Positions 1-64,000 are shown, numbered from the stretch's first letter. The stretch is DNA of 64,000 nucleotides from Heliomicrobium modesticaldum Ice1 (GCF_000019165.1 NC_010337.2:1727001-1791000); one strand, 5' to 3'. Program-made: numbers and translations. The notes: generated by a model not told the origin, from the sequence alone.

Positions 1-1
1 C

Positions 2-298
2 ATCCGGCGTTTGCCGGTCATCGATGACAAGGAACGCCTCGTCGGCATCGTCGCTTTTCATGACATCGACAAAGCCATGCGTTCCCCCGGCGTGATCCCT
101 TTGACGCCGGTGGAATGGGTGATGACCAAAAACCCTGTCTATGTGGAGGCCACGATGCCCCTGGCCGACAGCGTCCGCATGATGCGGCGCTACAAGGTCA
201 GTTGCCTGCCTGTCGTCGCCGGGGAGAAGGTGGTCGGCATCCTCTCCGTCAGCGACATCCTCCAGCTGTGCGCCGACCTGCTTGAAGCCGGCCAGTAA
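2..298 (+). CDS. CBS-domain protein (5' end outside window)
   Basis: The reading frame is open from the first bases of the window, so the gene begins upstream and only the last 98 codons are visible. They hold the end of one CBS motif (RRLPVIDDKERLVGIVAF) and a second complete one (MTKNPVYVEATMPLADSVRMM, then a CLPVV...GILSVSDIL core). CBS pairs usually bind adenine nucleotides and regulate an attached or partner protein. Nothing visible says what this one regulates; the visible part is pure CBS to the C-terminus. A strong terminator follows 16 bases after the stop, so this is the end of its transcript. Confidence 0.8.
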   Translation: MRRLPVIDDKERLVGIVAFHDIDKAMRSPGVIPLTPVEWVMTKNPVYVEATMPLADSVRMMRRYKVSCLPVVAGEKVVGILSVSDILQLCADLLEAGQ

Positions 299-313
299 CA
301 GATAACGGACACA

Positions 314-336
314 CCCTGCCGCGGGCAGGGTTTTTT
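314..336 (+). terminator. intrinsic terminator after CBS gene
   Basis: Perfect 7-bp stem CCCTGCC/GGCAGGG with a 3-base loop, followed directly by six T residues. Confidence 0.9.
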
Positions 337-407
337 GGTTTCGCCTCCGCAGAGAACCCCCTGATTCGCGGCGGCGCAGCTGCACCTAGTGGAGAAGGGA
401 TGATAAG

Positions 408-1202
408 ATGCTGATCGTGGGGGAAAAGATCAACACAGCGCGCCCCGGTATCGAAGGCGCCGTCATATCGAGAAAGGCGACCTTCATTCAGGATCTGGCG
501 CTGCGGCAGAAGCTCTGCGGCGCTGATGTGCTCGATCTGAACTGCACCACCCTGCGCCATCGCGAGCCTGACGCCTTGCGATGGCTCGTCGAGACGGTGC
601 AAACGGTCGTCAACGAGCCTGTCTGCCTGGACAGCCCTAACCCGCTCGCCCTGGAAGCCGCCTTGCAGGTTCACAAAGGGAGAGCCATCATCAACGCCAT
701 ATCGGCGGAAGAGAGCCGTTACCAGATGCTGATCCCGCTCGTCAAAGCTTACGACTGCAAGGTGGTGGCCCTCTGTTTCGATGACACGGGCGTGCCGAAC
801 ACGGTGGAGGAGGAACTGCAGATCGCCCGTTCTCTCGTGGAACGACTCGTCGGCGATGGTGTCGATTTTGAGGACATCTATGTCGACCCATTCATCCGGT
901 CCATCGGGCAGGACGAACACTGGGGCAACTTTGGTCTCGAGATCATCCGCCGCATCCGCGAGGAGTTTCCGAAGGTACACATCCTCTGCGGCATCTCCAA
1001 CATCTCCTACGGCATGCCGGCGCGGTCGCTCCTCAACCGCACCTTCCTGACGCTGGCCATCTACGCCGGCCTGGACGGCGCGATCCTCGATCCGGAGAAC
1101 AAGGGGCTGATGGCCTCCCTGCGCAGCACGGAAACGCTTCTGCAAAAGGACCCCGGTTTCCGGCGCTACCTGATGGCTTTCCGGGAAGGGCTGTTGACGT
1201 GA
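408..1202 (+). CDS. methyltetrahydrofolate:corrinoid methyltransferase-like protein (AcsE/MeTr family)
   Basis: 264 aa, the usual length of the pterin-binding TIM-barrel MeTr family. The N-terminus MLIVGEKIN, the ADVLDLNC strand, the CLDSPNP segment, AIINAISAE and the DLYxDP-like EDIYVDPFI follow the order seen in AcsE, which moves the N5-methyl of methyl-THF to a corrinoid protein in the Wood-Ljungdahl pathway. Family assignment is firm. The acceptor is not known here, because no corrinoid protein, acsCD or acsB lies in the window. ATG is preceded by GGAGAAGGG about 10 bases upstream. The gene stands alone between a terminator and a short repeat. Other MeTr relatives demethylate glycine betaine or quaternary amines, so substrate is open. 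Confidence 0.8.
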   Translation: MLIVGEKINTARPGIEGAVISRKATFIQDLALRQKLCGADVLDLNCTTLRHREPDALRWLVETVQTVVNEPVCLDSPNPLALEAALQVHKGRAIINAISAEESRYQMLIPLVKAYDCKVVALCFDDTGVPNTVEEELQIARSLVERLVGDGVDFEDIYVDPFIRSIGQDEHWGNFGLEIIRRIREEFPKVHILCGISNISYGMPARSLLNRTFLTLAIYAGLDGAILDPENKGLMASLRSTETLLQKDPGFRRYLMAFREGLLT

Positions 1203-1223
1203 CCGCTTGCAAGAGCAGGAGGC

Positions 1224-1298
1224 AGCCTATGCTCAGAATAAAGCCTGAGATAGCCTATGATCAGAATAAGGCCTGAAAAAGGGGTAAAGCCTGAAAAA
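1224..1298 (+). repeat. short degenerate tandem repeat
   Basis: Two near-identical 25-base copies (AGCCTATGCTCAGAATAAAG...CCTGA, at 1224-1248 and 1252-1276) and a shorter third remnant ending in AAAGCCTGAAAAA. They fill the gap between the MeTr-like gene and the next methyltransferase. No function is apparent. Confidence 0.6.
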
Positions 1299-1331
1299 AG
1301 AGCGTAAAATGCCGGCAAAGAGGGTGATTTG

Positions 1332-1910
1332 ATGGGCCATGTCTTTGATAGCAGCGCTTTCGCCAAACTGGATAACCCGCGCCGGCGGGAACTGCTGCCG
1401 CCGGAGTCGATCTTGGAAGGCTTGGGTGTTACGGCGGGGTCACGCCTCGCCGACTTCGGCTGCGGAACAGGCTATCTGGCCCTTCCCGCCGCCACAGTCG
1501 TTGGGACGGAAGGTCATGTTTTTGCCATGGACCTGCAGGAGCGGATGCTGGTGGAGGCGCGCCGCCGCAGCGAGGCCGCCGGCCTTTGCAACATCGCCTG
1601 GATCCTCAACCCGGAGGGGCATATCCCGCTTCCCGGCGCTTTTGTGGATCGGTTGGCCATGGTCGCTGTGTTTCACGAGATCAGGCAACGGGAAGAAGTC
1701 CTGGCGGAAGCCTGCCGCGTCCTGCAGCCCCGAGGTCGCATCGGGATCGTCGACTGGACGCCCGGTTTTACCGAGATGGGGCCGCAAGAGGATCACCGCG
1801 TTCCCGCTGAGACGGCGGCGGGGCTGTTGGAAGCTGCCGGTTTTTCGCACATCTCCATCGGGGCAGTCAGCGCCGGCTTTTACATCGTCACGGGGGAAAA
1901 ACCGGCCTGA
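1332..1910 (+). CDS. class I SAM-dependent methyltransferase
   Basis: 192 aa if started at ATG 1332, which has GAGGGTG 7 bases upstream; a TTG one codon earlier is the alternative. The Rossmann SAM-binding motif I is clear (LADFGCGTGYLALPAA), with the acidic end of strand 2 (VFAMDLQERML), motif post-I and a CRVLQPRGRIGIVDW strand typical of UbiE/Methyltransf_11 proteins. The substrate cannot be read from the sequence. The next gene begins 70 bases downstream behind its own promoter-like sequence, so they need not be co-transcribed. Confidence 0.8.
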   Translation: MGHVFDSSAFAKLDNPRRRELLPPESILEGLGVTAGSRLADFGCGTGYLALPAATVVGTEGHVFAMDLQERMLVEARRRSEAAGLCNIAWILNPEGHIPLPGAFVDRLAMVAVFHEIRQREEVLAEACRVLQPRGRIGIVDWTPGFTEMGPQEDHRVPAETAAGLLEAAGFSHISIGAVSAGFYIVTGEKPA

Positions 1911-1913
1911 CTG

Positions 1914-1941
1914 TTGCGTCGATAGGGGTATGGGGTATAAT
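1914..1941 (+). promoter_or_regulatory. candidate sigma-A promoter
   Basis: TTGCGT (1914-1919), 16-base spacer, perfect TATAAT (1936-1941), 38 bases upstream of the small gene at 1980. Confidence 0.5.
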
Positions 1942-1979
1942 GGTGATAAAGCCATGAGGGAGCACAGGAGGGGAAAAGG

Positions 1980-2282
1980 TTGCAATGGGTGATTGACGAG
2001 GATATCCGCCCAACACTGGCCGAGCGGGGCGACGTCTTTACGGTGGAACTGACGCGGATCTGCGCATCAGGGGGATGTTCCTGCGTGGACATCTACTACC
2101 CTGTGCTCCGGCCCGGTTTGCCGGACCAGCCGGAGTATTACCTGACAGGACAGGCGGAGGGGTTTACGATTCATTACCCCCGTGTCCTCCAGTTGATCGA
2201 CGCCGATCAGCCTGCCCAGGTCAAAAAGGCAGGCCGCTGGTCTAACGGCGAGTTTGATGTGGAAAACGTGCGGGTCTTGTAG
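1980..2282 (+). CDS. small uncharacterised cysteine-containing protein
   Basis: 100 aa, TTG start with a strong AGGAGGGG 6-7 bases upstream. I do not recognise it with certainty. It has three Cys near residue 30 (CASGGCSC) followed by VDIYYP and a mixed alpha/beta pattern. It vaguely resembles small HesB/IscA-like or CC/Se-motif proteins of anaerobes; that is a guess from the Cys arrangement only. tsaD starts 13 bases after its stop, so the two are probably one transcript. Confidence 0.6.
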   Translation: MQWVIDEDIRPTLAERGDVFTVELTRICASGGCSCVDIYYPVLRPGLPDQPEYYLTGQAEGFTIHYPRVLQLIDADQPAQVKKAGRWSNGEFDVENVRVL

Positions 2283-2295
2283 AGGAGTAGTCGAG

Positions 2296-3345
2296 TTGTC
2301 GATATTTTCACTGCGCGGACCGGCCCATGCGGCCGGTCGTTTCATCTTGGGGCTGGAGACGAGTTGTGACGAGACATCGGCGGCGGTGCTTCAGGACGGT
2401 CGCGTCATCCTGTCCAATGTCATCTCCTCTCAGGTGCCGACACACCAGCGCTTTGGCGGTGTCGTCCCTGAGATCGCCTCACGGAAGCACATGGAGAACA
2501 TCACCGTCGTTGTTGATGAAGCCTTGCGGGAAGCCGGGGTCACCTGGAATGACTTGACAGCTGTCGCCGTTACTGCCGGGCCGGGCCTGGTCGGGGCGCT
2601 GCTCGTCGGTGTCGCCTATGCCAAAGGCGTCGCCCTGGCTCGGAGCCTGCCTCTGGTGGGTGTCCATCACATCGAGGGGCATATTTACGCCAACTTTCTG
2701 TCAGAACCGAACTTACCTTTTCCCCTGCTCTGCCTTGTTGTTTCGGGGGGACACACCCATCTCGTCGAACTGTCCGGCCACGGCCAGCTCCGCATCTTAG
2801 GCGCCACCCGTGATGACGCGGCCGGCGAAGCTTATGACAAGGTGGCCCGGGCCTTGGGGCTCGGTTACCCCGGCGGTCCGCTCGTGGAGAAGCTGGCCCG
2901 TGAGGGTGAAGCCGGCGCCTATCCGCTTCCCCGCGCCTTGCAGCAGGAAGACGGCTATGACTTCAGTTTCAGCGGCCTCAAGTCGGCTGTCCTCAACCTG
3001 CTCAACCGCGCCAAGCAAAAAGGCGAGACGATCAACAGGGAGAATCTGGCGGCCTCCTTCCAGGAGGCTGTCGTCGACGTGCTGGTCGAAAAAACGCGAC
3101 GGGCCGCCCGAGAAAGGGACGCATCGACGGTCCTGCTCGCCGGGGGCGTGGCAGCAAACGGATATTTGCGCTTGCGCCTTGCAAAGGCCCTGGCGGCAGA
3201 GGGACGACGGCTCGTCGTGCCGCCGGCCATCCTCTGCACCGACAACGCCGCCATGATCGCCTGCGCCGGCTACCACCGGCTGATGGCCGGGGAGACGGCG
3301 GCGGCTGACTTAAATGCCCTAGCCGATTGGCCGTTGGGAACGTGA
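2296..3345 (+). CDS. tsaD: tRNA N6-adenosine threonylcarbamoyltransferase TsaD
   Basis: TsaD transfers threonylcarbamoyl from the AMP adduct to A37 of ANN-decoding tRNAs, working with TsaB and TsaE. Hallmarks are visible in order: ILGLETSCDETSAAV, the metal-binding HHIEGHIYAN, VSGGHTHLV, the nucleotide-site stretch DDAAGEAYDKVARALGLGYP, DFSFSGLKSAV and the C-terminal CTDNAAMIA. The frame opens at an ATG at 2254 inside the preceding gene. The TTG at 2296, with GAGGAG 8-10 bases upstream, fits the family length (349 aa) better and is chosen. A short non-conserved N-terminal extension (SLRGPAHAAGR) precedes the core. Function is certain; start is likely. Confidence 0.95.
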   Translation: MSIFSLRGPAHAAGRFILGLETSCDETSAAVLQDGRVILSNVISSQVPTHQRFGGVVPEIASRKHMENITVVVDEALREAGVTWNDLTAVAVTAGPGLVGALLVGVAYAKGVALARSLPLVGVHHIEGHIYANFLSEPNLPFPLLCLVVSGGHTHLVELSGHGQLRILGATRDDAAGEAYDKVARALGLGYPGGPLVEKLAREGEAGAYPLPRALQQEDGYDFSFSGLKSAVLNLLNRAKQKGETINRENLAASFQEAVVDVLVEKTRRAARERDASTVLLAGGVAANGYLRLRLAKALAAEGRRLVVPPAILCTDNAAMIACAGYHRLMAGETAAADLNALADWPLGT

Positions 3346-3421
3346 CGGGCGCGCAAGCAAAGGCGGGCTGGAAGCTCGGGACGATTAGGGCTTTACCTTG
3401 ACCGGAAAGGATGCGATCGAG

Positions 3422-4066
3422 ATGGAAAACCTCCGCCACCAGATACTGCATTATGGCCGGCTGATGATCGAGCGCGGTCTCGTCTCCGGAACAGGCGGGA
3501 ATATCAGTTGCCGTTTGCCGGAGGGGGACCAGATGCTGGTCACACCCAGCCAGATGGCCTACGATCAGTTGACACCAGAGGATCTGGTCATTGTGGACAT
3601 CCTCAGCGGGGACGTGCTGGAAGGCGCGCGACGCCCGTCCATTGAACAGGGACTGCACCGCGCGATCTACCGAGCCCGTCCCGATGTCAAGGCGATCATC
3701 CATACCCACTCCAGACATGCTACTGCAGTCGCATCCACGCGTAAGGACATCCCGCCTTTTCTGGATAACATGGTCGTCAACTTCGGCGGCGGCGTCAGAA
3801 CGGCGGCGCATGCCCCCATCGGCACGCCTGAGCTGGCCGAATATACGGTGCGCGCCCTGGGCGATGCGCCGGTCGCCTTGTTGGCCAACCATGGGGGGGT
3901 CGCCGTTGGGAAGGATCTGGCTCAGGCCTTCTCCCTCGCAGAGTTTTTGGAGGAGTGCGCCATGGTCTATCTTCTCTCCTTCCTGGCCGGCGGTCCCGTC
4001 ACGCTTGCGCCGGAGGTGGTCGAGCGGGAACGAGCCTGGCTGCAAGGGCGTTACGGCCAAAGGTAA
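3422..4066 (+). CDS. class II aldolase/adducin family protein
   Basis: 214 aa from ATG 3422, whose product (MENLRHQILHYGRLMIERGL) matches where family members begin; an in-frame TTG at 3398 is possible. The family cleaves sugar phosphates such as fuculose-1-phosphate, or dehydrates methylthioribulose-1-phosphate, using a Zn2+ held by three His. The zinc motif IHTHSRHA and the later His in LLANHGG are present, as is the phosphate-binding TGGNIS loop. Position near methionine genes hints at a 5-deoxypentose or methylthio-sugar role, but nothing decides it. A terminator follows, so it is probably monocistronic. Confidence 0.85.
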   Translation: MENLRHQILHYGRLMIERGLVSGTGGNISCRLPEGDQMLVTPSQMAYDQLTPEDLVIVDILSGDVLEGARRPSIEQGLHRAIYRARPDVKAIIHTHSRHATAVASTRKDIPPFLDNMVVNFGGGVRTAAHAPIGTPELAEYTVRALGDAPVALLANHGGVAVGKDLAQAFSLAEFLEECAMVYLLSFLAGGPVTLAPEVVERERAWLQGRYGQR

Positions 4067-4113
4067 GATTATGTCGAATAGGGTTCGCGAAGCCTGTCAT
4101 AAGTGAACGAAAA

Positions 4114-4143
4114 TTCCGGGAATACAGTCCCGGAACTTTTTTT
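4114..4143 (+). terminator. intrinsic terminator after aldolase gene
   Basis: TTCCGGG/CCCGGAA stem with an 8-base loop followed by seven T. Confidence 0.9.
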
Positions 4144-4168
4144 GTCAAGGGGCAAACACATCTTCGAT

Positions 4169-4354
4169 TTATCCCCATTGTGGATGAAAAAACTGTGGAT
4201 AATGGGGATAAGTCTGTTGATTACTTGTTTAACAGGGATTTTTCATGTGGAAATCTCAGACCGGAATAAAAAGGCGGAAATCTGTGGATACAGTGGATAA
4301 CCACCTAAAAACCTGATAGCATAGGCCTGCGTCTGGGGAAAACATTGTGGATAA
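4169..4354 (+). promoter_or_regulatory. cluster of DnaA-box-like sites
   Basis: Two perfect reverse-strand DnaA boxes, TGTGGATAA, at 4194-4202 and 4346-4354. Five one-mismatch versions lie at 4169-4177 (TTATCCCCA), 4179-4187, 4203-4211, 4283-4291 and 4292-4300. All seven fall within 186 bases of gene-free, fairly AT-rich DNA. dnaA and dnaN are not in the window, so this may be a secondary origin-like or DnaA-titrating site. No protein product is expected from this stretch. Confidence 0.7.
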
Positions 4355-4361
4355 GGCAAAC

Positions 4362-4451
4362 CGAGTGAATGAAATGATGGCTCGCGAGTGAATGAAATGA
4401 TAGCTCGCGAGTGAATGAAATGATAGCTCGCGAGTGAATGAAATGATGGCT
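4362..4451 (+). repeat. 23-bp iteron-like tandem repeat, four copies
   Basis: Direct repeat with unit CGCGAGTGAATGAAATGATR followed by GCT. Copies lie at 4362-4382 (first two bases missing), 4383-4405, 4406-4428 and 4429-4451. Each junction makes the palindrome CTCGCGAG. It sits immediately after the DnaA-box cluster. The rest of this intergenic region (4452-4591) shows no gene. Confidence 0.85.
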
Positions 4452-4591
4452 CTTTCTTTAATGGAACGATAACTTGCCCGAGGGAGGTTAAACAGCTCTC
4501 CTAAAATCGTAACAAAATGGATAGAATCGGAACTTTTTGTTCAGACTATTCGTCTAACTTCGTAAAGAGGATAGCACGGAGGTCTTTATCC

Positions 4592-4784
4592 ATGAATCCA
4601 TCGGTTTCTATTTCCAAAGCCAGTCTAATGCTCGGCGTTACCCCCCACTGAACTGAATGAAGAAATGGTGCAAGACTTAGTCTCCATCATCACGAGCTTT
4701 AGCGTCCGGATCTATGGCGCACGAGGCGGGCGAAAGATCAAACAAACCCTCGATCAATTGCAAAAAGAGGGTGTGCGGGAATGA
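4592..4784 (+). pseudogene. internally deleted IS607-type serine recombinase (tnpA remnant)
   Basis: A good ribosome site (GGAGGT at 4579-4584) precedes ATG 4592, which encodes MNPSVSISKASLMLGVTPH and then stops. This is the MerR-like helix-turn-helix start of IS607 TnpA. Shifted by one frame, from about 4650, the DNA encodes the typical C-terminus (ELNEEMVQDLVSIITSF, IYGARGG, KIKQTLDQL) and ends in a TGA overlapping the tnpB ATG by 4 bases. Everything between, including the catalytic serine domain (about 150 residues in full-length relatives), is gone. The identification rests on both ends and on position directly upstream of tnpB. Confidence 0.8.
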
Positions 4785-6232
4785 AAATCACCGCTCGCGG
4801 CGAGATTCCGGCCCTCTCCGATGAAGCAAAAATCGCCGTAGACGATTTGATGCGGATCTTTTCATCGGCCATTCGCTACAGCTTTCAACGGATGATCGAA
4901 GGCTTGATGAGCGTCGGCGACATCGAAAAGGATGTGGCTTCTCGCTACGGCCTCAACATCCGCCAAGCCAAGGACGCCGTGGAAGACGCCCGCCAAACAC
5001 TTATTTCCCAACGAAAACTTCTCCCCGAATACGTGAAGAATTATGCCAAAAAAGCCGAAGCCATCGAGAAAAAACTCAAGCATGTGAAGTCCGAAAAAAA
5101 ACGCAAGGCCCTTCTTTCCAAGCTCGATAAGCGCCAACGAAAACGCGACTACTATCAACAGTTTCTCACCTCGAATACCCTTCCTCCAGTCGTCTTTGGC
5201 GGCAAGAAAACCTTCCATCAGGTATGCGCCAAGACCGTTGCGAAGGAAGAGTGGCGGGACAAACGCTCCAACCGCGTCTACGCTCGCGGCGATAAAACCA
5301 AGAAGGGCAATCCGAACCTTCGCATCCTTTATCTCGACGAGAAGTTCTTCTTGGAGATCAGCACCCTCGCCAAGACCCCGTCCGGTCGTTCGGTGAAAGT
5401 CACCGTTCCCCTTTACATCGCTCAAAAGAAATCGAAAAAGACAGGCATGATCAACGGGCGCAACTACCGCCAGATGCTGATCGACTATCTCCACACGGGC
5501 GACGCCTACCAGGTTGAAATCCTTCGGCGAAAGGGCCGCTACTATGTGCATGTGACCTTTGACGAAGCGGCGGTTCGGGCCTACAAGGTCGAATACACCG
5601 GGCATGCGGGCCTCGTCGGCATCGATACGAACCCGGACGGTTTTGCCCTCACCCATATCGACCGCACCGGAAACTACCGCCATCACACCGCTATCGCCCG
5701 GCATGAACTGACCTATGCCCGATCCAATCGACGAGAAAATCTGATTGGCGAGATGGTCAAGGAAGTCATTCAATACGCGAAGGATCGCCAATGCGGCGTG
5801 GCCTTTGAGGACTTGAAGTTCGAACACGACCAAGATAGCCAGCGTAAATTCTCGCGCATCCGGCACAACTTCATCTATCGCCAAATGCTCACGATGCTAG
5901 AAAGGACCTGTATCCGAAACGGGATCGAGTATACGAAAGTGAAGCCCGCCTTTACGTCGAAGATCGGCTTGTACAAGTATACCCACCAGTATGGTCTGGA
6001 CGTTCACCACGGCGCGGCCTTGGTCATTGCCCGAAGGGCCTATGGGATGAAAGAAAAAGTCCCGAGGCTCTTGCGGGAAAAACTCCTTCCGACGAAAAGT
6101 CCGTCTACCGAATGGAAACGATGGGCCATGATCCATCAGCGGATCGAAAAGGAAGCGAAATTAAACACGAAAGGAAGTGTAACGCCTGAGTTTTGGCGGT
6201 CACAACGGAAAGAGATCCTCGGACTAACCTAG
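4781..6232 (+). CDS. tnpB: TnpB-family RNA-guided nuclease (IS607/IS605 accessory protein)
   Basis: 483 aa. TnpB proteins are RuvC-type nucleases guided by an omega-RNA made from the element's right end. Visible parts are a basic helical N-terminal half (residues 1-150), then RuvC I (LVGIDTNPDGFALTHID), RuvC II (GVAFEDLKFEHD) and a candidate third acidic site (YGLDVHHGAALVIARRAYG). The CxxC zinc-finger pairs of classical TnpB between motifs II and III are absent; this is typical of the subgroup carrying an FTSKIG-type segment instead. The start overlaps the end of the tnpA remnant (ATGA), the usual IS607 arrangement. The gene looks intact and could be active even though transposition in cis is not. 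Confidence 0.85.
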   Translation: MKITARGEIPALSDEAKIAVDDLMRIFSSAIRYSFQRMIEGLMSVGDIEKDVASRYGLNIRQAKDAVEDARQTLISQRKLLPEYVKNYAKKAEAIEKKLKHVKSEKKRKALLSKLDKRQRKRDYYQQFLTSNTLPPVVFGGKKTFHQVCAKTVAKEEWRDKRSNRVYARGDKTKKGNPNLRILYLDEKFFLEISTLAKTPSGRSVKVTVPLYIAQKKSKKTGMINGRNYRQMLIDYLHTGDAYQVEILRRKGRYYVHVTFDEAAVRAYKVEYTGHAGLVGIDTNPDGFALTHIDRTGNYRHHTAIARHELTYARSNRRENLIGEMVKEVIQYAKDRQCGVAFEDLKFEHDQDSQRKFSRIRHNFIYRQMLTMLERTCIRNGIEYTKVKPAFTSKIGLYKYTHQYGLDVHHGAALVIARRAYGMKEKVPRLLREKLLPTKSPSTEWKRWAMIHQRIEKEAKLNTKGSVTPEFWRSQRKEILGLT

Positions 6233-6256
6233 AACTTGTAGCGTAACGTACATAAT

Positions 6257-6447
6257 CGTCTTCGTACACGCGGTGAAAGGCGAAGACGAAGGTGTTTCTT
6301 TACGGATGGGGTAACACCCCTCATTGCGGCGGACTCGGATGCCACGGCATTCGAGGCGATAGCAATATCCCGTGATGTACAAGTGATGGCTTGTATCCGA
6401 GGGGATCGAATCCTGTGAGATCTCCCGCGCTGGGGTAGTCGCCAGCG
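6257..6447 (+). ncRNA. candidate omega-RNA scaffold of the TnpB element
   Basis: Directly 3' of tnpB lies a run of consecutive hairpins: CGTCTTCG/CGAAGACG (6257-6264 with 6281-6288), GGGGT/ACCCC (6308-6320), CTCGGATGC/GCATTCGAG (6334-6342 with 6347-6355, one G-T), TACAAG/CTTGTA (6378-6383 with 6390-6395) and CGCTGG/CCAGCG (6428-6433 with 6442-6447). Such a structured, non-coding 3' region is where omega-RNAs map in other TnpB elements. The guide would be the flank just past the right end. Confidence 0.6.
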
Positions 6448-6592
6448 TGTCAAAACCAAAGCAAAGTCAGTTTGTTACGGTTTTGGAAACCAGGATTTTT
6501 TCTTGGAATTGGCGAATGGAATCCGTTAACATTACATGTCAGTGATGGGATGGACTGCCGAATAAATCATGTTGCTTCCGCCAGAGACAGAC

Positions 6593-6634
6593 AGTCTCCT
6601 CAACATGGTGAGGTTGATCAACGACCGGGAGACT
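6593..6634 (+). other. stem-loop in the leader of the MBL gene
   Basis: AGTCT...AGACT outer stem (6593-6597/6630-6634) enclosing CCTCA/TGAGG, about 50 bases before the next ATG. No T-run follows and it matches no riboswitch I know. The gap from 6485 to 6681 shows nothing else. Confidence 0.3.
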
Positions 6635-6681
6635 TTATCCTCTCGCTGACGACAGCTTACTTTTGAAGGGAGCACAGAACC

Positions 6682-7398
6682 ATGTTGCACGTGACTTTTT
6701 TTGGTCATGCCAATTTTTTGCTCGACGACGGGCAGACGAAGGTGTTGATTGACCCCTTCTTCACAGGAAACCCTGTCTGCCCGATCAAGGCTGATGCGGT
6801 CAGCGCCGATTACATCCTGGTCAGCCACGGTCACGGCGACCACCTTGGCGACGCGATCGACATCGCCAAAGGCACCGGCGCCACGATCATCAGTTCCTTT
6901 GAGCTGGCCAGCTACTGTCAGCGCAAGGGTGTCAAAGCCCACGGCATGGCTATCGGCGGCAAACGAGATTTCCCTTTTGGCCGGGTGCGCTTGACGGCAG
7001 CCGTTCACGGCTCGGGGATTATAGAAGGCGACAATTATCTCGACGTGGGCAATCCCTGTGGCTTTCTGGTGAATATGGGTGGTAAATCTGTCTATCATGC
7101 CGGTGATACCGGTTTGACTCGAGATATGGAACTCATCAACATGTGCTTCCTGAAAGGGGGACGCCTCGACCTTGCCCTGCTGCCCATTGGCGACAACTTT
7201 GGCATGGGACCGGAAGACGCCCTCTACGCCACCAAGATGCTCCATCCGCGCATGATTGTGCCGATGCACTACAATACCTTCCCGGTCATCGAGCAAGATG
7301 TCGCGGCGTTCAAACGGGTAGTGACGGAACTGACCGATTCAGAATGCCATGTCCTGGCGCCGGGCGATACGTTGACCTTGAACGGCCACGGACGGTAA
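6682..7398 (+). CDS. UPF0173-type metal-dependent hydrolase (MBL fold)
   Basis: 238 aa, close to the family's typical length. The metallo-beta-lactamase metal motif is SHGHGDHLGDAI, with later ligands in YHAGDTGLTRDM and the C-terminal MIVPMHYNTFP. ATG 6682 is preceded by GAAGGGAG with a 9-base gap. Members of this family are predicted hydrolases; the substrate is not established. It stands alone between the transposable element and the methionine block. A hairpin (GTTCGC...GCGAAC with an inner TTGCGC/GCGCAA, roughly 7401-7436) follows the stop but lacks a T-run. Confidence 0.85.
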   Translation: MLHVTFFGHANFLLDDGQTKVLIDPFFTGNPVCPIKADAVSADYILVSHGHGDHLGDAIDIAKGTGATIISSFELASYCQRKGVKAHGMAIGGKRDFPFGRVRLTAAVHGSGIIEGDNYLDVGNPCGFLVNMGGKSVYHAGDTGLTRDMELINMCFLKGGRLDLALLPIGDNFGMGPEDALYATKMLHPRMIVPMHYNTFPVIEQDVAAFKRVVTELTDSECHVLAPGDTLTLNGHGR

Positions 7399-7538
7399 GG
7401 TTCGCCTCTGTTTGCGCGCCATAGGCGCAAGCGAACGCCAATGCCTCTTCCCTCGACCCTTTCGAAAATGTCAAAAACCAAAAGCCAGATCAAAGCCGTA
7501 AAGCTGGCGAAAAATCGAAGCGTGACAAGAGATAACTC

Positions 7539-7568
7539 TTGACGACTACTGCCAGTTGCGGGTAATGT
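7539..7568 (+). promoter_or_regulatory. candidate promoter for the SAM-riboswitch transcript
   Basis: TTGACG (7539-7544), 18-base spacer, TAATGT (7563-7568), about 40 bases upstream of the riboswitch. Confidence 0.45.
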
Positions 7569-7610
7569 TTAGTCAATCCGGTTTGTGCTGGAAAAAGTTG
7601 AATAAGACGC

Positions 7611-7714
7611 TCTTATCAAGAGTTGGTGGAGGGACTGGCCCGATGAAGCCCGGCAACCAGCAGGTTTTTCCTGCATGGTGCCAATTCCTGCAGGGGAAAC
7701 CCTGAAAGATAAGA
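7611..7714 (+). promoter_or_regulatory. SAM-I (S-box) riboswitch aptamer
   Basis: P1 closes with TCTTATC (7611-7617) and GATAAGA (7708-7714). The conserved core is intact: AGAGTTGGTGGAGGGACTGG, CCCGATGAAGCCCGGCAACC, a variable CAGGTTTTTCCTG hairpin, ATGGTGCCAATTCCTGC and GAAAGAT. S-boxes turn off sulfur amino acid genes when SAM is plentiful. Confidence 0.97.
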
Positions 7715-7731
7715 CTTGCCGCGTGGCTGTT

Positions 7732-7768
7732 GACGGTCTTCTCTTTCAGAGGAGGCCGTTATTGTTTT
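7732..7768 (+). terminator. riboswitch-controlled terminator
   Basis: A long hairpin, GACGGTCTTCTC pairing with GAGGAGGCCGTT (7732-7760, some G-T), then a T-run at 7764-7768. Upstream bases after P1 (ACTTGCC, with GGGCAAGT at 7778-7785) offer an alternative pairing. Confidence 0.8.
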
Positions 7769-7865
7769 TCGCGCATAGGGCAAGTCGGAAGCGATGAGTG
7801 CAAAATGCAGAAAGCAAAAAAGGAAATCGTAAAAAACACATGATCAGGATGAGAAAGGAGAGGGA

Positions 7866-9005
7866 ATGGCCATGCACATCGATTCACTGTTGGCCCAGGG
7901 GGGCAACGGCAAAGACGCGGGCACAGGCGCCGTCAGTTTTCCTATCTACCAGTCGGCCACCTTCCGTCACCCGGCTTTGGGAGAAAGCACCGGATTTGAT
8001 TACAGCCGATCGGGGAACCCCACCCGCCAGGTGCTGGAAGAACTGATCGCCAAACTGGAGGGCGGGCGACGCGGGCTGGCCTTCTCTTCCGGATTGGCGG
8101 CTATTACAGCGGTCATCTCACTCTTCGGTCCTGGCGATCACTTGATCCTCTGCGAAGACCTCTATGGGGGGACATACCGGCTGCTGGAACAGGTCTTTCG
8201 TCCCTGGGGGCTGACGGCGGATTATGTAAATACGAGCGACCCAGAACAGGTAAATGCCGCCGTCACCTCCCGGACGAAGGCCATCTTTATCGAGACGCCC
8301 ACCAACCCAACGATGAAGATCACAGACCTACGCGAAATCCGGCGGATCTGTGACGACGGGGGCCTCCTGCTGATCGTTGACAACACCTTCATAAGTCCTT
8401 ATCTGCAACGTCCCATCGAATGTGGCGCCGATATCGTCATCCACAGCGGCACCAAATACCTGGGCGGTCACAACGATGTGGTGGCTGGGCTGGCCGTTGC
8501 CGCCCGGGAGGACCTCGGCGACAAGCTGGCCTTCTATCAAAACGCCTCCGGCGCCGTCCTCGGCCCTTTTGATTCGTGGCTGCTCGTGCGCGGTATGAAG
8601 ACCTTGGGGCTGCGCCTGGATCGGGCGCAGGAGAACGCGAGCGCTATCGCCCGTTGGTTGGCGTCACACCCCGCTGTCGATCAGGTTTACTATATCGGCC
8701 TCGATAACCACCCAGGCAGGGAGGTTCATTTTCAGCAGGCCAGCGGGCCCGGGGGCATGATCTCTTTTACCCTGCATGACGCCGGAAAAGTCCCGGAGGT
8801 GTTGTCACGGATTCAATTGATCTCTTTTGCCGAAAGCCTGGGGGGCGTCGAGTCGCTGCTCACCTTTCCGGCCCGCCAGACCCACGGCGATATCCCCGAG
8901 GACATCCGCCGGCGCTGCGGCGTCACCGACTGTCTGCTCCGGTTGTCCGTCGGGATCGAAAACGTCCACGATTTGATCGACGATTTGGCCCAGGCCTTGG
9001 CCTAA
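7866..9005 (+). CDS. PLP-dependent trans-sulfuration enzyme (cystathionine gamma-synthase/gamma-lyase family)
   Basis: 379 aa Cys/Met metabolism PLP enzyme. Seen: YDYSRSGNPTR-like FDYSRSGNPTRQVLE, the phosphate-binding SSGLAAI, ETPTNPTMKITDL, DNTFISPYLQRP and the PLP lysine in HSGTKYLGGHND. Behind the SAM riboswitch, with a second paralogue 17 bases downstream, it most likely makes cystathionine (gamma-synthase) or works as gamma-lyase; family members cannot be told apart reliably by eye. ATG 7866 has AAGGAGAGG upstream. Expression should be repressed by SAM through the S-box. Confidence 0.9.
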   Translation: MAMHIDSLLAQGGNGKDAGTGAVSFPIYQSATFRHPALGESTGFDYSRSGNPTRQVLEELIAKLEGGRRGLAFSSGLAAITAVISLFGPGDHLILCEDLYGGTYRLLEQVFRPWGLTADYVNTSDPEQVNAAVTSRTKAIFIETPTNPTMKITDLREIRRICDDGGLLLIVDNTFISPYLQRPIECGADIVIHSGTKYLGGHNDVVAGLAVAAREDLGDKLAFYQNASGAVLGPFDSWLLVRGMKTLGLRLDRAQENASAIARWLASHPAVDQVYYIGLDNHPGREVHFQQASGPGGMISFTLHDAGKVPEVLSRIQLISFAESLGGVESLLTFPARQTHGDIPEDIRRRCGVTDCLLRLSVGIENVHDLIDDLAQALA

Positions 9006-9022
9006 AAGGAGCGAACTGAAGG

Positions 9023-10183
9023 ATGAGTCAGGAAAGGAAACCCCAACTCTCCACCCTTGTCGTCCATGCCGGAACGGATCGGGGGCAATGGACCGGCGCA
9101 GCCTCAGTGCCGATATATATGGCTTCCACCTTCCATCAACGGGATATCGACGAGGGTCAGGTCTATGATTACTCCCGCTCAGGCAATCCGACCCGCCATG
9201 CTGCGGAAGAGGCGATCGCCTGCTTGGAAGGCGGAACGCGCGGTTTTGCTTTCGCTTCGGGGATGGCCGCTATGTCGACCTGCCTGGCCTTGTTCAGCGC
9301 AGGCGATCACCTGATCGTCGCGCAGGACATCTACGGTGGAACCTACCGCATCCTCGACAAGGTGTGGACCCGCTTCGGCGTGGAGACCACCTTCGTCGAC
9401 ACGACCGATCTGGAGGCGGTGATAGCGGCGGTCCGGCCGAACACGCGGGGGTTGATCCTGGAGAGCCCCTCCAACCCGACCTTGGCTGTCACCGATCTGG
9501 CCGGATGCGCCGCCCTGGCCCGGGAGCGGGGCTGGTTGACTATCGCCGACAACACCTTTATGTCGCCTTGCCTCCAAAAGCCTCTGGAGTTGGGGATCGA
9601 CATCGTCGTGCACAGCGCCACCAAGTTCCTCGCCGGACACAGCGATCTGATCTCCGGTTGTGTCGTCGTCGGCGATGAAGAACTGGGCAAACGGATCGGC
9701 TTTTTGCAGAACGCTTTCGGCAACATCCTCAGCCCCCATGACAGTTGGCTCTTGTTGCGGGGCATGAAGACCCTGGCCGTTCGCATGGCCGCCTCCCAAC
9801 AGGGCGCCCGCCAACTGGCCGCTTTTTTGAACAACCACCCGAAGGTGAGCCGTGTCTATTACCCCGGACTGGACAACCATCCCGGCTATGGGATTCACAA
9901 CCGGCAGGCGAGCGGCCCCGGCGCTGTCCTCTCCTTTGATCTTGGCTCTAGAGCCGCCGTAAAACAGTTCTTTTCGCGAGTCAAACTGCCTATCGTCGCC
10001 GTTAGCTTGGGCGGGGTGGAAAGCATCCTCTCCTATCCGACCACCATGTCTCATGCAGCCATGGAACCGGAGGAACGGATTCGCCGGGGGATTGGCCCCG
10101 GTCTGATCCGGCTTTCCGTCGGTCTGGAGGATCCCGACGACCTGCAGGCTGATCTGGCGGAGGCGCTGGACGGGCTGGAATAA
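9023..10183 (+). CDS. PLP-dependent trans-sulfuration enzyme, second paralogue (cystathionine beta-lyase-like)
   Basis: 386 aa, same fold and motifs as the preceding gene: VYDYSRSGNPTRHAAEEAIA, ASGMAAMS, ESPSNPTLAVTDL, DNTFMSPCLQKPLELG and PLP lysine in HSATKFLAGHSDLI. ATG 9023 has AAAGGAG about 12 bases upstream. With its neighbour it forms a two-gene operon under the S-box, consistent with a gamma-synthase/beta-lyase pair converting cysteine to homocysteine. Which gene has which role is inference. The SLGGVESILSYPTTMSHA stretch is shared by lyases and synthases. Confidence 0.9.
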   Translation: MSQERKPQLSTLVVHAGTDRGQWTGAASVPIYMASTFHQRDIDEGQVYDYSRSGNPTRHAAEEAIACLEGGTRGFAFASGMAAMSTCLALFSAGDHLIVAQDIYGGTYRILDKVWTRFGVETTFVDTTDLEAVIAAVRPNTRGLILESPSNPTLAVTDLAGCAALARERGWLTIADNTFMSPCLQKPLELGIDIVVHSATKFLAGHSDLISGCVVVGDEELGKRIGFLQNAFGNILSPHDSWLLLRGMKTLAVRMAASQQGARQLAAFLNNHPKVSRVYYPGLDNHPGYGIHNRQASGPGAVLSFDLGSRAAVKQFFSRVKLPIVAVSLGGVESILSYPTTMSHAAMEPEERIRRGIGPGLIRLSVGLEDPDDLQADLAEALDGLE

Positions 10184-10221
10184 GAGCAAGAAAAAATCTA
10201 AGGTACATACAAAAATGGTGA

Positions 10222-10250
10222 TTGACAGATGTCCCGCCAGCCTTTAATAT
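10222..10250 (+). promoter_or_regulatory. strong sigma-A promoter of the cysK leader
   Basis: Consensus TTGACA (10222-10227), exactly 17 bases, then TAATAT (10245-10250). Transcription should start near 10257. Confidence 0.8.
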
Positions 10251-10256
10251 CATAAA

Positions 10257-10357
10257 TGTAAATCGAAAAACTCGGGATTAACCAAACGCTAACCGGATAG
10301 ACCGGAGGCCGAGGCGCTTCGATTCAATCGTGGAATCGAAACCCTTGGCCTCTTTTT
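10257..10357 (+). ncRNA. compact cis-regulatory leader (candidate riboswitch or attenuator)
   Basis: About 100 bases between a consensus promoter and a strong terminator. The first half can form CTCGG (10271-10275) with CCGAG (10309-10313) around a CCGG-ATAGA-CCGG hairpin (10293-10305). The same CCGAG bases are also part of the terminator stem (10306-10314), so the two structures exclude each other. I cannot match it to a known riboswitch class. It precedes cysK by 240 bases. Confidence 0.55.
10306..10357 (+). terminator. terminator in the cysK leader
   Basis: AGGCCGAGG/CCTTGGCCT outer stem (10306-10314 with 10343-10351) stacked on a perfect 8-bp TTCGATTC/GAATCGAA stem, followed by TCTTTTTG. 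Confidence 0.9.
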
Positions 10358-10378
10358 GTCTTGGTAAGGGGGAGTGGT

Positions 10379-10552
10379 ATGGACTGTATCTTGATTACCC
10401 GGGCAGCTATAGCGAGGCGGTACATGCCGGTCGGGGCAACGGATGAAGGAGCTTTCAAAAACCTACGGAAATATAGGTATATCCATAATCGGTGTATCCT
10501 TCACAGGTGTTTTGTTAAGCGGTGCGAGGCGTCGCGCCGGACATGCGGTTAG
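10379..10552 (+). CDS. possible small ORF in the cysK leader
   Basis: 57 codons from ATG 10379 with AAGGGGGAG 5 bases upstream. The product (MDCILITRAAIARRYMPVG... with several Cys and Arg) resembles nothing I know and has no clear domain, so translation is uncertain. It ends 45 bases before cysK. It might only mark untranslated leader sequence. Confidence 0.2.
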   Translation: MDCILITRAAIARRYMPVGATDEGAFKNLRKYRYIHNRCILHRCFVKRCEASRRTCG

Positions 10553-10597
10553 CGATGTGAATGAATGAGACAGAAGAATTTGAGGAGGATGTTTTCC

Positions 10598-11527
10598 ATG
10601 GCCAAAATCGCCAACAATATCACTGATCTGATCGGTAAAACCCCCTTGGTGCGGCTGAACCGAGTGACCGAAGGGCTGGAAGCGGATGTGGTCGCCAAGC
10701 TGGAGTACTTCAATCCCGGCGGCAGCGTCAAAGACCGCATCGGCTACGCCATGATCAAAGATGCCGAAGAAAAAGGGCTGCTCCATAAAGACTCGGTGAT
10801 CATCGAGCCGACCAGCGGTAACACCGGCATCGCCCTCTCCTTTGTGGCGGCCACCCTCGGCTACCGGGTCATCCTGACCATGCCGGAGACATTCAGCATC
10901 GAGCGCCGGAACCTGCTCAAGGCCTACGGCGCAGAGTTGGTGCTCACCCCTGGAACGGAAGGGATGAAAGGCGCTGTGCGCCGGGCAGAGGAGCTGGCCG
11001 CCCAGATCCCCAACGCCTTCATTCCCCAGCAGTTCAACAACCCCGCCAACCCGAAAATTCACCGGGCTACCACTGCCGAGGAGATCTGGGCCGATACGGA
11101 CGGAAAAGTGGATATCCTCGTCGGGGGCGTCGGCACTGGCGGAACCATTACCGGTGTGGGAGAAACGCTGAAGGCGCGCAAACCCGGTCTCCAGGTCATC
11201 GCCGTAGAGCCTTTTGACTCGCCCGTCCTGTCCGGCGGTCAACCGGGTCCCCACAAGATTCAGGGCATCGGACCTGGCTTCGTTCCCCAGGTGCTGAATC
11301 TGGAGGTTGCCGACGAGATCTACAAGGTCCGCAATGATGAGGCCTTTGAGACGAGCCGGCGGATCGCTCGGGAGGAAGGCATCCTCGTAGGGATCTCCTC
11401 CGGGGCCGCAGCTTACGCAGCCCTGCAGATCGCCAAGCGGCCGGAAAACGCCGGCAAGCTCATCGTGGTCGTACTGCCCGATACAGGGGAACGTTATCTG
11501 AGCACCCCCCTCTTCCAGGGAGCGTAA
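10598..11527 (+). CDS. cysK: cysteine synthase A (O-acetylserine sulfhydrylase)
   Basis: 309 aa. It makes cysteine from O-acetylserine and sulfide using PLP. The PLP lysine lies in [15 protein letters not shown], the substrate loop is [10 protein letters not shown], the phosphate-binding glycines are [12 protein letters not shown] and the C-terminal [11 protein letters not shown] is typical. The frame opens upstream at 10565, but ATG 10598, preceded by TGAGGAGGAT, gives the normal N-terminus [20 protein letters not shown]. Transcription probably comes through the regulated leader at 10257. It lies downstream of two trans-sulfuration genes and upstream of a YezD-type gene, making one sulfur-assimilation block. 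Confidence 0.95.
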
Positions 11528-11573
11528 TCATCGTTAGGAAAAGACACTATTTACTCAGCAAAGACATTGCCTA

Positions 11574-11603
11574 TTGACAATAGATTCCTGTCCGTCCTAT
11601 ACT
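11574..11603 (+). promoter_or_regulatory. sigma-A promoter of the YezD-like gene
   Basis: TTGACA (11574-11579), 18-base spacer, TATACT (11598-11603). Confidence 0.75.
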
Positions 11604-11662
11604 CACCTTAAATCAAAGCAATCAAGTCGGATTAGTAAAGATTGGATTAGGGGGGTATAGGT

Positions 11663-12061
11663 GTGGTAAAAAGAAGCGAACTGAGGAACGCCCAGGAACC
11701 GCTGTCGATCCCCCAGGAGGTTCTGGCGCGGATCGAGAAGGAAATCTGTGCCATGATTTTCGGCACGGTGACACTGGTGCTGCAAGATGCTCACATCATC
11801 CAGATGAACAAACTGGAGAAGATACGCTTCGACTCTGACGAGGCGCTAAAGGGAGCCAGACCGGCAACTCCTGAAACCAATTCCGGAACGGCGCAGGGGC
11901 AGGGACTATCGTCTCTGCGCCGGCGCATCATCGAAGCCATCGGCGGACTCCGCCACGGCGAGGTTGTCATCGTCATCCAAAAAGGCCGGATCGTTCAGAT
12001 CGAACGGACGGAGAAACGCCGCTTCCCGCTGCTTGAAGGGCTGTACGGCGACGGGATCTAA
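11663..12061 (+). CDS. tandem YezD/DUF2292 protein
   Basis: 132 aa, GTG start behind GGGGGGT. It contains two copies of the short YezD/DUF2292 unit: residues about 17-55 (RIEKEICAMIFGTVTLVLQ, then HIIQMNKLEKIRF) and about 84-122 (RRRIIEAIGGLRHGEVVIVI, then RIVQIERTEKRRF). A 30-residue Ser/Pro/Gly-rich linker separates them. B. subtilis YezD is a single unit of about 55 residues and is often found beside sulfur-assimilation genes, as here beside cysK; its function is unknown. The duplicated architecture may mimic a homodimer. Confidence 0.75.
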   Translation: MVKRSELRNAQEPLSIPQEVLARIEKEICAMIFGTVTLVLQDAHIIQMNKLEKIRFDSDEALKGARPATPETNSGTAQGQGLSSLRRRIIEAIGGLRHGEVVIVIQKGRIVQIERTEKRRFPLLEGLYGDGI

Positions 12062-12111
12062 AAACATACAAAAACATACAGGAGGTATCACGCTGAGTAA
12101 GCGTCAAAAAG

Positions 12112-12242
12112 GCCCCACCTTGTTTCCAGGGTGGGGCTTGAATTATGCTTTCTTTGTTGCCAAGGGACGCCGAAGGCGGCCCTTGGCCTTAACAGGTGCC
12201 GGTCGGTATGCGATCCGCCAGAAGGCGGTGACGGCGGATCGC
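12112..12242 (+). terminator. three consecutive hairpins between convergent genes
   Basis: GCCCCACC/GGTGGGGC (12112-12137), GCCAAGGG/CCCTTGGC (12159-12187) and a perfect 10-bp GCGATCCGCC/GGCGGATCGC (12210-12242). None has a long T-run; together they likely serve both converging transcripts. Confidence 0.55.
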
Positions 12243-12251
12243 ATTGGTCTC

Positions 12252-12938
12252 TTAGCCGTTCATCTGCGACCACCACTTGCTGTGCCGGTGCCGGGCGTAT
12301 TCGGCGTCGATGAGCCCGCTGAACATGCCGGGCAGGAGATTCCGGTTCGCCGGGATAGCGAAGGCGAGCAGGTGGGCGATAATGCCGATCAGCAACAGCA
12401 TTGAGGTCAGGGTGTGCAACAGCGTCGAAAGGTAGATGAGCGATTCGGACATCTCGACGCCCGGGATGTTTTTGACCACCTTGATGATTCCTGTGACGAT
12501 CAAGGCGATCACGTTCACCGCGATAAAGGCGTAGGCCAGGCGCTGTTCGGCTAGGTATTTTTCCGAGGGCGGTTCTTGCCCGCCTGTGAACATGGCCTTG
12601 ATGATCAGCCAGGACTCGCCGAGATCGCCCTGTTTCGGCAAGATGTCGAATTCTCGCCGGGCGATATGGTAGGTGAGGTGAAAGAAGACGATGAACATGA
12701 GCAGGATGGCGCCGGCATAGTGCATGTTCAGGGTGATTTCATAGTTGCCTGACCAGGCCATGCCGGGGACCTCGGTGAGCATATAGCGTTTGTAAAGGGG
12801 CATTTGCCCGAAGCCGGAAAAGAAGAGGGAGAAGATGGAGAAGGCTGCCGTCCAGTGGACAAAACGGGGAATCAGGCCGTGGCGGCGCACCTTGCCGGAG
12901 ACAGGGAAATTCTTCGACATTTTTTCCGCCATCGTCAT
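12252..12938 (-). CDS. formate dehydrogenase-type cytochrome b subunit (FdnI/FdoI-like)
   Basis: 228 aa membrane protein. Four hydrophobic helices are visible (AAFSIFSLFFSGFG, AGAILLMFIVFFHLTYHIA, LAYAFIAVNVIALIVTGII, LLHTLTSMLLLIGIIAHLLAF), with His residues inside or near them suited to heme b (RFVHW, MHYAG, FFHLTYH, LLHTL). These proteins pass electrons from an Fe-S subunit to quinone. The gene overlaps the upstream Fe-S subunit by 4 bases (translational coupling). No molybdopterin catalytic subunit is adjacent. Confidence 0.85.
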   Translation of the reverse strand: MTMAEKMSKNFPVSGKVRRHGLIPRFVHWTAAFSIFSLFFSGFGQMPLYKRYMLTEVPGMAWSGNYEITLNMHYAGAILLMFIVFFHLTYHIARREFDILPKQGDLGESWLIIKAMFTGGQEPPSEKYLAEQRLAYAFIAVNVIALIVTGIIKVVKNIPGVEMSESLIYLSTLLHTLTSMLLLIGIIAHLLAFAIPANRNLLPGMFSGLIDAEYARHRHSKWWSQMNG

Positions 12939-13921
12939 TCCTCTCCCTTCATGGTGCGGTAGGCGACGACACCGGCGGCGATGACGCCGGCCACCGGGGC
13001 GATCATCATGCCGGTGACCTTGCCGTTGGCGCTGTCCATGATGTTTTTGGCGTTGACCGGCATGGCAGGGCGGCCCGGTTTCCCATCGACTGCCTGCTCC
13101 TTCATCGCCCGGTCGATGGCTTCAAAGGGCACGGCAGAGACGTAGAATGTGGAGGTGCCGCCGTTTTCCTTCTCGCCGTAGATGTGGCCGCCGATCTGGC
13201 GAGCCCGCTCTTGGGCCTTTGCCAGCATCTCGCTTTTTTTCCCGAAGGAGATGGCCTTGTTCGGGCAGGCATCAACACAGGCCGGCGATTCGCCCCGGCG
13301 GATGCGGTCGATACAGAGGTCGCACTTGTACATGACGCCGCCGCCGGCGTATTTGGGCAGCACTTTCATATAGAGACCTACGCCGGCCTGGCGGGCCGGA
13401 ATGCCCCAGGGACAGACGTCGCGGCACTTGGCACCGCCGAAGCAGAGGTCCTTGTCGATGACGACAGGTCCTTCGGGCTTTTTTGTCTGGGCGCTGAAAG
13501 GGCAGATGTCGGCGCAAGGGGGATTGTCACAGTGCATGCAACGGCGCGGCACATAGACGTCCTGCTCTTTCCCCTCATGCTGTACCGTCACTTTTTGCAC
13601 GTAGGTCCAGTTATAAGGTGTGAGCCGGTTGGTCACTTGCCGCTTATCTGACCAGTCTTCATGCTTGTTCTGGGGCCAGTAATTCTCGATCGGCTTTTGC
13701 GGCTCCGGGAAACGGGATTGGTTTTTTTGGCGGCAGGCGCTGACGCAACGAGGCGTCTGTTCACCGGCGCACCCATCGCAGCGAGTCAGGTCGATCATCG
13801 TTCCCACAGCGTCGGCGTCGGCAAAGGCCGGTCCCTTCGGCCCCAAGGTCAGTACGCCGGCGCCGGCGACGCCGGAGGCGATAGCGCGTCGAAAAAAAGT
13901 TCTCCGGCTGACATCGGTCAT
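12935..13921 (-). CDS. Tat-exported 4x[4Fe-4S] electron-transfer subunit (FdnH-like)
   Basis: 328 aa. The N-terminal twin-arginine signal (SRRTFFRRAIASG, then a hydrophobic stretch ending AFA) predicts export, with a C-terminal membrane anchor (MMIAPVAGVIAAGVVAY). Ferredoxin-type Cys clusters follow: CDGCAGEQTPRCVSAC, CMHCDNPPCADIC, CFGGAKCRDVC and CDLCIDRIRRGESPACVDAC. This is the layout of FdnH, which links a periplasmic molybdoenzyme to cytochrome b. It is transcribed with the cytochrome b gene from a promoter at 13981-14010. The catalytic partner is not in the operon, so the electron donor is unknown; it need not be formate. Confidence 0.85.
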   Translation of the reverse strand: MTDVSRRTFFRRAIASGVAGAGVLTLGPKGPAFADADAVGTMIDLTRCDGCAGEQTPRCVSACRQKNQSRFPEPQKPIENYWPQNKHEDWSDKRQVTNRLTPYNWTYVQKVTVQHEGKEQDVYVPRRCMHCDNPPCADICPFSAQTKKPEGPVVIDKDLCFGGAKCRDVCPWGIPARQAGVGLYMKVLPKYAGGGVMYKCDLCIDRIRRGESPACVDACPNKAISFGKKSEMLAKAQERARQIGGHIYGEKENGGTSTFYVSAVPFEAIDRAMKEQAVDGKPGRPAMPVNAKNIMDSANGKVTGMMIAPVAGVIAAGVVAYRTMKGEE

Positions 13922-13980
13922 TCGGGCTCACTCCTTGATGTGCACAATCAGGGCGCCCTGAGAGGGCACTCGCTACCACT

Positions 13981-14010
13981 AATCTACCCTATAGGGGTAT
14001 AACGTGTCAA
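13981..14010 (-). promoter_or_regulatory. promoter with palindromic operator for the FdnH-like operon
   Basis: On the minus strand: TTGACA (14010-14005), 18 bases, TAGATT (13986-13981). The spacer holds an inverted repeat TACCC-TATAG-GGGTA (13985-13999). Its half ACCCCTATA recurs at the PadR gene promoter. Confidence 0.6.
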
Positions 14011-14066
14011 TGGAATCGAAAGCAGGCACAAAAAATTCCGCTCGTAGAGCGGAGTTGCCACATCGT

Positions 14067-14489
14067 TCAACCGATGTCCTGCTTATTTTCCTTTTGAGGG
14101 AATTGGTCAAAGTGGCTGCGGTAACGGAAGAGGAAGTCATCGAGGGCGCTGCGGTGTCGCGCGATTTCCCGGGCCCATCTATGCAATGTCTCGACACCTT
14201 TGTCGGTCAACTCGTAACAACGCTTGGCCGGACCGCTCTCCCCGGTCTGCCATCTGGACTGCACCAAATGATCTTCCTCCATCCGGCGCAGGGTGCGGTA
14301 GATCAAGGCGGGGTCGGTGGGTCCGTCTAATAGCACCAGTTCGCCGATCCGCTCCATCAGTTCATAGCCATAGGATGGCTTCTCCGAGAGCAACAGGAGC
14401 AACGCCGGTTGGACGAAGCGGTTGATGCGGCCGACTGTGTAAGGGAGGGAGTTCACCTCCGCTTGACAAGAATCAACAAGCCGGGACAT
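14067..14489 (-). CDS. PadR-family transcriptional regulator
   Basis: 140 aa. The winged-helix PadR core is visible: LLLLLSEKPSYGYELMERIG, TDPALIYRTLRRMEEDHLV, SGPAKRCYELTDKGVETL, followed by a short dimerisation helix. PadR proteins repress promoters in response to small molecules. It lies 145 bases upstream of the FdnH-like gene on the same strand, and both promoters carry ACCCCTATA, so it probably regulates itself and that operon. The start has AAAGGAG 10 bases upstream. An effector cannot be guessed. Confidence 0.85.
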   Translation of the reverse strand: MSRLVDSCQAEVNSLPYTVGRINRFVQPALLLLLSEKPSYGYELMERIGELVLLDGPTDPALIYRTLRRMEEDHLVQSRWQTGESGPAKRCYELTDKGVETLHRWAREIARHRSALDDFLFRYRSHFDQFPQKENKQDIG

Positions 14490-14534
14490 AACCCATGGTC
14501 TCCTTTCGAGCAGATCACAGGGGAATAGACCCCC

Positions 14535-14570
14535 ACCCCTATATTATGATCATCCGACAGGAGATGTCAA
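14535..14570 (-). promoter_or_regulatory. padR promoter with candidate operator
   Basis: Minus-strand TTGACA (14570-14565), 18-base spacer, TAATAT (14546-14541). The motif ACCCCTATA (plus strand 14535-14543) overlaps the -10 region, as expected for autorepression. Confidence 0.6.
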
Positions 14571-14624
14571 AAAGGGGATTAAAAAAAATGTTGCAAACTT
14601 TACGCAAAAGTTGCAAAAAAGGTA

Positions 14625-14653
14625 TTGCATGTGGAAACTATCGCATGTATAGT
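14625..14653 (+). promoter_or_regulatory. sigma-A promoter, probably the original rex promoter
   Basis: TTGCAT (14625-14630), 17 bases, TATAGT (14648-14653), reading rightward and ending 14 bases before the insertion sequence. With the element removed it would sit about 100 bases from the rex start. Confidence 0.6.
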
Positions 14654-14667
14654 TAAATTACAGATAG

Positions 14668-16579
14668 AGTCTGTCTAAAAACCCCCCTCAAGAGAGGGCA
14701 AAAAGCAAGACGTTTTTATATGGAAATCGGTGGAATTTAAAGGGAATTTGACTCTTCGCGTCGAAGGATATAGGTACAAAGACTGTTTATAGCGAGGCGA
14801 TGTACCTTGTTTCGATTCGATGTGGATCCCCAAGTTAGCTTTTACGACTTTGCAGCCCTCTGGGACCAACTTGTGCCTGCCGATTCCGTCTTTCGCCTGT
14901 TTCGTGAATTGGCGCCCCTATTAATACAACCGGAGGATTTTACAGGTCTCTATTGCCTTGACAACGGACGTCCCAGTCATGCGGCCCGGCAGATGACGAT
15001 GGCCTGCATGTTACAGGAAATGCTGGGCGAAACAGACCGGGGGATGGAAGCACAGACACGTGTGAACATCGAGGTCAAGTTTGCGTTAGGAATGGCCCTC
15101 GATGAACCGGGCATTGATCACGCCAATTTTGGCGTCCACCGGCAACGGCTCATCCAAAAGGAACTTGATAAGGTCTATCTCGATCGCTTTATCCGGTTGA
15201 TGTACTACCTGGGCGTTTTGACAGGGAAAGAACCTTGGATAACGGACACGACCCATGTCATAGCTCCCATCAGTGCCCCCACGACCATCGAACTGATCCG
15301 CCAAGCCATGCGCCTGTTGGTGCGTCTTTTGGCGAAGCAATACAGTGTTCCATGGCATGCAATCCCCCATGCCCCTCGGGCGGTACGTTACCTGGAAACA
15401 GTGACGGAAGTGAAAGAGCATAACCTGGACGATAAGGCCAAAATGGAACGGCTTGTTGAAGTGGTCAGCGAGGCTGACGAACTGCTGGCCTACGTGGAGT
15501 CATCGGAGGCTTCGTGGAAGAAGAAGCCCGATGTCATTCATTACGCCCTTTTGCTTTGCCGTATCCTCCGTGAACGAATCATTCGGAAAGATGATGGAAC
15601 TCTTGAGATAGCCCCCGGCGGTTCTGTCAAAGATATGATAGTTTCGGCTGTAGACAGCGAAGCCCGTTTCGGTTGTAAGGGCAAGACGAAATGGCGCGGG
15701 TATAAGATGGCCATCGTCGAAGTCGGAAATTCCGGATTTATCGCCGCCGCCGAGGCCATGAAAGCCAACGACTATGACGGCTCCAGTCTGGTGCCGTTAG
15801 CGGATCAGCTTCCCACCGATTGTGTAGAAAACCCGACGATCATTGGAGATACCCACTATGGTGCGGGCGATGACCGTGTCACCCTCAAGGAAAAAGGCAT
15901 TGACGTAGTGGCGCCACTTTCACCAAAGACAAAATGTGATATCCTCGCGGGCGAGGGATTTCAAGTTTCCGAAGACCAAACACAACTGATCTGCCCGAGA
16001 GGAAAAGTCATCACCACCTATTCGGAAGTGGCAGATGGGAAGAACTTCGTGCTTCGCGCCAAGGACCATGATTGCAAGCACTGCCCTCGTTACACGACCT
16101 GTTTTAAAGAAAAGAAACATCGGCGCACGATTTTTATTCACAACGCCTATGGTGTCATGCTCGAGGCGGCAAAGCACTCCCAAACGAAAATCTATAAGGA
16201 ACAGATGCGTCTTCGCAGCCGCATCGAAGCCAAGCAAAATGAACTGGTCAACCGTTACGGACTGCGCCGGGTTCGCCGTATCGGAAAACGAAATCTGGCT
16301 TATGCCGCCCGGCTCAGCGCGTTAGCGGCGAACTTTCAAAAACTCAACCGTCTACGAAATGATAAGAATGCAACCATGGTGTTGGAGGTGAGCGCCTTAC
16401 GCGGTGTTGCTTTCAAAAAAGCCGCATAAGGTGCAAGGGGGAGATCTGCCCTTTTTGAGGAAAATCCTCAAAAAGGGCTGCTGAGACCGATAAAAAGACT
16501 CTGGTTTTTTGCTGTTTGTATTAAAAAATCATGCTTTTGCAAGGGCTGGCTAGGAATTTGCTTATTTTCTAGACGGCCT
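14668..16579 (+). mobile_element. IS1182-type insertion sequence, intact
   Basis: 1912 bp. Imperfect terminal inverted repeats: left AGTCTGTCTAAAAAC, right (reverse complement) AGGCCGTCTAGAAAA, 11 of the first 14 identical. It is flanked by a 7-bp direct repeat CAGATAG at 14661-14667 and 16580-16586, the target-site duplication. One transposase ORF fills the element. A perfect 14-bp palindrome (GCCCTTTTTGAGGA/TCCTCAAAAAGGGC, 16448-16478) follows that ORF and may act as its terminator. Confidence 0.85.
14807..16429 (+). CDS. IS1182-family DDE transposase
   Basis: 540 aa and apparently full length. Features of IS1182/IS5-group transposases are visible: the N-terminal helical domain (HAARQMTMACMLQEMLGETD), ITDTTHVIAP for the first catalytic Asp, SAVDSEARFGCKGKTKWRGY, IIGDTHYGAG for the second Asp, a Cys-rich CPRGK...CKHCPRYTTCF segment, and a C-terminal RSRIEAKQNELVNRYGLRR region where the catalytic Glu is expected. 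The start codon is TTG at 14807 with GCGAGGCGAT upstream; exact start is uncertain. Terminal repeats and target duplication show the copy has not decayed. Confidence 0.9.
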   Translation: MFRFDVDPQVSFYDFAALWDQLVPADSVFRLFRELAPLLIQPEDFTGLYCLDNGRPSHAARQMTMACMLQEMLGETDRGMEAQTRVNIEVKFALGMALDEPGIDHANFGVHRQRLIQKELDKVYLDRFIRLMYYLGVLTGKEPWITDTTHVIAPISAPTTIELIRQAMRLLVRLLAKQYSVPWHAIPHAPRAVRYLETVTEVKEHNLDDKAKMERLVEVVSEADELLAYVESSEASWKKKPDVIHYALLLCRILRERIIRKDDGTLEIAPGGSVKDMIVSAVDSEARFGCKGKTKWRGYKMAIVEVGNSGFIAAAEAMKANDYDGSSLVPLADQLPTDCVENPTIIGDTHYGAGDDRVTLKEKGIDVVAPLSPKTKCDILAGEGFQVSEDQTQLICPRGKVITTYSEVADGKNFVLRAKDHDCKHCPRYTTCFKEKKHRRTIFIHNAYGVMLEAAKHSQTKIYKEQMRLRSRIEAKQNELVNRYGLRRVRRIGKRNLAYAARLSALAANFQKLNRLRNDKNATMVLEVSALRGVAFKKAA

Positions 16580-16669
16580 CAGATAGACAAACATTCATAG
16601 GATATCGGACAAACGATACCTAGGTAAGCCCAACGCACATAAGTTGACATCAATGAAGGGGATGAGGAC

Positions 16670-17347
16670 GTGAAGTTTTTCAAGGTGCCTGAGCCGACAA
16701 TCATGCGGTTGTCGCTCTACTCGCGGATCCTTGAACAGTTGGAAGAACGCGGTGTCCCGATCATTTCCTCGGTGGAGTTGGGTGATGCCGTAGGGATCAA
16801 TTCGGGCGTCGTCCGCAAGGACCTGTCCATGTTCGGGGAGTTTGGTGTCCGCGGTGTGGGCTACAATGTGCGGGAACTGCGGGATAATATCCGCAAGCTC
16901 TTGGGTCAAGATCGCAACTGGCCCGTGATCATCGTCGGCGCCGGTCACTTGGGTTCTTCCTTGGCCGCCTATCCGGGATTCCGTCAACGCGGATTCGACG
17001 TGGTTGCGCTGGTGGACACGGATCCTGAAAAAATCGGTTCTACCATCATCGACAAGACCGTCGTCTCCTGGGAAGAAGCGGAGAGGCTCGTCAAAGCGCA
17101 GGGCATTCGCATGGCGATCCTGGCTGTGCCCGCTGACGCCGTTCAGGCTGTTGCCCAGCAATTGACCGATCTCGGGATTGAGGCGATTCTCAACTTCTCG
17201 CCCATCATCTTGAAAGGGCCTTCCAAAGCACAGGTGCAAAATGTCGACCTGACGGTCTACTTTGACCTGATGCGGTTCACGCAAAACCTCAACGACAACG
17301 GCCTGCGACCCCAGGCGTCCCATACGCGCGGGATCGCCGTTCGCTGA
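16670..17347 (+). CDS. rex: redox-sensing transcriptional repressor Rex
   Basis: 225 aa. Rex binds DNA when NADH is low relative to NAD+ and represses fermentation and respiration genes. The winged helix (ISSVELGDAVGINSGVVRKD, LSMFGEFGVRGVGYNV) and Rossmann NAD(H) site (IIVGAGHLGSSLAAYPGF, then VALVDTDP) match the family. GTG start, with GGGGATGAGG upstream. The IS1182-type element now sits between this gene and the promoter at 14625, so its transcription may depend on read-out from the element or a weaker local promoter. A formate dehydrogenase operon follows, a plausible Rex target, though I see no clear Rex box. Confidence 0.93.
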   Translation: MKFFKVPEPTIMRLSLYSRILEQLEERGVPIISSVELGDAVGINSGVVRKDLSMFGEFGVRGVGYNVRELRDNIRKLLGQDRNWPVIIVGAGHLGSSLAAYPGFRQRGFDVVALVDTDPEKIGSTIIDKTVVSWEEAERLVKAQGIRMAILAVPADAVQAVAQQLTDLGIEAILNFSPIILKGPSKAQVQNVDLTVYFDLMRFTQNLNDNGLRPQASHTRGIAVR

Positions 17348-17408
17348 TATTTCTCGCCATCCTGTTCGGTTTTCTGCATCCTTTTGTTTCGTTTGTTCCG
17401 ACTGTTCC

Positions 17409-17435
17409 GAAGGCCGTGGGGCCTTCTTTTTTTTT
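17409..17435 (+). terminator. intrinsic terminator after rex
   Basis: GAAGGCC/GGCCTTC with a GTGG loop, followed by nine T. Confidence 0.95.
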
Positions 17436-17525
17436 CCTCCGAACCGCCTTTGCCGGATGGATGGGCGGGACGGATGGTGAAGAACCATAAAAGGGCACTC
17501 GGTCTGACAAGGGATTAGACGATTT

Positions 17526-18158
17526 ATGACGAATCTTCATGAACATGACATGACTTTGCCGAATGAGGGTGGCTGTTTGAAAGAGGACCTGCGCCAGAGG
17601 GCATTGCAAGGACGCAACAGTTTGACACCAAAGGAGCTTGCATCGAAAAGCCGTTTGATCGCGCGACGCCTGTTTGCCATGCCGGCCTATGTGTCAGCTT
17701 CGACGGTGATGATTTACGTCGATTTCCGCCGAGAGGTGAAAACAGGGGAGATCCTTGCCCATAGTCTGAACAGGGGGAAGCAGGTGACGGTGCCGGTCTG
17801 TGACGGAGGCGCGCGTCGCCTGACCGCCGGGCGCATCGAGCGATACCCGGAGGATCTGCAACCGGGAACCTGGGGGATCATGGAACCGGTGACGGTCGTT
17901 CCTGTCGAACCTGCTTTGCTGGACCTGGTGATCGTGCCCGGTGTCGCCTTTGACCGGCAGGGCAACCGGCTCGGTTACGGCGCCGGGTATTATGACCGTT
18001 TCCTTCCTTCCTTGCGCCCGGAGGCGCAGAAAATCGCCCTCGCCTTTGACGTACAGATCGCACATCAGATATGCCCCGACGACCATGATATCCCCATGGA
18101 TTGGATCATCACCGAGAGCGGGGTCATCGATTGCAGGGAGGAACGCGTCCATGGCTGA
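17526..18158 (+). CDS. 5-formyltetrahydrofolate cyclo-ligase
   Basis: 210 aa. The enzyme converts 5-formyl-THF to methenyl-THF using ATP. The C-terminal signature LVIVPGVAFDRQGNRLGYGA, then YYDRFL, is complete, and KEDLRQRALQGRNSLTP-like basic N-terminal residues are present. ATG 17526 adds a short extension; ATG 17550 is an alternative. Its end overlaps the next gene by 8 bases, tying folate one-carbon recycling to a formate dehydrogenase operon. Confidence 0.9.
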   Translation: MTNLHEHDMTLPNEGGCLKEDLRQRALQGRNSLTPKELASKSRLIARRLFAMPAYVSASTVMIYVDFRREVKTGEILAHSLNRGKQVTVPVCDGGARRLTAGRIERYPEDLQPGTWGIMEPVTVVPVEPALLDLVIVPGVAFDRQGNRLGYGAGYYDRFLPSLRPEAQKIALAFDVQIAHQICPDDHDIPMDWIITESGVIDCREERVHG

Positions 18159-18726
18159 ATGCCGATGCCGCCGAGCAGATCAACAAAAAGATCAAACAGT
18201 TCACACAGGACAAACAGATCACACAGTTTACACAGGACAAACGGGACAGACAGATCGGACAAAAAGGGAAACCGAAAAAGACCGACGCCTTGCCGCCTTG
18301 CTGGAAAAATATCGGGAAGAGCGGGGCGCATTGATCCCCTTGTTGCAAGGGGTGCAGGAGATCTACGGTTATCTGCCGGGACCGGCGATGGAACGGATCG
18401 CCCGGACGCTGCGGTTGCCTGCGGCCCAGGTCTATGGCGTGGCCACCTTTTACGCCCAGTTTCACTTTGCGCCGCGCGGACGCCATGTGATCCGCGTCTG
18501 CTTAGGCACGGCCTGCCATGTCCGCGGCGGCGCCCGGATTTTTGAGGCCCTCCGTCGGCAGTTGGGTGTCGAGGACGGCGGGACGACGGCGGATCTGCGC
18601 TATACCCTCGAATCGGTGGCCTGTATCGGCGCCTGCGGGCTGGCCCCGGTGATCATGATCGATGACGACACCCATGGACGACTGACGCCGGAGAGCCTGC
18701 CGGGCATCCTGGCCCGGTACGAATGA
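18151..18726 (+). CDS. NuoE/HndA-like [2Fe-2S] subunit of NAD-linked formate dehydrogenase
   Basis: 191 aa from ATG 18151, which has GGGAGG 9 bases upstream. The thioredoxin-like NuoE fold is clear: GVQEIYGYLP, VYGVATFYAQFHF, and four cluster Cys in CLGTACHVRGG and CIGACGLAPV. It carries electrons between the diaphorase and the catalytic subunit. Residues 14-40 form an unusual Thr/Gln-rich insert encoded by a 27-base imperfect tandem repeat (HTGQTDHTVYTGQTGQTD). Order nuoE-nuoF-fdhA with tight spacing is typical of soluble NAD(P)-linked formate dehydrogenase or electron-bifurcating complexes. Confidence 0.9.
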   Translation: MAECRCRRADQQKDQTVHTGQTDHTVYTGQTGQTDRTKRETEKDRRLAALLEKYREERGALIPLLQGVQEIYGYLPGPAMERIARTLRLPAAQVYGVATFYAQFHFAPRGRHVIRVCLGTACHVRGGARIFEALRRQLGVEDGGTTADLRYTLESVACIGACGLAPVIMIDDDTHGRLTPESLPGILARYE

Positions 18727-18740
18727 GGAGGCGCCCTGAT

Positions 18741-20720
18741 ATGAAAAGTTTGATGGATCCCTGCTGCCAGCGGTGCGCCCATCGACCGGAGACGCCCTGT
18801 AGGGAATATCTGCGCTGTCGGACCGAAGGCCCCCTCTGCCATGACGATGAACAATGCCGGAAGGCCCGGCTGGAGCGCATCGAGGCTGTCGAAGGGGCGA
18901 CCCCGGCACAAAGGCCAATGCAAAACCTCATCCACGAGTCCCGCCGTTGGCGGTTGCTCCTCTGCGCCGGCACCGGTTGCATCGCCTCTGGCGGTGCTCC
19001 CGTTGTGGCGGCGCTCCGGGAGGTTGTAGAGGAACGCGGGATGTCCAATCAGGTGGCGATCGTCCTCACCGGCTGCCACGGTTTTTGCGAGCAGGGGCCG
19101 ATCGTCGTCGTCGAACCGGGCAACACCTTTTATCGCCGCGTCAGCGCTGCCGACGTGCGTGATATCGTCGATACCCACCTGATCGGCGGCCAAAAGGTGG
19201 ACCGGCTGCTTTATCGGCTTCCCGGAGGAGAGGCCGTCGCCAGTTACCCGGAGATTCCCTTCTATGCCCGCCAGCATCGGATCGTGCTGGCCAACTGCGG
19301 TCACATCAACCCGGAGGACCTGGGCGAGTACCTGGCTCGCCAGGGTTACCGAGGGTTTCTGAAGGCCCTCGCCATGGAACGGGCCGCCGTGATCGCTGAG
19401 GTGAAGCGTTCCGGCCTGCGCGGACGTGGCGGTGCCGGTTTTCTTACCGGCCAGAAGTGGGAGTTCACCGCCGACGCGCCGGGAGAAGAGAAGTACATCG
19501 TCTGTAACGCCGATGAGGGCGATCCGGGGGCTTTCATGGACCGCTCCGTCCTGGAGGGCGACCCCCACGCCGTGTTGGAGGGGATGCTCGTCGCCGGCTA
19601 TGCCATCGGCGCCCGGGAGGGGTACATATACGTCCGGGCCGAGTACCCCCTCGCCATCCGCCGCCTGCGAACGGCCATCGCCCAGGCGGAAGCCTGCGGT
19701 CTCCTCGGTGAGAACATCCTCGCCAGCGGCTTTTCTTTCCGTGTTTACGTCAAAGCCGGCGCCGGCGCCTTCGTCTGCGGCGAGGAGACGGCGCTGCTCA
19801 CCTCCATCGAAGGCAACCGCGGGATGCCCCGCGTCAGACCGCCCTATCCCGCCGTCAAGGGGCTCTGGAGCAAACCCACCAATATCAACAACGTAGAAAC
19901 CCTTGCCAATATCCCCCATATCCTGCGCCGCGGTGCCGACTGGTACGCCGCCATGGGTGTCGGTCGTTCGAAAGGCTCAAAGGTCTTCGCCCTCACCGGC
20001 AAGGTGAATAACACGGGACTTGTCGAGGTCCCCATGGGCCTCAGCCTGCGGGAGATCATCTTCGCCATCGGCGGCGGCATCCAGGGCGGGAAGGCTTTCA
20101 AGGCCGTTCAGATCGGCGGTCCCTCCGGCGGCTGTCTGCCTGAGTCGCTCCTTGACACGCCTGTCGATTATGAAAGCCTGCTGGAAGCCGGTGCCATGGT
20201 CGGCTCCGGCGGTCTCGTCGTCATGGACGAGTCCACCTGCATGGTCGACATCGCCCGGTATTTTTTGAACTTCACCCAGCAGGAGTCCTGCGGCAAGTGC
20301 GCCCCCTGCCGGGAAGGGACGAAACGGATGCTGGAGATCGTGACGCGGATCACGGAAGGCGAAGGGCGCCTGGAGGACCTGGAGGCGCTGGAAAAGCTGG
20401 CCGCCGTGATCAAGGACACCTCCCTCTGCGGCCTCGGTCAGTCTGCGCCCAACCCTGTCTTGACGACGCTGCGTTATTTCCGAGACGAGTATGAGGCCCA
20501 CATCCACGACCAGCGTTGCCCCGCCGGCCGCTGCGCGGCCCTCTTGACCTACCGCATCGACGCGGACAAGTGCCGCGGTTGCACCCTTTGCGCCCGCCGC
20601 TGCCCTGTCGGTTGCATCACCGGCAAGCCGCGGGAGGCCTATGCGATCGACGAGACCCGCTGCATCAAGTGCGGCGCCTGCCTGGAATGCTGCAAGTTCG
20701 GCGCTGTCATACGCCGGTAG
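18741..20720 (+). CDS. NuoF/HndC-like diaphorase subunit (FMN, NAD(H), Fe-S)
   Basis: 659 aa from ATG 18741 (GAGGAGG upstream; the frame opens at 18723). Seen in order: a Cys-rich N-terminus (CCQRCAHRPETPC...C), a thioredoxin-like [2Fe-2S] segment (CAGTGCIASGG...LTGCHGFCEQGP), the FMN/NADH-binding core (RGRGGAGFLTGQKW, YIVCNADEGDPGAFMDR, GAGAFVCGEETALL), the 4Fe-4S site ESCGKCAPCREG with its later Cys in SLCGLGQSAPNP, and two C-terminal [4Fe-4S] ferredoxin motifs (CRGCTLCARRCP, CIKCGACLECC). It oxidises or reduces NAD(P)(H) for the complex; the clusters allow a ferredoxin branch. Confidence 0.93.
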   Translation: MKSLMDPCCQRCAHRPETPCREYLRCRTEGPLCHDDEQCRKARLERIEAVEGATPAQRPMQNLIHESRRWRLLLCAGTGCIASGGAPVVAALREVVEERGMSNQVAIVLTGCHGFCEQGPIVVVEPGNTFYRRVSAADVRDIVDTHLIGGQKVDRLLYRLPGGEAVASYPEIPFYARQHRIVLANCGHINPEDLGEYLARQGYRGFLKALAMERAAVIAEVKRSGLRGRGGAGFLTGQKWEFTADAPGEEKYIVCNADEGDPGAFMDRSVLEGDPHAVLEGMLVAGYAIGAREGYIYVRAEYPLAIRRLRTAIAQAEACGLLGENILASGFSFRVYVKAGAGAFVCGEETALLTSIEGNRGMPRVRPPYPAVKGLWSKPTNINNVETLANIPHILRRGADWYAAMGVGRSKGSKVFALTGKVNNTGLVEVPMGLSLREIIFAIGGGIQGGKAFKAVQIGGPSGGCLPESLLDTPVDYESLLEAGAMVGSGGLVVMDESTCMVDIARYFLNFTQQESCGKCAPCREGTKRMLEIVTRITEGEGRLEDLEALEKLAAVIKDTSLCGLGQSAPNPVLTTLRYFRDEYEAHIHDQRCPAGRCAALLTYRIDADKCRGCTLCARRCPVGCITGKPREAYAIDETRCIKCGACLECCKFGAVIRR

Positions 20721-20734
20721 GAGGAGAGACGACG

Positions 20735-23623
20735 ATGAAACAAGGCAGCGCCCAAGCGCTGACAGACGATAAGACCAAAGCCCGGCCCGGGGCGCCTGCG
20801 AAGGACCCGGGGAACGGCGACGACGTCGCCTTGACGATAGATGGACAGACCCTCTCTGTCCCTGCGGGCACGACCGTGTTGGCGGCGGCCCGGCAACTCG
20901 GCATCGACATTCCGACCCTCTGCCACGATCCGGAGTTGACCAATGCCGGCTCCTGCCGCCTCTGTGTGGTTGAAGTCGAAATCCCCACGGCGGGGGGCAT
21001 GATGAAGATGCGCAACCTCCCCCCATCCTGCGTCACCGCCGTTTCGCCGGGGATGGTCGTCCGCACCTGCACAGAAAGGGTGGTGCAGGCGCGCCGGACG
21101 GTGCTGGAACTGCTGTTGGCCAACCACCCGAGAGATTGTCTGCGCTGCGAGCGTGCGGGAAATTGCCAACTCCAGGCTTACGCCTACGCCTACGGCGCTG
21201 ACTTCCCTGCCGCTGGTTCCGCCCTCGACGGTGAGCGCCGCCGCGATCCCGTCGATGATTCGAACCCCTTCATCCGGCGGGATATGAACAAGTGTGTCCT
21301 CTGCGGCAAGTGTGTGCGCGTCTGCGCTGAGGTCCAGGGCCGCCATGTCCTGGATTACGCGCATCGCGGTTTCGCAACGACGGTGGCGCCGGCCTTTGAG
21401 AAGGCGCTCGGCGACTCGGACTGTGTGTTTTGCGGATCCTGCGTCGCCCTCTGCCCCACAGGCGCGCTCACTGAAAAAATGAAGGCCGGAAAGGGCCGAC
21501 CCTGGGATGGGCGCCGCAAGGTGCGGACCACCTGCCCGTACTGCGGCACCGGTTGCAACTTCGACCTAGAGGTGGTTCGGCGGCCTGTCGCCGGCGAACC
21601 GGAGCGGGAGGAGGTCATCGGCGTCGCCTCAGCCGCCGATGCGCCGGTCAACGGCCGCCACCTCTGTGTCAAAGGCCGTTTTGGCCTTTCCTTTATCCAT
21701 CATCCCGAACGTCTCCGCCGCCCCCTGGTGAAAAAGGAGGGCCGCTTTGTCGAAACCTCTTGGGAGGAAGCGCTCTCCTTTGTGGCGGAGCGGTTCCGAG
21801 CGATCCTGAGCGAATGGGGCGGCGACGCCTTCGGCGTGTTGGCTTCCGCTAAGGTGACGAATGAGGAGAACTACCTGATCAACCGTTTTGCCCGGGGGGT
21901 GCTGGGCACCAACAACATTGACCACTGCGCCCGCCTCTGCCACGCCTCGACAGTGGCCGGTCTGGCCGCCGCCTTCGGCTCCGGGGCGATGACCAATCCC
22001 ATCGCTGATATCGCCAAAAGCGACTTCTTGCTCGTCATCGGGTCTAACACGACCGAGTCCCACCCTGTCCTGGCCCAGAAATTGCTGCAGGCCATCGGCC
22101 GGGGGACGCCCTGCGTCGTCATCGATCCGCGCAGGACGGAACTGGCGGCGGCAGCGACGGAGCACCTGGCCATCCGCCCCGGTGGAGACCTGGCGCTGCT
22201 CAACGCCATGGCCCATGTGATCATCGCCGAAGGGCTTCAGGACGATCGTTTTATCGAAGAACGGACCGAAGGTTTCGAGGAGTTCAAAGCGGCTGTCGCC
22301 GACTGTTCGCCCGAATGGGCCGCGCCGCTCACCGGGATCGCGCCGGCGGTCATCAGGGAGACGGCCCGCCGATATGCGAGGGCCGAGCGGGCCTCCATCT
22401 TCTACACCATGGGAATCACTCAAAAGCGCACGGGCACGCACAATGTGATGGCTATCGCCAACCTGGCCCTTTTGACGGGTCACATCGGCAAAGAGGGAAG
22501 CGGCGTCAACCCCCTGCGCGGTCAAAACAACGTGCAGGGCGCTTGTGACATGGGCGCGCTGCCCAATGTCTTCCCCGGCTATCAGCCTGTCGGAGATGCG
22601 GCTGTCCGGGCCAAGTTCGCCGCCGCTTGGGGACTCGACGCCGTCGAATTGCCGGCCAAGCCGGGCCTCACCGTCGGTGAGATGCTCGAAGCCGCCCGTG
22701 CAGGGGAACTCAAGGCGATGCTGATCGTCGGAGAGAACCCGGTCCTCTCCGATCCGGACAGCGCCCGCGTTGTGGAAGCGCTGCGACGGCTCGATTTCCT
22801 CGTCGCCGTCGACATCTTTTTGAGTGAGACGGCTCAACTGGCCGATGTGGTGCTGCCGGCCTGTTCCTTTGCTGAAAAGGAAGGGACCTTCACCAACACG
22901 GAACGGCGGGTGCAGCGGGTGCGGCAGGCCATCGAACCCGTCGGCCAGTCGCGGCCTGACTGGCGGATCGTGGCCGATCTCGCAGCCGCGCTCGGTCGAC
23001 CTTTTGACGTGAATGATCCGGCGGCGGTGATGGCGGAGATCGCCCGCCTTACGCCCGCCTACGGCGGGATCAGCCACGACCGTCTCGACAGGGAAGGCGG
23101 GCTCTGCTGGCCCTGTCCGGCAAGCGATCACCCCGGGACGCCTCGCCTGCATGAGGAGCGCTTCACCCGAGGAAAGGGCCGCTTCCACGCCGTCCACTAC
23201 CTGCCTCCGGCGGAAGCGCCTGATGAAACGTACCCCCTTGTGCTATCGACCGGACGCCGCCTCTTCCATTACCACACGGGAACGATGAGCCGCCGGACCG
23301 AATTGGCGGCGATTTATCCGGAGGAACACCTGGAGATGCATCCCGATGACGCGGCCCATCTCGGACTGACGGACGGAGACTGGGTCCGCCTCTCCACCCG
23401 TCGGGGTGCCATCTCCATCCCTGTACGGCTGACAGAAGGCATCATGGCGGGAACGGTCTTCACTTCCTTCCACTTTTCTGAGGCAGCCGTCAACGTCCTG
23501 ACGAACAGCGCCGTCGACCCTGTGGCCAAAATCCCGGAACTGAAGGTCTGTGCCTGCCGGGTGGAAATCGTCGATCCGCCCTGCGGGTATCTGCCGCCTG
23601 CGGGCAAGCGGGTTCTGGTCTAG
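20735..23623 (+). CDS. formate dehydrogenase catalytic subunit (molybdopterin, cysteine type)
   Basis: 962 aa from ATG 20735 with GAGGAGAG upstream. NuoG-like N-terminal part: [2Fe-2S] (CHDPELTNAGSCRLCVVEVE), His/Cys [4Fe-4S] (HPRDCLRCERAGNC) and two ferredoxin motifs (CVLCGKCVRVC, CVFCGSCVALCP). Then the molybdopterin domain with CPYCGTGCNFDLEV, metal-ligand region DHCARLCHASTVAGL, SNTTESHPV, and the C-terminal guanine-dinucleotide domain (LSTGRRLFHYHTGTMSRR, FTSFHFSEAAVN). The Mo/W ligand is Cys (RLCH), not selenocysteine. Together with NuoE and NuoF this should be a cytoplasmic NAD-linked formate dehydrogenase. Direction in vivo (formate oxidation or CO2 reduction) is not visible. Confidence 0.92.
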   Translation: MKQGSAQALTDDKTKARPGAPAKDPGNGDDVALTIDGQTLSVPAGTTVLAAARQLGIDIPTLCHDPELTNAGSCRLCVVEVEIPTAGGMMKMRNLPPSCVTAVSPGMVVRTCTERVVQARRTVLELLLANHPRDCLRCERAGNCQLQAYAYAYGADFPAAGSALDGERRRDPVDDSNPFIRRDMNKCVLCGKCVRVCAEVQGRHVLDYAHRGFATTVAPAFEKALGDSDCVFCGSCVALCPTGALTEKMKAGKGRPWDGRRKVRTTCPYCGTGCNFDLEVVRRPVAGEPEREEVIGVASAADAPVNGRHLCVKGRFGLSFIHHPERLRRPLVKKEGRFVETSWEEALSFVAERFRAILSEWGGDAFGVLASAKVTNEENYLINRFARGVLGTNNIDHCARLCHASTVAGLAAAFGSGAMTNPIADIAKSDFLLVIGSNTTESHPVLAQKLLQAIGRGTPCVVIDPRRTELAAAATEHLAIRPGGDLALLNAMAHVIIAEGLQDDRFIEERTEGFEEFKAAVADCSPEWAAPLTGIAPAVIRETARRYARAERASIFYTMGITQKRTGTHNVMAIANLALLTGHIGKEGSGVNPLRGQNNVQGACDMGALPNVFPGYQPVGDAAVRAKFAAAWGLDAVELPAKPGLTVGEMLEAARAGELKAMLIVGENPVLSDPDSARVVEALRRLDFLVAVDIFLSETAQLADVVLPACSFAEKEGTFTNTERRVQRVRQAIEPVGQSRPDWRIVADLAAALGRPFDVNDPAAVMAEIARLTPAYGGISHDRLDREGGLCWPCPASDHPGTPRLHEERFTRGKGRFHAVHYLPPAEAPDETYPLVLSTGRRLFHYHTGTMSRRTELAAIYPEEHLEMHPDDAAHLGLTDGDWVRLSTRRGAISIPVRLTEGIMAGTVFTSFHFSEAAVNVLTNSAVDPVAKIPELKVCACRVEIVDPPCGYLPPAGKRVLV

Positions 23624-23700
23624 TTTTGCATTGTTGCTGCTGATCTAGTTGTTGTTTCCTGCTTTTTTCGTTCCTGTGAATTGCCGATCTTGTCGGTAAA

Positions 23701-23826
23701 CTGTTTTCCGCCAATTTGGGCGGGCGGTAACAGTTTCTGTCAAGGGTCGTCCTCTTCTACAGAATGTCCGTGTTAAGCGACGGGAAGCCTGGTCTGCGAA
23801 AACATCGCGGGACCAGGTGCTTTTTT
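23701..23826 (+). terminator. terminator region after the formate dehydrogenase operon
   Basis: First hairpin CTGTT..CCGCC/GGCGG..AACAG (23701-23733) without much T. Second is a good terminator: CCTGGTC/GACCAGG (23788-23794 with 23811-23817) and six T at 23821-23826. The remaining gap to 23930 holds a TATAAT at 23875 but no gene. Confidence 0.75.
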
Positions 23827-23930
23827 GCCTTTCGACGGAACGGAAGTGATAAAATGTCATGAAGAAAGGAATGGTATAATCACCCATAGATGATGCGCAA
23901 CCGAACAGGGCGGGCAGTGGAGGGATCGAG

Positions 23931-25016
23931 ATGATCGAGCGGAGAACGCTGGTGCCGAGGCAGCGGAATATCTATTCCGCTTTTCCGACTTTTACGGAAT
24001 ACCGGGACAGGATCTATATCTTCTACCGCCAGGGGGTGACGAGCGCCCGTCAGTGCCATGGCGTCGATGGGACGGTGCGCTGTCTGCAACTGGACAAGGG
24101 CGAATTCTTGGAACGGATGCATCATGAAACCGAGGAGGGCTTTCTTGATGCCGGGGAAGAGGAGGTTGTCTTCCGCAGTGAGAACGAGATCGATGCTATT
24201 GTCTCCCGGCTCGACGAAGACCTGTTTACCCTCTGCACCCGCATCTACATGCGGGGCAGGATCTGTTCGGCCTTCATCTCTGTCGCTGACGAGCCTCGTT
24301 TCTCCAAGCGTCGCGCTGTCGAATTAAAAGGCGTCGAGTGGATTGTGTTTTACGGAAAGGCCGTCAAGAGCCCGGCAGGTTTTATCTTTCCCGCCTATGG
24401 GATTCTGAAAGGGGAGGAGTTTACCCGTCCCCTCGTCATCGTGACCGACGATTTCGAACATTGGGACCTTCTAGCTTATTTGCCTAGCGGCATCGACGGC
24501 GCCATCCTGAATGAGAGCACTGTCGTCTTTGACGGCAATCGCTACCGGATGTTCAGTCGCCAAGACAGCTCGCCCTTCGGCATCTGGCTGGCTGAATCGG
24601 AGGATCTCCAGCGCTGGTCGACGCCCTGCCGGATCCTATCGCGAGCCCATGCGCCCATGGCAGTCACCTTGCCGGGTGGAATCGCGCTGACCTACCGAGA
24701 GCTGTTGTCAAAGGAGAAGAGCGCCGTTGCGCTTCGCTTCCTGCGTTCCGGTGAGAGTCTCGGCAGGGAGACTGATCATGCTGACGGTTTCAGCGTCGAC
24801 GGCGACTGTCCGGACGAGCTGGCGCTGAGTCTCACCATCGACTATTACGAAGGCAACCCTTATGACGGGGGCTACACCGATCTCGGCCTCGTCGACGATG
24901 ACCTGGTCATCGTCTATTACCATGGAAATGAAGAGGGCGAGCCTTCCATCCGCGCTGCGGCCCTGCCTTGGCGGGAACTGGATGGCCGAATCGACGCCGA
25001 AAGGGATAGAAAATAA
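23931..25016 (+). CDS. beta-propeller glycosidase-like protein
   Basis: 361 aa, ATG with GGAGGG upstream. I do not recognise a specific family, but the sequence shows repeated blades of the GH43/GH32/GH130/sialidase type: YSAFPTFTEYRDRIYIFYR, LNESTVVFDGNRYRMFSR, GIWLAESEDLQRWSTPCRIL, GLVDDDLVIVYYHGNEEG. The aromatic DxxxW-like blade ends (SEDLQRWS, TDDFEHWDLL) support this. There is no signal peptide, so it acts in the cytoplasm. No sugar genes are adjacent. The catalytic residues cannot be assigned by eye, so it may be an enzyme or only a fold relative. Confidence 0.5.
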   Translation: MIERRTLVPRQRNIYSAFPTFTEYRDRIYIFYRQGVTSARQCHGVDGTVRCLQLDKGEFLERMHHETEEGFLDAGEEEVVFRSENEIDAIVSRLDEDLFTLCTRIYMRGRICSAFISVADEPRFSKRRAVELKGVEWIVFYGKAVKSPAGFIFPAYGILKGEEFTRPLVIVTDDFEHWDLLAYLPSGIDGAILNESTVVFDGNRYRMFSRQDSSPFGIWLAESEDLQRWSTPCRILSRAHAPMAVTLPGGIALTYRELLSKEKSAVALRFLRSGESLGRETDHADGFSVDGDCPDELALSLTIDYYEGNPYDGGYTDLGLVDDDLVIVYYHGNEEGEPSIRAAALPWRELDGRIDAERDRK

Positions 25017-25170
25017 GCAGGGTTTGCTGGCGAAGAGCGAGAACAATCTTGGGAACTGATTGTGACGATGTTTTCATGAACCGAATGGACCCAGAACGGT
25101 CGTGTGCCTAGACGGGGGCGCGGATCCGGAATGGTCATGGACGCAGAATGTGATTAAAGGAGCACTGAAC

Positions 25171-27990
25171 GTGCGCAATGCTGTTTTCATGGTGATCGAC
25201 GGCAGCAGCCTGCTTCATCGGGCTTTTTACGCGCTGCCTCTTATGTCCACGTCTCAAGGCGTTCACACCAACGCCGTTTACGGATTTTTGACAATGCTGG
25301 AACGGCTGCGCCGGGAGTATCAGCCGGATTTTCTTGCCGTCTGCCTGGACAAAAGCCGCATCACGCATCGGACGCAGCGATATGAAGCCTACAAGGCCCA
25401 GCGGGGGGCGACGCCGGAGGAACTGCGCCCCCAGTTCGGCCTGCTCAAAGAGGTCCTCGCCGCCTGGCGCATCCCGCTTTTTGAAGAGGAGGGCTATGAG
25501 GCGGACGACCTCATCGGGGCACTCGTCTGCCTGGCCAAGAAACAGGGCATCGACAGCCTGATCGTCACCGGCGACCGCGACGCCTGGCAGTTGATCTCGC
25601 CCGGCGTGGAGGTGCTCTTCACCCGTAAGGGGATCAGCGAGCTCGAACGCTATGATGAGGAAGCGCTGAAAGCGAAGATCGGTTTGACCCCCCGGCAGGT
25701 CGTCGATTGGAAAGGGCTCATGGGGGACCCTTCGGACAATATCCCCGGCGTGCCGGGGGTGGGGGAGAAGAGGGCTTTTAAACTGCTGGAGCAGTTTGGC
25801 GACATGGACAGCCTCTACGAGCGGCTCGATGAGGTGAAAGGGAAACTGAAGGAGAAGCTGGCGACCCACCGCGAACAGGCTTTCCTTTCGAGAGAACTGG
25901 CGACGATCCAGTGCAATATCCCCCTCGAACCGGACTGGGAGGCCTGCCGTGCAGCCTCGCCTGACTTCCCGGCATTGCGTCGGCTCTATAAGAAATTGGA
26001 GTTTCGGAGTCTCCTGCGCCATCTCCCCGGTGATGAAGGCGATGACGAGGCCGAAGGCGGCAGCCTCTTTGCCCGACAAGATGAGCAAGCCGTCAGCGCC
26101 GTCGATCCGATGGGCGCTGACGGAACTGCCGGTGGTGGCGTCCGGTGCTCTGCCGCAGAGGGTGACAAACCGGGCGATGGGCAGGCGGTCAGACCTGATC
26201 AGGCGGTTCGCATCGACGTCGAAGCGCCCCTCACAGTGGAATACACCGCCGTCGAAGATGGAAACGCCATCGGCGCAATGCTGACGGAGCTGATGCAAAT
26301 CGGCGCTGAGCCCGGTTGCCGGACGGCGGTGCTGGCCGCCTGGGAGGGTTCGCCGCGGACCGGCAAATTGAAGCAAATCGTCCTCGCCGCAGGCAGGGAC
26401 GCCCTGCTGCGCCTCTGGGTCATCGACCGGCCTGGCGCGTTTTTCGCCGCCACAAAGCCCTTTTGGGCATCGAAGGACCACCGCAAGCTCTTTTTCGACG
26501 CCAAGTCGCTCTGGTTGCTGGCCCGCCGGGAGGATACAGTCATCGAAGGCATAGATGGCGACGGGCTGCTCGGCGCCTACCTGCTCGACCCGCTCGCCAA
26601 CCGCTACAGCCTGGCTCGGTCGGCCCATGACTGGATCGGGTGGAAGGTTGATACCGAGGCCGGACGGAGCGTTCTTCCGCCGGAGGAAGGGGCTCGCGCC
26701 GCCGCAGCGCTCTTTCACATGACCCCGGTCATGGAGGCGCGCCTCGGCGAAGAGGGGTTGTGTGCCCTCTACCGGGATGTGGAACTGCCGCTGGCGCCGA
26801 TCCTGGGCGCCATGGAGTGGACCGGCATCAAGGTCAATCCTGCCGTCCTTCAGGAGATGGCCGGTGAACTGGGCGCCGACATCCGCCGTCTCCAGGCTGA
26901 CATTTACGATCTCGCCGGAGAGAGCTTTAACATCAACTCGACGCAGCAGTTTGGCAAGATCCTCTTTGAAAAGCTCGGCTTGCCGGTGATCAAAAGAACG
27001 AAGACCGGCTATTCCACCGACGTGGAGGTTCTCGAAGAGCTGGCCGACCGGCACCCCATCGTGCCTAAGGTGCTCGAATACCGCCAGTTGATGAAGCTCA
27101 AGTCGACCTATGTGGAGGGCCTGCTGCCTCTGATCGATGGCGAAGACGGCCGCATCCACACCAGCTTTAATCAGGCGGTGACGGCGACGGGGCGTCTCTC
27201 GTCGACAGAACCGAACCTGCAGAACATACCGGTCCGGCTCGAACAGGGGCGCCGCATCCGCAAGGCCTTTACGGCCCCCGGCGATGACTGGACCCTGCTG
27301 GCCGCCGATTACTCCCAGATCGAACTGCGCATCTTAGCCCACCTCTCCGGCGATCCCTCCTTCAAGGACGCCTTTGCCAAGAACCAGGACATCCATACCC
27401 GCACAGCCAGCGAGGTCTTCGGCGTGCCCATGGAGAATGTGACCAGCGAGATGCGCCGTCGCGCCAAGGCCGTCAACTTCGGCATCGTTTACGGCATCAG
27501 CGACTTCGGTCTCAGCCGCGATCTGGGGGTGCTTCGTGCCGAAGCGCGCCAGTACATCGACGGCTACTTTGACCGTTACAGCGGCGTCAAGGGCTATATC
27601 GACGAGATCATCGCCGAGGCGCGCCGCCAGGGTTATGTGACGACCCTGCTGGGACGCCGGCGCCGGCTGCCGGACCTCTTCGTCAAGAACAAGATCCGCC
27701 AGAACTTCGGCGAGCGGGCGGCCATGAACACGCCCATCCAGGGGACTGCCGCTGACATCATCAAGGCGGCCATGGTGCGCATCCCCGGCCTGCTTGCAGC
27801 CAAGGGACTCAAGACCCGCATGCTCTTGCAGGTCCATGACGAACTGATCTTTGAGGCGCCTAAGGAGGAACTCTCCGAGGCCGCCGCGCTGATCCGCGAG
27901 ACGATGGAACAGACGATCCGCCTTGACGTGCCGCTCACCGTTGACGTGAAGACGGGACCGAACTGGTATGAGATGAAACCTTATCTATAA
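25171..27990 (+). CDS. polA: DNA polymerase I
   Basis: 939 aa from GTG 25171 (AAAGGAG 8 bases upstream); the frame opens at 25102. Domains: 5'-3' exonuclease (VIDGSSLLHRAFYALP, EADDLIGAL, VTGDRDAWQL, GLMGDPSDNIPGVPGVGEK), a low-complexity Asp/Gly linker (about residues 285-345), a degenerate 3'-5' exonuclease domain lacking the DxE metal motif (AVLAAWEGS instead), and the polymerase domain (LLAADYSQIELRILAHLSGD, RRRAKAVNFGIVYGIS, LQVHDELIFE). It fills gaps in repair and Okazaki-fragment processing. The next gene, mutM, follows after 13 bases: a base-excision-repair operon. Confidence 0.96.
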   Translation: MRNAVFMVIDGSSLLHRAFYALPLMSTSQGVHTNAVYGFLTMLERLRREYQPDFLAVCLDKSRITHRTQRYEAYKAQRGATPEELRPQFGLLKEVLAAWRIPLFEEEGYEADDLIGALVCLAKKQGIDSLIVTGDRDAWQLISPGVEVLFTRKGISELERYDEEALKAKIGLTPRQVVDWKGLMGDPSDNIPGVPGVGEKRAFKLLEQFGDMDSLYERLDEVKGKLKEKLATHREQAFLSRELATIQCNIPLEPDWEACRAASPDFPALRRLYKKLEFRSLLRHLPGDEGDDEAEGGSLFARQDEQAVSAVDPMGADGTAGGGVRCSAAEGDKPGDGQAVRPDQAVRIDVEAPLTVEYTAVEDGNAIGAMLTELMQIGAEPGCRTAVLAAWEGSPRTGKLKQIVLAAGRDALLRLWVIDRPGAFFAATKPFWASKDHRKLFFDAKSLWLLARREDTVIEGIDGDGLLGAYLLDPLANRYSLARSAHDWIGWKVDTEAGRSVLPPEEGARAAAALFHMTPVMEARLGEEGLCALYRDVELPLAPILGAMEWTGIKVNPAVLQEMAGELGADIRRLQADIYDLAGESFNINSTQQFGKILFEKLGLPVIKRTKTGYSTDVEVLEELADRHPIVPKVLEYRQLMKLKSTYVEGLLPLIDGEDGRIHTSFNQAVTATGRLSSTEPNLQNIPVRLEQGRRIRKAFTAPGDDWTLLAADYSQIELRILAHLSGDPSFKDAFAKNQDIHTRTASEVFGVPMENVTSEMRRRAKAVNFGIVYGISDFGLSRDLGVLRAEARQYIDGYFDRYSGVKGYIDEIIAEARRQGYVTTLLGRRRRLPDLFVKNKIRQNFGERAAMNTPIQGTAADIIKAAMVRIPGLLAAKGLKTRMLLQVHDELIFEAPKEELSEAAALIRETMEQTIRLDVPLTVDVKTGPNWYEMKPYL

Positions 27991-28003
27991 ACGGAGGACG
28001 ATC

Positions 28004-28837
28004 ATGCCCGAACTGCCGGAAGTGGAAACTGTTCGCCGCAGCCTGGCCGGCCGCATCACCGGGCTGACCATCGAAAAGGTCGAGCTGCGCCTGCCGAAGA
28101 TTGCCTTCGCCTTGCCGGGCACCCTTTTCACCGACGCCCTTCGGGGGCGGCGGATCATCGAACTGGGGCGGCGGGGAAAGTACCTGTTGCTTCACCTCGA
28201 CGGCGATGAGACCCTTGTCATTCATTTGCGCATGACCGGTCGGCTCATCCATCTTCGGCCTGAGGAACGGGAAGAACCGGAAGCGGCCCACACCCACGCT
28301 GTCTTCTTTCTCGATGACGGCAGCCTGCTTCGCTACACCGATGTGCGCCAGTTCGGCACGCTGACGCTGATGACGAGGGAAGCGGCCTTGCGGCAACCGG
28401 GGAAGGGCCGTCTCGGCCCCGAACCGCTGGGACAGGACTTCTCCTTCGTCGATTTCCGCAACGCCCTAGTCAAGCGGAAGACCAAACTGAAACCGCTGTT
28501 GCTCGATCAGTCCTTCCTGGCGGGGCTGGGGAACATCTATGCCGATGAGGCTCTCGCCCGGGCCAGGCTCCACCCCGACCGGACGGCCGACTCCCTTGAC
28601 GATGAGGAAAGCCGCCGGCTCTATGACTGCATCCGGACTGTCCTTCAGGAGGGCATCGACGCCAAGGGAACATCCTTCCGCGATTATGTCGACGGCGAAG
28701 GGCGCAAGGGCGAGTTTCAGGAAAAGCTGTGGGTCTACGGACGGGGAGGCAACCCCTGCCGCCGTTGCGGCGGCGAGATCCTTCGGGAAAAGCGTGCCGG
28801 GCGGAGCACCCATTTTTGCCCGCGCTGTCAAAAATAA
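28004..28837 (+). CDS. mutM: formamidopyrimidine-DNA glycosylase
   Basis: 277 aa. It removes 8-oxoguanine and FapyG and nicks the strand. The catalytic N-terminus MPELPEVETVRRSL (Pro2, Glu3), the lesion-site Lys in the VIHLRMTGRL region, the H2TH helix segment SFLAGLGNIYADEALARA and the C-terminal zinc finger CRRCGGEILREKRAGRSTHF (continuing CPRC) are all present. GGAGGACGATC precedes the ATG. It is co-transcribed with polA. Confidence 0.96.
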   Translation: MPELPEVETVRRSLAGRITGLTIEKVELRLPKIAFALPGTLFTDALRGRRIIELGRRGKYLLLHLDGDETLVIHLRMTGRLIHLRPEEREEPEAAHTHAVFFLDDGSLLRYTDVRQFGTLTLMTREAALRQPGKGRLGPEPLGQDFSFVDFRNALVKRKTKLKPLLLDQSFLAGLGNIYADEALARARLHPDRTADSLDDEESRRLYDCIRTVLQEGIDAKGTSFRDYVDGEGRKGEFQEKLWVYGRGGNPCRRCGGEILREKRAGRSTHFCPRCQK

Positions 28838-28859
28838 GCGCCAAAAAATAAAAGGAAAA

Positions 28860-30869
28860 ATGGAAAGAATGAGCAACCGGATCATCCTACAAGGCAAAAA
28901 CTTGGCCCTCAATTACGGGGCCCGTCGCATCTTCGAGCATGTCACCTTCATCATCCATGAGGGGGACAAGGTGGGTCTCGTCGGACCCAACGGGGCGGGG
29001 AAGACGAGCCTCTTTCGCGTGCTCACCGGTTCGGAGGAGCCCTCGGAAGGCAGTCTCAGTTGGACCCAGGGCGTCCGTGTCGGCTACCTGCAGCAGGTGC
29101 GCACCCCGCCGGCGGGGCAGACGGTCTTTGCGGCAGCCCTGGAGGAACTGGCGGACATCCTGGCCATGCGCGCCGAGATCAGCCACCTTGAACAGGAGAT
29201 GGAACGTCCTGAGACCCTGGCCGACGAGGGGGCGCTGGAAAAGGTCATGGCCGAGTACGCCGATCTCGTCCACCGCTACGAAGAGGGGGGCGGTTACGGC
29301 GCCGAGGCGAAGGTCCGCTCCGTCCTCCGCGGCCTTGGCTTCAGCGAGGACGACTTTTCCCTGCCGGCGGAGGTGCTCAGCGGCGGTCAGAAGACGCGGC
29401 TCGCCCTAGCCCGCCTGCTCCTGCGCCCCTATGACCTGCTCATGCTCGATGAGCCGACGAACCACCTCGACATTGCCGCCACCGAGTGGCTCGAAGACTA
29501 CCTGCGCGACTATCGAGGCGCTGTTCTGGTCATCTCCCATGATCGGTACTTTCTCGACAAGATCTGTAGCCGTATCTTCCACCTGGAGCGGGGCAGCCTT
29601 GATGTGTACCCCGGGAACTACTCCCGCTTCTTGCAACTTTGCGAAGAGGCGCTGCTGGCGCAAAGACGGGCTTACGCGAAGGACCAAAGGGAGATCGCCC
29701 GCATGGAGGAATATATCCGGCGCAACAAGGCCGGCGTCAACGCCAAGCAGGCGAGGGGACGGGAGACGCTGCTCGCCCGGCGGGCGCGGATCGCCCGGCC
29801 GGTCGAGAGCAGGAGCCTGCAAGATCTCAAGTTTGTGCCCCAGACGTCCAGCGCCGAGCAGGTCTTGGTCCTTCGCGATTTGGCCGCCGCCTACCCGGGG
29901 AGGCCGCTTTTTTCCGGCCTTGACCTGACAGTCAAGCGGGGCGAGTGCATCGCCATCCTCGGTAAAAACGGCGCCGGGAAGACCTCCCTTTTTCGCATCC
30001 TTCTCGGCGAACTGCCGCCAGCCGGCGGCGATGTCCTCTTCGGCCTCCGCGTCAAGCCGGCTTACTATGCCCAGGAGCAGGAACACCTCAACGGCAATGA
30101 CACGCTCCTGGAAGCGATCCGGAGCATGCGGCCCATGACGGAAGAACAAGCACGCACCCTCTTGGGGCGCTTCTTGTTCCGGGGGGACGATGTGTTCAAG
30201 AAGGTCGGGGTGTTGAGCGGCGGTGAAAAGAGCCGCCTCGTCCTGGCCCAGTTGTTTTTGACAGGCGCCAACCTCCTCCTGCTCGACGAACCGACGAACA
30301 ACCTGGATATCGGCGCCAAAGAAGCCCTCGAAGAGGCGTTGGCTGATTTTCCGGGCACCCTCCTCGTCATCTCCCACGACCGTTTTTTCCTGGATCGACT
30401 GGCCGACCGGGTGCTGGAATTGGCCGACGGGCGGTTTACCCAGTATCTGGGCAACTATTCCGACTACCGGGCTAAGAAAGCCGAACAGGAGGGGGCGATA
30501 AAAGAAGCGGCCCAGCGCGCGGCGTCCCAGGGCCGGAGCGATGAACACAGGACCGGAAGCGGCGCTGGGTCAGCCACAAAGGTCAGCGGCGCTGCAGCAA
30601 GCCTGTCTGACGGCGCTTCCGGTGGGACCGCCAGATCCAAAGGGGCGAAGCTCACCAATCCCTGGAAACGGGAACAGGCCTTAAAGGAGGCCGAATCCCG
30701 CATCGCCAGCCTGGAGGAACGGCTAAAGGCCCTGACGGAAGCCTTGGCGGACGAAAGCACGTACCGAGACGGAGAGCAGGCTCGCCGCACCCAGGAGGCC
30801 TACGAACAGGTCCGCCGGGAACTGGATGATGCCTATTCCCAATGGGAGGCCGTCGTCGAATCGATGTAG
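28860..30869 (+). CDS. ABC-F family ATPase (YdiF/Uup type)
   Basis: 669 aa from ATG 28860; ATG 28869 is equally possible. Two ABC domains without membrane segments: Walker A VGPNGAGKTSLF and LGKNGAGKTSLF, signatures LSGGQKTRLALARLLL and LSGGEKSRLVLAQLFL, Walker B LLMLDEPTNHLD and LLLLDEPTNNLD. The interdomain linker is Arg/Ala rich (QARGRETLLARRARIARPVE) and a C-terminal coiled coil (about residues 600-665) follows a Ser/Gly-rich spacer. ABC-F proteins act on ribosomes; the C-terminal domain resembles Uup/YdiF rather than antibiotic-resistance types. Confidence 0.9.
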   Translation: MERMSNRIILQGKNLALNYGARRIFEHVTFIIHEGDKVGLVGPNGAGKTSLFRVLTGSEEPSEGSLSWTQGVRVGYLQQVRTPPAGQTVFAAALEELADILAMRAEISHLEQEMERPETLADEGALEKVMAEYADLVHRYEEGGGYGAEAKVRSVLRGLGFSEDDFSLPAEVLSGGQKTRLALARLLLRPYDLLMLDEPTNHLDIAATEWLEDYLRDYRGAVLVISHDRYFLDKICSRIFHLERGSLDVYPGNYSRFLQLCEEALLAQRRAYAKDQREIARMEEYIRRNKAGVNAKQARGRETLLARRARIARPVESRSLQDLKFVPQTSSAEQVLVLRDLAAAYPGRPLFSGLDLTVKRGECIAILGKNGAGKTSLFRILLGELPPAGGDVLFGLRVKPAYYAQEQEHLNGNDTLLEAIRSMRPMTEEQARTLLGRFLFRGDDVFKKVGVLSGGEKSRLVLAQLFLTGANLLLLDEPTNNLDIGAKEALEEALADFPGTLLVISHDRFFLDRLADRVLELADGRFTQYLGNYSDYRAKKAEQEGAIKEAAQRAASQGRSDEHRTGSGAGSATKVSGAAASLSDGASGGTARSKGAKLTNPWKREQALKEAESRIASLEERLKALTEALADESTYRDGEQARRTQEAYEQVRRELDDAYSQWEAVVESM

Positions 30870-30948
30870 TTTCGCCAGGGGAACTGTCGCCGGAACCCGG
30901 TTGAGCCAGTGGAACCCGGCTTCAGTCCTTCACTCCCTTGCAGTGGAC

Positions 30949-30982
30949 CTTTTCCCGGGACCGCATAGTATATCGGGAAAAG
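30949..30982 (+). other. 9-bp inverted repeat upstream of ytaF
   Basis: CTTTTCCCG (30949-30957) and CGGGAAAAG (30974-30982) just before the ribosome site of the next gene. A direct repeat GGAACCCGG also occurs nearby. It could be an operator or an RNA hairpin. Confidence 0.35.
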
Positions 30983-31004
30983 TGCAACCTGGGAGGGACC
31001 CATC

Positions 31005-31709
31005 TTGGCAGCATGGTCATTGTTGGGGTTGGCGATCGCCTTGAGTTTGGACGGATTCGGGGCCGGTGTCGCTTACGGGATCAAGCGCATCCGCGTTCCC
31101 TTAGGCTCCTTGTTCGTGATTTGCCTCTGTTCCGCCCTGGCCATGGCGCTCGCCCTTCTCGCCGGTCGGGGGTTGACGGTGCTGATCCCCGGCGAGTGGG
31201 CCGGCAGGCTGGGCGGCGGCATCCTGATCCTGTTAGGCCTGTTTCAACTGTTCAATGTCGCCAGAGACGATCGTTCACAAGAAATCCTGGGAGCGGGAGC
31301 GGAGGCCGCCGCCACGGCGCCGGCAATCGAAATGGCAGCCGGTGAAAGGCTGGAGGTGAAAGCGGAAGAGGTGCTGTCCATCACCCTGCGGCCCTTCGGA
31401 TTGGTCATCCAGATCCTGCGCGAACCGACTCAAGCGGACCTGGATCAATCGGGCGAATTGGGACCGCAGGAGGCCCTGCTCCTGGGCTTGGCACTGAACA
31501 TGGATGCCATCGCCGCCGGTTTTGGTGCTTCCATGGTGGGCGCGCTGCCGCTCTATGCGCCGCCGGTGGTCGCCCTGACCCAACTTGTCTTCGTCTGTTC
31601 CGGCCTCTACTTCGGCCGGATGCAGGCTCGCTGGGCCGGTGGAACCTGGCTTGCCTATGGCGCGGGATTGGTGCTGATGGGGCTCGGTTTTGCCAAGATC
31701 CTTTCTTGA
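31005..31709 (+). CDS. ytaF: sporulation membrane protein YtaF (MntP-like)
   Basis: 234 aa. TTG 31005 with GGGAGGG 7 bases upstream gives the family N-terminus (LLGLAIALSLDGFGAGVAYG). Six hydrophobic segments in two MntP-like halves surround a soluble loop rich in Ala/Glu (residues about 85-135); the second half starts ALLLGLALNMDAIAAGFGA. The two LD/MD motifs in membrane helices suit metal or ion transport. In B. subtilis ytaF is a sporulation gene next to coaE and mutM/polA, the same order as here. Confidence 0.85.
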   Translation: MAAWSLLGLAIALSLDGFGAGVAYGIKRIRVPLGSLFVICLCSALAMALALLAGRGLTVLIPGEWAGRLGGGILILLGLFQLFNVARDDRSQEILGAGAEAAATAPAIEMAAGERLEVKAEEVLSITLRPFGLVIQILREPTQADLDQSGELGPQEALLLGLALNMDAIAAGFGASMVGALPLYAPPVVALTQLVFVCSGLYFGRMQARWAGGTWLAYGAGLVLMGLGFAKILS

Positions 31710-31812
31710 CAACGTTGTGTCTCGGCCGAAGGGAAAAAACCGGGAGAGAAGGAGAGGCTTTTCCGTCTAAACCATAGGCCCAATGCATAAACATGGAAAG
31801 GGAGGCAGTCTC

Positions 31813-32415
31813 GTGAAAGTGATCGGTTTGACCGGGGGTATTGCCACCGGGAAGACGACGGTGGCTGCCTGTCTGCGCAGGTTCGGTGCCGCTGTCATCG
31901 ATGCCGACGTGGTGGCCCGTGCGGTTGTCGAGCCGGGAGAACCGGCCTGGCGGGATATTCAGAACGCCTTCGGTCCCGCTGTTTTCCGTCCTGACGGCGC
32001 CCTTGACCGGGCCGCCCTGGGGCGAATCGTCTTTGCCGACCCGGCAGCGCGCGCGCGCTTAAACAGGATCGTTCATCCCCGGGTGATCGAGCGGTTTCAA
32101 CAAGAACTGGCACAACTGGCTCGGCAAGGGGCAAAGGTGGCCGTCCTCGATGTGCCCCTGTTGTTTGAGGCCGGCATGGAGACGATGGCCGACGAGATCT
32201 GGGTGGTTGTCGTCGATGAGGCGACCCAGGTCCGCCGCGTCATGGAGCGGGACAACCTCGATGAGGCCGCGGCAAGGGCGCGCATGTCCGCCCAGATGCC
32301 CCTCGATCAAAAAATCAAGCGGGCCGACCGGATCATCGACGCGGGCCAACCCCTGCCGGACATGTTGACACAGGTTGAAGGGCTGTGGAAGGAGGCCGCT
32401 CGTGAAGCGGACTGA
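31813..32415 (+). CDS. coaE: dephospho-CoA kinase
   Basis: 200 aa from GTG 31813 (AAGGGAGG upstream); the open frame starts at 31783. The last step of CoA synthesis. P-loop GLTGGIATGKTTVA, the DADVVAR substrate motif, VLDVPLLFEAGME and the lid RVMERDNLDEAAARARMSAQ are all typical. The gene overlaps the next by 14 bases. Confidence 0.95.
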   Translation: MKVIGLTGGIATGKTTVAACLRRFGAAVIDADVVARAVVEPGEPAWRDIQNAFGPAVFRPDGALDRAALGRIVFADPAARARLNRIVHPRVIERFQQELAQLARQGAKVAVLDVPLLFEAGMETMADEIWVVVVDEATQVRRVMERDNLDEAAARARMSAQMPLDQKIKRADRIIDAGQPLPDMLTQVEGLWKEAAREAD

Positions 32416-32980
32416 ACCGATCAGGGTGCTGTCCATCCCCCGCTTGGCTCTTGCCGTCCTCTTCCTGGCCGTCGTAGGCAACCTCCTCTGGTACAGCCCT
32501 TGGGTGCAGAAAATTTTCTATCCTGTTCCCCATAAGACCCTGATCATGAAATACGCTTCCGAATACCAGGTGGATCCCTATCTGGTGACGGCGATCATCC
32601 GCCGGGAGAGCAAATTTCTGCCCTGGGCCGAGAGCGAGCGGGGTGCCAGGGGTCTGATGCAGCTGATGCCCCAGACGGCCGAGTGGATCGCCGGACAGAT
32701 CCCGCTGCGCGGTTATTCGCCGGAGATGCTGCATGATCCAGAAACGAACATCCGCATGGGCTGCTGGTACTTGGCTAATCTTAAGCAGGAGTTTTATGGA
32801 AACATTCCCTTGACCATTGCCGCCTACAACGGCGGCAGGGGGAACGTGCGCCAGTGGCTTCGGGAACAAAAGTGGACAGGCAAAGAACAGACCCTGGAAT
32901 CGATCCCCTTCCCGGAGACGCGAGCCTATGTGAAGGGCGTCCTTCACGATTACGCGATGTATCATCAGCTCTACGATTAG
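32402..32980 (+). CDS. membrane-anchored lytic transglycosylase (SLT domain)
   Basis: 192 aa from GTG 32402 with GGAAGGAGG upstream, overlapping coaE. One N-terminal transmembrane helix (LALAVLFLAVVGNLLW) places the enzyme outside the membrane. The SLT fold shows the catalytic Glu in VTAIIRRESKFLPWA, ARGLMQLMPQTAEWIA, and AAYNGGRGNVRQWL. It cleaves peptidoglycan with 1,6-anhydro formation. The same coaE-ytaF-transglycosylase context occurs in spore formers. Confidence 0.9.
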   Translation: MKRTEPIRVLSIPRLALAVLFLAVVGNLLWYSPWVQKIFYPVPHKTLIMKYASEYQVDPYLVTAIIRRESKFLPWAESERGARGLMQLMPQTAEWIAGQIPLRGYSPEMLHDPETNIRMGCWYLANLKQEFYGNIPLTIAAYNGGRGNVRQWLREQKWTGKEQTLESIPFPETRAYVKGVLHDYAMYHQLYD

Positions 32981-33110
32981 GGCGTTTTCGCCTTTCTGGC
33001 GAGGGTTACCTGAAAGGGGCAATCGTTGCCTGTGTTGGCGCGCTTCGCCGTTCATATTCGCATCCTACAAGGTCATAATAGTAGGGGTTTGAATGGACGG
33101 GGGTGCGCCT

Positions 33111-33839
33111 ATGGAACTGCAAGAAGTGTGGGTCATCATCGCAAGAGCCCTCATCATTTATTTTTCCGTGTTGGTTATCATGCGGATCATGGGCAAGCGG
33201 GAGATCGGGAAGCTGTCGCCTGTCGATCTGGTGGTCGCCATCATGATCGCTGAATTGGCCGCCATTCCGATGGAAGACCCTTCCATACCGCTTCATCACG
33301 GACTGATTCCAATCGGTGTGCTGGTGCTTGCCGAAGTTGGTTTTTCCTATCTTTCCATGAAATCGCCCGTCACCCGCGACTGGCTGAACGGGTCGCCGAC
33401 GGTGATCATCGAGAATGGGCGCCTCTTGGAGGGGGAGATGCGGCGGACCCGTTACAACCTGAATGATCTGCTCGCCCAACTGCGGGAAAAAGACGTGTTT
33501 AACATCAACGATGTAGAGTTTGCCATCTTGGAAACATCGGGGAAGCTCAGCGTTCTCCCCAAATCACAGAGACGTCCCGTCACCGCCGAGGACCTGCAGA
33601 TTCCCACGTCCTACGAGGGCTTGCCTACACCGCTGATCCTCGACGGGAAGGTGGACTACCGCAACCTGCGCTCCATTCATTTGGATGAAAAGTGGTTGAT
33701 GACAGAGCTGCAAAAACATGGCTTCGCTGCCGTCGAACAGGTTTTCTTCGCTTCCCTGGACTCCAAGGGGGCCTTCTATATCTGCCCGAAGGCGTCTGTC
33801 TACGGTCGAAAGCCAGAAAGGGCGCAGGTAAGCCCCTAA
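33111..33839 (+). CDS. DUF421/YetF-type membrane protein
   Basis: 242 aa from ATG 33111 (GGGGGTG upstream); ATG 33093 is possible. Three N-terminal transmembrane helices (IIARALIIYFSVLVIMRIMG, VVAIMIAELAAIPM, GLIPIGVLVLAEVGFSYL) are followed by a cytoplasmic DUF421 domain with LNGSPTVIIENGRL, the RYNLNDLLAQLREKDVFNI stretch and SGKLSVLPKSQRRPVT. YetF-like proteins are linked to spores and germination in Bacillus, but the biochemical role is unknown. It appears monocistronic. Confidence 0.85.
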   Translation: MELQEVWVIIARALIIYFSVLVIMRIMGKREIGKLSPVDLVVAIMIAELAAIPMEDPSIPLHHGLIPIGVLVLAEVGFSYLSMKSPVTRDWLNGSPTVIIENGRLLEGEMRRTRYNLNDLLAQLREKDVFNINDVEFAILETSGKLSVLPKSQRRPVTAEDLQIPTSYEGLPTPLILDGKVDYRNLRSIHLDEKWLMTELQKHGFAAVEQVFFASLDSKGAFYICPKASVYGRKPERAQVSP

Positions 33840-33913
33840 GTCGGAAAAGGGCATTTGCCGGGACGGGGGAGGGATGCTGTCGGAACGGTTTTATCGCCTC
33901 TACATAACGATCA

Positions 33914-33943
33914 TTGACGGTTAGGTCTAGTTTTCGGTACAAT
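33914..33943 (+). promoter_or_regulatory. candidate promoter of the glycosyltransferase gene
   Basis: TTGACG (33914-33919), 18 bases, TACAAT (33938-33943). Confidence 0.6.
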
Positions 33944-34034
33944 TGCCTTTGGATGGTCGATGGTTTTTCCACAATCTGTAGCAAGAGACCCTCTTCCCTC
34001 TGTGAGGGCAGAGAAAGGAGAGAGTTGCCCTTTG

Positions 34035-35282
34035 ATGTTATGGGAGACTCTGTTTGCCCAGAAGTACGACTTTATTATGGTTCCGTTACAGCTGCTGATC
34101 GTTTTTTGCACCGTCTACTACATGACCTTGTCCGTCTTCGGCTTCTGGAGGAAGAAGGAAGGACCGCCGGCGCCGCCGGAGAAGACCTTTGCCCTCGTCG
34201 TGGCCGCCCACAATGAGGAATTCGTCATCGGTCCCCTGGTGGAGAACTTGAAGAACCTCGACTACCCCAAAGAACTCTACGAGGTTTTTATCGTCGCCGA
34301 CAATTGCACCGACCGGACGGCGGCCATCGCACGGGACGCCGGCGCCCAGGTCTATGAGCGCTTCAACCGCCAGCAGCGGGGCAAGGGCTACGCCCTGGAG
34401 TGGATGTTTGAGAAGATCTTCCGCATGGAGCGCTCCTTTGACGCCATCTGCATCTTCGATGCCGACAACCTGGTCAAGCCTAATTTTCTGATGGAAATGA
34501 ACAGAAAAATGGTGGAGGGCCATCAGATCGTCCAGTGTTATATCGACTCGAAAAACCCCTTTGATACCTGGGTGACGGCTACCTTCTCCATCGCCTTCTG
34601 GCATACGAACCGGTTGCTCCAGCTGGCTCGGTACAACCTGGGTCTTTCCAACCTGCTCGGCGGCACGGGGATGTGCATCTCGACCAACCTGCTCCGTGAA
34701 TACGGCTGGGGTGCTACCTCGCTGGTTGAGGATATGGAGTTCTCCATGAAGGCGTTGCTGAACGGCATCAAGACCTCCTGGAGCCATGAGGCCGTCATCT
34801 ACGACGAGAAGCCGCTGACCTTTATGCAGTCCTGGCGGCAGCGCAAACGCTGGGCTCAGGGTCACGTCGATATCTTCTTCCGCTATTTCCCCAAACTGTT
34901 CTGGCGCGGTCTTACGACAGGCAATTTCTCCATGCTCGACGGCGCATTGCATCTCTTTCAGCCGGCGCTGGTCGTGCTGGTCTGCCTGTTCATGATCCTC
35001 AGCGTCATCGAACCGATCAGCCTCAGCTTCACCCAGCTGTTCAGTTCGACCATCCACCAGCAGGTCTGGATGTTCCTTTCCTACATTCAGTTCGCCTTGC
35101 CCCTTGTCGCGCTCATGTTGGACAAGGTCGACCGGCGCGCCTGGAAGTGGGTCCTCCTCTACCCCGTCTTTGTCTACAGCTGGGTGCCCATCGTCTTCCT
35201 CGGTTTCTGGCATCGCAACAAGCGGGAATGGAGCCACACCCTGCATACGCGCGGCCTCTCCTACAACGAGGTGATCAAATAG
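34035..35282 (+). CDS. membrane-bound family 2 glycosyltransferase
   Basis: 415 aa from ATG 34035; AAAGGAGAG lies about 14 bases upstream, so an adjacent TTG (34032) may be used. The N-terminal helix (LQLLIVFCTVYYMTLSVFGF) leads into the GT-A domain: VVAAHNEEFVIGPL, IVADNCTDRTAAIA, the DxD-type FDADNLVKP, the acceptor motif VEDMEFSMKALLNG, and QRKRWAQGH, a QxxRW-type processive motif. At least three C-terminal helices follow. This layout fits polysaccharide synthases or glycolipid transferases; the sugar is unknown. No other polysaccharide genes are adjacent. Confidence 0.85.
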   Translation: MLWETLFAQKYDFIMVPLQLLIVFCTVYYMTLSVFGFWRKKEGPPAPPEKTFALVVAAHNEEFVIGPLVENLKNLDYPKELYEVFIVADNCTDRTAAIARDAGAQVYERFNRQQRGKGYALEWMFEKIFRMERSFDAICIFDADNLVKPNFLMEMNRKMVEGHQIVQCYIDSKNPFDTWVTATFSIAFWHTNRLLQLARYNLGLSNLLGGTGMCISTNLLREYGWGATSLVEDMEFSMKALLNGIKTSWSHEAVIYDEKPLTFMQSWRQRKRWAQGHVDIFFRYFPKLFWRGLTTGNFSMLDGALHLFQPALVVLVCLFMILSVIEPISLSFTQLFSSTIHQQVWMFLSYIQFALPLVALMLDKVDRRAWKWVLLYPVFVYSWVPIVFLGFWHRNKREWSHTLHTRGLSYNEVIK

Positions 35283-35305
35283 CCTGCCGGCAAGGTAAAA
35301 TTTAG

Positions 35306-35365
35306 GCATCAAAACCGTTCCTGGGCAAGGGAGGCGCGCGCTTCCCTTGCTTTCAATTTTGATGC
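35306..35365 (+). terminator. terminator between glycosyltransferase and arginine decarboxylase
   Basis: Inner stem GCAAGGGA...TCCCTTGC (35325-35350) with a T-rich tail, enclosed by an outer GCATCAAAA/TTTTGATGC (35306-35314 with 35357-35365). Confidence 0.75.
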
Positions 35366-35372
35366 AAAATTA

Positions 35373-35403
35373 TTGTTTATTTTTTCTGCCCGTCTGGTAT
35401 AAT
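35373..35403 (+). promoter_or_regulatory. promoter of the pyruvoyl arginine decarboxylase gene
   Basis: Perfect TATAAT (35398-35403) with TTGTTT at 35373-35378 (19-base spacer). The AT-rich stretch just upstream may substitute for a strong -35. Confidence 0.5.
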
Positions 35404-35451
35404 AAACGGGGTTTGCGACCACATTAAAAACGAATCATTGGAGGTATGCTT

Positions 35452-35910
35452 ATGCTGCCCGTGCCGAAGAAGTTTTTCATTACAGCGGCTGCTGCGGAAG
35501 GGAAAAGCAAACTGACGGCCTTCGATAACGCCTTGTTAAAAGCCGGGATCGGCAATGTCAACCTGGTTCGGGTCAGCAGTATCCTGCCTCCCGAGTGCGA
35601 GTATGCGCCCGACATGAAGATCCCTTACGGCGCGCTTGTGCCGACCGCGTACGGCTCCATCGTATCCGACATCCCCGGCGAGACCATCGCGGCGGCCATC
35701 GCTGTCGGCGTATCGCCGGACAGCTTTGGCGTCATCATGGAACTGACGGGCAAGTTCACCAAAGAAGAGGCGGAAGCCCGCATCACCCGCATGGTCCAGG
35801 AAGCCTTTGAGGTGCGGGGCATGGAACTGAAGGAGATCAAGGTCCAAGCTGTTGACCACACAGTGGAGACGATCGGCTGCGCCTTCGCTGCCGCTCCCCT
35901 CTGGTACTAA
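35452..35910 (+). CDS. pyruvoyl-dependent arginine decarboxylase (PvlArgDC)
   Basis: 152 aa. GGAGGT ends directly at an ATG (35446), so ATG 35452, six bases after the site, is the likely start. The proenzyme self-cleaves at a Ser to form a pyruvoyl cofactor; the site NLVRVSSILPPE is intact, with the beta-chain about 45 and alpha-chain about 107 residues. Other family signatures are IPYGALVPTAYGS and CAFAAAPLWY. It makes agmatine. speE follows, so the pair serves polyamine synthesis; an agmatinase gene is not nearby. Confidence 0.92.
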   Translation: MLPVPKKFFITAAAAEGKSKLTAFDNALLKAGIGNVNLVRVSSILPPECEYAPDMKIPYGALVPTAYGSIVSDIPGETIAAAIAVGVSPDSFGVIMELTGKFTKEEAEARITRMVQEAFEVRGMELKEIKVQAVDHTVETIGCAFAAAPLWY

Positions 35911-35924
35911 TCTGTCCGCTTCCT

Positions 35925-35956
35925 CACCTGCCTGCATGTGGCAGGTGATTTCTTTC
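35925..35956 (+). terminator. hairpin between PvlArgDC and speE
   Basis: Perfect 8-bp stem CACCTGCC/GGCAGGTG, 7-base loop, then ATTTCTTTCTTTT. It may attenuate read-through into speE. Confidence 0.65.
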
Positions 35957-36018
35957 TTTTGCGCAGGAGAACATTTCTCAAAGGTAATGCGAATCGATTG
36001 GAAAGGGGCAATGACCAC

Positions 36019-36858
36019 ATGTCCTCCGGTTTTTGGTATACAGAAGAGCAGACGCCCAACCTTCGCTACAGCAGCAAGATCACCCGGACCCTCCACACGG
36101 AGACGACGCCCTTTCAGGAATTGGCCCTGATCGACACGGTCCAGTGGGGGCGCATGCTGGTCCTCGACAACATGGTCATGACGACCATCAAGGACGAATT
36201 CGTCTATCATGAGATGATCAGCCATGTGGCCTTGAACACCCATCCCAATCCGAAAAAAGTGATGATCATCGGCGGCGGCGATGGCGGCGCTATCCGCGAG
36301 TGTGTCAAACACGCCAAGGTGGAAAAAGCCGTGCTCTGTGAGATCGACAGCCGCGTCATCGAGACATCGAAAGAGTATCTGCCCGAGATCGCCTCGGCTC
36401 TCTTCGGTCATCCGAAGGTTGAGGTGCTCGTCGCTGACGGCGTGAAACATATCCGGGAGAACGAGAACGAGTACGACGTGATCATGGTCGACTCCACCGA
36501 ACCGGTCGGTCCCGCTGAAGGACTGTTCGCCGCCGAGTTCTACCAGGCCGTTTATCGCGCCCTCAAGCCCGATGGCATCATGGTCGCCCAGACAGAGTCT
36601 CCCTTCGTCAACGCCGACCTGATCAGCCGCGTTTTCAAGGACATCCGTTCCATCTTCCCCGTCACCAAGCTGTACCTGGCCTCCATCCCGACCTATCCTT
36701 CCGGCCTGTGGAGCTTCACCATGGGCTCTAAGCAGTATGACCCGGAGGCCGTCGATGTGAGCGCCATCCCCGAAATGGAGACGCGCTACTACACACCGGC
36801 GCTGCACAAAGCCGCCTTTTGCCTGCCCAAGTTTGTGCAGGACCTGATTAAAGAGTAG
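36019..36858 (+). CDS. speE: polyamine aminopropyltransferase (spermidine synthase)
   Basis: 279 aa from ATG 36019 (GAAAGGGG 10 bases upstream). It transfers aminopropyl from decarboxylated SAM to a diamine. Signatures: [28 protein letters not shown], the dcSAM-binding [16 protein letters not shown], the catalytic Asp in [18 protein letters not shown], and [16 protein letters not shown]. With PvlArgDC upstream, either putrescine or agmatine could be the acceptor; the sequence does not decide. Confidence 0.93.
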
Positions 36859-36882
36859 GACAAAATTCCAGACGAAAAAGTA

Positions 36883-36911
36883 TTGACGACAAGGGAGATT
36901 TACGATAGAAT
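36883..36911 (+). promoter_or_regulatory. tRNA operon promoter
   Basis: TTGACG (36883-36888), 17 bases, TAGAAT (36906-36911), 16 bases before tRNA-Asp. Confidence 0.7.
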
Positions 36912-36926
36912 CTTCCTTGTCGGCAC

Positions 36927-37003
36927 GGAGCAGTGGTGTAGAGGCCTAACATGCCAGCCTGTCACGCTGGAGAACGCGGGTTCGAATCCCGTCTGCTCCG
37001 CCA
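36927..37003 (+). tRNA. tRNA-Asp (GTC)
   Basis: Acceptor GGAGCAG/CTGCTCC, anticodon arm CCAGC-CTGTCAC-GCTGG (anticodon GTC), T arm with GGTTCGAATCC, encoded CCA. Confidence 0.96.
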
Positions 37004-37007
37004 TCTT

Positions 37008-37083
<76 letters not shown>

Positions 37084-37086
37084 TCT

Positions 37087-37161
37087 GCGGGAATAGCTCA
37101 GCGGTAGAGCATCGCCTTGCCAAGGCGAGGGTCGCGAGTTCGAATCTCGTTTCCCGCTCCA
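37087..37161 (+). tRNA. tRNA-Gly (GCC)
   Basis: Acceptor GCGGGAA/TTCCCGC, anticodon loop TTGCCAA (GCC), T loop TTCGAAT, encoded CCA. Confidence 0.96.
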
Positions 37162-37173
37162 GATTGCGCAAAG

Positions 37174-37203
37174 AAGGCCACCCCGGTGCAGGGTGGCCTT
37201 TCT
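37174..37203 (+). terminator. terminator after the Asp-Phe-Gly tRNA cluster
   Basis: Perfect 10-bp stem AAGGCCACCC/GGGTGGCCTT with a 7-base loop and a short T-rich tail; works in both directions. Confidence 0.8.
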
Positions 37204-37253
37204 ATTCCCGGGAACGCCTTCTCAGCCAGCTTGCTCAGTTGGCGGCTAGGGGA

Positions 37254-37493
37254 TCAGTGAACCTTGCGTCTGGCGACGATGTAATACTCTTTTCCGTCAT
37301 GGGAGCCTTCGGTGTGAAATTTCATCCCCTTTTTACGAAGGAAGGTCAGGATGGAATCGGTCTGATGGGCGTCATTGGCGTCGACGGAGATCACCAGTTC
37401 ATCGCCGTCGCGGAGCTGGTTCACATAACGGTCCAATCGGCGGATATCGTCGGGGTAGACGATATCACCCGCGTCGGTGGAGAAGTCGACCAA
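37254..37493 (-). CDS. small uncharacterised protein, antisense within the tRNA region
   Basis: 79 aa from TTG 37493, chosen because GAGGAGG lies 8 bases upstream on the minus strand; the open frame reaches back to 37646 but would cross tRNA-Cys. Sequence: MVDFSTDAGDIVYPDDIRRL, then a predicted beta-alpha-beta with ELVISVDANDAHQTDSILTF and a C-terminal EYYIVARRK. The pattern recalls TusA/SirA-like folds, but the conserved CP motif is missing. I do not recognise it. It converges on the terminator at 37174-37203. Confidence 0.6.
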   Translation of the reverse strand: MVDFSTDAGDIVYPDDIRRLDRYVNQLRDGDELVISVDANDAHQTDSILTFLRKKGMKFHTEGSHDGKEYYIVARRKVH

Positions 37494-37565
37494 GCAAATC
37501 ACCTCCTCTACTTTAGTCTCTCTTGACGAAAGGCTCTTGAAGCTGGTAAAATCTAAGTCGTCTAT

Positions 37566-37641
37566 GACGGCATCGTCGAGTGGTAAGGCAAAGGTCTGCA
37601 AAGCCTTTATTCCCCGGTTCGAGTCCCGGGTGCCGTCTCCA
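37566..37641 (+). tRNA. tRNA-Cys (GCA)
   Basis: Acceptor GACGGCA/TGCCGTC, short D arm, anticodon loop CTGCAAA (GCA), T arm GGTTCGAGTCC, encoded CCA. Confidence 0.95.
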
Positions 37642-37659
37642 GACATAGGCTATCGACCT

Positions 37660-37746
37660 GCCGGTGTGGCGGAATTGGTAGACGCAAGGGACTTAAAATC
37701 CCTCGGTCGCAAGACCGTGCCGGTTCGAGTCCGGCCACCGGCACCA
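37660..37746 (+). tRNA. tRNA-Leu (TAA)
   Basis: Class II tRNA with a long variable arm (CGGTCGCAAGACCG). Acceptor GCCGGTG/CACCGGC, anticodon loop CTTAAAA (TAA), encoded CCA. Confidence 0.96.
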
Positions 37747-37758
37747 TACGTAAGCGGC

Positions 37759-37795
37759 AACGACCTCAGGGGCGCTTCCCTGGGGTTGTTCTTTT
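37759..37795 (+). terminator. terminator after tRNA-Leu
   Basis: AACGACCTCAGGG pairs with CCCTGGGGTTGTT (37759-37771 with 37778-37790, some G-T), followed by CTTTT. Confidence 0.8.
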
Positions 37796-37850
37796 ATAAA
37801 AAAATCGGAGAAAAGCCTCACCATTCTTGGCAGTCTTCCTTTACTACTGA

Positions 37851-37967
37851 TTGTGCAAAAATGTACATTGTGGTAACATAGACGTGGGCACAACTTTAAG
37901 TTGCTTTGCCGCAAAGGTAAAGCAGACCCCCGGCTCTTTTTGTACTCAAGAGTCGGGGTTCTTTTTT
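37851..37967 (+). ncRNA. candidate small RNA with own promoter and terminator
   Basis: Promoter TTGTGC (37851-37856), 17 bases, TAACAT (37874-37879) with a TGG just before it. About 80 bases later is a strong terminator: ACCCC.GGCTC/GAGTCGGGGT (37926-37936 with 37950-37960) and six T. Between lies a possible GCTTT...AAAGC stem (37903-37922). No ORF fits, and the gene to the right is on the other strand, so this would be a free RNA of roughly 80 nt. Confidence 0.45.
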
Positions 37968-37999
37968 ATGAAAGGCCTTATTCATCCCCTTTTTTCCTG

Positions 38000-38467
38000 T
38001 CACCGGTTCAGGCGGTAAATCGTCCAGGCGAGGGCTGTGGCAAAGGTGGACCAGAGCGCGTAGGGCGCGAAAAGCAGCGCCGCCGCGCGGGAGTACGGCC
38101 AGGATACAATGACCAGCAGGGTTGCCGTAACAGCGATGGCCGCCGTGTCGAGGAAGGAATAGAAGAGGTTCCGGCTGAAGGACTGACCAATGTAGAAGAG
38201 CTGGTTGAAAAACCAGCTGGCGAGAAAGACAGCCTTCCAGGAGAGGCCGATGCGGCGCAGGCCCACCTTATCCCAGAGAAGCGCCACGGCGAGGGAGATG
38301 AGGGCGAAGATGACCATCCAGGCCATGCCGACGACCATCCCCGGCGGGGACCAGGAGGGCTTCTCCAGCGAAGCGAGCCATTTACGGTCCATCGGAAAAA
38401 TCCAGCTGAAAGCGGTGAAGGCGACGTAGTTGAGAAAGAAAACGGCGACTGGTGAAAGTCGACCCAT
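38000..38467 (-). CDS. TspO/MBR family membrane protein
   Basis: 155 aa from ATG 38467 (GAGGAAAGGG upstream; a GTG four codons earlier lies too close to it). TspO proteins bind porphyrins and tetrapyrrole intermediates and may transport or degrade them. Five hydrophobic helices are visible, with the signature WLASLEKPSWSPPG after the first helix and the C-terminal APYALWSTFATALAWTIYRL. No tetrapyrrole genes are adjacent. A regulatory role in a tetrapyrrole-making phototroph is possible but cannot be read here. Confidence 0.9.
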   Translation of the reverse strand: MGRLSPVAVFFLNYVAFTAFSWIFPMDRKWLASLEKPSWSPPGMVVGMAWMVIFALISLAVALLWDKVGLRRIGLSWKAVFLASWFFNQLFYIGQSFSRNLFYSFLDTAAIAVTATLLVIVSWPYSRAAALLFAPYALWSTFATALAWTIYRLNR

Positions 38468-38649
38468 CGTGCTAGTCACCCTTTCCTCATGATGTGTTGT
38501 GGGTTGCCTTAGTCTTGCGCAACCCCTTCTCTGGATATCCCTGTGTAGAGGGCAGGAGGCGTTGCTGGTAAAAATAGGCTATGCTTCGGTAGGTTGCGTT
38601 ACAAAAATGTAGAAATACCCGGCAATTCTATGTAAGTTATAAAAGTGGG

Positions 38650-38678
38650 TTGCATCATTTTATATTGTGCGTTATACT
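38650..38678 (+). promoter_or_regulatory. promoter of the secreted CAP-domain gene
   Basis: TTGCAT (38650-38655), 17 bases, TATACT (38673-38678). The rest of the gap 38480-38649 shows no gene. Confidence 0.65.
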
Positions 38679-38750
38679 CCAACTCGTCTTTCTTTTCAAG
38701 TCGTTATCCCGATAGCGACTTTATTTTTTCGGCGAAAGGAGTGACGCAAC

Positions 38751-40472
38751 ATGAAAAGGAAGATCGCATCTATTGCCGCCAGCCTGCTGGCCGGCGTGAT
38801 TTTCTTCACCGGAACCATCTCCCCGGCGGCCGCCTTCTATCAGAAGTTTACTACTGAACAGGCGATTGCCAACTACAACCAGTACCTGAGCACCTATACC
38901 AACACGGACGTTCCCCGGGTCAACCAGTACCGTCAAGCATACCAGAGCATCAAGGGCAGCTTGGCTGACCAACTGATCGAACGGGCCGTCTGGTACATGG
39001 ATCATGGTTACACAGTCTATGGCCACCTCTATAAGGGGTACAAGGACTACGGCATCGTTGACTGTTCGAACTTCACCTCGCTGGTCTACAGCGATTTCGG
39101 CTTCAACATCACCACGACTTCTCGTGAGTACCATTCCGTCGGCACGAAGGTTCAAGGCGTCTACGCCGCCAAAGAGGGTAGCTACTGGACGATCAAAGGG
39201 ACGGAAAACCTCCTTCCCGGCGACCTTTTCACCTTCTACGCCACTGACGCCAATGGCAACAAGTATATCAGCCACGTCGCCATCTTCATGGGCATGGTCA
39301 ACGGCCAACCGCTGATCATCAACACCATGGACAAGCGGCCTACGGCCCTCGGCACCGTAAATGACTTCCGTTACTGGTACGGCAGCAACTTCTTCTCTGC
39401 CCAGCGGGTTCTGCCTGCCGGCTCCTGGACCCCCGGCCAGACCATCACCGGCCATACGGCCAAGCCGCCGGTCATCCCTGCCTCCTATGTGCTGCCTCCC
39501 CAGAAGCCTGTCGTGATGCCGAACACCACCACGACGCCGACTCCGACTCCTACTCCCGCCCCGACCCCTGCGCCCGCCCCGACCCCTGCGCCCGCCCCGA
39601 CCCCTGCGCCCGCCCCGACCCCTGCGCCCGCCCCGACCCCTGCGCCCGCCCCGACCCCTGCGCCCGCCCCGACCCCTGCGCCCACCCCGACCCTGACGAC
39701 GTCCCCCGGCGGCACTGAGGGACGGATTTATGGGCAGACCGGCGACACCAACACCTACACGGTCAAGGCCGGCGACTCCCTCTGGCGCATCGCCAACAGC
39801 CAGGGCGTCACGGTGACTGACCTGATGAAAGCCAACAACCTGACCTCCGGCACCATCTACCCCGGTCAGACGCTGCAGATCCCTGTTGCCGCTGCCGGTG
39901 AGTACCGTGTCGTTTCTGGCGACACCATGTGGAAGATCGCCAATAAGTTGGGCATCTCCTTGAACAGCCTCATCCAGGCCAACCCCGGTGTGGACGCCAA
40001 CCAGCTCTATGTCGGTCAAGTCCTGAAAATTCCCCAAACCAGCCAAGCGCCGGCGCCTCAACCGGCGCCCCAGCCGGCGCCTCAACCGGCGCCTGCCTTG
40101 ACCATGGCGGAACAGGTTGTCCAACTGGTGAATGCTGAACGGGCGAAAGCCGGTCTCAAGCCGCTTCGCGCTGACCACGCCACCCTGAACCGGATGGCCT
40201 ATGACAAGGCGGTCGACATGATTCAGAAGAACTACTTCAGCCACACCTCGCCGACCTACGGTTCCCCCTTTGCCATGATGGACAAGTACGGCATCCAATA
40301 CGGCTATGCCGGCGAGAACATCGCCAAAGGGCAGACCTCGGCTCAGCAGGTGATGAACGACTGGATGAACAGCTCCGGTCACCGCGCCAATATCCTGAGC
40401 CCCAACTATGACACCATCGGCGTCGGGTACTACCAAGGCGCATGGGTGCAGGAGTTTATTAGCGCGCGATAA
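38751..40472 (+). CDS. secreted NlpC/P60-like, double-LysM, CAP-domain protein
   Basis: 573 aa. Signal peptide ([19 protein letters not shown], ending AAA) then four parts. Residues about 75-220 form a cysteine-peptidase-like domain: [36 protein letters not shown], the Cys/His order of amidase or NlpC/P60-type wall enzymes. Next is a Pro-Thr-Ala linker made of (PTPAPA) repeats; then two LysM peptidoglycan-binding modules ([18 protein letters not shown] and [18 protein letters not shown]); a second short Pro-Ala linker; and a YkwD-type CAP domain ([48 protein letters not shown]). It should act on or bind the cell wall or spore cortex. AAAGGAG precedes the ATG. Confidence 0.88.
39541..39690 (+). 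repeat. 18-bp coding minisatellite
   Basis: About seven near-identical copies of CCGACCCCTGCGCCCGCC encode the PTPAPA linker. The copies are so alike that expansion looks recent or ongoing. Confidence 0.9.
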
Positions 40473-40500
40473 AAACGTAAAAGAAGGCCGCAGCGATAGG

Positions 40501-40552
40501 AAAAGCATCCGCACAACCCATCTTAGGTCCGGGTTGAAGCGGATGCTTTTTT
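40501..40552 (+). terminator. bidirectional terminator
   Basis: Perfect 12-bp stem AAAAGCATCCGC/GCGGATGCTTTT with T-runs in both directions, between convergent genes; an inner AACCC/GGGTT extends it. Confidence 0.9.
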
Positions 40553-40562
40553 CTGCCTCGCC

Positions 40563-43337
40563 CTACTCCTCCCCAAATCCCGCCAACCGTTTGGCATACC
40601 CCAACAGCCGCATTATGCAAAGATTCCGCCGGCGGAAAGCCCCTATCATATGCAACAAATTGTCCGGCTTGGCGTTGATCTCTACGATAATGGGCGCATC
40701 GTTCCGGGTGGGGATGATGTCGATGGCCAGTTCTCCGAAGGGGCCCACCTCGCTCTCCAGAAGGGCGAGCACCTTCCGGCAGAGGGCGTCGGCGCGCTCC
40801 TTGTAGGCCTCCCGCCGTTGGACGCCCATGGACGCTTTCAGGATGCGGCTGGCCAGGAGGTCCCATTCCACGTTGCCGTTCATCGGGAAGAGGTTGTCGG
40901 GGGCGACCCGGGCGACCAAGCCGGACCGCAGCCAGAGGCCTTTGCTGTTTTTGACATAGTAAAAGCGCGTCTCTACGGGCCGGTCTTTGTAAAGCAGAGC
41001 CGGGATGCCCTGCTGGACGATGGCCTTGTTGCTGCGCGGGATCTCTTTAATAAAGGCGGCCAGTTCTTTCTCGCTGGGGTTGAAGGTCTCTTCCCAGGTC
41101 GTTCGTTCGTCCAGTTGTCGCCCCCGTGCGCAGATCCGGTTGTCGGGTTCGAATTGCAGTTTAATGACGTCTTTTCCCCTGAAGCCGGCAGCCGGCTTGA
41201 TGAAGACGACGCCATGGCGGAAGAGCATCTCCAGGACCTGGCTGGCGTCGAGCAAGGGCTGCGTCTCCGGAAGAAAAGGCGCGATCTCAGGAGAACGTTG
41301 CAGCACCTTGTGGGTGACCAATTTATCTCCAGAGATCTTGAACAGCGACGGCGGGTTGATGAAGGGGATTTTATAGTGGTACTGCAAACGTTCGCGCATC
41401 GCGTTGGCGCGGTGCACTTCGGCGTATTCGTCGGCGAACATGCGGTCGTATATCACGTCCGGCATGGGAAAATCATGGGGTATCCACTGCGCATTCTCAC
41501 TGCCGGTGGATACGTAGCCGCGGACAGAGCGTTTTCCGGGGACGATGCTGTCCACGTTAAACACATAGGCGCAGATCCCTTTGTTTCGGGCCAAGCGGAT
41601 GATCCGCCGGTAGATCTTCGTCTGTCTGCCAAAAAACAATTCGCCGTGTTGGGTGCGGGGGCCAAGGATGCCGAGGAAGGGGCCGAGCCGGACTGACCGA
41701 ACGCCGTCCCTTAAAAAACTGAAGTTTTGATTTTCCAGCGCGGGCAGCTGCAGCAGTTCCGCCGTTTCCGGGGAGATCTGCACATACATGCTCTCCGGAT
41801 CAACCGCCGGCTCTACCTGTGCCTCGGCCACTGCGGCGCCGGCGCGAACCGACAGCAGTTCTCCCCTGCCGACACCCAGCTGGGAGCGGAGGGGAGCGCT
41901 CAGAAAAGCCAGCGCCGGTGTGGCGTAAAAGTTGTCCGGAATGGCGATCTGCCAGGCGGCGCGCAGGTCCGAATTGTCGTCCCAGGTTTGGCGGGTGAGG
42001 ATCTGTTCAAACAGCGGGAGGATGATGTTTCGGCGGTCGGTGAAATCATCAAAGCGGGCGATCTCGTCGAGGATCCCTTTCACCTCGTCATAAAGCAGAT
42101 CCGTCTTTGCCTTGTAGAAAGCCTCTTGCAGAGCAGGTGAGGTGAGGGGACGGGAGAGACAGAGCCGGTAGTTTTTGATGATGATCTTGACCCAATGGAG
42201 CACGGCCCGAGCGGTAGCGGGATTGACGATCCAACTGGGCGTCGTCAGGTATTGAAAACCATGGGGGGCGACGCGGAAGGCGCCCAACTGACCGTGTCTC
42301 GTTCGGTGCCGCCTCCGTCCACGGTGGGGATGTTCCACAAAGAGGAGGGGGAGACTCAGGTAGTTGTCAAGGACCCGGATCATCTCCAGGGTGGGCAAGA
42401 TGCCAAAGTGGATATGTCCGCCCACCTGGTAGCCGGCAAAAGGCATGCTCCCGGCCAGCCACTGTACATTCCGGTAGGGGCAGGCCTGGGTGCCGACCTG
42501 CATGATCCGTTCTAGCGACGCGATGATGGCGTCGGGGTCATTCGAGGGGTCGGGGCGGATCTCCGCCAGAGGGAAGATCTTGTTGGCGTTTTCCAGGCTC
42601 CGGTTGTCACAGCCGATGGGCCCCTCCATGGGCCAAAAGAAGGATGCAGGAAGCATGCGCATGGTCTGCGTCTGCCGGAGCATGAATTCCACGTCACAGC
42701 CCAAGGTGAAGTCGTCCGGCAGCGGCGCTTGTTGGAAATCAAAGGCGAGGCGCTGTACGGCTGCGGGGTAGCGGGTGATCCAGTCCTCCTGGAGTCTTTC
42801 CCCGGCGTTGACATCGAGCACCACGAGCCGGTTTTCCTTGTTCAGCGCCAGATCGACCTGCCCCCAGCGCAGCCCCAGGGCGTAGATGGAACGAACCGCC
42901 AGGGTGACCATCTCTTCCGAAGCGGTCATCGGCGCATAAGACCAGCCGAAAGCGGCTGTGCGGATCGGATACTCCAGGTTCTGGATGCGTTTCGGCGCCG
43001 CCTTGAAGGCCGCCACCGCTTCCAGACCGATGATGCAAATTCTGTATTCTTCGCTGATGTTCAGCAACTGGACATAATAATCACTTGGCTGTTCCCGGGT
43101 GGAGGCATAATCCTCGACAACCCGGATATCTTCCCCCTGATGATGACCGTAGGTGCGCCCCAGGATCGGAAACAGCGTCTCCGGCGTCGGTTCCACCACG
43201 TCCGGGCAGGGGAGCCGGTTGAGCTGCAGCAGACGAATGGCCGTTTCCCTGTCTCGAGCGTTGAGCACAGCCTGGGGTGGATTCTTAATAGAGGAGAAAA
43301 GGCAGTCGCCTTCATGAGGCGGTTGGTCAGCAACCAT
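40563..43337 (-). CDS. ATP-grasp / carboxylate-amine ligase / YheC-type ATP-grasp fusion
   Basis: 924 aa with three recognisable parts. Residues 1-190 look like an ATP-grasp domain (NPPQAVLNARDRETAIRLL, RICIIGLEAVAAFKA, LRWGQVDLALNKENRLVVLD, then VNAGE). About 205-450 resembles the glutamine-synthetase-like COOH-NH2 ligase type 2 (LGCDVEFMLRQ, GPIGCDNRSLENANKIFPLA, EIRPDPS, AGYQVGGHIHFGI). About 490-924 is the YheC/YheD spore-coat-type ATP-grasp (GRGELLSVRAG, RLARNKGICAYVFN, VIYDRMF, FIKPAAGFRGKDVI, GPFGELAIDI, APIIVEINAKPDN). Such enzymes join amino acids or peptides in spore or capsule modification. Substrates are unknown. The ATG has no good ribosome site, and the upstream ORF may be its true N-terminal part. 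Confidence 0.8.
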   Translation of the reverse strand: MVADQPPHEGDCLFSSIKNPPQAVLNARDRETAIRLLQLNRLPCPDVVEPTPETLFPILGRTYGHHQGEDIRVVEDYASTREQPSDYYVQLLNISEEYRICIIGLEAVAAFKAAPKRIQNLEYPIRTAAFGWSYAPMTASEEMVTLAVRSIYALGLRWGQVDLALNKENRLVVLDVNAGERLQEDWITRYPAAVQRLAFDFQQAPLPDDFTLGCDVEFMLRQTQTMRMLPASFFWPMEGPIGCDNRSLENANKIFPLAEIRPDPSNDPDAIIASLERIMQVGTQACPYRNVQWLAGSMPFAGYQVGGHIHFGILPTLEMIRVLDNYLSLPLLFVEHPHRGRRRHRTRHGQLGAFRVAPHGFQYLTTPSWIVNPATARAVLHWVKIIIKNYRLCLSRPLTSPALQEAFYKAKTDLLYDEVKGILDEIARFDDFTDRRNIILPLFEQILTRQTWDDNSDLRAAWQIAIPDNFYATPALAFLSAPLRSQLGVGRGELLSVRAGAAVAEAQVEPAVDPESMYVQISPETAELLQLPALENQNFSFLRDGVRSVRLGPFLGILGPRTQHGELFFGRQTKIYRRIIRLARNKGICAYVFNVDSIVPGKRSVRGYVSTGSENAQWIPHDFPMPDVIYDRMFADEYAEVHRANAMRERLQYHYKIPFINPPSLFKISGDKLVTHKVLQRSPEIAPFLPETQPLLDASQVLEMLFRHGVVFIKPAAGFRGKDVIKLQFEPDNRICARGRQLDERTTWEETFNPSEKELAAFIKEIPRSNKAIVQQGIPALLYKDRPVETRFYYVKNSKGLWLRSGLVARVAPDNLFPMNGNVEWDLLASRILKASMGVQRREAYKERADALCRKVLALLESEVGPFGELAIDIIPTRNDAPIIVEINAKPDNLLHMIGAFRRRNLCIMRLLGYAKRLAGFGEE

Positions 43338-43882
43338 GAACGATAATTTCCGACGAAAAAGCGCACAATGATCGGTGGGGAAGAATCAACCCTTTGCGCG
43401 AAGAGAGAGGGCGGAAATTGGCCGGAAGGAAATGCGGCATAGGAAAAGGAGGCATCAGAAAGCGAGGCGCCAGAAGACGAAGGATCGGGGAAAGCGGCAT
43501 CGGACGGTTTGTTTTTCGAGGGAACTGTAGAAACCACGTGGCCCGGGGCGTAGGGGACCGTTGGCTGTGACGTCGGGGGAAGGGGTGTTCGTTCCTCCGG
43601 GCTGTCCCTATTTGCGCTCCAGCGAAGGAAGAGATCAAGCTTCAACTGCATAAGCACCTCCCTTTTGAGGAGTGCCGAGAGGATCTCGTGAATGCTCTGG
43701 TTCAGTTCAATGAACTGGTCGAGTCCAACATGGGTGTCTTTGGCGGCAGCCTGCGCCCGGGCCGCTTCGGCTTCGAGCAGGCGCGCTAGGCTTTCCTCTT
43801 CTGAGGCAAATGCGGCGATGAGTTCCCGGAATGCCGGATGGCATGCGGAATCACATGATTTGCCATGTTCGGGCGATTTCAT
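43061..43882 (-). CDS. helical spore-coat-like protein, possibly the frameshifted N-terminus of the ATP-grasp fusion
   Basis: ATG 43882 has a good GGGGGA site. The first 95 residues are helical (FRELIAAFASEEESLARLLE, IELNQSIHEILSALLKREVL, then QLKLDLFLRW), of a kind common in short clostridial coat-associated proteins. A Pro/Ser/Ala linker follows (about 96-165), then PPIIVRFFVGNYRSWL. After about 43345 the frame reads Arg/Ser-rich nonsense while the -1 frame carries the clearly real ATP-grasp sequence, so the last 90 residues are probably not native. A 277-base overlap with the next gene would be most unusual. Confidence 0.55.
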   Translation of the reverse strand: MKSPEHGKSCDSACHPAFRELIAAFASEEESLARLLEAEAARAQAAAKDTHVGLDQFIELNQSIHEILSALLKREVLMQLKLDLFLRWSANRDSPEERTPLPPTSQPTVPYAPGHVVSTVPSKNKPSDAAFPDPSSSGASLSDASFSYAAFPSGQFPPSLFAQRVDSSPPIIVRFFVGNYRSWLLTNRLMKATAFSPLLRIHPRLCSTLETGKRPFVCCSSTGSPARTWWNRRRRRCFRSWGAPTVIIRGKISGLSRIMPPPGNSQVIIMSSC

Positions 43883-44048
43883 TCGGCAGTCCCCCTTTGT
43901 TCACCATATATGCCGGCGAAGAGGGTGGGATGTCCCTAGTCAGGTCTTTTTTCCATGGGCTTCTTTATCCCATCGGATCGGCGATATGGGAGAGCAAAGA
44001 GCGGGCCTTGCTGTAAGACAGGCCCATCGGAAAGCGAGCGCCCTGCCG

Positions 44049-44090
44049 AAAAAAGGGAGAGTCCACCGCAGATGCGGTGAGCTCTCCCTT
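44049..44090 (-). terminator. terminator after the cyclophilin gene
   Basis: On the minus strand AAGGGAGAG pairs with CTCTCCCTT around a CACCGCA/TGCGGTG inner stem, followed by six T. Confidence 0.9.
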
Positions 44091-44132
44091 TTATGTGAAA
44101 AACCATGTTTGTCATCCCTTGCGGCCCGACGG

Positions 44133-44828
44133 TCACTTCTCTTCGATGATAACCTTTTCCATGATGATCTCTTCAGTGGGCGCGCTCCTCTCGCCGCCAA
44201 AGCCAGCTGTCACCGGCGTGTCGGAGATCTTGAGCACCGTTTCCATGCCCTCGATGACCCGGCCGAAGACGGTGTAATTGGGCATCTGGTTGAGGTTTTT
44301 CGCTTTTTCTCCGTTGCAGATGAAGAACTGGCTGCCGTTCGTATTCGGGCCGGCGTTGGCCATGGCGACAACGCCCGGTCCGTAGGAGAGTTTGGGCGGC
44401 AGTTCGTCGGCGAATTTGTATCCGGGCCCGCCGGTTCCGTTCCCCAGAGGATCGCCCGTTTGGATCATGAAGTCTTTGATGATCCGGTGAAAGCGGATGC
44501 CGTCGTAGTAGCCTTCGCGGGCCAGAAAGACGAAGTTGTTGACCGTCTTCGGCGCATCAGCGGCCAGCAATGCGATCTCGAAGGTGCCCCGATTGGTCTG
44601 TATAGTCGCCGTGTACTGCTTTTTCGGATCGATCTGCATGGCCGGCGGCGCTTGGTACTTGTTGTTCCGTTCAGCCGTGGACGGCTTGGGGCTGTCGGGT
44701 TTGGCCGGGCGGGTCTGTTGGGGCGGTTCTTGCGCCTTTTTCTGTTCTGGTTCGTTGGAGCATCCGGCGGTTGTAAAGAGCGCCATCATCGCCACGGCGG
44801 CCACACCCGTTTTCCACATTTTTCGCAT
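44133..44828 (-). CDS. cyclophilin-type peptidyl-prolyl isomerase lipoprotein
   Basis: 231 aa from ATG 44828 with AAAGGA 9 bases upstream. A lipoprotein signal ([18 protein letters not shown]) anchors it outside the membrane, followed by a Pro/Gln/Lys-rich spacer and a full cyclophilin domain: [20 protein letters not shown], the active-site [46 protein letters not shown] and [11 protein letters not shown]. The active-site Arg, Phe and Gln residues are present. It likely assists folding of exported proteins. Confidence 0.93.
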
Positions 44829-44966
44829 GGTAACCCATCCTTTCCTGTAACATGGCGGCGTTTCTAGTATAATCGGCGCAAGCAGGGGGAACAAGTTGGG
44901 ACAGCCTTCTCATAGAGTGTTTTCAGACGTCTTCTTTTATGAGAAGATGGTAGCGGAGGTGAGGCC

Positions 44967-45482
44967 GTGAGCCTTTTTGATCGCATGCGTCGGATCTTTG
45001 AATCGGAGACCAACGCCGGAAAGCCGGTCCTGCGAGAGCGCACGCTCTTCGACCTCGATGTAAACGATATCGTCTCTCTCGATCTGGAGGATTGGGTGAT
45101 CGAGGGAAAGGTGACCTATCACAGTCTGCCCGGTGGGGTGATGTACTGGCTGAAGTCGGGACGTCAGCGGCAGGGGTTGCTGCTGGAACGCTCTGTGCCG
45201 GACAAGGCGGTGGTCATCACCCCCTTCGCCGGTCGCACAGACAACGTGAATGAGGTGAAGACCGAATATATCCTTGATGGGAAGCATTTCTTCCTCGATT
45301 ATCATGGAGAGGGGATTGTGGACGCCCTCGGCCTGACGCCGGTCCGCACCGGTTTGGTCATGTACTGGCAGTTCGAGACGGATGAGCGCCAGATCTACCG
45401 GATCGAGTGGCAGGAAGGTCGCTTTTTCCATTATGACGGACGCTGGATCGACGCCTTTGAGGTATCGATCGTCGCCGGTTAA
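44967..45482 (+). CDS. DUF4178 protein
   Basis: 171 aa, GTG start after GGAGGTGAGG. DUF4178 domain features are seen: DLDVNDIVSLDLEDWVIEGK, VTYHSLPGGVMYWLK, LVMYWQFETDERQIYRIEWQ, a beta-rich fold. In many genomes DUF4178 genes lie beside pspA and membrane-stress genes, as here (pspA follows 69 bases later). Its biochemical role is unknown. A soluble cytoplasmic protein. Confidence 0.8.
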   Translation: MSLFDRMRRIFESETNAGKPVLRERTLFDLDVNDIVSLDLEDWVIEGKVTYHSLPGGVMYWLKSGRQRQGLLLERSVPDKAVVITPFAGRTDNVNEVKTEYILDGKHFFLDYHGEGIVDALGLTPVRTGLVMYWQFETDERQIYRIEWQEGRFFHYDGRWIDAFEVSIVAG

Positions 45483-45551
45483 GGCGCCCCGAGCCAGCAG
45501 GGGATGCTGCCAGATTCACGATTGCAACATCATATAGGGAGGTTCCCTTGA

Positions 45552-46220
45552 ATGAGTTTATTCAAACGGCTGAAAGACCTCACGTTGTCCAATATCAATG
45601 CCCTTCTCGACAAAGCGGAAGATCCGGTGAAGATGCTCGACCAGTATCTCCGGGACATGGAAGAGGACATTCGAGATGCTTCCGATGCGATCGCCAAGCA
45701 GATCGCCGTGACCAAGAAGTTTGAAGCCCAGTACCGGGAAGCGGAGGCGATGGTGCAGAAGCGGCAGGAAGACGCTGTCAAAGCGATCAACGCCGGTCGC
45801 GACGACCTGGCCCGTCGGGCGCTGGAAGACAAGAAAAACCATGAAACCCGCATGAATGAGTACAAGGCCCAATTTGAGACCCACTCGGCTACCTCGGAGA
45901 AACTGAAGCGGCAGCTGGCCGATATGCGCAACGAGTTCGATAAGCTGAAAGCACGCCGGGATACCCTTGTCGCCCGCGCCAACGCCGCCAAGGCGACCAA
46001 GCAGGTCCACGACCTGCTGGGTGGATTTGACAACCGGTCGGCGCGGCACGGCTTCGATCGCATGGAGGAAAAGGTGGCATCTTTGGAAGCCAAGGCTGAG
46101 GCGAGCAAGGAACTGTCCCGCGGTCCTTCCGCCAGCTTGGATGATGAACTGGCGTCCTTGGACGAGGGATCGGCTGTCGATGACGAACTGGCGGCGCTGA
46201 AGCGCCAACTGGGCAAGTAA
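45552..46220 (+). CDS. pspA: PspA/IM30 family protein
   Basis: 222 aa, ATG with GGGAGGTTCCC upstream. Nearly the whole sequence is coiled coil in the ESCRT-III-like PspA pattern: an amphipathic start MSLFKRLKDLTLSNINALLD, DPVKMLDQYLRDMEEDIRDA, a long hairpin (residues 25-150) and a C-terminal acidic tail (ASLDEGSAVDDELAALKRQL). It binds and remodels stressed membranes. It probably forms a unit with the DUF4178 gene; psp partners such as PspC are absent. Confidence 0.92.
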   Translation: MSLFKRLKDLTLSNINALLDKAEDPVKMLDQYLRDMEEDIRDASDAIAKQIAVTKKFEAQYREAEAMVQKRQEDAVKAINAGRDDLARRALEDKKNHETRMNEYKAQFETHSATSEKLKRQLADMRNEFDKLKARRDTLVARANAAKATKQVHDLLGGFDNRSARHGFDRMEEKVASLEAKAEASKELSRGPSASLDDELASLDEGSAVDDELAALKRQLGK

Positions 46221-46233
46221 GAGGCAAAAAGAG

Positions 46234-46269
46234 CCCCCTGTCCGGCCTATTGCCGCGACAGGGGGTTTT
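46234..46269 (+). terminator. bidirectional terminator between pspA and lysE-type gene
   Basis: Perfect 9-bp CCCCCTGTC/GACAGGGGG, 14-base loop, T-run after. Confidence 0.9.
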
Positions 46270-46281
46270 CTCTTGCCATCA

Positions 46282-47013
46282 TCAGCCGGTCAAGGTCCAA
46301 TATAAGGTGGCTAAGGCCAGGCCGATCATCAGGAGGCCGAAGGCTTTCTGGATTTTCGGAAGGAAGTGCATCTGCCATTGGAAAAAGCGGGTCCGAGCCA
46401 GCTTGGAGATCGCTGCAAACCAGATTTCCTGCCCGAAGAGAATACCAAAGATGAATATAAGGCCGAGAAAGGGCGAAGTGGAATTCCAACTGGCGACGGC
46501 GGTCGTGCCTACGCCGATCCAGAGGGTGAGGGTGAAGGGGTTTAAGCCGGTGAGGATCATGCCGTTTAGAAGGGCTTGCTTTTTAGAACAGCTGCCGGAG
46601 GCGCCGGAGAAGAGCGCTCTTAAGGGAATGGGGCTGCTGCTGTGGGAAGGTGTTGCTTCCGACACGGTGTCGACAGAACCGGAAGCGGCGCGGGCCACCT
46701 GTTTGCCGGGCCGGAACAGGGAGTAACCGAGGATCAGCAGGATGATCGTGCTGGCCAGTCCAAAGACAGTGCGGATGATCGGTTGTTGCAATAAGGGAAC
46801 CAGCCCGAATTGGACGATCAGGAGGTAGAAACCGTCGGCGATGATCGCCCCTGTCCCGACGGCCAAGCCCATCCAAAAGCCATAGCGCATAGAATTGCGC
46901 AACACTTCGACGGCGATGGGACCGAGCGGCAAAGCTAGTGTGACGCCTAATAAGAGGCCGCTGAACAGCGCCTGGACCAGTTGCGCCGGCGAGGGGGGGA
47001 GTGCAAGTACCAA
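46282..47013 (-). CDS. LysE/RhtB family amino acid exporter
   Basis: 243 aa from TTG 47013, because AAAGGAGG lies 10 bases upstream (a TTG three codons earlier touches the site). Six hydrophobic helices with the LysE signature near the start, LLLGVTLALPLGPIAVEVLR, and GLNPFTLTLWIGVG at the start of the second half. A hydrophilic loop (residues about 105-140, Ser/Ala rich) is longer than usual. Substrate unknown. Confidence 0.85.
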   Translation of the reverse strand: MVLALPPSPAQLVQALFSGLLLGVTLALPLGPIAVEVLRNSMRYGFWMGLAVGTGAIIADGFYLLIVQFGLVPLLQQPIIRTVFGLASTIILLILGYSLFRPGKQVARAASGSVDTVSEATPSHSSSPIPLRALFSGASGSCSKKQALLNGMILTGLNPFTLTLWIGVGTTAVASWNSTSPFLGLIFIFGILFGQEIWFAAISKLARTRFFQWQMHFLPKIQKAFGLLMIGLALATLYWTLTG

Positions 47014-47150
47014 GCGATACAATCCTCCTTTCTCATTGCTTTACCAAATATGTGTATGCGCGGAAAGAATGATCAATTACCATAAAAATCAAAAGAAGGG
47101 GACCGATTTGACTTTTTTCAGTATAGCATAGGCGATCGCCTGTTGTCTAA

Positions 47151-47243
47151 TTGAAGGTTCAGGCTTTGTACAATCGCGCCTTTTATGGGAATATTGAAGA
47201 GGTGCTCCGCAAGATCATCACGGCCTATGAGGCGGCTCGTTAG
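47151..47243 (+). pseudogene. short C-terminal gene remnant
   Basis: An open stretch of 30 codons (KVQALYNRAFYGNIEEVLRK, then IITAYEAAR, stop) with protein-like composition but no ribosome site or upstream extension. It looks like the tail of a lost gene; I cannot name it. The rest of 47023-47377 holds only an A/T-rich stretch (TATAGCAT near 47120). Confidence 0.35.
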
Positions 47244-47377
47244 GGAACGGGACCGGTTGACGAGCCGTTTAAAAAACGTTGCCGGGAGAGGAATTTTTTT
47301 GATAGGGACAGAAAAGATTGGAAGGATATGGAAAAGCTCTGTCGAATAGGTGGTTGAGAAGGAGGGGAACAGGAAGC

Positions 47378-48484
47378 ATGAATCTGCCCGATGAGTTGAC
47401 GGTTGTTCAAGCCGCCAAAGTGACGGGATTGCAACGGTACACCCTGCGGGATGCGATCCATCGCGGCGATCTGGCCGCGAGGCAGCAGAAAGTCCCGGGA
47501 GGGTTCAAGTACCTGATCCCGCTGGAAGCTTTGCGGGAATTTGCGCGGCGTCGCGGGGTCCAGTCCAGCCTTCTCGGGTTGGAAGGAGAACAGTCGGCCC
47601 CGGTGGGCAAAGCGGCTGCGGCAGCCGTGCCGGCGCCGTCGATGACGGCGGGAGCGGTTGCCGCTTCGGTGGTCAAGCCGGAGGGGGCGATCACGGGAGA
47701 AGGGGCATACCCTGACCCCGAGAGGAGGTCCTTCGTAGACGGCATGCCACAGGACAAGGCGGCAGGGGCGCAGGCCCTACCTGTCGATTGGAGGGAGTTT
47801 CAGGAATCCACGCAGGAACTGATCCGGTTGTTGCGCGATCTCCCCCGGGAGGAACAACGCGCCGAAGGGCTTCTGGAAAATCGGCTGGAACAGATGCTTC
47901 AGCAGATTGTGGAGGTACAGTCCGATGTCTTGGGCCTGAAGAAGGGCTTTCATCAGCACTTGAGCAAGGTCGAGGGCCGGGTGATCAACCTGCAGCAGAG
48001 TGTGAACGGTGAACTGCGGACATCGATGGAGCGCATCCGCCAGGGGATGAATCAAGGACTGGACGAGTTCCGCTCCGGCTTGGATGCCTGGCAGCACAAT
48101 GTGGATACCGTCTTTGACGAGATGCGATCCACGCTCCAGGAGGTGGCGGCCAGCCAGTCTGACGCGGAGATGCGCCAGGCCTTCGTGCACAAGTTGTCTG
48201 TGGACAACCAGTCCACCATGGGCGAGGTGAAGAAGCTGATGGTAGAAGTGAGCGAGACGGTGGGCCAGATGGTCAGCGCTCAGCAAAGCAGCGCCCAGAC
48301 GCTGGAACGTCGCCTCGATGATGTGAAGGCCTCTGTCGATGGTGTGCGCCGCTCCGTCGATCGTTCGACAGAGATGATCATGAAGTGGCGTCAGAAGATG
48401 CAGATGGAGCAGAGCAAGCGCGGCGTCAAGGGCTGGTGGAACCGCCTCTGGGGAAAGTCCCAGACACCGGTGCTGTCCAAGTAG
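47378..48484 (+). CDS. HTH-coiled-coil protein of unknown function (RacA-like architecture)
   Basis: 368 aa from ATG 47378 (GAAGGAGGGG upstream). Residues 1-65 form an excisionase/MerR-type helix-turn-helix (LTVVQAAKVTGLQRYTLRDA, then GGFKYLIPLEALREFARRR). Residues 65-130 are Ala/Pro/Gly linker. Residues about 135-345 are a long coiled coil with hydrophobic repeats (VEVQSDVLGLKKGFHQHL, GRVINLQQSVNGELRTSMER, VRRSVDRSTEMIMKWRQKM). A basic tail ending RGVKGWWNRLWGK could touch membrane through its Trp residues. The B. subtilis chromosome-anchoring protein RacA has the same three-part layout, but sequence homology is not claimed. Confidence 0.6.
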   Translation: MNLPDELTVVQAAKVTGLQRYTLRDAIHRGDLAARQQKVPGGFKYLIPLEALREFARRRGVQSSLLGLEGEQSAPVGKAAAAAVPAPSMTAGAVAASVVKPEGAITGEGAYPDPERRSFVDGMPQDKAAGAQALPVDWREFQESTQELIRLLRDLPREEQRAEGLLENRLEQMLQQIVEVQSDVLGLKKGFHQHLSKVEGRVINLQQSVNGELRTSMERIRQGMNQGLDEFRSGLDAWQHNVDTVFDEMRSTLQEVAASQSDAEMRQAFVHKLSVDNQSTMGEVKKLMVEVSETVGQMVSAQQSSAQTLERRLDDVKASVDGVRRSVDRSTEMIMKWRQKMQMEQSKRGVKGWWNRLWGKSQTPVLSK

Positions 48485-48513
48485 TTGCGTACGTCTGAAT
48501 AAAAGTCTGCTAA

Positions 48514-48548
48514 GGGCGGAGGAGATCCATCTTGCTCCGCTCTTTTTT
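48514..48548 (+). terminator. terminator after the HTH-coiled-coil gene
   Basis: GCGGAG/CTCCGC stem with flanking G-T pairs, followed by six T. Confidence 0.85.
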
Positions 48549-48596
48549 GTTGTCTGAAAATAGCCAACTGCTCTTATCTTTGGAGACTCACCCAAA

Positions 48597-48740
48597 TTAT
48601 GTCGTTGGCCGCAGGGACTTGAAGCCGCGTTGGAGGATCTCCTTGGCGTCCGAGATGATCAGAAAGGCTTAGGGATCGATTTCCTAGACGGTGTGCTTCA
48701 GGGCCAACAGTTGGTTCGGCTCGATGGCGCAGAGTCCCTT
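48597..48740 (-). pseudogene. YitT/DUF2179-type C-terminal remnant
   Basis: Reading leftward the DNA encodes EPNQLLALKHTV, stop, EIDP, stop, AFLIISDAKEILQRGFKSLR, stop. This matches the end of YitT-family membrane proteins (EIDPxAF...EVLGRGF). Two in-frame stops and no upstream membrane helices show it is dead. The remaining gap up to 49145 contains no convincing gene; a TATAAT at 49036-49041 probably belongs to the next gene's promoter. Confidence 0.65.
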
Positions 48741-49145
48741 CTACAAACGGTTCCTCGAATGAGCATCCATGCATGCTCAGCAGCCGTCCTTGTTAGCCTG
48801 TGCCGACGCTGGGACGGCTATGATCTTGATGAAAAAATTGTAAAGAAAACAGACTACGGAAGCAACCTTTTTGTCGCGCGCTACGTCACTATGAAGAGAA
48901 GATGAGGCGGTGGTGCGATGTTGAAGGAGGGCGACCGCCCTTTCTGCGGCGGCGAGGCGCTGGGATCTGCTGAAAAGGAAAAGCCGAAAGGGGACGGGAA
49001 GCGGGTATCGGCGCGATGGTCATGCTGTATACTGGTATAATCGAAGTTAATGAAGGAACGACGATAAGAATTGGCGAATAAAAAGTGGGTACAACAGCCT
49101 TTTGTTCGGAGAAAGCAAATCGGCCGCCGGGGCTGAGAGGTGATA

Positions 49146-50582
49146 TTGCCGGTGGAACTATCTGTTGCCGAATTGGATAATATGCTGGCCACGTACCGGC
49201 AGATGGAGGTGGAGCTGCGTGTCAAGCTTGAATCGCTCCGGTCGCCCCTGGAAGCGAAATACGGCCGGCCCGTCATCCTCTTCATCGAGAGCCGTACGAA
49301 AAAAGCAAAAAGCCTGATTGAAAAAGCGCGCCGCTACGGTTGGCCCGTCAACGGGGAAATCAGCAAGCACATTAAGGACATCGCCGGCTTGCGGGTGATC
49401 GTGCAGCACCTTGACGACATCGCGCGGGTGGTGTCGATCCTCAAAAATCGCCGTGACCTGCGCCTGATCAATGAAAAGGACTTTGTCCGCTCTGCAAAGC
49501 CGAGCGGTTACCGCAGTCATCACTTGATCGTGGAGTACGATATGTACACGGCTGACGGCGCTGTCTCCCTCTTCGCCGAGATTCAGGTGCGGACAGTGGG
49601 CCAGCACTTCTGGGCTGTTTTGCAACACTCCATGATGTATAAATACGGCTTGGAGGTTCCCGATCACATCGCCGAAAACCTGCGGCTGATCGCCGAAGAG
49701 ACGAACAAGGCCGATGAGAAGATGATGGTCATGCGCCAGGCTGTTTCGAAGGATCTGGAGACAGACCAGATCCGTGCCTATGCGCGTCATTTGGCCGGTA
49801 TCCTGCGACGCCTGGAAGCCCCCATGGCCGCAAGCCCCGTCGTCGACCCGGGTCATCACTTTGAGACGATGACCATCCTCGAATTGAGTTTTCAGTTGGG
49901 GCGCCGCGGGATGCATCCCCAGAGCCTGCGCCCGCAGGAACTGTCCCGCTGTTCCTGTTGCAAGGCGCCCTTCCTGCTTCATGAAGAGGTGCGGGTCATC
50001 CTGCCCCGCATCGATCATGTCCAGTCGAGCTGCGATCCTGTCCGGTTATGCAACGTCTGCTACTCGCTGGTGCTGCCCGTCCTGCGCTGGGAGCTGGCGC
50101 CGGTGGCAGAGAACAGCCGCCAGCAGCGAGAACTAGAGGAGGCAGGCCATCTCAACCGGAAGTTTCAACAGTTTTACGGGGAAAAAATTCAGACGCCCCT
50201 GTTGACCAGGTTGCAGAAAGCGTCCGTTGCGATGGGTGAACACCTGACGGTCTGTCCGGCAAACCTGAATGTGGGCGCCGTCACCCTGCTGAAGGCTAAA
50301 CTGGGCGACGGGCTGAGCGTTCAGGTGGCTTCTGATTGGGACCCCCAAAAGGCGGAACTGGAAAACCTCTCTTTCTTCTTCAAGGTCAATTATCGGGTTG
50401 TGGGACGATTGGCCGTCACCTATCACTACCCGGAGATCGAGTGGGACGAATTCCACGAACCGGAACTGGTAGAACCGGAATCCTTTGGCTATGATGAGCT
50501 TGAATTGGAACGGATTTTCACACAGATCGACGGCGCGCTCCGTGAAATGCGCGGGGCGCTGCGGGCTAGCGCAGGCGGGTAA
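49146..50582 (+). CDS. RelA/SpoT-domain alarmone synthetase with Cys-rich C-terminal extension
   Basis: 478 aa from TTG 49146 (GAGAGG 7 bases upstream; GTG 49140 and GTG 49152 are alternatives). Residues about 1-220 are a small-alarmone-synthetase-like domain: RPVILFIESRTKKAKSLIEK, HIKDIAGLRVIV, KPSGYRSHHLIVEY, the Glu-Gln pair in FAEIQVRTVGQHFWAVLQHS. No HD hydrolase, TGS or ACT domain follows. Residues about 275-320 hold four to six Cys (CSCCKAPF..., CDPVRLCNVCY), a probable zinc site. The last 160 residues, rich in Glu and aromatic residues, match nothing I know. Stand-alone synthetases are normally 200-270 aa, so this extension is unusual. Confidence 0.75.
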   Translation: MPVELSVAELDNMLATYRQMEVELRVKLESLRSPLEAKYGRPVILFIESRTKKAKSLIEKARRYGWPVNGEISKHIKDIAGLRVIVQHLDDIARVVSILKNRRDLRLINEKDFVRSAKPSGYRSHHLIVEYDMYTADGAVSLFAEIQVRTVGQHFWAVLQHSMMYKYGLEVPDHIAENLRLIAEETNKADEKMMVMRQAVSKDLETDQIRAYARHLAGILRRLEAPMAASPVVDPGHHFETMTILELSFQLGRRGMHPQSLRPQELSRCSCCKAPFLLHEEVRVILPRIDHVQSSCDPVRLCNVCYSLVLPVLRWELAPVAENSRQQRELEEAGHLNRKFQQFYGEKIQTPLLTRLQKASVAMGEHLTVCPANLNVGAVTLLKAKLGDGLSVQVASDWDPQKAELENLSFFFKVNYRVVGRLAVTYHYPEIEWDEFHEPELVEPESFGYDELELERIFTQIDGALREMRGALRASAGG

Positions 50583-50640
50583 AGGCGTGTATGGATAGGG
50601 CGGCCCATCGCCTTAAACGGGCTGAACAGGTGACAGGCGG

Positions 50641-51120
50641 TCACTTCGAATAGCGATCAGCGACGCGAGTGGCGCCGACAGCAAAGGGTTTGGTTCGCAC
50701 GGTGTACTGATAGATCGGGGCGAGGCTCTCCGCCCAGCCGACTACACGAGGCAGGTGCAGGCGGCTGAGCCCGTTTTCGCCGCCATCGATATGTAGCTCC
50801 AGTTCCCAACAGAGCAGGTGGCTCTTGAGGGCTTGTCGCAGTTTCCCGATCACCTCGATGGACATGTGGGTTTCATAGTCCAGCTTCTCACCGAGGGGAA
50901 GACGGCGGTTGAGCACTTGTGCATATTGATAGGAGCGGGCGCCTTTGCGTTCTCGGTAGCCTGTGATCGACGTGACGACGCGGGTGGTGTTGCCGTGAGA
51001 CTGGCTGTCTGTGCCGATCCAGAGGAACATGCGCGCGTCCGGGTATTCTCCGGAGAAGTGGTGAAGAGCCTGTATCACCTGTTCGAGGGGAAGGAGCCCT
51101 TGTTGTCCACGAAACAACAT
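50641..51120 (-). CDS. YkuK-type RNase H-like protein
   Basis: 159 aa, ATG with AAAGGAGG upstream. The DUF458/YkuK signature is present: MFLWIGTDSQSHGNTTRVVTS with the acidic Asp of an RNase H fold, YQYAQVLNRRLPLGEKL, ELELHIDGG and LAPIYQYTVRTKPFAVGATR with a late Asp in ADRYSK. The family is conserved in spore formers; its function is unknown. Confidence 0.85.
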   Translation of the reverse strand: MLFRGQQGLLPLEQVIQALHHFSGEYPDARMFLWIGTDSQSHGNTTRVVTSITGYRERKGARSYQYAQVLNRRLPLGEKLDYETHMSIEVIGKLRQALKSHLLCWELELHIDGGENGLSRLHLPRVVGWAESLAPIYQYTVRTKPFAVGATRVADRYSK

Positions 51121-51219
51121 GCCAGGTATCCTCCTTTCCGGTTAAGCGTCACCGATAGGTGGACTTTGCGCTCAGGTTATGGTCCCAATGGTAGGGCGGT
51201 TGGTTTTTATGGATGCGAA

Positions 51220-51262
51220 GAAAGCGAAGATTTCCCTTTTTTTGACGGAAATCTTCGCTTTC
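51220..51262 (-). terminator. 16-bp perfect hairpin between gerD-like and ykuK genes
   Basis: GAAAGCGAAGATTTCC and its exact complement (51247-51262) with an 11-base T-rich loop. Probable bidirectional terminator for the germination gene. Confidence 0.65.
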
Positions 51263-51319
51263 TTTTCCCCTGAATCGAGGGGACTGCCCTTTTGCGCGGC
51301 GCGGCATCTTGTGACGGTG

Positions 51320-51805
51320 TTACTCTCCGCTGCTCCCGCCGCCGCCCTGGCCGGCCTCCTTGTCGCCGCCTTTGCTGCCCTCTTGGCTTTTGGCTGCTGC
51401 CTGGATCTTTTTCTTGATCTCCGGATCGTCCATGCTTTCTTTGACGGTTTCCTTGATGGACTTGCGGATCTCTTTTTCCTTCATGACCAGGGCCAGGTTC
51501 TCTTGAAACTTGGCGTCGCGGAGCATCTCCTGAAGCGTCTTCTGGAACTTCGGATCCTGGGAGAGCACCATGGCCTGAAATTCCGGGTCGCGGATCATAC
51601 GGGCCAGCCTTTGCTGGTATTCATCGGTCTTGATGATGTCGATCATCATCGTCTTCATATCCTGATAATCGGGCTTCTCCTTGCTTTGTTGCCCCTGCCC
51701 CTGCTGCGGCGACTGTGTTTCCGCCGGGCGGCGCTGGGGGGAACAAGAGGCGATCCCGGTGGTGAGCAAAAAGGCGATGATCAGTAACCAGAGTAATCGC
51801 TGCAT
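51320..51805 (-). CDS. gerD: GerD-like spore germination lipoprotein
   Basis: 161 aa from ATG 51805 (AAAGGGGCGAGG upstream). Lipoprotein signal MQRLLWLLIIAFLLTTGIAS then Cys, a Pro/Gln-rich spacer, and the GerD helical core with repeated units: DYQDMKTMMIDIIKTDEYQQ, RMIRDPEFQAMVLSQDPKFQ, LQEMLRDAKFQENLALVM. The C-terminus is Gly/Ser rich. GerD organises germinant receptors in the spore inner membrane. The assignment rests on the repeated xDPxFQ pattern and the lipobox. Confidence 0.85.
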   Translation of the reverse strand: MQRLLWLLIIAFLLTTGIASCSPQRRPAETQSPQQGQGQQSKEKPDYQDMKTMMIDIIKTDEYQQRLARMIRDPEFQAMVLSQDPKFQKTLQEMLRDAKFQENLALVMKEKEIRKSIKETVKESMDDPEIKKKIQAAAKSQEGSKGGDKEAGQGGGGSSGE

Positions 51806-51846
51806 GCCCTCGCCCCTTTCTGCGGTCACCACTAGATTCCCTCAAT

Positions 51847-51941
51847 GAAGGAAAGCTTATTCCCCGAAGGAAAGCTGATTCCTCGAAGGAAAGCTGATTC
51901 CTCGAAGGAAAGCTTATTCCCCGAAGGAAGGTTTATTCCCC
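51847..51941 (+). repeat. 19-bp tandem repeat, five exact-length copies
   Basis: Unit GAAGGAAAGCTKATTCCYC at 51847-51865, 51866-51884, 51885-51903, 51904-51922 and 51923-51941 (the last slightly diverged). It lies in the divergent gap between gerD and ytxC, directly upstream of the latter's promoter region (TATACT at 51957). Confidence 0.9.
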
Positions 51942-52007
51942 CGTTTTCACAAACTGTATACTCTGAAAATGCGGCACATATACTACAGCATGAAGGGGGT
52001 GTACTCC

Positions 52008-52934
52008 TTGTCAGCCATTTTATCCATCGGGGCGAGCCGCAACCTGGACGGCCTGAATCACCGATTCATGCAGGAGATTCGAGCGCTGGCGGGGGAAGGT
52101 TGGCGGCTCAGCATGCGGCAGGAACGGTCGAATGGGGTTCACCAACTGACCCTTTTTTTAGAGGATCACCCTGAAGGGGAATCGCTCGATGAGATGACCT
52201 TGATCCTGCGACAGTTCGGTGCTAGGGTGCTGATGGATTGGATCTTGGAGGTTTGGGAAGGGGAGCTGATTCAGAAACGACTGCGCGCCGAATACCCGCA
52301 TTTTCATGACCGGGAACGCAGGCAGATCGGTGACAAAGCCGCCCATATCCTGAAGCGCAAGGAAGAAGTATCGAAGGAATACATCATGTACCGCATCAGT
52401 CACGACCAGCGCATCCTGGAACGGCTGGTAGAGGTGCTGGTCGATTATGGTCGGATTCATGTGGACGGATTTCTTCGCTTTCGATTTCAGGACTATCTCC
52501 AGGCGGTCGATGATGCTGTCGACAGCGCCGTTGACGAATATACGATGGAGAAGGAATACAACGAGTTTATTCACCTGCTGCGCTATTTTTTGGATATCCA
52601 AGAGTCGCGCCTTGAAGTCGTCCATGTCTATCTCTGTCCCGGGGGGTTCCGACTGCTTGACGAAGGGGGAAATCCCGTCAACAACGAGGTGGTCGACGGA
52701 ATCAGCCGTGACTATCTGGAACATGATGAGATCAGCTTTGAGGACCTGTTGATCAGCGCGCTGGTGACAGTGGCGCCGGTGCAGGTGGTCCTGCATTCTC
52801 GGGAGGAAAAGCCAGTCAGCGAGACCTTGAACACCATCCGGGCTGTCTTCGGCGATCGGTTGCACCGCTGTCCCGGCTGTGAGCGATGCCAGCCGTACAC
52901 ATCGGTGATGGCGCCGAAGAAGATGCAACCATAA
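52008..52934 (+). CDS. ytxC: sporulation protein YtxC
   Basis: 308 aa from TTG 52008 with GAAGGGGGT 7 bases upstream; ATGs at 51969 and 51990 lie on or before that site. Family features: IQKRLRAEYPHFHDRERRQI, FLRFRFQDYLQAVDDAVDSA, the EYNEFIHLLRYFLDIQE helix, EVVHVYLCPGGFRLLDEGG, and a Cys pair near the end (CPGCERC). YtxC is known only as a sporulation-associated protein usually beside thrS, which follows here as well. Confidence 0.88.
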   Translation: MSAILSIGASRNLDGLNHRFMQEIRALAGEGWRLSMRQERSNGVHQLTLFLEDHPEGESLDEMTLILRQFGARVLMDWILEVWEGELIQKRLRAEYPHFHDRERRQIGDKAAHILKRKEEVSKEYIMYRISHDQRILERLVEVLVDYGRIHVDGFLRFRFQDYLQAVDDAVDSAVDEYTMEKEYNEFIHLLRYFLDIQESRLEVVHVYLCPGGFRLLDEGGNPVNNEVVDGISRDYLEHDEISFEDLLISALVTVAPVQVVLHSREEKPVSETLNTIRAVFGDRLHRCPGCERCQPYTSVMAPKKMQP

Positions 52935-52959
52935 GGAATGGGGCAGCAGGGCCCGAAAG

Positions 52960-52988
52960 TTGACAAGCCATTCTTCGACGATTAAACT
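52960..52988 (+). promoter_or_regulatory. thrS promoter
   Basis: Consensus TTGACA (52960-52965), 17 bases, TAAACT (52983-52988). Confidence 0.75.
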
Positions 52989-53010
52989 GAAGCCAAGAGA
53001 CGGACTCACC

Positions 53011-53039
53011 GCCTCTCGTCCCGAAATGGGGCGAGAGGC
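53011..53039 (+). other. leader hairpin of thrS
   Basis: GCCTCTCGTCCC/GGGGCGAGAGGC with a 5-base loop, ending 13 bases before the ribosome site. There is no T-run and no T-box; the leader is too short for one. It may simply stabilise the mRNA or bind a regulator. Confidence 0.5.
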
Positions 53040-53067
53040 TTCACTGTATTTAAGGAGGACGCACATC

Positions 53068-54993
53068 TTGAGCAATATCGTGAAGGTGACCCTGAAAGAC
53101 GGGGCTGTCCGGGAATTCCCTCAGGGAACGACCGTCGCTGCTGTCGCCGAGGCCTTAAGCCGCAAGCTGGCCCAGCATGCGGTGGCCGGCAAGCTCGACG
53201 GCAAGATGGTCGGCTTGACAACGCCCATTGAAAAGGATGCCGAACTGGAGATCCTCACTTTTGACGATCCCGAAGGCCGCGAGGTCTATCGTCATTCTTC
53301 CTCTCACCTGCTGGCCCAGGCGGTTCAGCGTCGCTTCCCCGGAACGAAGCTCGGCATCGGCCCGGCCATCGAAAACGGGTTTTATTATGACTTTGACGCT
53401 GAACACAAGTTTACGCCGGAAGACCTGGAGGCCATTGAGAAGGAGATGGCCCATATCGTCAAGGCCGATTATCCCATCACGCGGCAGGAAGTGAGTCGGG
53501 AAGAGGCCATCCGCTTCTTCGAGGAGCGGGGGGAAATGTATAAGGTGGAACTGGTCAAAGACCTGCCGGAAGATGCTGTCATCAGCATGTACAGCCAAGG
53601 TGACTTTGTCGACCTCTGCGCTGGCCCACACCTGCCTTCCACCGGCCAGATCAAGGCCTTCAAGTTGATGAACCTGGCCGGCGCCTATTGGCGGGGCAGC
53701 GAGAAGAATAAGATGCTCCAGCGCATCTACGGCACATCTTTCCCGAAAAAGGCCGAACTGGACGAGCACCTGCGCCGGATCGAAGAGGCGAAGCGGCGCG
53801 ATCACCGCCGGATCGGCCAGGAACTGGAACTGTATACGATCCTTGAAGAGGGACCCGGCTTTCCCTTCTTCTTTCCCAAAGGGATGATCATCCGCAACGA
53901 ACTGGAGAACTTCTGGCGGGAAGAACATGCGCGCGCCGGCTACCGCGAGGTGCGCACGCCCATCATCCTGAACCGGTCTCTCTGGGAGCGCTCGGGCCAC
54001 TGGGCCAACTACCGGGAAAACATGTACGTGACCCAGATCGACGAAGAGGATTACTGCGTCAAACCGATGAACTGCCCCGGCGGCATGCTCGTCTACAAGC
54101 AGGCCATCCACTCCTACCGCGACCTGCCCCTGCGCATGGGCGAACTGGGCCTGGTGCACCGCCACGAGATCTCCGGCGCTTTGCACGGGCTGATGCGGGT
54201 GCGTTGCTTCACCCAGGACGACGCCCACATCTTCATGACGCCCGGTCAGATCAAAGATGAGATCATCGGCGTCATCGAATTGATCGACCGAATGTACAAG
54301 ACCTTCGGCTTTGCCTATCATGTGGAACTGTCGACCAAACCTGAAAAGGCCATGGGCAGCGACGAGATCTGGGAACTGGCCACCAACTCCCTCGAAGAGG
54401 CCCTGAAAGCCAAGGGGATGGACTACAAGATCAACCCCGGCGATGGCGCTTTTTACGGACCGAAGATCGACTTCCATCTCAAAGACTGCATCGGCCGGAC
54501 TTGGCAGTGCGGCACCATTCAGCTTGATTTTCAGATGCCCGAGCGCTTCGATCTGACCTACGTCGGCGAGGATGGGCAGAAGCATCGGCCTGTCATGATC
54601 CACAGGGTTGTCTTCGGCTCTATCGAACGCTTTATCGGCATCCTTACGGAGCACTACGCCGGGGCCTTCCCGACCTGGTTGGCGCCGGTGCAGGCGCGGG
54701 TGCTTCCCATAACCGACCGCCATCACGAGTACGCCGCATCCGTGCGGTCAGCGCTGGCGAAGCAGGGCGTCCGTGTCGAGGTGGATGGCCGTAACGAGAA
54801 GATCGGCTACAAGATCCGTGAAGGCCAAGTGCAGAAGATCCCCTACCTGCTCGTCGTCGGCGACAAAGAGGCCGAAAATGGGGCCGTCGCCGTGCGCAAG
54901 CGCGGGGAAGGTGACAAGGGGGCCATGGCGCTCGACGCCTTTGCGGCAATGATCCTGGAGGAAATCGCGCAAAAGAGGAATCCGGAGCAATAG
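53068..54993 (+). CDS. thrS: threonyl-tRNA synthetase
   Basis: 641 aa from TTG 53068 with AAGGAGG 9 bases upstream. Domain order: TGS (VKVTLKDGAVREFPQGTT), editing/SAD domain (YRHSSSHLLAQAVQRRFP and DLCAGPHLPSTG), class II catalytic core (motif 2 LVHRHEISGALHGLMRVRCF, zinc ligands including the Cys in MNCPGGML) and the anticodon-binding domain (QARVLPITDRHHEYAASV). Full length and complete. Confidence 0.97.
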   Translation: MSNIVKVTLKDGAVREFPQGTTVAAVAEALSRKLAQHAVAGKLDGKMVGLTTPIEKDAELEILTFDDPEGREVYRHSSSHLLAQAVQRRFPGTKLGIGPAIENGFYYDFDAEHKFTPEDLEAIEKEMAHIVKADYPITRQEVSREEAIRFFEERGEMYKVELVKDLPEDAVISMYSQGDFVDLCAGPHLPSTGQIKAFKLMNLAGAYWRGSEKNKMLQRIYGTSFPKKAELDEHLRRIEEAKRRDHRRIGQELELYTILEEGPGFPFFFPKGMIIRNELENFWREEHARAGYREVRTPIILNRSLWERSGHWANYRENMYVTQIDEEDYCVKPMNCPGGMLVYKQAIHSYRDLPLRMGELGLVHRHEISGALHGLMRVRCFTQDDAHIFMTPGQIKDEIIGVIELIDRMYKTFGFAYHVELSTKPEKAMGSDEIWELATNSLEEALKAKGMDYKINPGDGAFYGPKIDFHLKDCIGRTWQCGTIQLDFQMPERFDLTYVGEDGQKHRPVMIHRVVFGSIERFIGILTEHYAGAFPTWLAPVQARVLPITDRHHEYAASVRSALAKQGVRVEVDGRNEKIGYKIREGQVQKIPYLLVVGDKEAENGAVAVRKRGEGDKGAMALDAFAAMILEEIAQKRNPEQ

Positions 54994-55024
54994 GGGAAGA
55001 GCAGTCAGGTATTACCAATAAAAA

Positions 55025-55053
55025 GAGGCGACCTTTGCGTCGCCTCTTTTTTT
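55025..55053 (+). terminator. terminator after thrS
   Basis: GAGGCGAC/GTCGCCTC with flanking A/T pairs and a 7-T tail; also usable from the other side. Confidence 0.95.
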
Positions 55054-55101
55054 GAAGAGCTACTGCGATGCAGCCATTGAGACCCGTAACTTCCCTAAAA
55101 A

Positions 55102-55545
55102 CTACTTGGTGACGCTGTGACCGCAGTTGGGGCAGGTCTTTTCTTTTTTCGGGATTTTGGAGAGGGCCTTCTGGACGGCTTCTACATGGTAGGTGGGCGT
55201 CGTCACGACAGGCGGCGGGGGGGCCGGCACCGGGGTAACCGTGACGGGAACAGGCGGAGCGGGCGTTTTGGTCACCGTAACCGGAGCTGCTGGTGTTCCC
55301 GGCTTGGTGACAGTGACTGGCGCAGCGGGAACCGCAGGGTGGGTCCTTCTTGCCGCCGCCGGGTCGGTCGGGAAGTTGATTTTCCCGATGATGTCAAAGG
55401 CCTTATCGGGGATTTTGATGCCCATGTTGACGATCATATCCCGGACGGCGTCGGCAACGATTTCTACCCTGTTTTCGGCATCTTTGGCTTTTGTCATTTT
55501 TTCCCTGATCTGCTTCATCGCTTCTTCCATTTTTTTGGGGTCCAC
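55102..55545 (-). CDS. small protein with Thr/Val/Pro repeats and a C-terminal CxxC
   Basis: 147 aa from GTG 55545, which has AAAGGAGA 7 bases upstream; ATG 55581 opens the frame but has no ribosome site. Helical N-terminal half (MEEAMKQIREKMTKAKDAEN, VADAVRDMIVNMGIKIPDKA, FDIIGKINFP), then a low-complexity segment with repeated PVTVTKPGTPAAPVTVTK units, then HVEAVQKALSKIPKKEK and CPNCGHS, half a zinc ribbon. Function unknown. It lies 111 bases downstream of the seven-gene operon on the same strand and may or may not belong to it. Confidence 0.6.
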   Translation of the reverse strand: MDPKKMEEAMKQIREKMTKAKDAENRVEIVADAVRDMIVNMGIKIPDKAFDIIGKINFPTDPAAARRTHPAVPAAPVTVTKPGTPAAPVTVTKTPAPPVPVTVTPVPAPPPPVVTTPTYHVEAVQKALSKIPKKEKTCPNCGHSVTK

Positions 55546-55656
55546 CGCAATCTCTCCTTTGAAGTTATTGGAGTTCATCAAGCCGGTTGTAAACGCTGAA
55601 GCACTCCATTATCAGGGTATTCTTCAAGGAAAATATTGCCACTCGTTGCACGCTGT

Positions 55657-56913
55657 TCATACCTTGCTTGAGCGAAGGTAAGTGCCCGCGCTCATCTCGT
55701 CGGACGAATAGATGTAACGAGGCTTGCCGACAATGCCGACGCGGAGCAGTTCCTGGCGGTCGTACAGTGTTCCTTTGGGTACGAGATCGACGGTCACGGG
55801 GAAAGGGTACTCCCGGGCCAGCGCATCGATGAGATGGGTCGGCAAACTGTCAACAGGCGGTTCGGTCTCAACGACGAAGCGCAAGCCCGGCGGTTCGACG
55901 CCGACGACCCAGAAACGGCGGCAGGGGAGGCGGTCGACCAGCCCGTCAAGATCCCATAGATCGAGGACCCTATCCCCGATGGTCACTGTATGGCCTTTGC
56001 GGCCCCGGACCTCGAGGGTGGCGTCATGGCCGCAAGGACAATGGGCCGGGATCAGGCGGACACGATCCTCGGTGACATAGCGGACGACCGGTGTGGCTTT
56101 GTCGGTGATGGTGGTGACGACGAGGATGCCTGTTTCGCCGGGCGGTGCCTCACGAGTGAGGTCCTCTTGCCAGACTTCAAATATGAAGTAATCCTCCAGG
56201 GGATGAAGCGTCCCGCAGCGACAAGCGGCGCCGGCGGTGCCGATCTCGGTCATCCCATAGAGCGTGAAGACAGGGACGCCCCAGATGTCCTCCAATAAGC
56301 GCCGCTTGCCGGGGGGGATGGGTTCCCCGCCAAGGAGCAGCGCCCGCAGGTGAGGAAAGTCTCGGTCAGGCCGGAATCCCAACAACTCCGCCGTCTCCGC
56401 CAACAGCAGCGCTTGCAACGGCAGACCAGCCAAAACGGTCACCTGCAGTTTGCCCATCAGTTCGATAACCCGGGGAAAGGGGCTGACGGCGGAACGGGAG
56501 CTGGCGGCGATCACGGCAGCCCCCCGCTCTTGGGCTGCTCGGTGGACGGCATGGGCGATCATGGAGATGGCGTAAGGAAAGCGAATGAGGACGGTGTCGT
56601 CCGGTCGAAAGCCGATACCGCAAGCGTTGACCTGGTCGGCGTTGTCTCGCAGGTCGCCCCGGTGAAACCAGGTGGAGGCCGGCGTTCCCGTCGTGCCGAA
56701 GGATTCATGGTATTGCAGGACCTCGGCTTGGGGCACGCAGAGCATGCCGAAGGGCGAATGGCGGATCAAATCCGCTTTGGTCATGAAGGGGATGCTCTTT
56801 AATTCCTCCAGTGAAGCAAGCGGTTTTTCCGGCAAACGGTCCTTGAAGAAAGGGGCCTGGCGGTAGCGGTTGAAGGCGGCGTTCAAGGCCTTCAGCCGTT
56901 CTTCCGAGGTCAT
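55657..56913 (-). CDS. PaaK-type adenylate-forming ligase, second copy
   Basis: 418 aa. Phenylacetate-CoA ligase-like: FMTKADLIRHSPFGMLCV, the phosphate-binding loop HESFGTTGTPAST, GIGFRPDDTVLIRFPYAIS, LLGGEPIPPGKRRLLEDIWG, the YGMTEIG motif and VVRYVTEDRVRLIPAHCPCG. Such enzymes activate aromatic acids as acyl-AMP and usually as CoA thioesters. It overlaps the amidohydrolase upstream by 4 bases and is the last gene of the compact operon. The partner PaaK-type gene in the operon is only a distant paralogue, so they may take different substrates. Confidence 0.85.
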   Translation of the reverse strand: MTSEERLKALNAAFNRYRQAPFFKDRLPEKPLASLEELKSIPFMTKADLIRHSPFGMLCVPQAEVLQYHESFGTTGTPASTWFHRGDLRDNADQVNACGIGFRPDDTVLIRFPYAISMIAHAVHRAAQERGAAVIAASSRSAVSPFPRVIELMGKLQVTVLAGLPLQALLLAETAELLGFRPDRDFPHLRALLLGGEPIPPGKRRLLEDIWGVPVFTLYGMTEIGTAGAACRCGTLHPLEDYFIFEVWQEDLTREAPPGETGILVVTTITDKATPVVRYVTEDRVRLIPAHCPCGHDATLEVRGRKGHTVTIGDRVLDLWDLDGLVDRLPCRRFWVVGVEPPGLRFVVETEPPVDSLPTHLIDALAREYPFPVTVDLVPKGTLYDRQELLRVGIVGKPRYIYSSDEMSAGTYLRSSKV

Positions 56914-57689
56914 GGGGCGTCGCCCCCGGTAAGCACCATGCCGGTGAGTTGGGCGATGTTTTTGCTGAGCACCCTGTCCAGGTCGCCGGCTTTCAATCCG
57001 AGGAGGAGGATTTTGGCCAGTTCTGCCTTCGGGTGAGAGAGGGGGAATTCAGAGCCGAAGATGACCTTGGAGGGGCCGGCCCGGCGGACTGACTCTTTGA
57101 TGTGCAGGAAGCTGCCTGTCGATGTTTCTAAGAAGAAGTTGTCGTATGTGACGGCAGCTTCCAAACCTTCCTGATCGGCTGGCCCGAATCCCATATGGCC
57201 GAGGATGAAGTTCACCTTGGGAAAGCGGCGAGAAAGGGAGACAAACTTAGCCGTCGATGCGCCGGGACTGAAGACCGTATGGGTGTAGACAGGGACGCCG
57301 AAGTCTCCGCAGATTTCTGTCAGTTCAGCGATGCCTTTGCTGGCGAAGGAGAACTGGTGGCTCATCGGCGACAGCTTCAACCCTCGGAAGCCGGCCTTCA
57401 GAAGGTTTTCTAACGTTTCAGGGCCCTTGGGGTCGTGGGGATCGATGCAGGCAAAGCCGGTCATCTTCCCGCTGGAAAGGGAGCAGGCGGTGGAAACATA
57501 GGTGTTGTCAGGGACAGGCTTTTCCGGCTTCGCCCGACCGGTGATGTAGTCGGTCATCCGGCGCACATCCATCATCCCGCCGGGCACCACGACGGCCCGT
57601 TCAATCCCAGCTTCCCGCAACTGTGCCTGATAGAGGTCGTTGTTGCCGTACTCGGTGTCAGACAGGTGGGCATGGGCGTCGATGATCAT
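56910..57689 (-). CDS. amidohydrolase-2 superfamily protein
   Basis: 259 aa TIM barrel. Metal site HxH at the start (MIIDAHAHLSD), then GFACIDPHDPKGPETLENLL, GFRGLKLSPMSHQFSF, VPVYTHTVFSPGAS, FILGHMGFG and a late FGSEFPLSHPKAEL where an Asp is more usual. It overlaps both neighbours by 4 bases. In known benzoxazole pathways an amidohydrolase-superfamily enzyme forms the ring from a CoA-activated aminophenol acid. The context here (two PaaK-type ligases, GriI/GriH-like pair) supports that role by analogy; plain decarboxylase or hydrolase activity is the alternative. Confidence 0.8.
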   Translation of the reverse strand: MIIDAHAHLSDTEYGNNDLYQAQLREAGIERAVVVPGGMMDVRRMTDYITGRAKPEKPVPDNTYVSTACSLSSGKMTGFACIDPHDPKGPETLENLLKAGFRGLKLSPMSHQFSFASKGIAELTEICGDFGVPVYTHTVFSPGASTAKFVSLSRRFPKVNFILGHMGFGPADQEGLEAAVTYDNFFLETSTGSFLHIKESVRRAGPSKVIFGSEFPLSHPKAELAKILLLGLKAGDLDRVLSKNIAQLTGMVLTGGDAP

Positions 57690-59023
57690 GGCGCAGCCTC
57701 CTCCCGGACAACGCGGACCGTCTTGCCGCGGGGGCGGGGAATGGCGTCGACGATCTCCACGGCACAGGGCACGCCGACAGCGTATTCCATTTTGCTGGAT
57801 AGCTTGTCGGCCAGTTCCGCTGTGGCGGTCACCTTCGGTGCTAACTCAGTACGGATCTTCAAGCGGTCATTGTCTCCCTTTTTGACGATAAACTGGTACC
57901 AGTTGCCCACCTCGGGCTGGCGCATCAAAAACTCCTCCAGGTAGAAGGGGGAGAAGTCGACGCCGTTGATCCGGATCTGATCGCCCTGTCGGCCTCGCAG
58001 GTGCAGAAGGGGCAATGGTACGCCGCAAGGACAGGGATCAGGGTCGAAATAGCCCAGATCCTGCGTGCGGTAGCGGATCAGAGGCGCGTCGCGGCGGGTG
58101 AGGCAGGTGACGACGATCTCGCCGACCTCTAAGGGTTCCAAGGGTGTACCTGTCTTCGGGTCCACCACCTCCAGGATGACGTGGCTTTCCGTGACATGAT
58201 AGCCCCGGTGTTCGTCGCATTCGATGCCGACGACACCTCCCTCAAGGGTGCCGTAGTACATATTGGCCCGCGTTCCCCAGAGTTTTTCCACCCGTTCCCG
58301 GAAGGCCGGGGAGGAGCCTTCGCCGGTCAACCACATTTTTTTCCAAGGCAGGTCTTTCAGGTCGAACCCTTCCTTTAAAGCCGTTTCGTGCAGTGTCACA
58401 GCGTAGGAAGGGGTGGTAATGGCGCAGTTGGGCTGCAGGTCGCGGATCATCTGCACCGTCTTTTCCGGCGTCGAATAGGCGCCGCCTTTGCCGGCGGTGA
58501 GGACGGTGGCGCCGCAGCTGTTGATGAAGGATTTGTGGAAGGCCAGACCGGCGGAACTCATCTCGTAGGGCAGGGCATTGAGCACCATGTCACCGCGTCC
58601 GACGGGCACAAGAACGGGGAACCCCGGCGCCAGGTCGTGCATGTAATAGTCGGCCCAGGTGTGCAGCACGTAGATCGGCTTACCGCCTGTCGTTCCCGTA
58701 GAGACGTGGATGATGCTGACATCGGCTTTGTCACAGGCGAGGAAGCGCCAGGGATCCTGCCGGAGGTCGTCTTTTGTCGTAAAGGGTAGTTTGGCAAGGT
58801 CAGCGCGTTCCTGGATATCGTCCGGTCGGACGCCGGCTTGGCGGAACTGCTCCTGATAAAAGGGCGATTTGGCATGGGCGATGGCGACGATCTCCTTGAG
58901 CGCTTCTGTCTGATAGGCCGCCAGCCGTTCCGGGGGCATGGCGTCGGAGGCTTCCCGGAAGTAGCGACGGAACAGGTCGGGTGTTCGGGCCGCCCGGATG
59001 CGGTCTTCAAAAGCCAGCGTCAT
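57686..59023 (-). CDS. PaaK-type adenylate-forming ligase, first copy
   Basis: 445 aa from ATG 59023 (GAGGTGACGCC upstream); the open frame runs back to 59146. Family motifs: PFTTKDDLRQDPWRFLACDK, HVSTGTTGGKPIYV, ALPYEMSSAGLAFHKSFINS, WLTGEGSSPAFRERVEKLWG, MYYGTLEGGVVGIECDEHRG, APLIRYRTQDLGYFDPDPCP and the C-terminal IPRPRGKTVRVV with its catalytic Lys. It most likely activates an aromatic acid with ATP and CoA. It overlaps the upstream TPR-like gene by 4 bases and the downstream amidohydrolase by 4. Confidence 0.88.
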   Translation of the reverse strand: MTLAFEDRIRAARTPDLFRRYFREASDAMPPERLAAYQTEALKEIVAIAHAKSPFYQEQFRQAGVRPDDIQERADLAKLPFTTKDDLRQDPWRFLACDKADVSIIHVSTGTTGGKPIYVLHTWADYYMHDLAPGFPVLVPVGRGDMVLNALPYEMSSAGLAFHKSFINSCGATVLTAGKGGAYSTPEKTVQMIRDLQPNCAITTPSYAVTLHETALKEGFDLKDLPWKKMWLTGEGSSPAFRERVEKLWGTRANMYYGTLEGGVVGIECDEHRGYHVTESHVILEVVDPKTGTPLEPLEVGEIVVTCLTRRDAPLIRYRTQDLGYFDPDPCPCGVPLPLLHLRGRQGDQIRINGVDFSPFYLEEFLMRQPEVGNWYQFIVKKGDNDRLKIRTELAPKVTATAELADKLSSKMEYAVGVPCAVEIVDAIPRPRGKTVRVVREEAAP

Positions 59024-60270
59024 GGCGTCACCTCTTCTCGAACCGAAGCAGGAATGCTGTCGCAGTAGGGGGAGTCGGGGCAATCGGCAGCTAAACGCGC
59101 CCAGATCTTTTTCGCTTCGAAGTCGTTGGTGGAACGGCGGTAGCACTCGCCGAGATGGTGCAGTAGGCGCGCGTATTCCTCTTTCGTCAGCAGCGCCGGA
59201 TCTTTTTCATAGGCCTCCAGGACGAAACGGAAATCCTGGATGGCTGTCTGGGCCGTATGGAAAAAAGCCTCCGGAAGGGAGTAGGCCAGATAGGCTCGCA
59301 GCAGACGGATGCGCGGGTTTTCAGGATCCTTTTCCTTCGCCTCCCGCAGGGCTTTCATCGCCCGGATGGCGCAGCCAAAGAGGGCATTCGGTTCGACAGC
59401 ATCTTTTTCGATCAGCGCTGTCGCGGAGGCATAGTAGGCCAGGGCGAGGGCATCGTCCGGGTCCGTTTCATGGGCTTTTTTCAGCAGTTCCTTGGCAACG
59501 CGGGCGGCGCCCCGATCGCCGGCGGCGCCGGCTTCGAAGAGCCGGACCCCCTCGCGGAGCAGATCCGCCTTTTCTGTCAGGGCGAGCAGTGCAGTCTCCT
59601 GATCGGCTGGGAAATAGCCCCGCGCCCGTTCGACAGCGCCTGTATAGTCCCCGCCGACGTCAAGGGCAAGGAGGCGGTTCCAGACCTCATCGGCCTGTTC
59701 TGCCATGCCAAGGCGCTGGTAGGCGCAGCCGAGGTCGAAGAGGATCTGATTGCGCTTTTTTGGAGGCAGGGCCAAGCGGCCCTCGTCATAAGCGGCCAGG
59801 ATCGCCTCGAAGTCTCCGATGGCCGTCGAGGTGCGCCGGAAGAAGCCCTCGTGGAGGCGGAAGCTCTGGTAGGCCCGTAACAGGCGGATCTCCAGATCAT
59901 CGGGTCGGTTTTCCACGGCCTGGTCGAGGAGTTTGATTGCCGGGATGGCGTTTTTGAACATGCTGTAGGAGTCGTCGACGACGCTTCCCAAGAGGGATTG
60001 GCAATCGGCAAAATAGGCGGCGACGCGGTCATCGGCGGGATGGCGGTTGCGCAGCTGTTCAAAATAGGTCAAGGCCTGCTGGATGGCCTCCCGGTTTCCG
60101 CTCATTGCTAGGCTGTGCAGACGGATGCCTTCAGCGATGTCTTCGTCAGAGGCAGGCCGGTGGGGCGCAGGCACAAGGGTGATTTGTCGCGCCTGCGAAC
60201 GCCGGGGTTCTTCCCGCAGTCCTGACCAGGCGTTGGCGCGGGTGGAAGTAAACCGTGATGATGAAGCCAT
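59020..60270 (-). CDS. TPR-like protein with internal duplication
   Basis: 416 aa, all helical, soluble. TPR-style pairs recur, and one longer signature appears twice: IRLLRAYQSFRLHEGFFRRT (then TAIGDFEAIL) near residue 125 and IRLLRAYLAYSLPEAFFHTA (then TAIQDFRFVL) near 325. Each is followed by a second pair (LFDLGCAYQRLGMAEQADEV; LLHHLGECYRRSTNDFEAKK). So the protein is two copies of a roughly 200-residue module. The shorter upstream neighbour carries the same module once. No catalytic residues are evident; a scaffold or carrier-like partner for the pathway enzymes is inference. Confidence 0.65.
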   Translation of the reverse strand: MASSSRFTSTRANAWSGLREEPRRSQARQITLVPAPHRPASDEDIAEGIRLHSLAMSGNREAIQQALTYFEQLRNRHPADDRVAAYFADCQSLLGSVVDDSYSMFKNAIPAIKLLDQAVENRPDDLEIRLLRAYQSFRLHEGFFRRTSTAIGDFEAILAAYDEGRLALPPKKRNQILFDLGCAYQRLGMAEQADEVWNRLLALDVGGDYTGAVERARGYFPADQETALLALTEKADLLREGVRLFEAGAAGDRGAARVAKELLKKAHETDPDDALALAYYASATALIEKDAVEPNALFGCAIRAMKALREAKEKDPENPRIRLLRAYLAYSLPEAFFHTAQTAIQDFRFVLEAYEKDPALLTKEEYARLLHHLGECYRRSTNDFEAKKIWARLAADCPDSPYCDSIPASVREEVTP

Positions 60271-60290
60271 GGGATATACGACCTCCCGGT

Positions 60291-60959
60291 TTAACCGAAT
60301 TGGGGAACAAAACCCTCTTGTTCGACGAGGGCGCGATATTGGGGGTCTCTGGCGAGGGTGAGCAGTTTGGTCCAGGCCGCTTTTGCTTCATGCATCAGAT
60401 GGATGTTCTTATAGGCCACACCGAGCTGATAGAGGATGCGCCAGTAAAAATCGGCGGCGAAGAGGCGATTGTCCTGTTCATAGCGGGAGATGAGGTAGTG
60501 GAAGTCTTCGATGGCTGTGCGGCTGCGGTGGAAGAATTGCTCTGGCAGGCGGAAACAGACTTGGCCGCGGAGGATGCGCGCCTGGATCAGGTCGGGATGG
60601 GCTCTGACCACCTTATCTAATGTCTTCAGGCCTTCCAGCGCCTTGGCGAAGCGCTCTGAGGGGTCCACGGCGTCGCGGCCCAGGAGGCAGACGACACTGC
60701 CATAGTAGGCCTCCACCAGTGGGGTGGGTTTGGTCTGACGAAGTTTGCTGAGCAGCTCATGGGCTTTAAGAACGGCTTGCTTGTCACCGTCGATGCCGGC
60801 GTCATGAAGGGCGACCGCCTTGCGGAGTTCAAAAGGTTCTTCAAGGGGCGATGCGGTCGCCGGCGAATTCGGTGATACAGCCGGCTTTATGGGAAGGGTG
60901 ACGGTGATACCCGACCAGGAGCGGCTACCCGGTTGGGAAGAGGGCTTGTTTTGACTCAT
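60291..60959 (-). CDS. TPR-like protein, single module
   Basis: 222 aa. After a Ser/Pro-rich start (about 40 residues) it is helical and carries one copy of the module in the next gene: ARILRGQVCFRLPEQFFHRS (then TAIEDFHYLI) followed by LYQLGVAYKNIHLMHEAKAA. It lies 20 bases upstream of the longer relative and 30 bases downstream of the aldolase gene, so it is part of the operon. Function unknown; the shared module suggests the two proteins pair or act on the same partner. Confidence 0.65.
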   Translation of the reverse strand: MSQNKPSSQPGSRSWSGITVTLPIKPAVSPNSPATASPLEEPFELRKAVALHDAGIDGDKQAVLKAHELLSKLRQTKPTPLVEAYYGSVVCLLGRDAVDPSERFAKALEGLKTLDKVVRAHPDLIQARILRGQVCFRLPEQFFHRSRTAIEDFHYLISRYEQDNRLFAADFYWRILYQLGVAYKNIHLMHEAKAAWTKLLTLARDPQYRALVEQEGFVPQFG

Positions 60960-60989
60960 GGTTTCATTCCTCCCGGTTTGTAGGAAGTG

Positions 60990-61793
60990 CTAGCCGTCAA
61001 CAGAGGATGCCAGTTCCGCCAGTTGGGACGCGTCCACCTTTCTGTCGAGGATGCGCCGGATGGCGGCGGTCAGCCGTTGTGGCCGGGCATGTTGAAAGAT
61101 GTTTCGCCCGATGGCGACGCCGAGGCTGCCGGCCTGCTGGGCTGCGTAGACCATGTTGAGCAGTTCGCCGGTGCTGTTTGTTTTGGCGCCGCCGGCGATG
61201 ATGACGGGGATGTCGACGCCGCCGGTCACCTGCCTGAAGCTCTCCGGCGTTCCCGTGTAATTGACCTTGACGATGTCAGCGCCCAATTCTTCGGCGACAC
61301 GAGCGGCATGGGCGACCCTTACCGGGTCGTACTCGTTGGCTTGATTGCCGTCGCGGACGTACATCATGGCCAATAGGGGCATGCCCCAGAGTTCACAGGC
61401 GTCGGCTATCTGGCCCAGGTCTTCGAGCATCGCATTTTCGGCGGCGCCGCCGAGGTTAACATGGACGGAGACGGCGGTCGCCCCGAGCCGGACGGCATGC
61501 TCCACCGAAGAGACCAATTCCTTGCGGTTCGGTTCCGGCGAGAGGGTCGTCGAGGCAGACAGGTGAACGATCAGGTCGCACTGTCTTGTCGAGAGCACGC
61601 CTGCGATCTGCCGGGCCAGTCCCTTGTGGACGATGACGGCGTCAGCGCCGCCGTCTGCCACAGCTTTCACCATCGGGCGGATCTCAGTCAATCCAGCGAC
61701 GGGACCGAGGGAGACGCCGTGATCGAGCGGAACGGCGAGCAATTGTCCGGAGGGCGCGAAGAGCCGGTTCAGGCGAATCTCTTTTCCAGTCAT
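60990..61793 (-). CDS. class I aldolase of the ADH-synthase/GriI family
   Basis: 267 aa. The family condenses a three-carbon sugar phosphate with aspartate semialdehyde: archaeal ADH synthase leads to shikimate, and actinobacterial GriI to 3-amino-4-hydroxybenzoate. Seen: LLAVPLDHGVSLGPVAGL, GADAVIVHKGLAR, LIVHLSASTTLSPEPN, AVSVHVNLGGAAENAMLEDL, LLAMMYVRDG, the Schiff-base lysine in GADIVKVNYTGTPESF, and IAGGAKTNS...GVAIGRNIFQH. It pairs with the next gene upstream, the matching cyclase. Family firm; exact donor undecided. Confidence 0.9.
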   Translation of the reverse strand: MTGKEIRLNRLFAPSGQLLAVPLDHGVSLGPVAGLTEIRPMVKAVADGGADAVIVHKGLARQIAGVLSTRQCDLIVHLSASTTLSPEPNRKELVSSVEHAVRLGATAVSVHVNLGGAAENAMLEDLGQIADACELWGMPLLAMMYVRDGNQANEYDPVRVAHAARVAEELGADIVKVNYTGTPESFRQVTGGVDIPVIIAGGAKTNSTGELLNMVYAAQQAGSLGVAIGRNIFQHARPQRLTAAIRRILDRKVDASQLAELASSVDG

Positions 61794-61808
61794 GGCTGGC
61801 GCCGCCTC

Positions 61809-62951
61809 CTAGCTTTCGATGATCTTTTCATCCACTTTGATGCCCACATGCCTTCCCGGCGCGCAGACATAGGCCAGGAGTTGGTCGCCCGGCTGGACGG
61901 TGGTGGCATTGCGCGGTTCTCCATTGGCGCCCATGACGCGGATGTGCCAGTCGTCCTGAACGATCACGTTCAAGTCGATGCCATCGGCCACCCCTTTGAT
62001 CAGGAGCAGCGGCCGCACCTCTGTCTTCACCCGACCGACGATGACCGGTCGCGTTTTTCCTTTGGTGTTGACGCAAAGGACAGCCGTGCCGGCCCGCAGG
62101 TCTGTCAGGTAGTCGGTGGCGTTGCCGGGGCGCCAGACGTAGGAGTGGACGGCGCCGGCGTTCACCCGGAAGGGCCGCAGGTTCATATAGGGCAGGTAGT
62201 GCGTCTCCGAACAGACAAAAATGCCGCCTGAAGAAGTGGAGCCGATGATCATCCCTTCATCGCGGGTCATGATATCTGTCGTATCGATACAGGAACGCAA
62301 GCCCATCCCGATGTGGCTGACCTCCGTCACCGTCAAGGGATGCAGTTGCAGCGGCTCGGCGCCTCGGCGGGACAGAAAAGCCTTCAGCTCGATGATTTCG
62401 TTCATATCGTCCGTGGACAGCAGGACGCCGTCGCTGCCTTGTTCCAGGACGCCGAAAGCGACCTCCATCGCTTCTACACTCTTCTCCGCTTTGAGCAGCA
62501 CCGTCTTGCTCTTTTGCAGGCGGGCGATGATCAACTCCAGAGGGATGTTTGTGGGCAGATCGAAGTCGACGACGGCGTAATCATGGCTGACTGCCCTGCG
62601 GCTGGCTTCCTCTAAATCGTCCTGGCCGCCTTCGATGAAAAGAGAGATGCAGGTGCTAAACCCCTTTTCCCGGGCTGCATCCAACAGCGCGGGAACGCTG
62701 GAAAGGACGATATCCCCTTCAGACAGGGCGTCAAGGTCGGAGGGCTCCTTGATTTCCGTAATCAGAATGGTTTTGAGCGGGAAATGCCCATCCCGCCGCT
62801 GCGCTGGCGTGACGACAACATGTTGAAGGGGGGAGTTGTCGATCAACCCCCAGATGTCTCTGCGATCCAAAGGCACAGGGCGTCCGTCAAACCAGACCTC
62901 CCGCGTAACGGCGCCAGTTCCAATCCCACTAGCCACGAACACCAACTCCAT
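61809..62951 (-). CDS. 3-dehydroquinate synthase II / GriH-type cyclase
   Basis: 380 aa. The archaeal-type DHQ synthase II family, distinct from ordinary AroB, cyclises the product of the ADH-synthase-type aldolase; in Streptomyces the homologue GriH makes 3-amino-4-hydroxybenzoate. Family stretches: VVDFDLPTNIPLELIIARLQ, KAEKSVEAMEVAFGVLEQGS, DGVLLSTDDMNEI, VTEVSHIGMGLRSCIDTTDI, GMIIGSTSSGGIFVCSETHY and FRVNAGAVHSYV. First gene of the operon; AAGGA is close to the ATG, so a GTG or TTG a few codons in could be used. Confidence 0.9.
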   Translation of the reverse strand: MELVFVASGIGTGAVTREVWFDGRPVPLDRRDIWGLIDNSPLQHVVVTPAQRRDGHFPLKTILITEIKEPSDLDALSEGDIVLSSVPALLDAAREKGFSTCISLFIEGGQDDLEEASRRAVSHDYAVVDFDLPTNIPLELIIARLQKSKTVLLKAEKSVEAMEVAFGVLEQGSDGVLLSTDDMNEIIELKAFLSRRGAEPLQLHPLTVTEVSHIGMGLRSCIDTTDIMTRDEGMIIGSTSSGGIFVCSETHYLPYMNLRPFRVNAGAVHSYVWRPGNATDYLTDLRAGTAVLCVNTKGKTRPVIVGRVKTEVRPLLLIKGVADGIDLNVIVQDDWHIRVMGANGEPRNATTVQPGDQLLAYVCAPGRHVGIKVDEKIIES

Positions 62952-63042
62952 ATCCTTGAATTCCGCTGCCGAGAAATCTCCCGGCTATTTGAAGTCTATT
63001 CTATGGAAAATTATGGTGTGACGAGAAAAGGGACGCTATAAC

Positions 63043-63080
63043 AAAAAAGCTGCCGCAACGGCGTCAACGGGGGGCAGCTT
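63043..63080 (-). terminator. minus-strand terminator upstream of the aromatic operon
   Basis: On the minus strand AAGCTGCC/GGCAGCTT (63080-63073 with 63054-63047) followed by six T, 92 bases before the GriH-like start. It ends any transcript arriving from the infC side or attenuates the operon. Confidence 0.7.
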
Positions 63081-63149
63081 GACCCAACAGGGAGGGAACG
63101 ATGCGGTCGTGGACAGCGATGCGAAGGCTCTTTTTGTTGCGCAGGTTGC

Positions 63150-63178
63150 TTGACATGTCCTATGTGTCATGCTATAGT
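63150..63178 (+). promoter_or_regulatory. infC promoter
   Basis: Consensus TTGACA (63150-63155), 17 bases, TATAGT (63173-63178). Confidence 0.9.
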
Positions 63179-63199
63179 AACGAGCGGAACGACAAACAA
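63171..63199 (-). promoter_or_regulatory. possible divergent promoter toward the aromatic operon
   Basis: On the minus strand TTGTTT (63199-63194), 17 bases, TATAGC (63176-63171), overlapping the infC -10 element. Its transcript would meet the terminator at 63043-63080 after about 120 nt. Confidence 0.4.
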
Positions 63200-63344
63200 G
63201 CAGAAGCCATCCGCTTCTCACCCAGTCGGTTGAGACTGCAACTGGGTTCATCTGTCAAAGCCAGGCGTCGCAGGATCGATCATCGTCGATACTGTCAGCG
63301 TCGTGCCTTGGGAGAAGCATGCGGGTGGGAGAGCCCGCATTTTT
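63185..63344 (+). promoter_or_regulatory. L20-type autoregulatory leader of infC
   Basis: A 160-base leader. GCTTCTC (63213-63219) can pair with GAGAAGC (63311-63317) far downstream or with local AGAAGC (63202-63207). An inner CCCAGT...ACTGGG stem and TCAAAGCCAGGCG resemble the infC leaders bound by ribosomal protein L20. It ends in a terminator, ATGCGGG/CCCGCAT (63318-63339) with a T-run. Confidence 0.7.
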
Positions 63345-63382
63345 TGTTTGTTTCGTTTGAAGAAATCAGGGGGTGAACATTT

Positions 63383-63979
63383 ATCAGCAAGGACCTGCGC
63401 ATCAACGAGGAGATCCGCGTCCGCGAAGTTCGCTTGGTGGGCACCGAGGGGGAACAGCTGGGGATTTTGAACATCCGCGACGCCCTGCGCATCGCCCAGG
63501 AGAGCAACCTCGATCTGGTGGAGGTGGCGCCGACGGCCAGGCCTCCCGTATGCCGGATCATGGATTACGGCAAGTATAAGTTTGAGCAGAGCAAACGGGA
63601 ACGAGAAGCTCGCAAAAAACAAAAAATTGTCAGCATCAAAGAGGTTAAACTGCGCCCGAACATCGAGGATCATGATTTTGACACGAAGGCTCGCAACGCC
63701 ATCCGCTTTCTGGAGGACGGCGATAAAGTAAAGGTCACGATCATGTTCCGTGGACGTGAGATCACCCACCCCGAGTTGGGCCGGCAGTTGTGTGTCCGTT
63801 TGGCCGAGGTCTGTCGACCCTATTCCAACGTGGAACGCGACGCCAAGGTGGAAGGCCGCAACATGATCATGATCCTGGCGCCCAAAGCCGAGACCCAGCG
63901 GGAACCTCGCGCCGAGAAGCCTCGGGATGCCAAAAGAGCTGAGAAAGCGGAAGCCCCGACCACCGGGAAAGCCGAATAA
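63383..63979 (+). CDS. infC: translation initiation factor IF-3, AUC start
   Basis: 198 aa. IF-3 checks the start codon on the 30S subunit. N-domain (SKDLRINEEIRVREVRLVG, IAQESNLDLVEVAPTARPPV, CRIMDYGKYKFEQSKRERE), basic linker, C-domain (EVKLRPNIEDHDFDTKARNA, VKVTIMFRGREITHPELG) and a Glu/Ala/Lys-rich tail. No ATG, GTG or TTG sits in frame near the conserved N-terminus. ATC 63383, 7 bases after AGGGGGTG, gives the family start (I/M)SKDLRINEE. Rare start codons on infC let IF-3 repress its own translation (AUU in E. coli and Geobacillus). rpmI and rplT are expected just past the window. Confidence 0.93.
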   Translation: MSKDLRINEEIRVREVRLVGTEGEQLGILNIRDALRIAQESNLDLVEVAPTARPPVCRIMDYGKYKFEQSKREREARKKQKIVSIKEVKLRPNIEDHDFDTKARNAIRFLEDGDKVKVTIMFRGREITHPELGRQLCVRLAEVCRPYSNVERDAKVEGRNMIMILAPKAETQREPRAEKPRDAKRAEKAEAPTTGKAE

Positions 63980-64000
63980 ATCGCCCCTTTACTCGCGATT

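Follow-up and report, generated by a model that had tools for sequence, protein, structure and literature searches.

The spore-forming photosynthetic anaerobe Heliomicrobium modesticaldum Ice1 carries an operon that looks suited to benzoxazole-type chemistry. It lies in the window analysed here, a stretch of 64,000 nucleotides (NC_010337.2:1727001-1791000) that is part of a single-contig genome of 3,075,407 bp. All genes of the operon are on the minus strand. The first encodes a DHQ synthase II or 3,4-AHBA synthase-type protein (61809-62951; 380 aa; ClxB/GriH-like; Pfam DHQS, 3e-99), and the second an ADH synthase-type aldolase (60990-61793; 267 aa; ClxE/GriI-like; NCBIfam ADH_synth). Two TPR proteins follow: TPR2 (60291-60959; 222 aa), with one copy of a TPR-like domain of about 180 aa, and TPR1 (59020-60270; 416 aa), a helical-repeat protein with several TPR matches in Pfam. 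Next come a PaaK-type adenylate-forming ligase that is a candidate for the ClxC role (57686-59023; 445 aa), an amidohydrolase that is a candidate ClxD-type cyclase (56910-57689; 259 aa; Amidohydro_2, 2e-23) and a ClxA/NatL2-type aryl acid ligase (55657-56913; 418 aa). An earlier note had described these seven open reading frames in this order and on this strand; all are present, the 4-base ATGA overlaps that it reported at 59020, 57686 and 56910 are real, and its gene families are borne out by Pfam and NCBIfam. The extent that it gave to the operon, 55657-62951, fell one gene short. An eighth gene, for a member of a small helical-peptide family (55102-55581, minus strand; 159 aa as listed), begins some 75 bases beyond the end of the last ligase gene. 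It is followed by a hairpin that is a candidate operon terminator (55021-55050, minus strand; 12-bp stem, 6-nt loop; RNA fold -23.3 kcal/mol, z -5.87). Because the peptide gene is so close on the same strand and the hairpin so strong, the operon is treated as one of eight genes. A consensus terminator scan, the rule of which needs free T after the stem, did not flag the hairpin. The flanking infC-like and thrS-like genes are on the opposite strand. Large recurrent groups of opposite-strand neighbours inside the cluster were regarded as shadow ORFs and disregarded.

Closoxazole clusters have been described in Clostridium cavendishii (clxA-E) and Pyxidicoccus fallax (pfxA-E). ClxE and ClxB form 3-amino-4-hydroxybenzoate (3,4-AHBA), ClxA ligates two 3,4-AHBA units, ClxD closes the ring and ClxC adds a third unit (PMC12118335). 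The operon has the same five enzyme types, namely an AHBA-synthase pair, two AMP ligases and an amidohydrolase, and in this respect the enzyme identities and general chemistry proposed earlier agree with the closoxazole set. The H. modesticaldum-type cluster differs in its gene order and in adding a TPR pair and small peptides.

A TPR-bearing clade and its small peptides

Among 84,980 species genomes scanned, 53 loci were found. In a tree of the amidohydrolase, a quick tree with several long branches, all TPR-bearing loci fall within one Bacillota branch (SH-aLRT 97). The closoxazole-like loci L055-L059 lie outside this branch and have no TPR genes; one of them, L057 of Anaerosporobacter, has the gene order clxABCDE. 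The few TPR-negative loci inside the branch include some on short or cut contigs, and L011, where no TPR gene occurs in 18 kb. The common order in the clade is TPR(s), PaaK-type ligase, amidohydrolase, ClxA-type ligase, DHQ and ADH, whereas in Heliobacteria DHQ and ADH stand in front. Conservation across relatives had been put forward as a check; the gene set recurs across Bacillota, far beyond chance. Of the 398 Bacillota genomes sampled, 22 carry the cluster amidohydrolase, and so do 18 of the 270 genera. Sampling again around Metabacillus largely repeated the same phylum set and gives no independent count.

The AlphaFold2 model of TPR1 (mean pLDDT 85.6) is all-helical, and its best PDB matches are TPR superhelices. 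TPR2 has no Pfam match alone, and groups with TPR1 homologues in an all-against-all comparison. The TPR partners had been noted as lying outside the known pathways. Their presence stands, and, judged by co-occurrence in the genomes, they belong to the system and are conserved within this clade.

The eighth gene and its relatives form a family of small helical peptides that is absent from the libraries searched: Pfam and NCBIfam gave weak, chance-like matches only for the small peptides, and likewise for the other small neighbours. An iterative HMM profile built from four seed sequences finds 32 proteins in 25 loci, all adjoining the cluster; members outside the seed reach E-values as low as 5e-13. 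The core spans roughly 45 residues, which by eye form two helices, and has the pattern xAVxxfxxKIxxAxxxxNxxxxIQxAVxEMLxxLxI. The peptide of the window has a Pro/Thr/Val-rich tail and a C-terminal CxxC, and that of H. chlorum an Arg/Lys-rich tail. Genome-wide searches of 15 genomes gave strong matches at the cluster only, and one weak match elsewhere; there was no match in the TPR-bearing L047 genome, in a Heliorestis relative that lacks the cluster or in any of the four genomes tested that have no TPR genes. The cluster is best filed as a closoxazole-type variant whose defining features are the two TPR genes and the peptide family.

Upstream motifs and the link to sporulation

The TPR clade is found in spore-forming Bacillota, a further difference from the closoxazole clusters. 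In the Bacillota sample, SpoIVA is present in 22 of 22 carriers as against 340 of 398 genomes overall. This association (p about 0.03, phylogeny ignored) is weak, since SpoIVA is widespread in the phylum in any case (85%). The motif CATANNNT, which we take to be the -10 core of mother-cell sigma factors, lies upstream of 28 of 35 operons and in 61 of 171 control regions; the longer AC-N16/17-CATANNNT occurs in 14 of 35 and 12 of 171, respectively. The motif was first spotted in Metabacillus and then counted, and its enrichment is inflated by related Metabacillus loci. The sequence CATANNNTA, presumably the full sigma-K -10, is not enriched upstream (4/35 versus 27/171 controls), and neither the sigma-E-like pattern ATA-N15-17-CATANNNT nor sigma-G-like patterns have matches in these upstream regions. 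Two CATANNNT sites (CATAATTT and CATAGAAT) lie upstream of the first gene in the window (62998-63015, minus strand). These possible sporulation sigma -10 elements are weak taken alone and belong to a motif enriched across the clade.

The ligase genes of Metabacillus litoralis and M. crassostreae are absent from the main locus and present at a second one. There they directly follow two Coat_F genes and an ORF of 207 aa, and genes for an SASP and SpoVIF are nearby. Spore genes are common in Bacillaceae, so this neighbourhood could be chance. A composite block, CTATYA-N26/27-CTATCAC-N16/17-CATANNNT, is common to the split ligase genes and the main operons of nine Metabacillus-type loci. A shorter pattern occurs only three and six times in two of these genomes, and two occurrences per genome are at the two pathway halves. 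Read as a promoter element, the common block shows common control of the pathway halves, not by itself sporulation control. The CTATCAC block was not found in the upstream region of H. modesticaldum. The literature searched has nothing relevant on AHBA with TPR proteins or spores, or on the H. modesticaldum DHQ synthase. On such genomic grounds, a sporulation role of the cluster is suggested.

The reading that we prefer, with confidence about evenly balanced, is that the operon leads from AHBA through ligation to a benzoxazole, with a TPR scaffold and peptides, most likely in sporulation. The proposed course is as follows. (i) The ADH-synthase/AHBA-synthase pair would convert aspartate semialdehyde and a C3 sugar phosphate to 3,4-AHBA. 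(ii) The ClxA-type ligase would adenylate this acid and couple it to another aminophenol acid through an ester or amide bond. (iii) Closure of the benzoxazole ring would be carried out by the ClxD-type amidohydrolase. (iv) The PaaK-type ligase would activate the resulting acid for further coupling. (v) The two TPR proteins may serve as a chaperone or scaffold; the small helical peptides, one to three in number, may be TPR-binding partners or an anchor for the aromatic product, and both of these peptide roles are guesses. (vi) The likeliest setting would be sporulation; the genes would be expressed in the mother cell, and the product would end up on the spore coat or within it. A more specific form of this proposal, in which AHBA amide or benzoxazole oligomers are sporulation-specific and are placed or anchored in the spore coat by TPR proteins and peptides, is tentative and less likely than not.

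The cluster might instead make a secreted product of the ordinary closoxazole type, an antibiotic or a metabolite that binds metal, with sporulation unrelated and the TPR proteins and peptides regulatory or accessory (a TPR sensor with a peptide signal is one example). Its five enzymes are those of closoxazole, its patchy spread through the sampled Bacillota is typical of secondary metabolism, and solute-importing ABC systems lie near several clusters. Against a secreted product, the neighbourhoods of the cluster in the clade have no exporter or resistance gene in common, and by eye the peptides do not combine a conserved cleavage site with a variable mature part across the clade. The coat-gene linkage and common promoter block of the split loci also count against it, and the secreted metabolite is in our judgement rather unlikely.

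Enzymes of the proposed pathway

The amidohydrolase would carry the ring closure on which the preferred benzoxazole route depends. Its AlphaFold2 model (pLDDT 91.3) is an Amidohydro_2 barrel, with 3cjp as the nearest solved fold, followed by aromatic decarboxylases of the resorcylate, carboxyvanillate and dihydroxybenzoate types. Nataxazole biosynthesis shares with the proposed route a ClxA/NatL2-type ligase and the sequence of ligation and then ring closure by the amidohydrolase superfamily. NatL2 works on 3-hydroxyanthranilate, not 3,4-AHBA. The cyclase had been expected to be of the NatAM type; no entry named NatAM is among its profile or fold matches, PDB included, and this homology was rejected in favour of the Amidohydro_2 assignment. 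Residues H6, H8, H137, H165 and E214 are conserved in 30 of 30 aligned sequences (the alignment numbering is one lower, the first codon being cut). The beta-8 metal-site residue of the amidohydrolase family is usually an aspartate; here an invariant glutamate, E214, takes its place. The protein is 46% identical to its L057 counterpart and has metal-site residues in common with it. By synteny, and by homology via L057, it is a ClxD-type candidate. The fold neighbours would also suit a decarboxylase or hydrolase, in which case the products would be of the 2-aminophenol type or simple amides, without a benzoxazole. This is improbable given the identity and the common metal site, unusual Glu214 included, with closoxazole-like clusters, and given that the Pyxidicoccus ClxD homologue has been shown to cyclise (PMC12118335).

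The last ligase has as its best PDB matches AjiA1 (1e-59), 9s3l (4e-58) and NatL2 (2e-56). It is 31% identical to 9s3l, an entry treated as ClxA since it has, at the numbers given for ClxA in PMC12519233, the very residues that the paper names. The window ligase keeps the equivalents of the catalytic residues Y219, T222, E223, D281 and K393. The ClxA pocket residues P120, K140 and N226 are replaced by I, S and T. Across the ligases of the clade (n=30), E223, D281 and K393 are invariant, Y219 is kept in 29 and T222 in 25; N226 is T in 22, K140 is S, A or G in all, and P120 is I, V or A in 29. Donor and acceptor pocket residues are thus changed in the TPR clade relative to closoxazole, and among the closoxazole-like ligases L055 has P120, K140 and N226, and L056 and L057 have P120 and N226. 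In ClxA, N226L and K140A alter the donor or acceptor range, and K140A leads to longer oligoamides. From these alignments catalysis in the clade ligases looks intact. The product need not be closoxazole, the pocket being unlike that of ClxA, and under the clade-wide change it may differ from closoxazole A or be longer. The clade ligases are in effect naturally altered pockets at positions that have been engineered in ClxA.

The PaaK-type ligase has AMP-binding and AMP-binding_C_2 domains (Pfam), and its best PDB matches are phenylacetate-CoA ligases; a second AMP ligase, as in the closoxazole set, is present. These CoA-ligase relatives, and the ABC importers of the Liv and NMT1 types that lie near some clusters, would fit a pathway for consuming or remodelling an aminophenol or aromatic acid from the environment, the ligases making CoA esters for breakdown. 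Such a pathway is very improbable: the same operon holds two dedicated AHBA-forming genes, genes for ring reduction or ring cleavage do not recur in the gene set, and the last ligase is of the ClxA/NatL2 type.

Both genes of a dedicated 3,4-AHBA synthase pair (ClxB and ClxE types) are present. The aldolase scores 315 bits with NCBIfam ADH_synth, exceeding the cut-off of 299, and has MJ0400 as its best solved relative. The DHQS-type protein scores 250 bits with the NCBIfam BagC/FevH 3,4-AHBA synthase, under the family cut-off. A DHQS-type gene is present in seven of nine genomes of the order, and the proteins of relatives in Heliobacterium, Heliophilum and Heliorestis are 60-71% identical. Such a pair is also found in grixazone, bagremycin and ferroverdin biosynthesis (GriI/GriH, BagB/C and FevI/H), and the last ligase matches BagE/FevW of the latter two at 225 bits (cut-off 800). 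The end chemistry of these systems differs, and to our knowledge their pathways include no amidohydrolase cyclase. In archaea, the DHQ synthase II and ADH synthase families serve the aromatic amino acid route. It is scarcely credible that the pair supplies dehydroquinate for aromatic amino acids in this archaeal style, even though the DHQ-synthase-II subfamily outscores the AHBA-synthase one for the cyclase, since aroB and two DAHP synthase genes sit elsewhere in the genome, so that the pair is not its shikimate entry, and the pair is tightly linked to the ligases and the amidohydrolase. A shikimate role was rejected on finding aroB and DAHP synthase, and the shikimate part of what had been named in advance as fatal to the proposal, a shikimate-type pair in a genome lacking aroB/aroG, is not what this genome holds.

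Closoxazole-type clusters have two characterised producers, and their natural role is not evident. What is new here is a whole closoxazole-type branch across spore-forming Bacillota that is tied to a TPR pair and a peptide family. A possible role in spores is its most interesting reading. If the link to sporulation holds, the question could be tested in culturable Metabacillus. A small aromatic heterocycle would then help to build or protect spores, and benzoxazole-type chemistry would serve spore structure or protection, not a secreted antibiotic.

Spore genes near the operon and the split ligases

The GerD spore-germination core domain is found in a protein encoded at 51320-51832 (-) of the window, approximately 3 kb past the end of the operon. 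Metabacillus crassostreae and M. litoralis carry a second locus encoding both the PaaK-type and the ClxA/NatL2-type ligase (L105:5973-10037 and L104:7866-11787; L-numbers denote homologous loci in other genomes, with coordinates local to each). The split ligases directly follow two genes of the Coat_F spore coat family and a 207-aa ORF that has no name.

Inserted and additional genes

Heliobacterium chlorum and mobile (L020:10918-13378) encode two members of the family of small helical peptides that accompanies the cluster. Both have Arg/Lys/His-rich tails and partly duplicated domains, and one of the genes interrupts the cluster, between amidohydrolase and ligase. At three loci, an extra Amidase-family gene is inserted between PaaK-type ligase and amidohydrolase (L029:8378-9781, Pfam 2e-101; L040:3602-5005; L051:4633-6030, Pfam 7e-99). 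Metabacillus bambusae has a more distant second amidohydrolase, encoded outside the main cluster (G402:C34:335862-336611, E 9e-79).

ABC importers and Lys-rich small proteins

Several clusters adjoin solute-importing ABC systems, of NMT1 type at L011, L017, L022 and L106 and of Liv type at L012, L016, L032, L106 and L107; some of these importer-linked clusters contain two PaaK-type ligases. Small proteins with similar N-terminal parts and Lys-rich tails recur nearby (L011:13617-13934; L022:7573-7902; L106:3630-4037, with a tail such as PKYDPGQYYKGPWDGKKDDKK), and the members tested matched no Pfam family. The adjoining ABC importers hint that an aromatic acid or the cluster product is taken up.
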